8,383 nucleotides of DNA from Caldisericota bacterium (GTDB taxonomy: Bacteria; Caldisericota; JANLFM01): the NCBI GenBank assembly GCA_024655865.1, contig JANLFM010000020.1:16582-24964 (forward strand), in the 5' to 3' direction. The notes under the pieces are model-generated. The model saw only the letters and a list, made by a program, of their open reading frames with translations. It was not told the DNA's origin and searched no databases. Position numbers and translations under genes: made by a program. Positions 1 through 8,383 of this stretch are shown here, piece after piece; position 1 is the first letter of the stretch; every line of letters begins with the position of its first letter.

Positions 1-1295
1 CTGGTCAGGGTGAACTCCGCTCCAGCCAGGGGTTTCCCGTCCTGATCCACCTTGGTGATCTGCACCGACCCCTTCTGCACAGTATTATTCAAAGTTACAC
101 TGGCACTGTCTCTGTCTAGTTCGGCTCCGGCGGCATTGAGGATTTTGGCCCAGTTAACAACGATTTCCTCTCCCTCGCGGTTGCAGGTAAGAGTTCTCGT
201 GAACTGGTAAGTTGTGCTTGTGGTGGTCCATCCCAGAAGAGTATTCCAGGTTTCATCCCAGGCATAAACTCCATCATTTGTGACAATAGGTGTAAGTGAC
301 GAAAAGGTTGCATCTGGGCTTGGACCGTATGGGACCCCAATGTGTCCTGAATGATTAGTTATGGTAACCCAGACGTCATTTTTGTAGCCCGTGGCATCAT
401 CAGGTTCAGTAAAGTAAGCCTTATAATAGTAGCTGTAAGTTTCCCCGGGGTTCAGAACGGGCTTTGCGCTCGTATCTACTTGGAACGAGGTAACAACCTT
501 GTTAAAGCCCCCAGGGCCTTTCTTGTAGTACAGAGTATCAGTGATGGTCAGATTTTGAGTAGCAACTCCCCCTCCATTGGTTACAATGACGAAACCTTCT
601 ACGTAGGCTTGAACCATCCCTGTGCTTTTAGTTACAACTATTGTGTAATTAACAGGAGCCGAACCGCCCACGATCAGGTTCAAGACTGTAGGGGAAGCTG
701 TTTTGCTGATATTCCATTCGTAATGGGTTTCTTTATAACCTATGGCGGTTTTTGTCGCAGAAAGGGTAGTCCCGGACTGTTGGGGTTCGTTCAGGAAAGT
801 GAAACTGAGAGTTCCATTATTGTTAATTGTTTTCTCTTGTGATTTTGGGTTAGCATCTTTATAGCCAGGAGGAGCACTTTCCTCAGTGACTCTGTATGTT
901 CCATATTGATCCACATTCCAGGAAACAATGCCATTTGCCCCGGTGGTTTTGTTGGGGCTTATCCAGACCCAACTGTTAGGAGCAGTTTTCCGTTCAAGTT
1001 TATATTCTGCCCCCGCTAAAGGGAATGAAGTAACCGAATCTAACTTTAAAACCTGAACAGTTACATGGCAGTCTGTTTCATCTGGAGGGCGATCTGGTTC
1101 AGGCTGAACCGGGTTTATTCCATCTTGTAATCCCGGCTCCTCTACTGGAACTACCCGGGGAACTGGCTCCCTCGGCTCTCCTGTGTCGGCCGCGCTTGTG
1201 CCCAAGGGCGGCAAATAAATACCCAGAGCTAAGGCGATAATGAGGAACACCACCACCGCTCTCAGGCCTGGACTTCTTGACAATTTCTTTCCCAT
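1..1295 (-). CDS. Secreted SpaA/Cna-B-domain surface protein (adhesin-like), N-terminal part, runs off the left edge
   Basis: The frame is open from an ATG at 1295 to the window edge: 431 codons with no stop. AGGAGG (1306-1311) lies 10 bases upstream. Residues 1-35 form a signal peptide: basic start MGKKLSRSPGLR, hydrophobic core about 13-31, likely cleavage near TSA/A. Residues 39-75 are a Pro/Glu-rich linker. Residues 76-172 read as a SpaA/Cna-B (prealbumin-like) domain, with VQVLKLD, PLAGAEYKLE, YRVTEESAPPGY and FTFLNEP. By family analogy Lys84, Glu138/139 and Asn169 could form the intramolecular Lys-Asn isopeptide bond; this is inferred. Residues 175-405 are rich in Thr, Val and Tyr and look like DUF11-type beta-sandwich repeats, which I cannot name firmly. 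A second SpaA-like domain begins at about 408 (GSVQITKVDQDGKPLAGAEF). Any sortase signal or other anchor would lie beyond the window. The likely role is adhesion or surface-fibre formation, controlled by the c-di-GMP-II riboswitch in its leader. Confidence 0.88.
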   Translation of the reverse strand, partial: MGKKLSRSPGLRAVVVFLIIALALGIYLPPLGTSAADTGEPREPVPRVVPVEEPGLQDGINPVQPEPDRPPDETDCHVTVQVLKLDSVTSFPLAGAEYKLERKTAPNSWVWISPNKTTGANGIVSWNVDQYGTYRVTEESAPPGYKDANPKSQEKTINNNGTLSFTFLNEPQQSGTTLSATKTAIGYKETHYEWNISKTASPTVLNLIVGGSAPVNYTIVVTKSTGMVQAYVEGFVIVTNGGGVATQNLTITDTLYYKKGPGGFNKVVTSFQVDTSAKPVLNPGETYSYYYKAYFTEPDDATGYKNDVWVTITNHSGHIGVPYGPSPDATFSSLTPIVTNDGVYAWDETWNTLLGWTTTSTTYQFTRTLTCNREGEEIVVNWAKILNAAGAELDRDSASVTLNNTVQKGSVQITKVDQDGKPLAGAEFTLT

Positions 1296-1332
1296 CAATT
1301 TAATTCCTCCTCTCAGGAATCGTTTTTAAAAA

Positions 1333-1371
1333 CAAAAAACCGGCTCGCTCAAAAAATCCTTGCGGCCGGTT
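1333..1371 (-). terminator. Intrinsic terminator in the leader of the adhesin gene (riboswitch expression platform)
   Basis: Read on the minus strand, AACCGGCCGC (1371-1362) pairs with GCG-A-GCCGGTT (1348-1338). This gives 7 plus 3 base pairs around one bulged A, with a 13-base loop. A run of six T (1339-1334) follows. The hairpin lies between the aptamer and the ribosome binding site of the adhesin gene, so it can stop transcription before the coding region. Its 5' arm is the last ten bases of the c-di-GMP-II aptamer, so the folded aptamer and the terminator exclude each other. Confidence 0.82.
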
Positions 1372-1432
1372 GCACCTCAAGCTCCACCCCTCTTGGTGCC
1401 CAAATTATTCAGAGAGGGTTCCTCGCTTCCGC
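1362..1432 (-). ncRNA. c-di-GMP-II riboswitch aptamer
   Basis: Read on the minus strand, the element matches the class II c-di-GMP aptamer as I know it from Clostridium. It begins GCGGAA, has the conserved AATTTGGGCAC, and ends GTGCAACCGGCCGC. GCGG (1432-1429) pairs with CCGC (1365-1362) as P1. GCACCAAG pairs with CTT-GA-GGTGC as the inner hairpin. CCCTCT upstream can pair with AGAGGG in the loop of that hairpin, which is the pseudoknot expected for this class; the pairing is kept although the bases differ from the Clostridium example. The 3' end overlaps the terminator at 1333-1371, so ligand binding should prevent termination and switch the downstream adhesin gene on. The direction of control is inferred from the overlap. 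Confidence 0.9.
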
Positions 1433-1590
1433 TTTATCTAACTGCTCCTACATATTCCCTCCTTTTTGAAAATAAACACAAACAGTGAGCATTCTATGCC
1501 CTGCATATACCAGAGAAATTTTTGACCACCCCAGAAGAGGGTTTGATTGTCGTTGGTTTTCACTCAAATCAATCCAGTATATTTTTTATA

Positions 1591-1619
1591 ACTCTAAACT
1601 ATCGAACAGCTCATGTCAA
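1591..1619 (-). promoter_or_regulatory. Candidate promoter toward the riboswitch and adhesin gene
   Basis: On the minus strand a perfect TTGACA (1619-1614) is followed after 17 bases by TAGAGT (1596-1591), which matches TATAAT at four of six positions. If used, transcription would begin near 1584 and give about 150 bases of leader before the aptamer. The surroundings are AT-rich, so a chance match is quite possible. A closer but weaker pair (TTGTGT, 18 bases, GAATAT) lies just upstream of the aptamer. Confidence 0.25.
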
Positions 1620-1857
1620 TGATTTTCGAAAAAAAATTTTTGCACATAAAACCAGCAAAATAGGAATAATACTACAATATCCGCCGTTCTGGGGAAGACA
1701 AACAATGCTTTGCCATAATCATACAGCGACAAGTCAATACCCTAAGAATGGCGCTAAAACCTAACCCACAGCTATTTTTAAAGGGAATAACCTGGTCAAT
1801 GTCTTCATAACTTCGCGTTTGTTCGATCTCTTTGCTTGTTCGAGCTTTAAAAATTGT

Positions 1858-1944
1858 TCAGAATACTCCGGCCTGTGGTTTCCAAGTGAAGGCCACGTTG
1901 CCAGGGATCGCAAGGGAAGTTTCGGGGACAATCGGGGCATCGAG
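1858..1944 (-). pseudogene. Possible remnant of an Ig/fibronectin-III-like surface-protein domain
   Basis: Between two in-frame stops the minus strand reads 28 residues that include LDAPIVPETSLAIPGNVAF and then TWKPQAGVF. The spacing of PxVP, IPGxVxFxW and PxAG resembles the first strands of Ig/Fn3-like modules found in surface proteins of S-layer-bearing bacteria. There is no start codon, no ribosome binding site and no continuation of the fold after the stop. If real, it is a fragment left by decay of a third surface gene between the two present ones. The match is short and judged by eye. Confidence 0.15.
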
Positions 1945-2113
1945 TCAATCAGAGGGGCTGCAGATTATTTAGTTGTGCGGTGCCACTTAAAGGTCTTTTT
2001 AATCACCCCCCTGTTTTAGATTTTGAGAAGACCAATTCTCTGAAGATTTATGTGAACGTGCTCCGGATAATGCCCGGACCACTGGCTCCGATGCGAATTC
2101 CCGTTCTTGAAGG

Positions 2114-3244
2114 CTATCTTGTGCCAAAGCACACCTCCAGATACAGCCAGTTCCCATCGCTCCAGAAACCTATTCCCACCGAGGTCCAGTTGGGATTCAT
2201 GATGTTGTCCCTGTGGGTGGGGGAGTTCATAAAGGAATTGTGAATGGAGGAAAGAAGCGCCTCCGTGGTGAAGGAGCCGATGTTGTTCACGCGGGCCAGG
2301 TTCTCGCCTACAAAAGTGAACCCCTGATCGAAGAGGACTTTTGCCCTTTCCTGAAAGCTTCCGGAGATCGGGGAAACGTGGGAGAAGAACTCGTTTGTCC
2401 CCATCTCAGTGGCGTACTTCTGGGCGAAGTCAGCCAGAGTGGAATCCCATTCCAGGCTGTTCAATCCGGCATTGGCCCTTTCCTTATTGATTAGACCCAG
2501 GAGAAAAGTTGCCTTTTCGTCCAGAGCGATCGAGGCCGTCTGCCCAGCAACCTCTACAGAGGAAAAGAGCGCAGGCCGAACCTTTTCCAGCATCCTTTCC
2601 AAGAAAGCCGCCACTTCCTGGCGCTCACAGGCCTGGTCAGCGAACTGGTAGCTGAGGTCCCAGTAAGGTTCATTTTCCCTGATTACACCGTTCTTAAGCG
2701 CAGCCGCTACTGTCCCGGTGGCCCAGGAAGAAGGCGGGATTGGATAGGGCCAAACCTCTTCCTTCCAGCCGGCGATTCTTGCCAGAACTGCTAAGGCCTG
2801 AGCTCTGGTTACCGGTTCCTGGGGTCTGAAGGTTCCATCAGGGAACCCCGTAATCCATCCCATCACTTGAGCCCCAGAAATGTAGCGGGAAGCCCAGAAA
2901 TCCTGAGAGACGTCCTTGAAAGAAGGGGGGCTTTCCGAGGGAGAGGCAAAAGAGGAGACCACCATCTTGGCGAATTCCGCTCTGGAGACAGGATTTCCGG
3001 GGCGGAAAGTGCCATCGGGGAAACCGGAGATTATCCCTACTTGTGCCAGCTTGAGAATCTCATCTCTAGCCCAAGAGGAACCGATGTCGCTAAACTGAGG
3101 GGCATTTTGACCTAAAACGGATACAACTGAATGGGAAAAAGATAAAAAAATAATAACTCCTATGAGGGTTATCACTAAAATTTTCTTGATAAACCCCGTA
3201 GAGTTGATGAAAGCTCTATTTAGCGCTTGCTTCGCTCCTACCAC
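2114..3244 (-). CDS. Secreted S-layer-homology protein with C-terminal CAP (SCP/PR1) domain
   Basis: This is a 376-residue exported protein. The hydrophobic signal segment is at about residues 22-42, after a basic end FIKK. Three SLH repeats follow: about 51-99 (GFPDGTFRPG, SRAEFAKMV), 109-155 (GFPDGTFRPQ, TRAQALAVL) and a more divergent one at 170-222. SLH repeats normally bind pyruvylated secondary cell-wall polymer, so the protein should sit on the cell wall. Residues 246-376 form a CAP domain of the YkwD type. It has LINKERANAGLNSLEWD, FFSHVSP (His289), VGENLA (Glu314) and SPTHRDNIMNPNW (His344), the His/Glu set that lines the CAP cavity. The biochemical role of bacterial CAP domains is unsettled. 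I chose the GTG at 3244: AGGAG lies 9 bases upstream, and a promoter -10 box at 3278-3283 places the only upstream in-frame start (TTG, 3277) outside the transcript. The gene appears to be transcribed on its own and is divergent from thpR. Confidence 0.93.
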   Translation of the reverse strand: MVGAKQALNRAFINSTGFIKKILVITLIGVIIFLSFSHSVVSVLGQNAPQFSDIGSSWARDEILKLAQVGIISGFPDGTFRPGNPVSRAEFAKMVVSSFASPSESPPSFKDVSQDFWASRYISGAQVMGWITGFPDGTFRPQEPVTRAQALAVLARIAGWKEEVWPYPIPPSSWATGTVAAALKNGVIRENEPYWDLSYQFADQACERQEVAAFLERMLEKVRPALFSSVEVAGQTASIALDEKATFLLGLINKERANAGLNSLEWDSTLADFAQKYATEMGTNEFFSHVSPISGSFQERAKVLFDQGFTFVGENLARVNNIGSFTTEALLSSIHNSFMNSPTHRDNIMNPNWTSVGIGFWSDGNWLYLEVCFGTR

Positions 3245-3253
3245 TTCTCTTCG

Positions 3254-3258
3254 CTCCT
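3254..3258 (-). promoter_or_regulatory. Ribosome binding site fixing the GTG start of the SLH-CAP gene
   Basis: AGGAG on the minus strand ends 9 bases before the GTG at 3244. No comparable site precedes the TTG at 3277, so this site supports the shorter protein. Confidence 0.7.
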
Positions 3259-3277
3259 GCCCTTTTTGGGCAACCAA

Positions 3278-3286
3278 ATTATAACA
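3278..3286 (-). promoter_or_regulatory. Extended -10 promoter of the SLH-CAP gene
   Basis: TGTTATAAT on the minus strand is an exact TATAAT preceded by TGn, the extended -10 form. No good -35 box lies 17 bases upstream, which is common for extended -10 promoters. Transcription would start near 3271, giving a leader of about 27 bases that contains the AGGAG site. Confidence 0.6.
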
Positions 3287-3502
3287 TAAAGTTAAATTTT
3301 TTGCTTCTATTTATAAAAACAATTTGCATTTCCAAAATATTTAAAAAGAAAAAGTTAAAGTTACGTCCGGATTCACTATAAAAACTAAGAGGATTTGGCT
3401 ATACTCCAACCATGAGACGAATCCAAAAACCAAACTCCTGCTAATAAAATTATCCAGAAACGCTCTAATTATAGAAATCGATTCTAAAATAAAGAAAAGA
3501 TC

Positions 3503-3509
3503 AGAGAGG
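3503..3509 (+). promoter_or_regulatory. Ribosome binding site fixing the ATG start of thpR
   Basis: AGAGAGG is followed after 8 bases by the ATG at 3518. A possible in-frame GTG at 3509 overlaps the last base of this site and so cannot use it. Confidence 0.7.
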
Positions 3510-3517
3510 TGTGCCAA

Positions 3518-4069
3518 ATGCGAATTTTCATCGCCATCCCCATTCCGGAGGAGGCTAAAAATTTCCTCGAGGAATTTACAAGAAGGCTGAAACAAGCGAA
3601 TGCCGATGTCAAGTGGGTAGAGAAGGAAAACCTGCACTTTACCCTGCGCTTTTTGGGCGAGGTCAAGGAGGAGAAAATTCCTCTGGTGGAGCAATCCATT
3701 AGCTCTCTTGCCAATTTCAGAGCCTTCCAGGCGGAAACCGGTACCCTGGGCGTATTTCCCTCCCCTTCTTCGCCCCGTGTGATCTGGATCGGATTGAAAA
3801 GAGGGGAACGGGAAATGCTGGATGTGGCTAAGGCCTTGAATAAGGCTTTAAGGGAACAGGGATTTCCCCCCGAGGACAAACCTTTTCAGGCCCACCTCAC
3901 GATAGGGAGAATCCGTTCTTCTCGGAATTTATCCTCTCTAAAGAAGCTACTTGCCGAAATTCCTCCGCCGGTAAAGGAATTCCCAGTGAATGAGGTCTGC
4001 CTGTTCAAGAGCACTCTCACTCCCGCGGGTCCCATTTATGATCTCCTTTATAATTTATCCCTAAAATGA
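3518..4069 (+). CDS. thpR: RNA 2',3'-cyclic phosphodiesterase (2'-5' RNA ligase / LigT family)
   Basis: The 183-residue product belongs to the 2H phosphoesterase family. It opens with MRIFIAIPIPEEAK, typical of ThpR, and carries both HxTx signatures: His40-Phe-Thr42-Leu followed by RFLGEV, and His126-Leu-Thr128-Ile followed by GRI. The two His-Thr pairs form the active site of this family, which opens 2',3'-cyclic phosphates on RNA ends to 2'-phosphates; some members also join 2'-5' RNA ends in vitro. Length and motif spacing are normal and nothing is broken. The start is the ATG preceded by AGAGAGG. The gene is divergent from the SLH-CAP gene and upstream of recA in the same direction. The 439-base gap to recA holds a terminator-like hairpin and a candidate promoter, so the two are probably not strictly one transcript. 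I found no clear promoter in the AT-rich 230 bases upstream. Confidence 0.93.
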   Translation: MRIFIAIPIPEEAKNFLEEFTRRLKQANADVKWVEKENLHFTLRFLGEVKEEKIPLVEQSISSLANFRAFQAETGTLGVFPSPSSPRVIWIGLKRGEREMLDVAKALNKALREQGFPPEDKPFQAHLTIGRIRSSRNLSSLKKLLAEIPPPVKEFPVNEVCLFKSTLTPAGPIYDLLYNLSLK

Positions 4070-4297
4070 GTAAGCAAACTTATACTCTTACCTGGAGCGG
4101 TGAGCCATAAGCGCTCCCACTTCCGTATTTAAGTCAATTTCTGCGCCCTATTGGCAAATACCTTTTTAAAGACCTCGTTTCAGATTCCGTTCCTGTTTGG
4201 ACTTTTTGATGGCCTGGTCCTTATTACTTGGTTGTTGCTCTTGCCCTAAATATGCTCTTAAGCGGACTCTTTAAGGGGAGATCGGAAAAACGCTTGA

Positions 4298-4328
4298 GGA
4301 AAAGGAGCAAATCCAGGGTTCCTTTTTC
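4298..4328 (+). terminator. Candidate terminator-like hairpin downstream of thpR
   Basis: GGAAAAGGAGC (4298-4308) pairs with GTTCCTTTTTC (4318-4328) over 11 positions including two G-U pairs, with a 9-base loop. The arrangement of A-tract, short GC core and T-tract resembles an intrinsic terminator, but the GC core is weak and the Ts lie inside the stem. An earlier hairpin, GGAGCG (4094-4099) with CGCTCC (4112-4117), is GC-rich but has no T-tract. Confidence 0.35.
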
Positions 4329-4341
4329 TGAAATGCTGACT

Positions 4342-4435
4342 ATCCTCATCTAATTTCTGCCCGATTGCCTGAGGTGAAAACCAATCGCGGATGAGGATTG
4401 CTTGCCAATCAGTAAAGAAAAGAGGAGGTTTTTTT
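4342..4435 (+). other. Inverted-repeat cluster with mutually exclusive pairings upstream of recA
   Basis: This lies in the gene-free 4070-4508 gap. ATCCTCATC (4342-4350) is the exact complement of GATGAGGAT (4390-4398). Nested inside, CGATTG (4362-4367) pairs with CAATCG (4382-4387). Alternatively GATTG (4396-4400) pairs with CAATC (4406-4410), and CCTCATCT (4344-4351) pairs with AGAGGAGG (4421-4428) with one mismatch; seven Ts follow (4429-4435). The two sets share bases and cannot form together, as in an attenuator or in the end of a small RNA. I do not recognise a known RNA family. Confidence 0.4.
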
Positions 4436-4463
4436 CACAGGTGATAAGTGATATTCTTATATC
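4434..4463 (+). promoter_or_regulatory. Candidate recA promoter with an overlapping palindrome
   Basis: TTCACA (4434-4439, one mismatch to TTGACA) is followed after 18 bases by TATATC (4458-4463, four of six matches). A perfect inverted repeat, TGATAT-TCTT-ATATCA (4449-4464), covers the end of the spacer and the -10 box, where a repressor would act. It does not resemble the GAAC-N4-GTTC box of the Gram-positive SOS repressor LexA/DinR, and I saw no such box in the gap. Transcription would start about 40 bases before the recA GTG. Confidence 0.35.
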
Positions 4464-4508
4464 ATAAATAGTCAAAATAAATATAGTTTTTTGTGAAGGA
4501 GATCCCAA

Positions 4509-5543
4509 GTGGAAGAGAAGGATAAAGCTTTAGACATAGCGATCGGCCAGATTGAAAAGAAATTTGGCAAGGGTTCTATTATGCGTCTCGGGGAATCCAC
4601 GCACCTGAGCGTGGACGTCATTCCTACGGGTGCTCTCACTCTGGATATGGCCCTGGGCATTGGCGGGGTTCCCAGAGGGAGGATAGTGGAGATCTACGGG
4701 CAGGAGTCCTCTGGAAAAAGCACCCTTGTGCTGCACATCATTGCGGAAGCGCAGAAAGCTGGCGGAAAAGCCGCTTTCATTGATGTCGAGCACTCGCTCG
4801 ACCCATCTTACGCTAAAAACCTGGGGGTGGATATAGAGAATCTTTACGTCTCCCAGCCGGATTCTGGAGAACAGGCTCTGGACATCGCTGAGCTTCTGGT
4901 GCGCAGCGGAGCAGTGGACGTGGTAGCCATTGACAGCGTAGCCGCTCTCGTTCCCAAAACCGAGTTAGAAGGGGAAATGGGAGACGCTTACATTGGCTTG
5001 CAGGCGCGACTGATGTCTCAGGCACTCCGCAAACTGGCTGGGGCGATTTCTCGATCCAATACCTGCGTGGTCTTCACAAACCAGCTCAGGGAAAAGGTGG
5101 GCGTGATGTTCGGAAATCCTGAGGTTACTCCCGGAGGAAGGGCCCTGAAATTCTATTCCTCTGTTCGCCTGGAGATGCGCCGCGTGGACACCATTAAACA
5201 GGGAAATGAGATGATTGGTTCCCGGGTGCGGGTCAAGGTGACCAAAAACAAGCTGGCACCCCCGTTCCGCCAGGCGGAATTTGACCTCATTTACGGAAAG
5301 GGAATCTCCCGGGTAGGCTGCGTACTAGACCTGGCTATTTCTCTGGGAGTCATTAATAAGACTGGAGCCTGGTTCTCCTACAATGAGATGCGGCTCGGCC
5401 AGGGACGGGAGAACGTTAAAGCCTATCTCGAGGAACACCAGGAATTGATTAAGGAGCTGGAGGAGAAAATCCGCCAGAACATAAATAACGTGAAAATACC
5501 AATGACATTAGGAGAGGAGGAACACGGAACTTTCGAAGTATAA
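4509..5543 (+). CDS. recA: Recombinase RecA
   Basis: This 344-residue protein is full length. RecA coats single-stranded DNA with ATP, pairs it with homologous duplex, and triggers LexA self-cleavage. The N-terminal helix region is at about 1-30. Walker A is at 64-72 (GQESSGKST), catalytic Glu94 lies in FIDVEH, and Walker B is at 138-142 (VVAID). Loop L1 carries EGEMGD and [14 protein letters not shown]; loop L2 carries [15 protein letters not shown]. The C-terminal domain ends in a short acidic tail ([11 protein letters not shown]). Some usually conserved positions differ: Gln65 replaces Pro in Walker A, Val93 and Ser96 replace Ala around Glu94, and Thr replaces Ile in FTNQ. All catalytic residues are kept, so it should be active. 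The start is GTG, with AAGGAG (4496-4501) 7 bases upstream. recX follows after 7 bases. Confidence 0.98.
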
Positions 5544-5550
5544 ATCTGTG

Positions 5551-6015
5551 ATGAGCGAAACCGAGGAAGGCCTTAAAGCTATTCGGGCGGCTATTCGATA
5601 TTTAAGGATCAGGCCGAGGAGCAGGGGAGAGGTGGAGGATTTCCTTAGAAGGAAATCCTTTTCCCCGGAGGTCACACAGGCTGCCTTGATAAAACTGGAG
5701 GAGGAAGAATTGCTCGACGACGGTAAATTCCTCGAATCCTGGCTCCATCATCGCACTGAGGTTATGCCCAGAGGGAGCCTTATAATAAAGAGGGAACTAA
5801 AAGTAAAGAAAATTCCAGAAAAGCTGATCCAGGAAGTCGCTGAACCCTACATTGAAGAAAAAGAGGAAGAGGTGGCCTGGAAATTGGCAGAGAAGAAATG
5901 GCGCACATACTCTGACCCCGAGGAAAGATACAGAAAGACGGCGTCCTTCTTAAAAGCGAAGGGATTTTCCTCTTCCGTAATTTACCGGGTGCTTATGAAG
6001 CTCAAAGGCTCCTAA
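5551..6015 (+). CDS. recX: Regulatory protein RecX
   Basis: The 154-residue product binds RecA filaments and modulates, usually inhibits, their extension and activity. It is built of helical three-helix repeats. The first has AIRYLRIRPRSRGEVEDFLRR followed by a helix ending KLEEEELLDDGKFLESWLHH, the usual RecX signature. The second has MPRGSLIIKREL, and the third covers the end with KTASFLKAKGFSSSVIYRVL. The length fits the short RecX class. The start lies 7 bases after the recA stop. The ATG at 5551 is preceded directly by an in-frame GTG at 5548, and either could be used. No strong ribosome binding site stands at normal distance (AGGAGG lies about 30 bases upstream, inside recA), so translation is probably coupled to that of recA. 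Confidence 0.93.
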   Translation: MSETEEGLKAIRAAIRYLRIRPRSRGEVEDFLRRKSFSPEVTQAALIKLEEEELLDDGKFLESWLHHRTEVMPRGSLIIKRELKVKKIPEKLIQEVAEPYIEEKEEEVAWKLAEKKWRTYSDPEERYRKTASFLKAKGFSSSVIYRVLMKLKGS

Positions 6016-6023
6016 AGGTTTCG

Positions 6024-6049
6024 CTCATCCTCTGAAAGAAGGGGATGAG
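6024..6049 (+). promoter_or_regulatory. Hairpin over the rny ribosome binding site
   Basis: CTCATCCTC (6024-6032) pairs with GGGGATGAG (6041-6049) over 9 positions with one G-U pair, and an 8-base loop (6033-6040). The 3' arm contains the G-run of the rny Shine-Dalgarno sequence and the ATG at 6045; the second ATG (6054) lies just beyond. When folded it should lower translation of rny. No T-tract follows, so it is not a terminator. Confidence 0.5.
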
Positions 6050-6053
6050 AGAA

Positions 6054-7583
6054 ATGGACATTTTATGGGTTTTTGTTGGACTCGTCCTTGGCATTGGACT
6101 AGGATATCTTCTTTTTGATTTTCTCTCCCGCCGCAAATTAGGAAAGGCTCGAGAGAGTGCGGAGAAGATTATTCAGGAGGCCAGAAAAGAAGCCGAAGCT
6201 AAAAAGAAAGAGGCCTTGATTGAAGCCAAAGATGAGGCATTTCGTTTAAAAAGCGAAGCGGAAAGGGAAATAAGGGAAAGACGCGCTGAAATCCAGCGCC
6301 TGGAAAAGAGAGTGCTCCAGAAGGAATCAATTTTGGATAGGCGCTTGGAGAACCTGGAAAGGCGTGAACGTAATATAAATTCCCGCGAACAGGAAATTAA
6401 TCAACTGCGGGAAACGCTGGTGAAACAAATTGAGGCTGAGAAGAAGGAGCTGGAAAGGATTTCCGGCATCACTCAGGACCAGGCCAGGGAGATCCTCCTC
6501 AAAAAGACGGAAGAGGAATATCGCCATGATCTGGCCAAGAGAATGAAGGAATTGGAGGACGAGGTCCGGGAGGAGGCAGAATCCAGGGCCAGGGATATCC
6601 TGATCTCTGCCCTGCAGAGGACAGCAGTAGATCACGCCACTGAAGCCACAGTCTCTGTGGTTCCCATTCCTTCCGACGATATGAAAGGAAGGATTATTGG
6701 AAGAGAGGGGCGCAACATTCGCGCTTTCGAGACCATCACCGGAGTAGACGTGGTAATCGATGATACTCCTGAAGCCGTAACCCTTTCAGCCTTCGATCCC
6801 GTAAGGCGAGAGGTAGCCCGAATAGCGTTGGAAAAATTGATCATGGACGGAAGAATTCATCCTGCCAGAATTGAGGAAATGGTAGAGAAAGCCCAGAAAG
6901 AAGTGGATGAGCGCATAAAGGAGGAGGGCGAAAGGGCTATTATGGAGACCTCAGTCCGCGGTCTGCACCCTGATCTGGTGAAGATGCTGGGTCGCCTTTA
7001 CTATCGGACGAGTTATGGCCAAAATGTCCTTCAACATTCTATTGAAGTGGCACACCTTGCTGGCCTCATTGCCGCTGAACTTAAACTGGATGCAGGGATT
7101 GCCGCGCGGGCCGGACTCCTGCACGATATCGGCAAAGCCTTAAGTCACGAGTATCAGGGATCCCACGCTGTTGTGGGAGCTGACCTTTTACGCAAGTACA
7201 ATGAGCCCGAGGACGTTATTCATGCGGTTGCCGCTCACCATGGAGATGTGGAGCAGAAGACTGTGTACCCTGTGCTGATCCAGTTAGCCGACACCATTTC
7301 CGCTGCTCGTCCGGGAGCGAGAAGGGAAAGCCTGGAGACTTACATCAAGCGTCTTGAGTCCCTGGAGTCCATCGCTGACTCGTTCCCTGGGGTGGAAAAA
7401 GCTTATGCCATCCAGGCTGGCAGGGAGATCCGCATCATGGTCAAGCCGGATCAGATTGACGACGTGTCTGCAGTGAAATTAGCTCACGACATCACCAAAA
7501 AGGTGGAGCAGGAAATGGTCTATCCCGGTCAAATCAAGGTAACAGTAATCAGGGAAGTCCGCGCGGTGGACTACGCTAAATAA
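6054..7583 (+). CDS. rny: Ribonuclease Y
   Basis: The product is a 509-residue membrane-anchored endoribonuclease that starts mRNA decay in many Gram-positive bacteria. One N-terminal membrane helix lies at about 3-22 ([19 protein letters not shown]). A long charged coiled coil runs from about 27 to 180, and a KH RNA-binding domain at about 200-270 has [15 protein letters not shown]. The HD domain at about 320-420 has [12 protein letters not shown] (His328), LLHDIGKA (His357, Asp358), AVAAHHGD and [16 protein letters not shown], the metal-binding and catalytic set of RNase Y. Length and order match the family (about 520 residues). I prefer the ATG at 6054: the one at 6045 directly abuts the Shine-Dalgarno-like AAGGGG (6039-6044), while 6054 lies 9 bases from it. 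A hairpin (6024-6049) covers this site. ymdB follows with no gap. Confidence 0.97.
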
Positions 7584-8363
7584 ATGATCAGGATTTTGTT
7601 CATTGGCGACATCGTGGGAAAGCCGGGACGCCAGATTGTGCAGAACGGCCTTCCTCACTTGATTGAGGAATTCGCTCCCAACCTGGTAATCGCTAACGGG
7701 GAAAACGCCGCAGGAGGAAGTGGCTTAACTCCACAGATTGCGGAAGAGCTTTTCTCTTGCGGTATCCACGTTTTAACGGGAGGTAATCACATCTGGAAGC
7801 AGAGGGAAATCATTGAGTACATCAACGAAGAGCCCAGGGTGATCCGCCCAGCAAACTACCCCGAGGGAGCTCCAGGGAACTATTTTTACATCTGGGAAAA
7901 GGAAGGGGTAAAGGTTGCCGTGCTTAACCTTTTAGGAAGGGTTTTCATGGAACCTATTGATTGCCCCTTTAAACGGGGAGAAAAGGAAGTTGCCCAGCTT
8001 TCTTTAATTACCCCAAACATCGTGGTGGATTTTCATGCGGAGGCTACCTCAGAAAAAGTGGCCATGGGCTGGTTCCTTGATGGCAAAGCCAGCGCCGTAT
8101 GTGGTACCCATACCCATGTTCAAACGGCAGATGAGAGGATTCTTCCCGGAGGAACAGCTTACATCACCGATATCGGGATGAGCGGCCCGTTTGATTCCGT
8201 GATTGGAGTGGATAAAGAAGCTGTCCTCGCAAAATTTTTGACCGGATTACCAGTGAGATTCGAAGTGGCGAAAAGAGATCCCAGGCTATGTGGGGTAAAA
8301 ATAACGATCGACGAGTTGACTGGAAAAGCAATTTCCATTGAAAGGTTCCAATACATTCCTTAG
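7584..8363 (+). CDS. ymdB: YmdB-family metallophosphoesterase (2',3'-cyclic nucleotide phosphodiesterase)
   Basis: The 259-residue product is near the family length (about 264 in Bacillus). It has a calcineurin-like two-metal site: FIGDIVGKPGR (Asp9), ANGENAAGGSGLTP (Glu40, Asn41), TGGNHIW (Asn68, His69), VDFHAEATSEK (His151) and GTHTHVQTAD (His176, His178). In Bacillus the homologue hydrolyses 2',3'-cAMP and related cyclic nucleotides and influences the choice between motility and biofilm. There is no signal peptide, so it is cytoplasmic. The ATG starts at the base after the rny TAA, so translation is very likely coupled; I see no strong ribosome binding site of its own. The rny-ymdB pair is conserved in many Gram-positive bacteria. 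No terminator is visible in the 20 bases that remain after the stop. Confidence 0.95.
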   Translation: MIRILFIGDIVGKPGRQIVQNGLPHLIEEFAPNLVIANGENAAGGSGLTPQIAEELFSCGIHVLTGGNHIWKQREIIEYINEEPRVIRPANYPEGAPGNYFYIWEKEGVKVAVLNLLGRVFMEPIDCPFKRGEKEVAQLSLITPNIVVDFHAEATSEKVAMGWFLDGKASAVCGTHTHVQTADERILPGGTAYITDIGMSGPFDSVIGVDKEAVLAKFLTGLPVRFEVAKRDPRLCGVKITIDELTGKAISIERFQYIP

Positions 8364-8383
8364 GTATGTTAAAATAATTAGCG

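Follow-up and report, generated by a model that had tools for sequence, protein, structure and literature searches.

A predicted c-di-GMP-II ON riboswitch in front of a SpaA/LPVTG surface protein gene in Caldisericota

The locus, its surface protein gene and partner genes

The stretch of Caldisericota bacterium DNA analysed here (the window, 8,383 nucleotides) carries on its minus strand, in order of transcription, promoter-like hexamers, a structured leader and the N-terminal part of a SpaA-domain surface protein gene (3-1295, ATG at 1295-1293; open reading frames and Pfam); all window features below lie on that strand. A promoter scan gives a -35-like hexamer TTGACA (1614-1619), and ATTGACAT stands at the same place in the sister species, Caldisericota bacterium A05DMB09 (MAG, contig JANLFL010000002.1). 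After a 17-nt spacer follows the -10-like hexamer TAGAGT (1591-1596; TATAGT in the sister), which was recognized by consensus match only. Downstream lie a c-di-GMP-II riboswitch aptamer (1355-1439, including its weak outer P1), an intrinsic terminator hairpin (1338-1371), and a GGAGG ribosome-binding site (1306-1310). Between promoter and aptamer, at 1505-1560, the block CAAACCCTC..TGGGGTGGTCAAAAATTT has an almost identical counterpart in the sister species. The leader block GGGGTGGTCAAAAATTT was considered as a repeated insertion-sequence end and rejected, as it occurs a single time in the genome. The product of the neighbouring gene (2114-3277) is a secreted protein that combines two SLH domains with a YkwD-like CAP domain.

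The part of the surface protein gene inside the window comprises 432 codons and matches Pfam SpaA with 64.6 bits, which upholds the claim of a secreted SpaA-type surface protein made in an earlier reading of the sequence alone (the first-pass annotation). The window start adjoins an N gap of this gene, and such gaps fall in the repetitive SpaA region in both members of the genus (L003 ~6436-6550 and L123 ~3200-3300). Across the gap, and so outside the window, 627 further residues contain six SpaA stretches (320 bits, Pfam) and end in LPVTG, a hydrophobic segment and a basic tail (...ALPVTGVPISYLFGIGGILLILGGVLFLVLKKSKKEDF), an anchor that goes beyond what had been claimed. The two gene pieces, separated by the N gap, presumably form one frame. 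With its N-terminal hydrophobic signal segment, SpaA domains and LPXTG-type end the protein has the make-up of a sortase substrate; its score against Pfam Gram_pos_anchor is 18.4 bits, slightly below the cut-off of 20. Because of its SpaA domains it is likely a member of COG4932.

Does the genome encode the enzymes that such a protein and such a switch would need? It holds one sortase gene (PF04203, E 2.2e-26, at G000:C11:114001-114378), and the sister's lies at G001:C11:241615-241992. Two of the 54 phylum genomes, the window species and its sister, have a sortase, and the same two hold the adhesin; this shared confinement speaks for their working as a pair and points to an acquisition in the genus, likely a joint one. 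The genome also has six HD_5 matches and encodes three GGDEF proteins whose motifs (GGEEF, GGEEF and GGDEF) are intact, and a search of it for an EAL domain gave no match.

The aptamer and its overlap with the terminator

A cmscan search matches RF01786 (c-di-GMP-II) to 1439-1355 over model positions 1-84 of 84, with 49.9 bits and an E value of 2.4e-10. The class that had been named from the sequence alone, with a covariance-model search proposed as its check, is thus confirmed by a full-length match, although the score lies 3.6 bits under the Rfam gathering threshold of 53.5 bits. A scan of the window at gathering level gives no entry at all, since a default scan misses any site below this curated cut-off, which filters matches cautiously and does not stand for any feature of the structure. 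When the models of the clan were compared on this site RF01786 scored best, and we regard the aptamer as a confirmed c-di-GMP-II member. A second, degenerate aptamer was sought in 1280-1560 at E values up to 10, and none was found; an ncr1175 match with E 7.5 and 13 bits, where the cut-off is 60, was dismissed as a chance overlap with the terminator. Two RF01786 sites, this one and one on contig C2 (55.5 bits), lie in the genome, which comprises 1.82 Mb on 63 contigs.

P1, P2 and the pseudoknot can all be found in the window aptamer, whose position n corresponds to window coordinate 1440-n. In the cmscan alignment P1 pairs GCGG (1429-1432) with CCGC (1365-1362), four good pairs only; P2 is AGC/GCU, P3 is CCCUCU/AGAGGG, and the pseudoknot joins GCACC (1399-1395) to GGUGC (1376-1372). 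Directly after the pseudoknot strand comes AACCG (1371-1367), which is A69-G73, the conserved ligand-contact nucleotides, all of them consensus letters in our conservation table. The c-di-GMP contacts in structure 3Q3Z include A69, A70, C71, C72 and G73 (PMC7288161).

The terminator reads AACCGGCCGC-N13-GCGAGCCGGUU followed by a U tract, UUUUGUUUUU (U4GU5, 1337-1328); its 5' arm is 1371-1362 and its 3' arm, with one bulged A, is 1348-1338. The hairpin has a predicted energy of -15.7 kcal/mol compared with a mean of -7.2 in mononucleotide shuffles, of which 6 in 1000 were as low. Its 5' arm is aptamer nucleotides 69-78, which include the contacts A69-G73 and the P1 3' strand. The first-pass annotation had rightly taken 1371-1362 as the 5' strand of the terminator and had called all of it the P1 3' strand as well, but only 1365-1362 belong to P1 and 1371-1367 are ligand contacts, so the terminator takes in more of the aptamer than was stated there, and the overlap gains in weight as evidence. 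Since the 5' arm lies inside the ligand-binding core, the bound aptamer and the terminator are mutually exclusive, and an ON switch is predicted, in agreement with the geometry originally proposed. A plain secondary-structure fold of the whole leader, which ignores pseudoknot and ligand, has a stability z of -1.2; this value is not unusual, and it is uninformative because the fold leaves out the pseudoknot.

The aptamer on contig C2 overlaps its terminator in the same way (AAACCGACCUC...GGGUCGGUUUUUU): the sequence there reads ...GUGAAACCGACCUCAAAAGGGUCGGUUUUUU, and the last strand of the aptamer is the first strand of the terminator. The gene behind it encodes a secreted repeat protein.

Conservation in the sister species and across the phylum

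Upstream of the orthologous adhesin the sister species carries two complete modules of c-di-GMP-II aptamer and terminator, one behind the other (L123:1330-1414 and 1502-1586, plus strand), where the window species has one. The two modules share an exact 103-nt repeat, and their aptamers score 61.9 and 64.3 bits against RF01786. The orthologous adhesin is 73% identical over the part inside the window and has the same C-terminus (LPVTG, hydrophobic segment and basic tail), and in both species the gene adjoins the same genes, namely those for the CAP/SLH protein, thpR, recA, recX, rny and ymdB. Between the two species the aptamers agree at 62 of 84 positions (74%), all five pseudoknot pairs are conserved, and one of these is changed on both sides (A43-U66 as against G43-C66).

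For covariation we aligned 36 aptamers, 35 of them from the phylum and one from a more distant genome. The pseudoknot helix is 98.9% paired, with double-sided changes in all five of its pairs. Over the structure as a whole the covariation score comes to 0.467, compared with 0.226 in shuffles and 0.11-0.20 when the structure is slid along the alignment, except for the +1 slide, which reaches 0.466 but with fewer cells paired (56.5% as against 74.3%). P3 was left out as evidence because MAFFT misplaces it (45% paired). The first pseudoknot pair, aptamer positions 41-68 (columns 45 and 76 of alignment A1), lies beside the ligand contacts and is G-C, U-A or A-U across Caldisericota. The LPVTG anchor, the sortase, the GGDEF enzymes, the sister's tandem switch and this covariation all strengthen the original reading of the locus.

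Among 101 genomes searched, 21 have c-di-GMP-II matches. Type IV pilin genes stand behind 15 of the loci in the phylum (recognized by a GF(T/S)LIE motif, two of them checked with Pfam N_methyl), and six of these 15 pilin-leader aptamers score 27-32 bits only. Such weak RF01786 matches (L144, L145, L146, L147, L148 and L149) come from six genomes of one genus, and since all six precede a type IV pilin gene the Rfam cut-off seems to miss real members; judged from their context, these aptamers are probably genuine. Other targets in the phylum are DUF11/SLH/SpaA surface proteins, M6 peptidases and an HD-domain signalling protein. Ahead of M6-type peptidase genes, two of which were checked with Pfam, the aptamers are tandem (L117:6057-6263 on the minus strand, L118, L119, L121:187-369 and L124), with a U run directly after each P1. 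At L117 a stretch GCUACUG...GCCCAAAU beside the ribosome-binding site complements the pseudoknot strands, and the sequence suggests that this switch may use a translational or otherwise unusual platform. On balance we favour, with some reserve, the view that in this non-Clostridia phylum c-di-GMP-II switches govern an attachment regulon of general scope, made up of type IV pilins, a SpaA/LPXTG adhesin, proteins of S-layer type and M6 peptidases. In one genus a sortase and its adhesin partner, gained by horizontal transfer, would have come under this control, with module number varying between one and two in sister species.

Departures from consensus, the proposed switch and its known relatives

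The window aptamer reads U61-G62-A63 (1379-1377), where nearly all other aptamers have (A/G)(G/A)U, and thus lacks the conserved A61 and U63. Position 61 is A in 30 and G in 5 of the 36 aptamers, A61 not being invariant in the family, and position 63 is U in 35 of them; at position 18 the window aptamer has G, one of three that do, with U in 22 and A in 11. The lower RF01786 score is due, at least in part, to these three changes. We take window position 61 to be position 61 of 3Q3Z, by matching the listed contact letters by eye to the sequence of that structure. There A61 is a listed ligand contact (PMC7288161).

Have the changes at 61 and 63 then weakened or abolished ligand binding, leaving the terminator as a fixed attenuator while the sister keeps two working copies? 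The loss of the listed contact A61, the replacement of an almost universal U63 and a score of 49.9 bits against the sister's 61.9 and 64.3 all speak for such decay. However, A69, A70, C71, C72, G73, G39-G40, the P2 core, P1 and the five pseudoknot pairs are all retained, one pseudoknot pair has been kept through a double change relative to the sister, and a decaying aptamer would not be expected to retain its pairings with 26% of its positions changed; the change at position 18, moreover, falls at a site that is freely variable in the phylum. We therefore think decay unlikely, though it is the most serious of the alternatives. The changes at 61 and 63, both in the ligand site or close to it, could instead mark a variant that reads another nucleotide, since Rfam has variant sub-families of the c-di-GMP-II clan (compare GAG and GCG; named in PMC12452182). 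Against a changed specificity stand the preference of the site for RF01786 over the other clan models, the canonical A69, A70 and G73, the wholly canonical positions 61-63 of the sister's ortholog and the GGDEF enzymes encoded in the genome, and we consider it very improbable. Least probable of all is an OFF switch in which ligand raises termination: other expression platforms do occur among some class II switches, but nothing specific favours one here, the position of the terminator 5' arm within the ligand-binding core means that the bound fold and the terminator cannot coexist, and the same overlap is seen again in the contig C2 aptamer and in the aptamers of the sister species.

The preferred reading is thus that 1439-1328 (minus strand) is a c-di-GMP-II transcriptional ON riboswitch for the SpaA/LPVTG surface protein gene, to which we give a probability of about 0.83. 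In this model, when ligand is absent the AACCGGCCGC/GCGAGCCGGUU hairpin and U tract would form and the polymerase would stop ahead of the coding region. When c-di-GMP is bound, nucleotides 69-78 would sit in the binding pocket and P1, the hairpin would be blocked, and the polymerase would continue into the surface protein gene. The one sortase of the genome would presumably join this protein to the cell surface, and the protein would serve in adhesion, so that high c-di-GMP would switch on surface attachment.

Among the papers searched we found no report that joins Caldisericota or Caldisericum with riboswitches or c-di-GMP. The suggestion that the pairing of this aptamer class with such a protein might be undescribed is not supported, as it is preceded in Paraclostridium (PMC9481103) and by C. 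difficile CD2831 and CD3246 (PMC11477304, PMC4591827). A c-di-GMP-II switch before a sortase-anchored surface protein is already known in Clostridia; what is new is the different phylum, and the novelty is modest.

The class II switches of C. difficile, which govern CD2831, CD3246 and the type IV pilin operon, are transcriptional ON switches with one translational exception (PMC11477304), and c-di-GMP control of sortase substrates in that species is shown in PMC4591827. CD2831 (collagen-binding, an SrtB substrate) and CD3246 share with the window a class II aptamer, a sortase-anchored adhesin and ON control (PMC11477304, PMC4591827); their adhesin domains differ from those of the Caldisericota protein, and the platform of CD3246 is a group I ribozyme, unlike that of the window. 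The pilin operon switch (PMC11477304) is paralleled by the many phylum aptamers before pilins, not by the window gene. A 2022 survey lists 59 c-di-GMP-II doublets and 9 triplets, most of them before a COG4932 surface-anchor gene in Paraclostridium (PMC9481103). These have the same aptamer class and a surface-anchored protein as target, as here, and the doublets resemble the tandem of the sister species, whereas the window species has a single module and the phylum is different. An ON switch for attachment of a kind known from Clostridia would in this way extend to the uncultured phylum Caldisericota, where the window species with one module and its sister with two before the orthologous gene offer a natural pair on the effect of a second switch in series.
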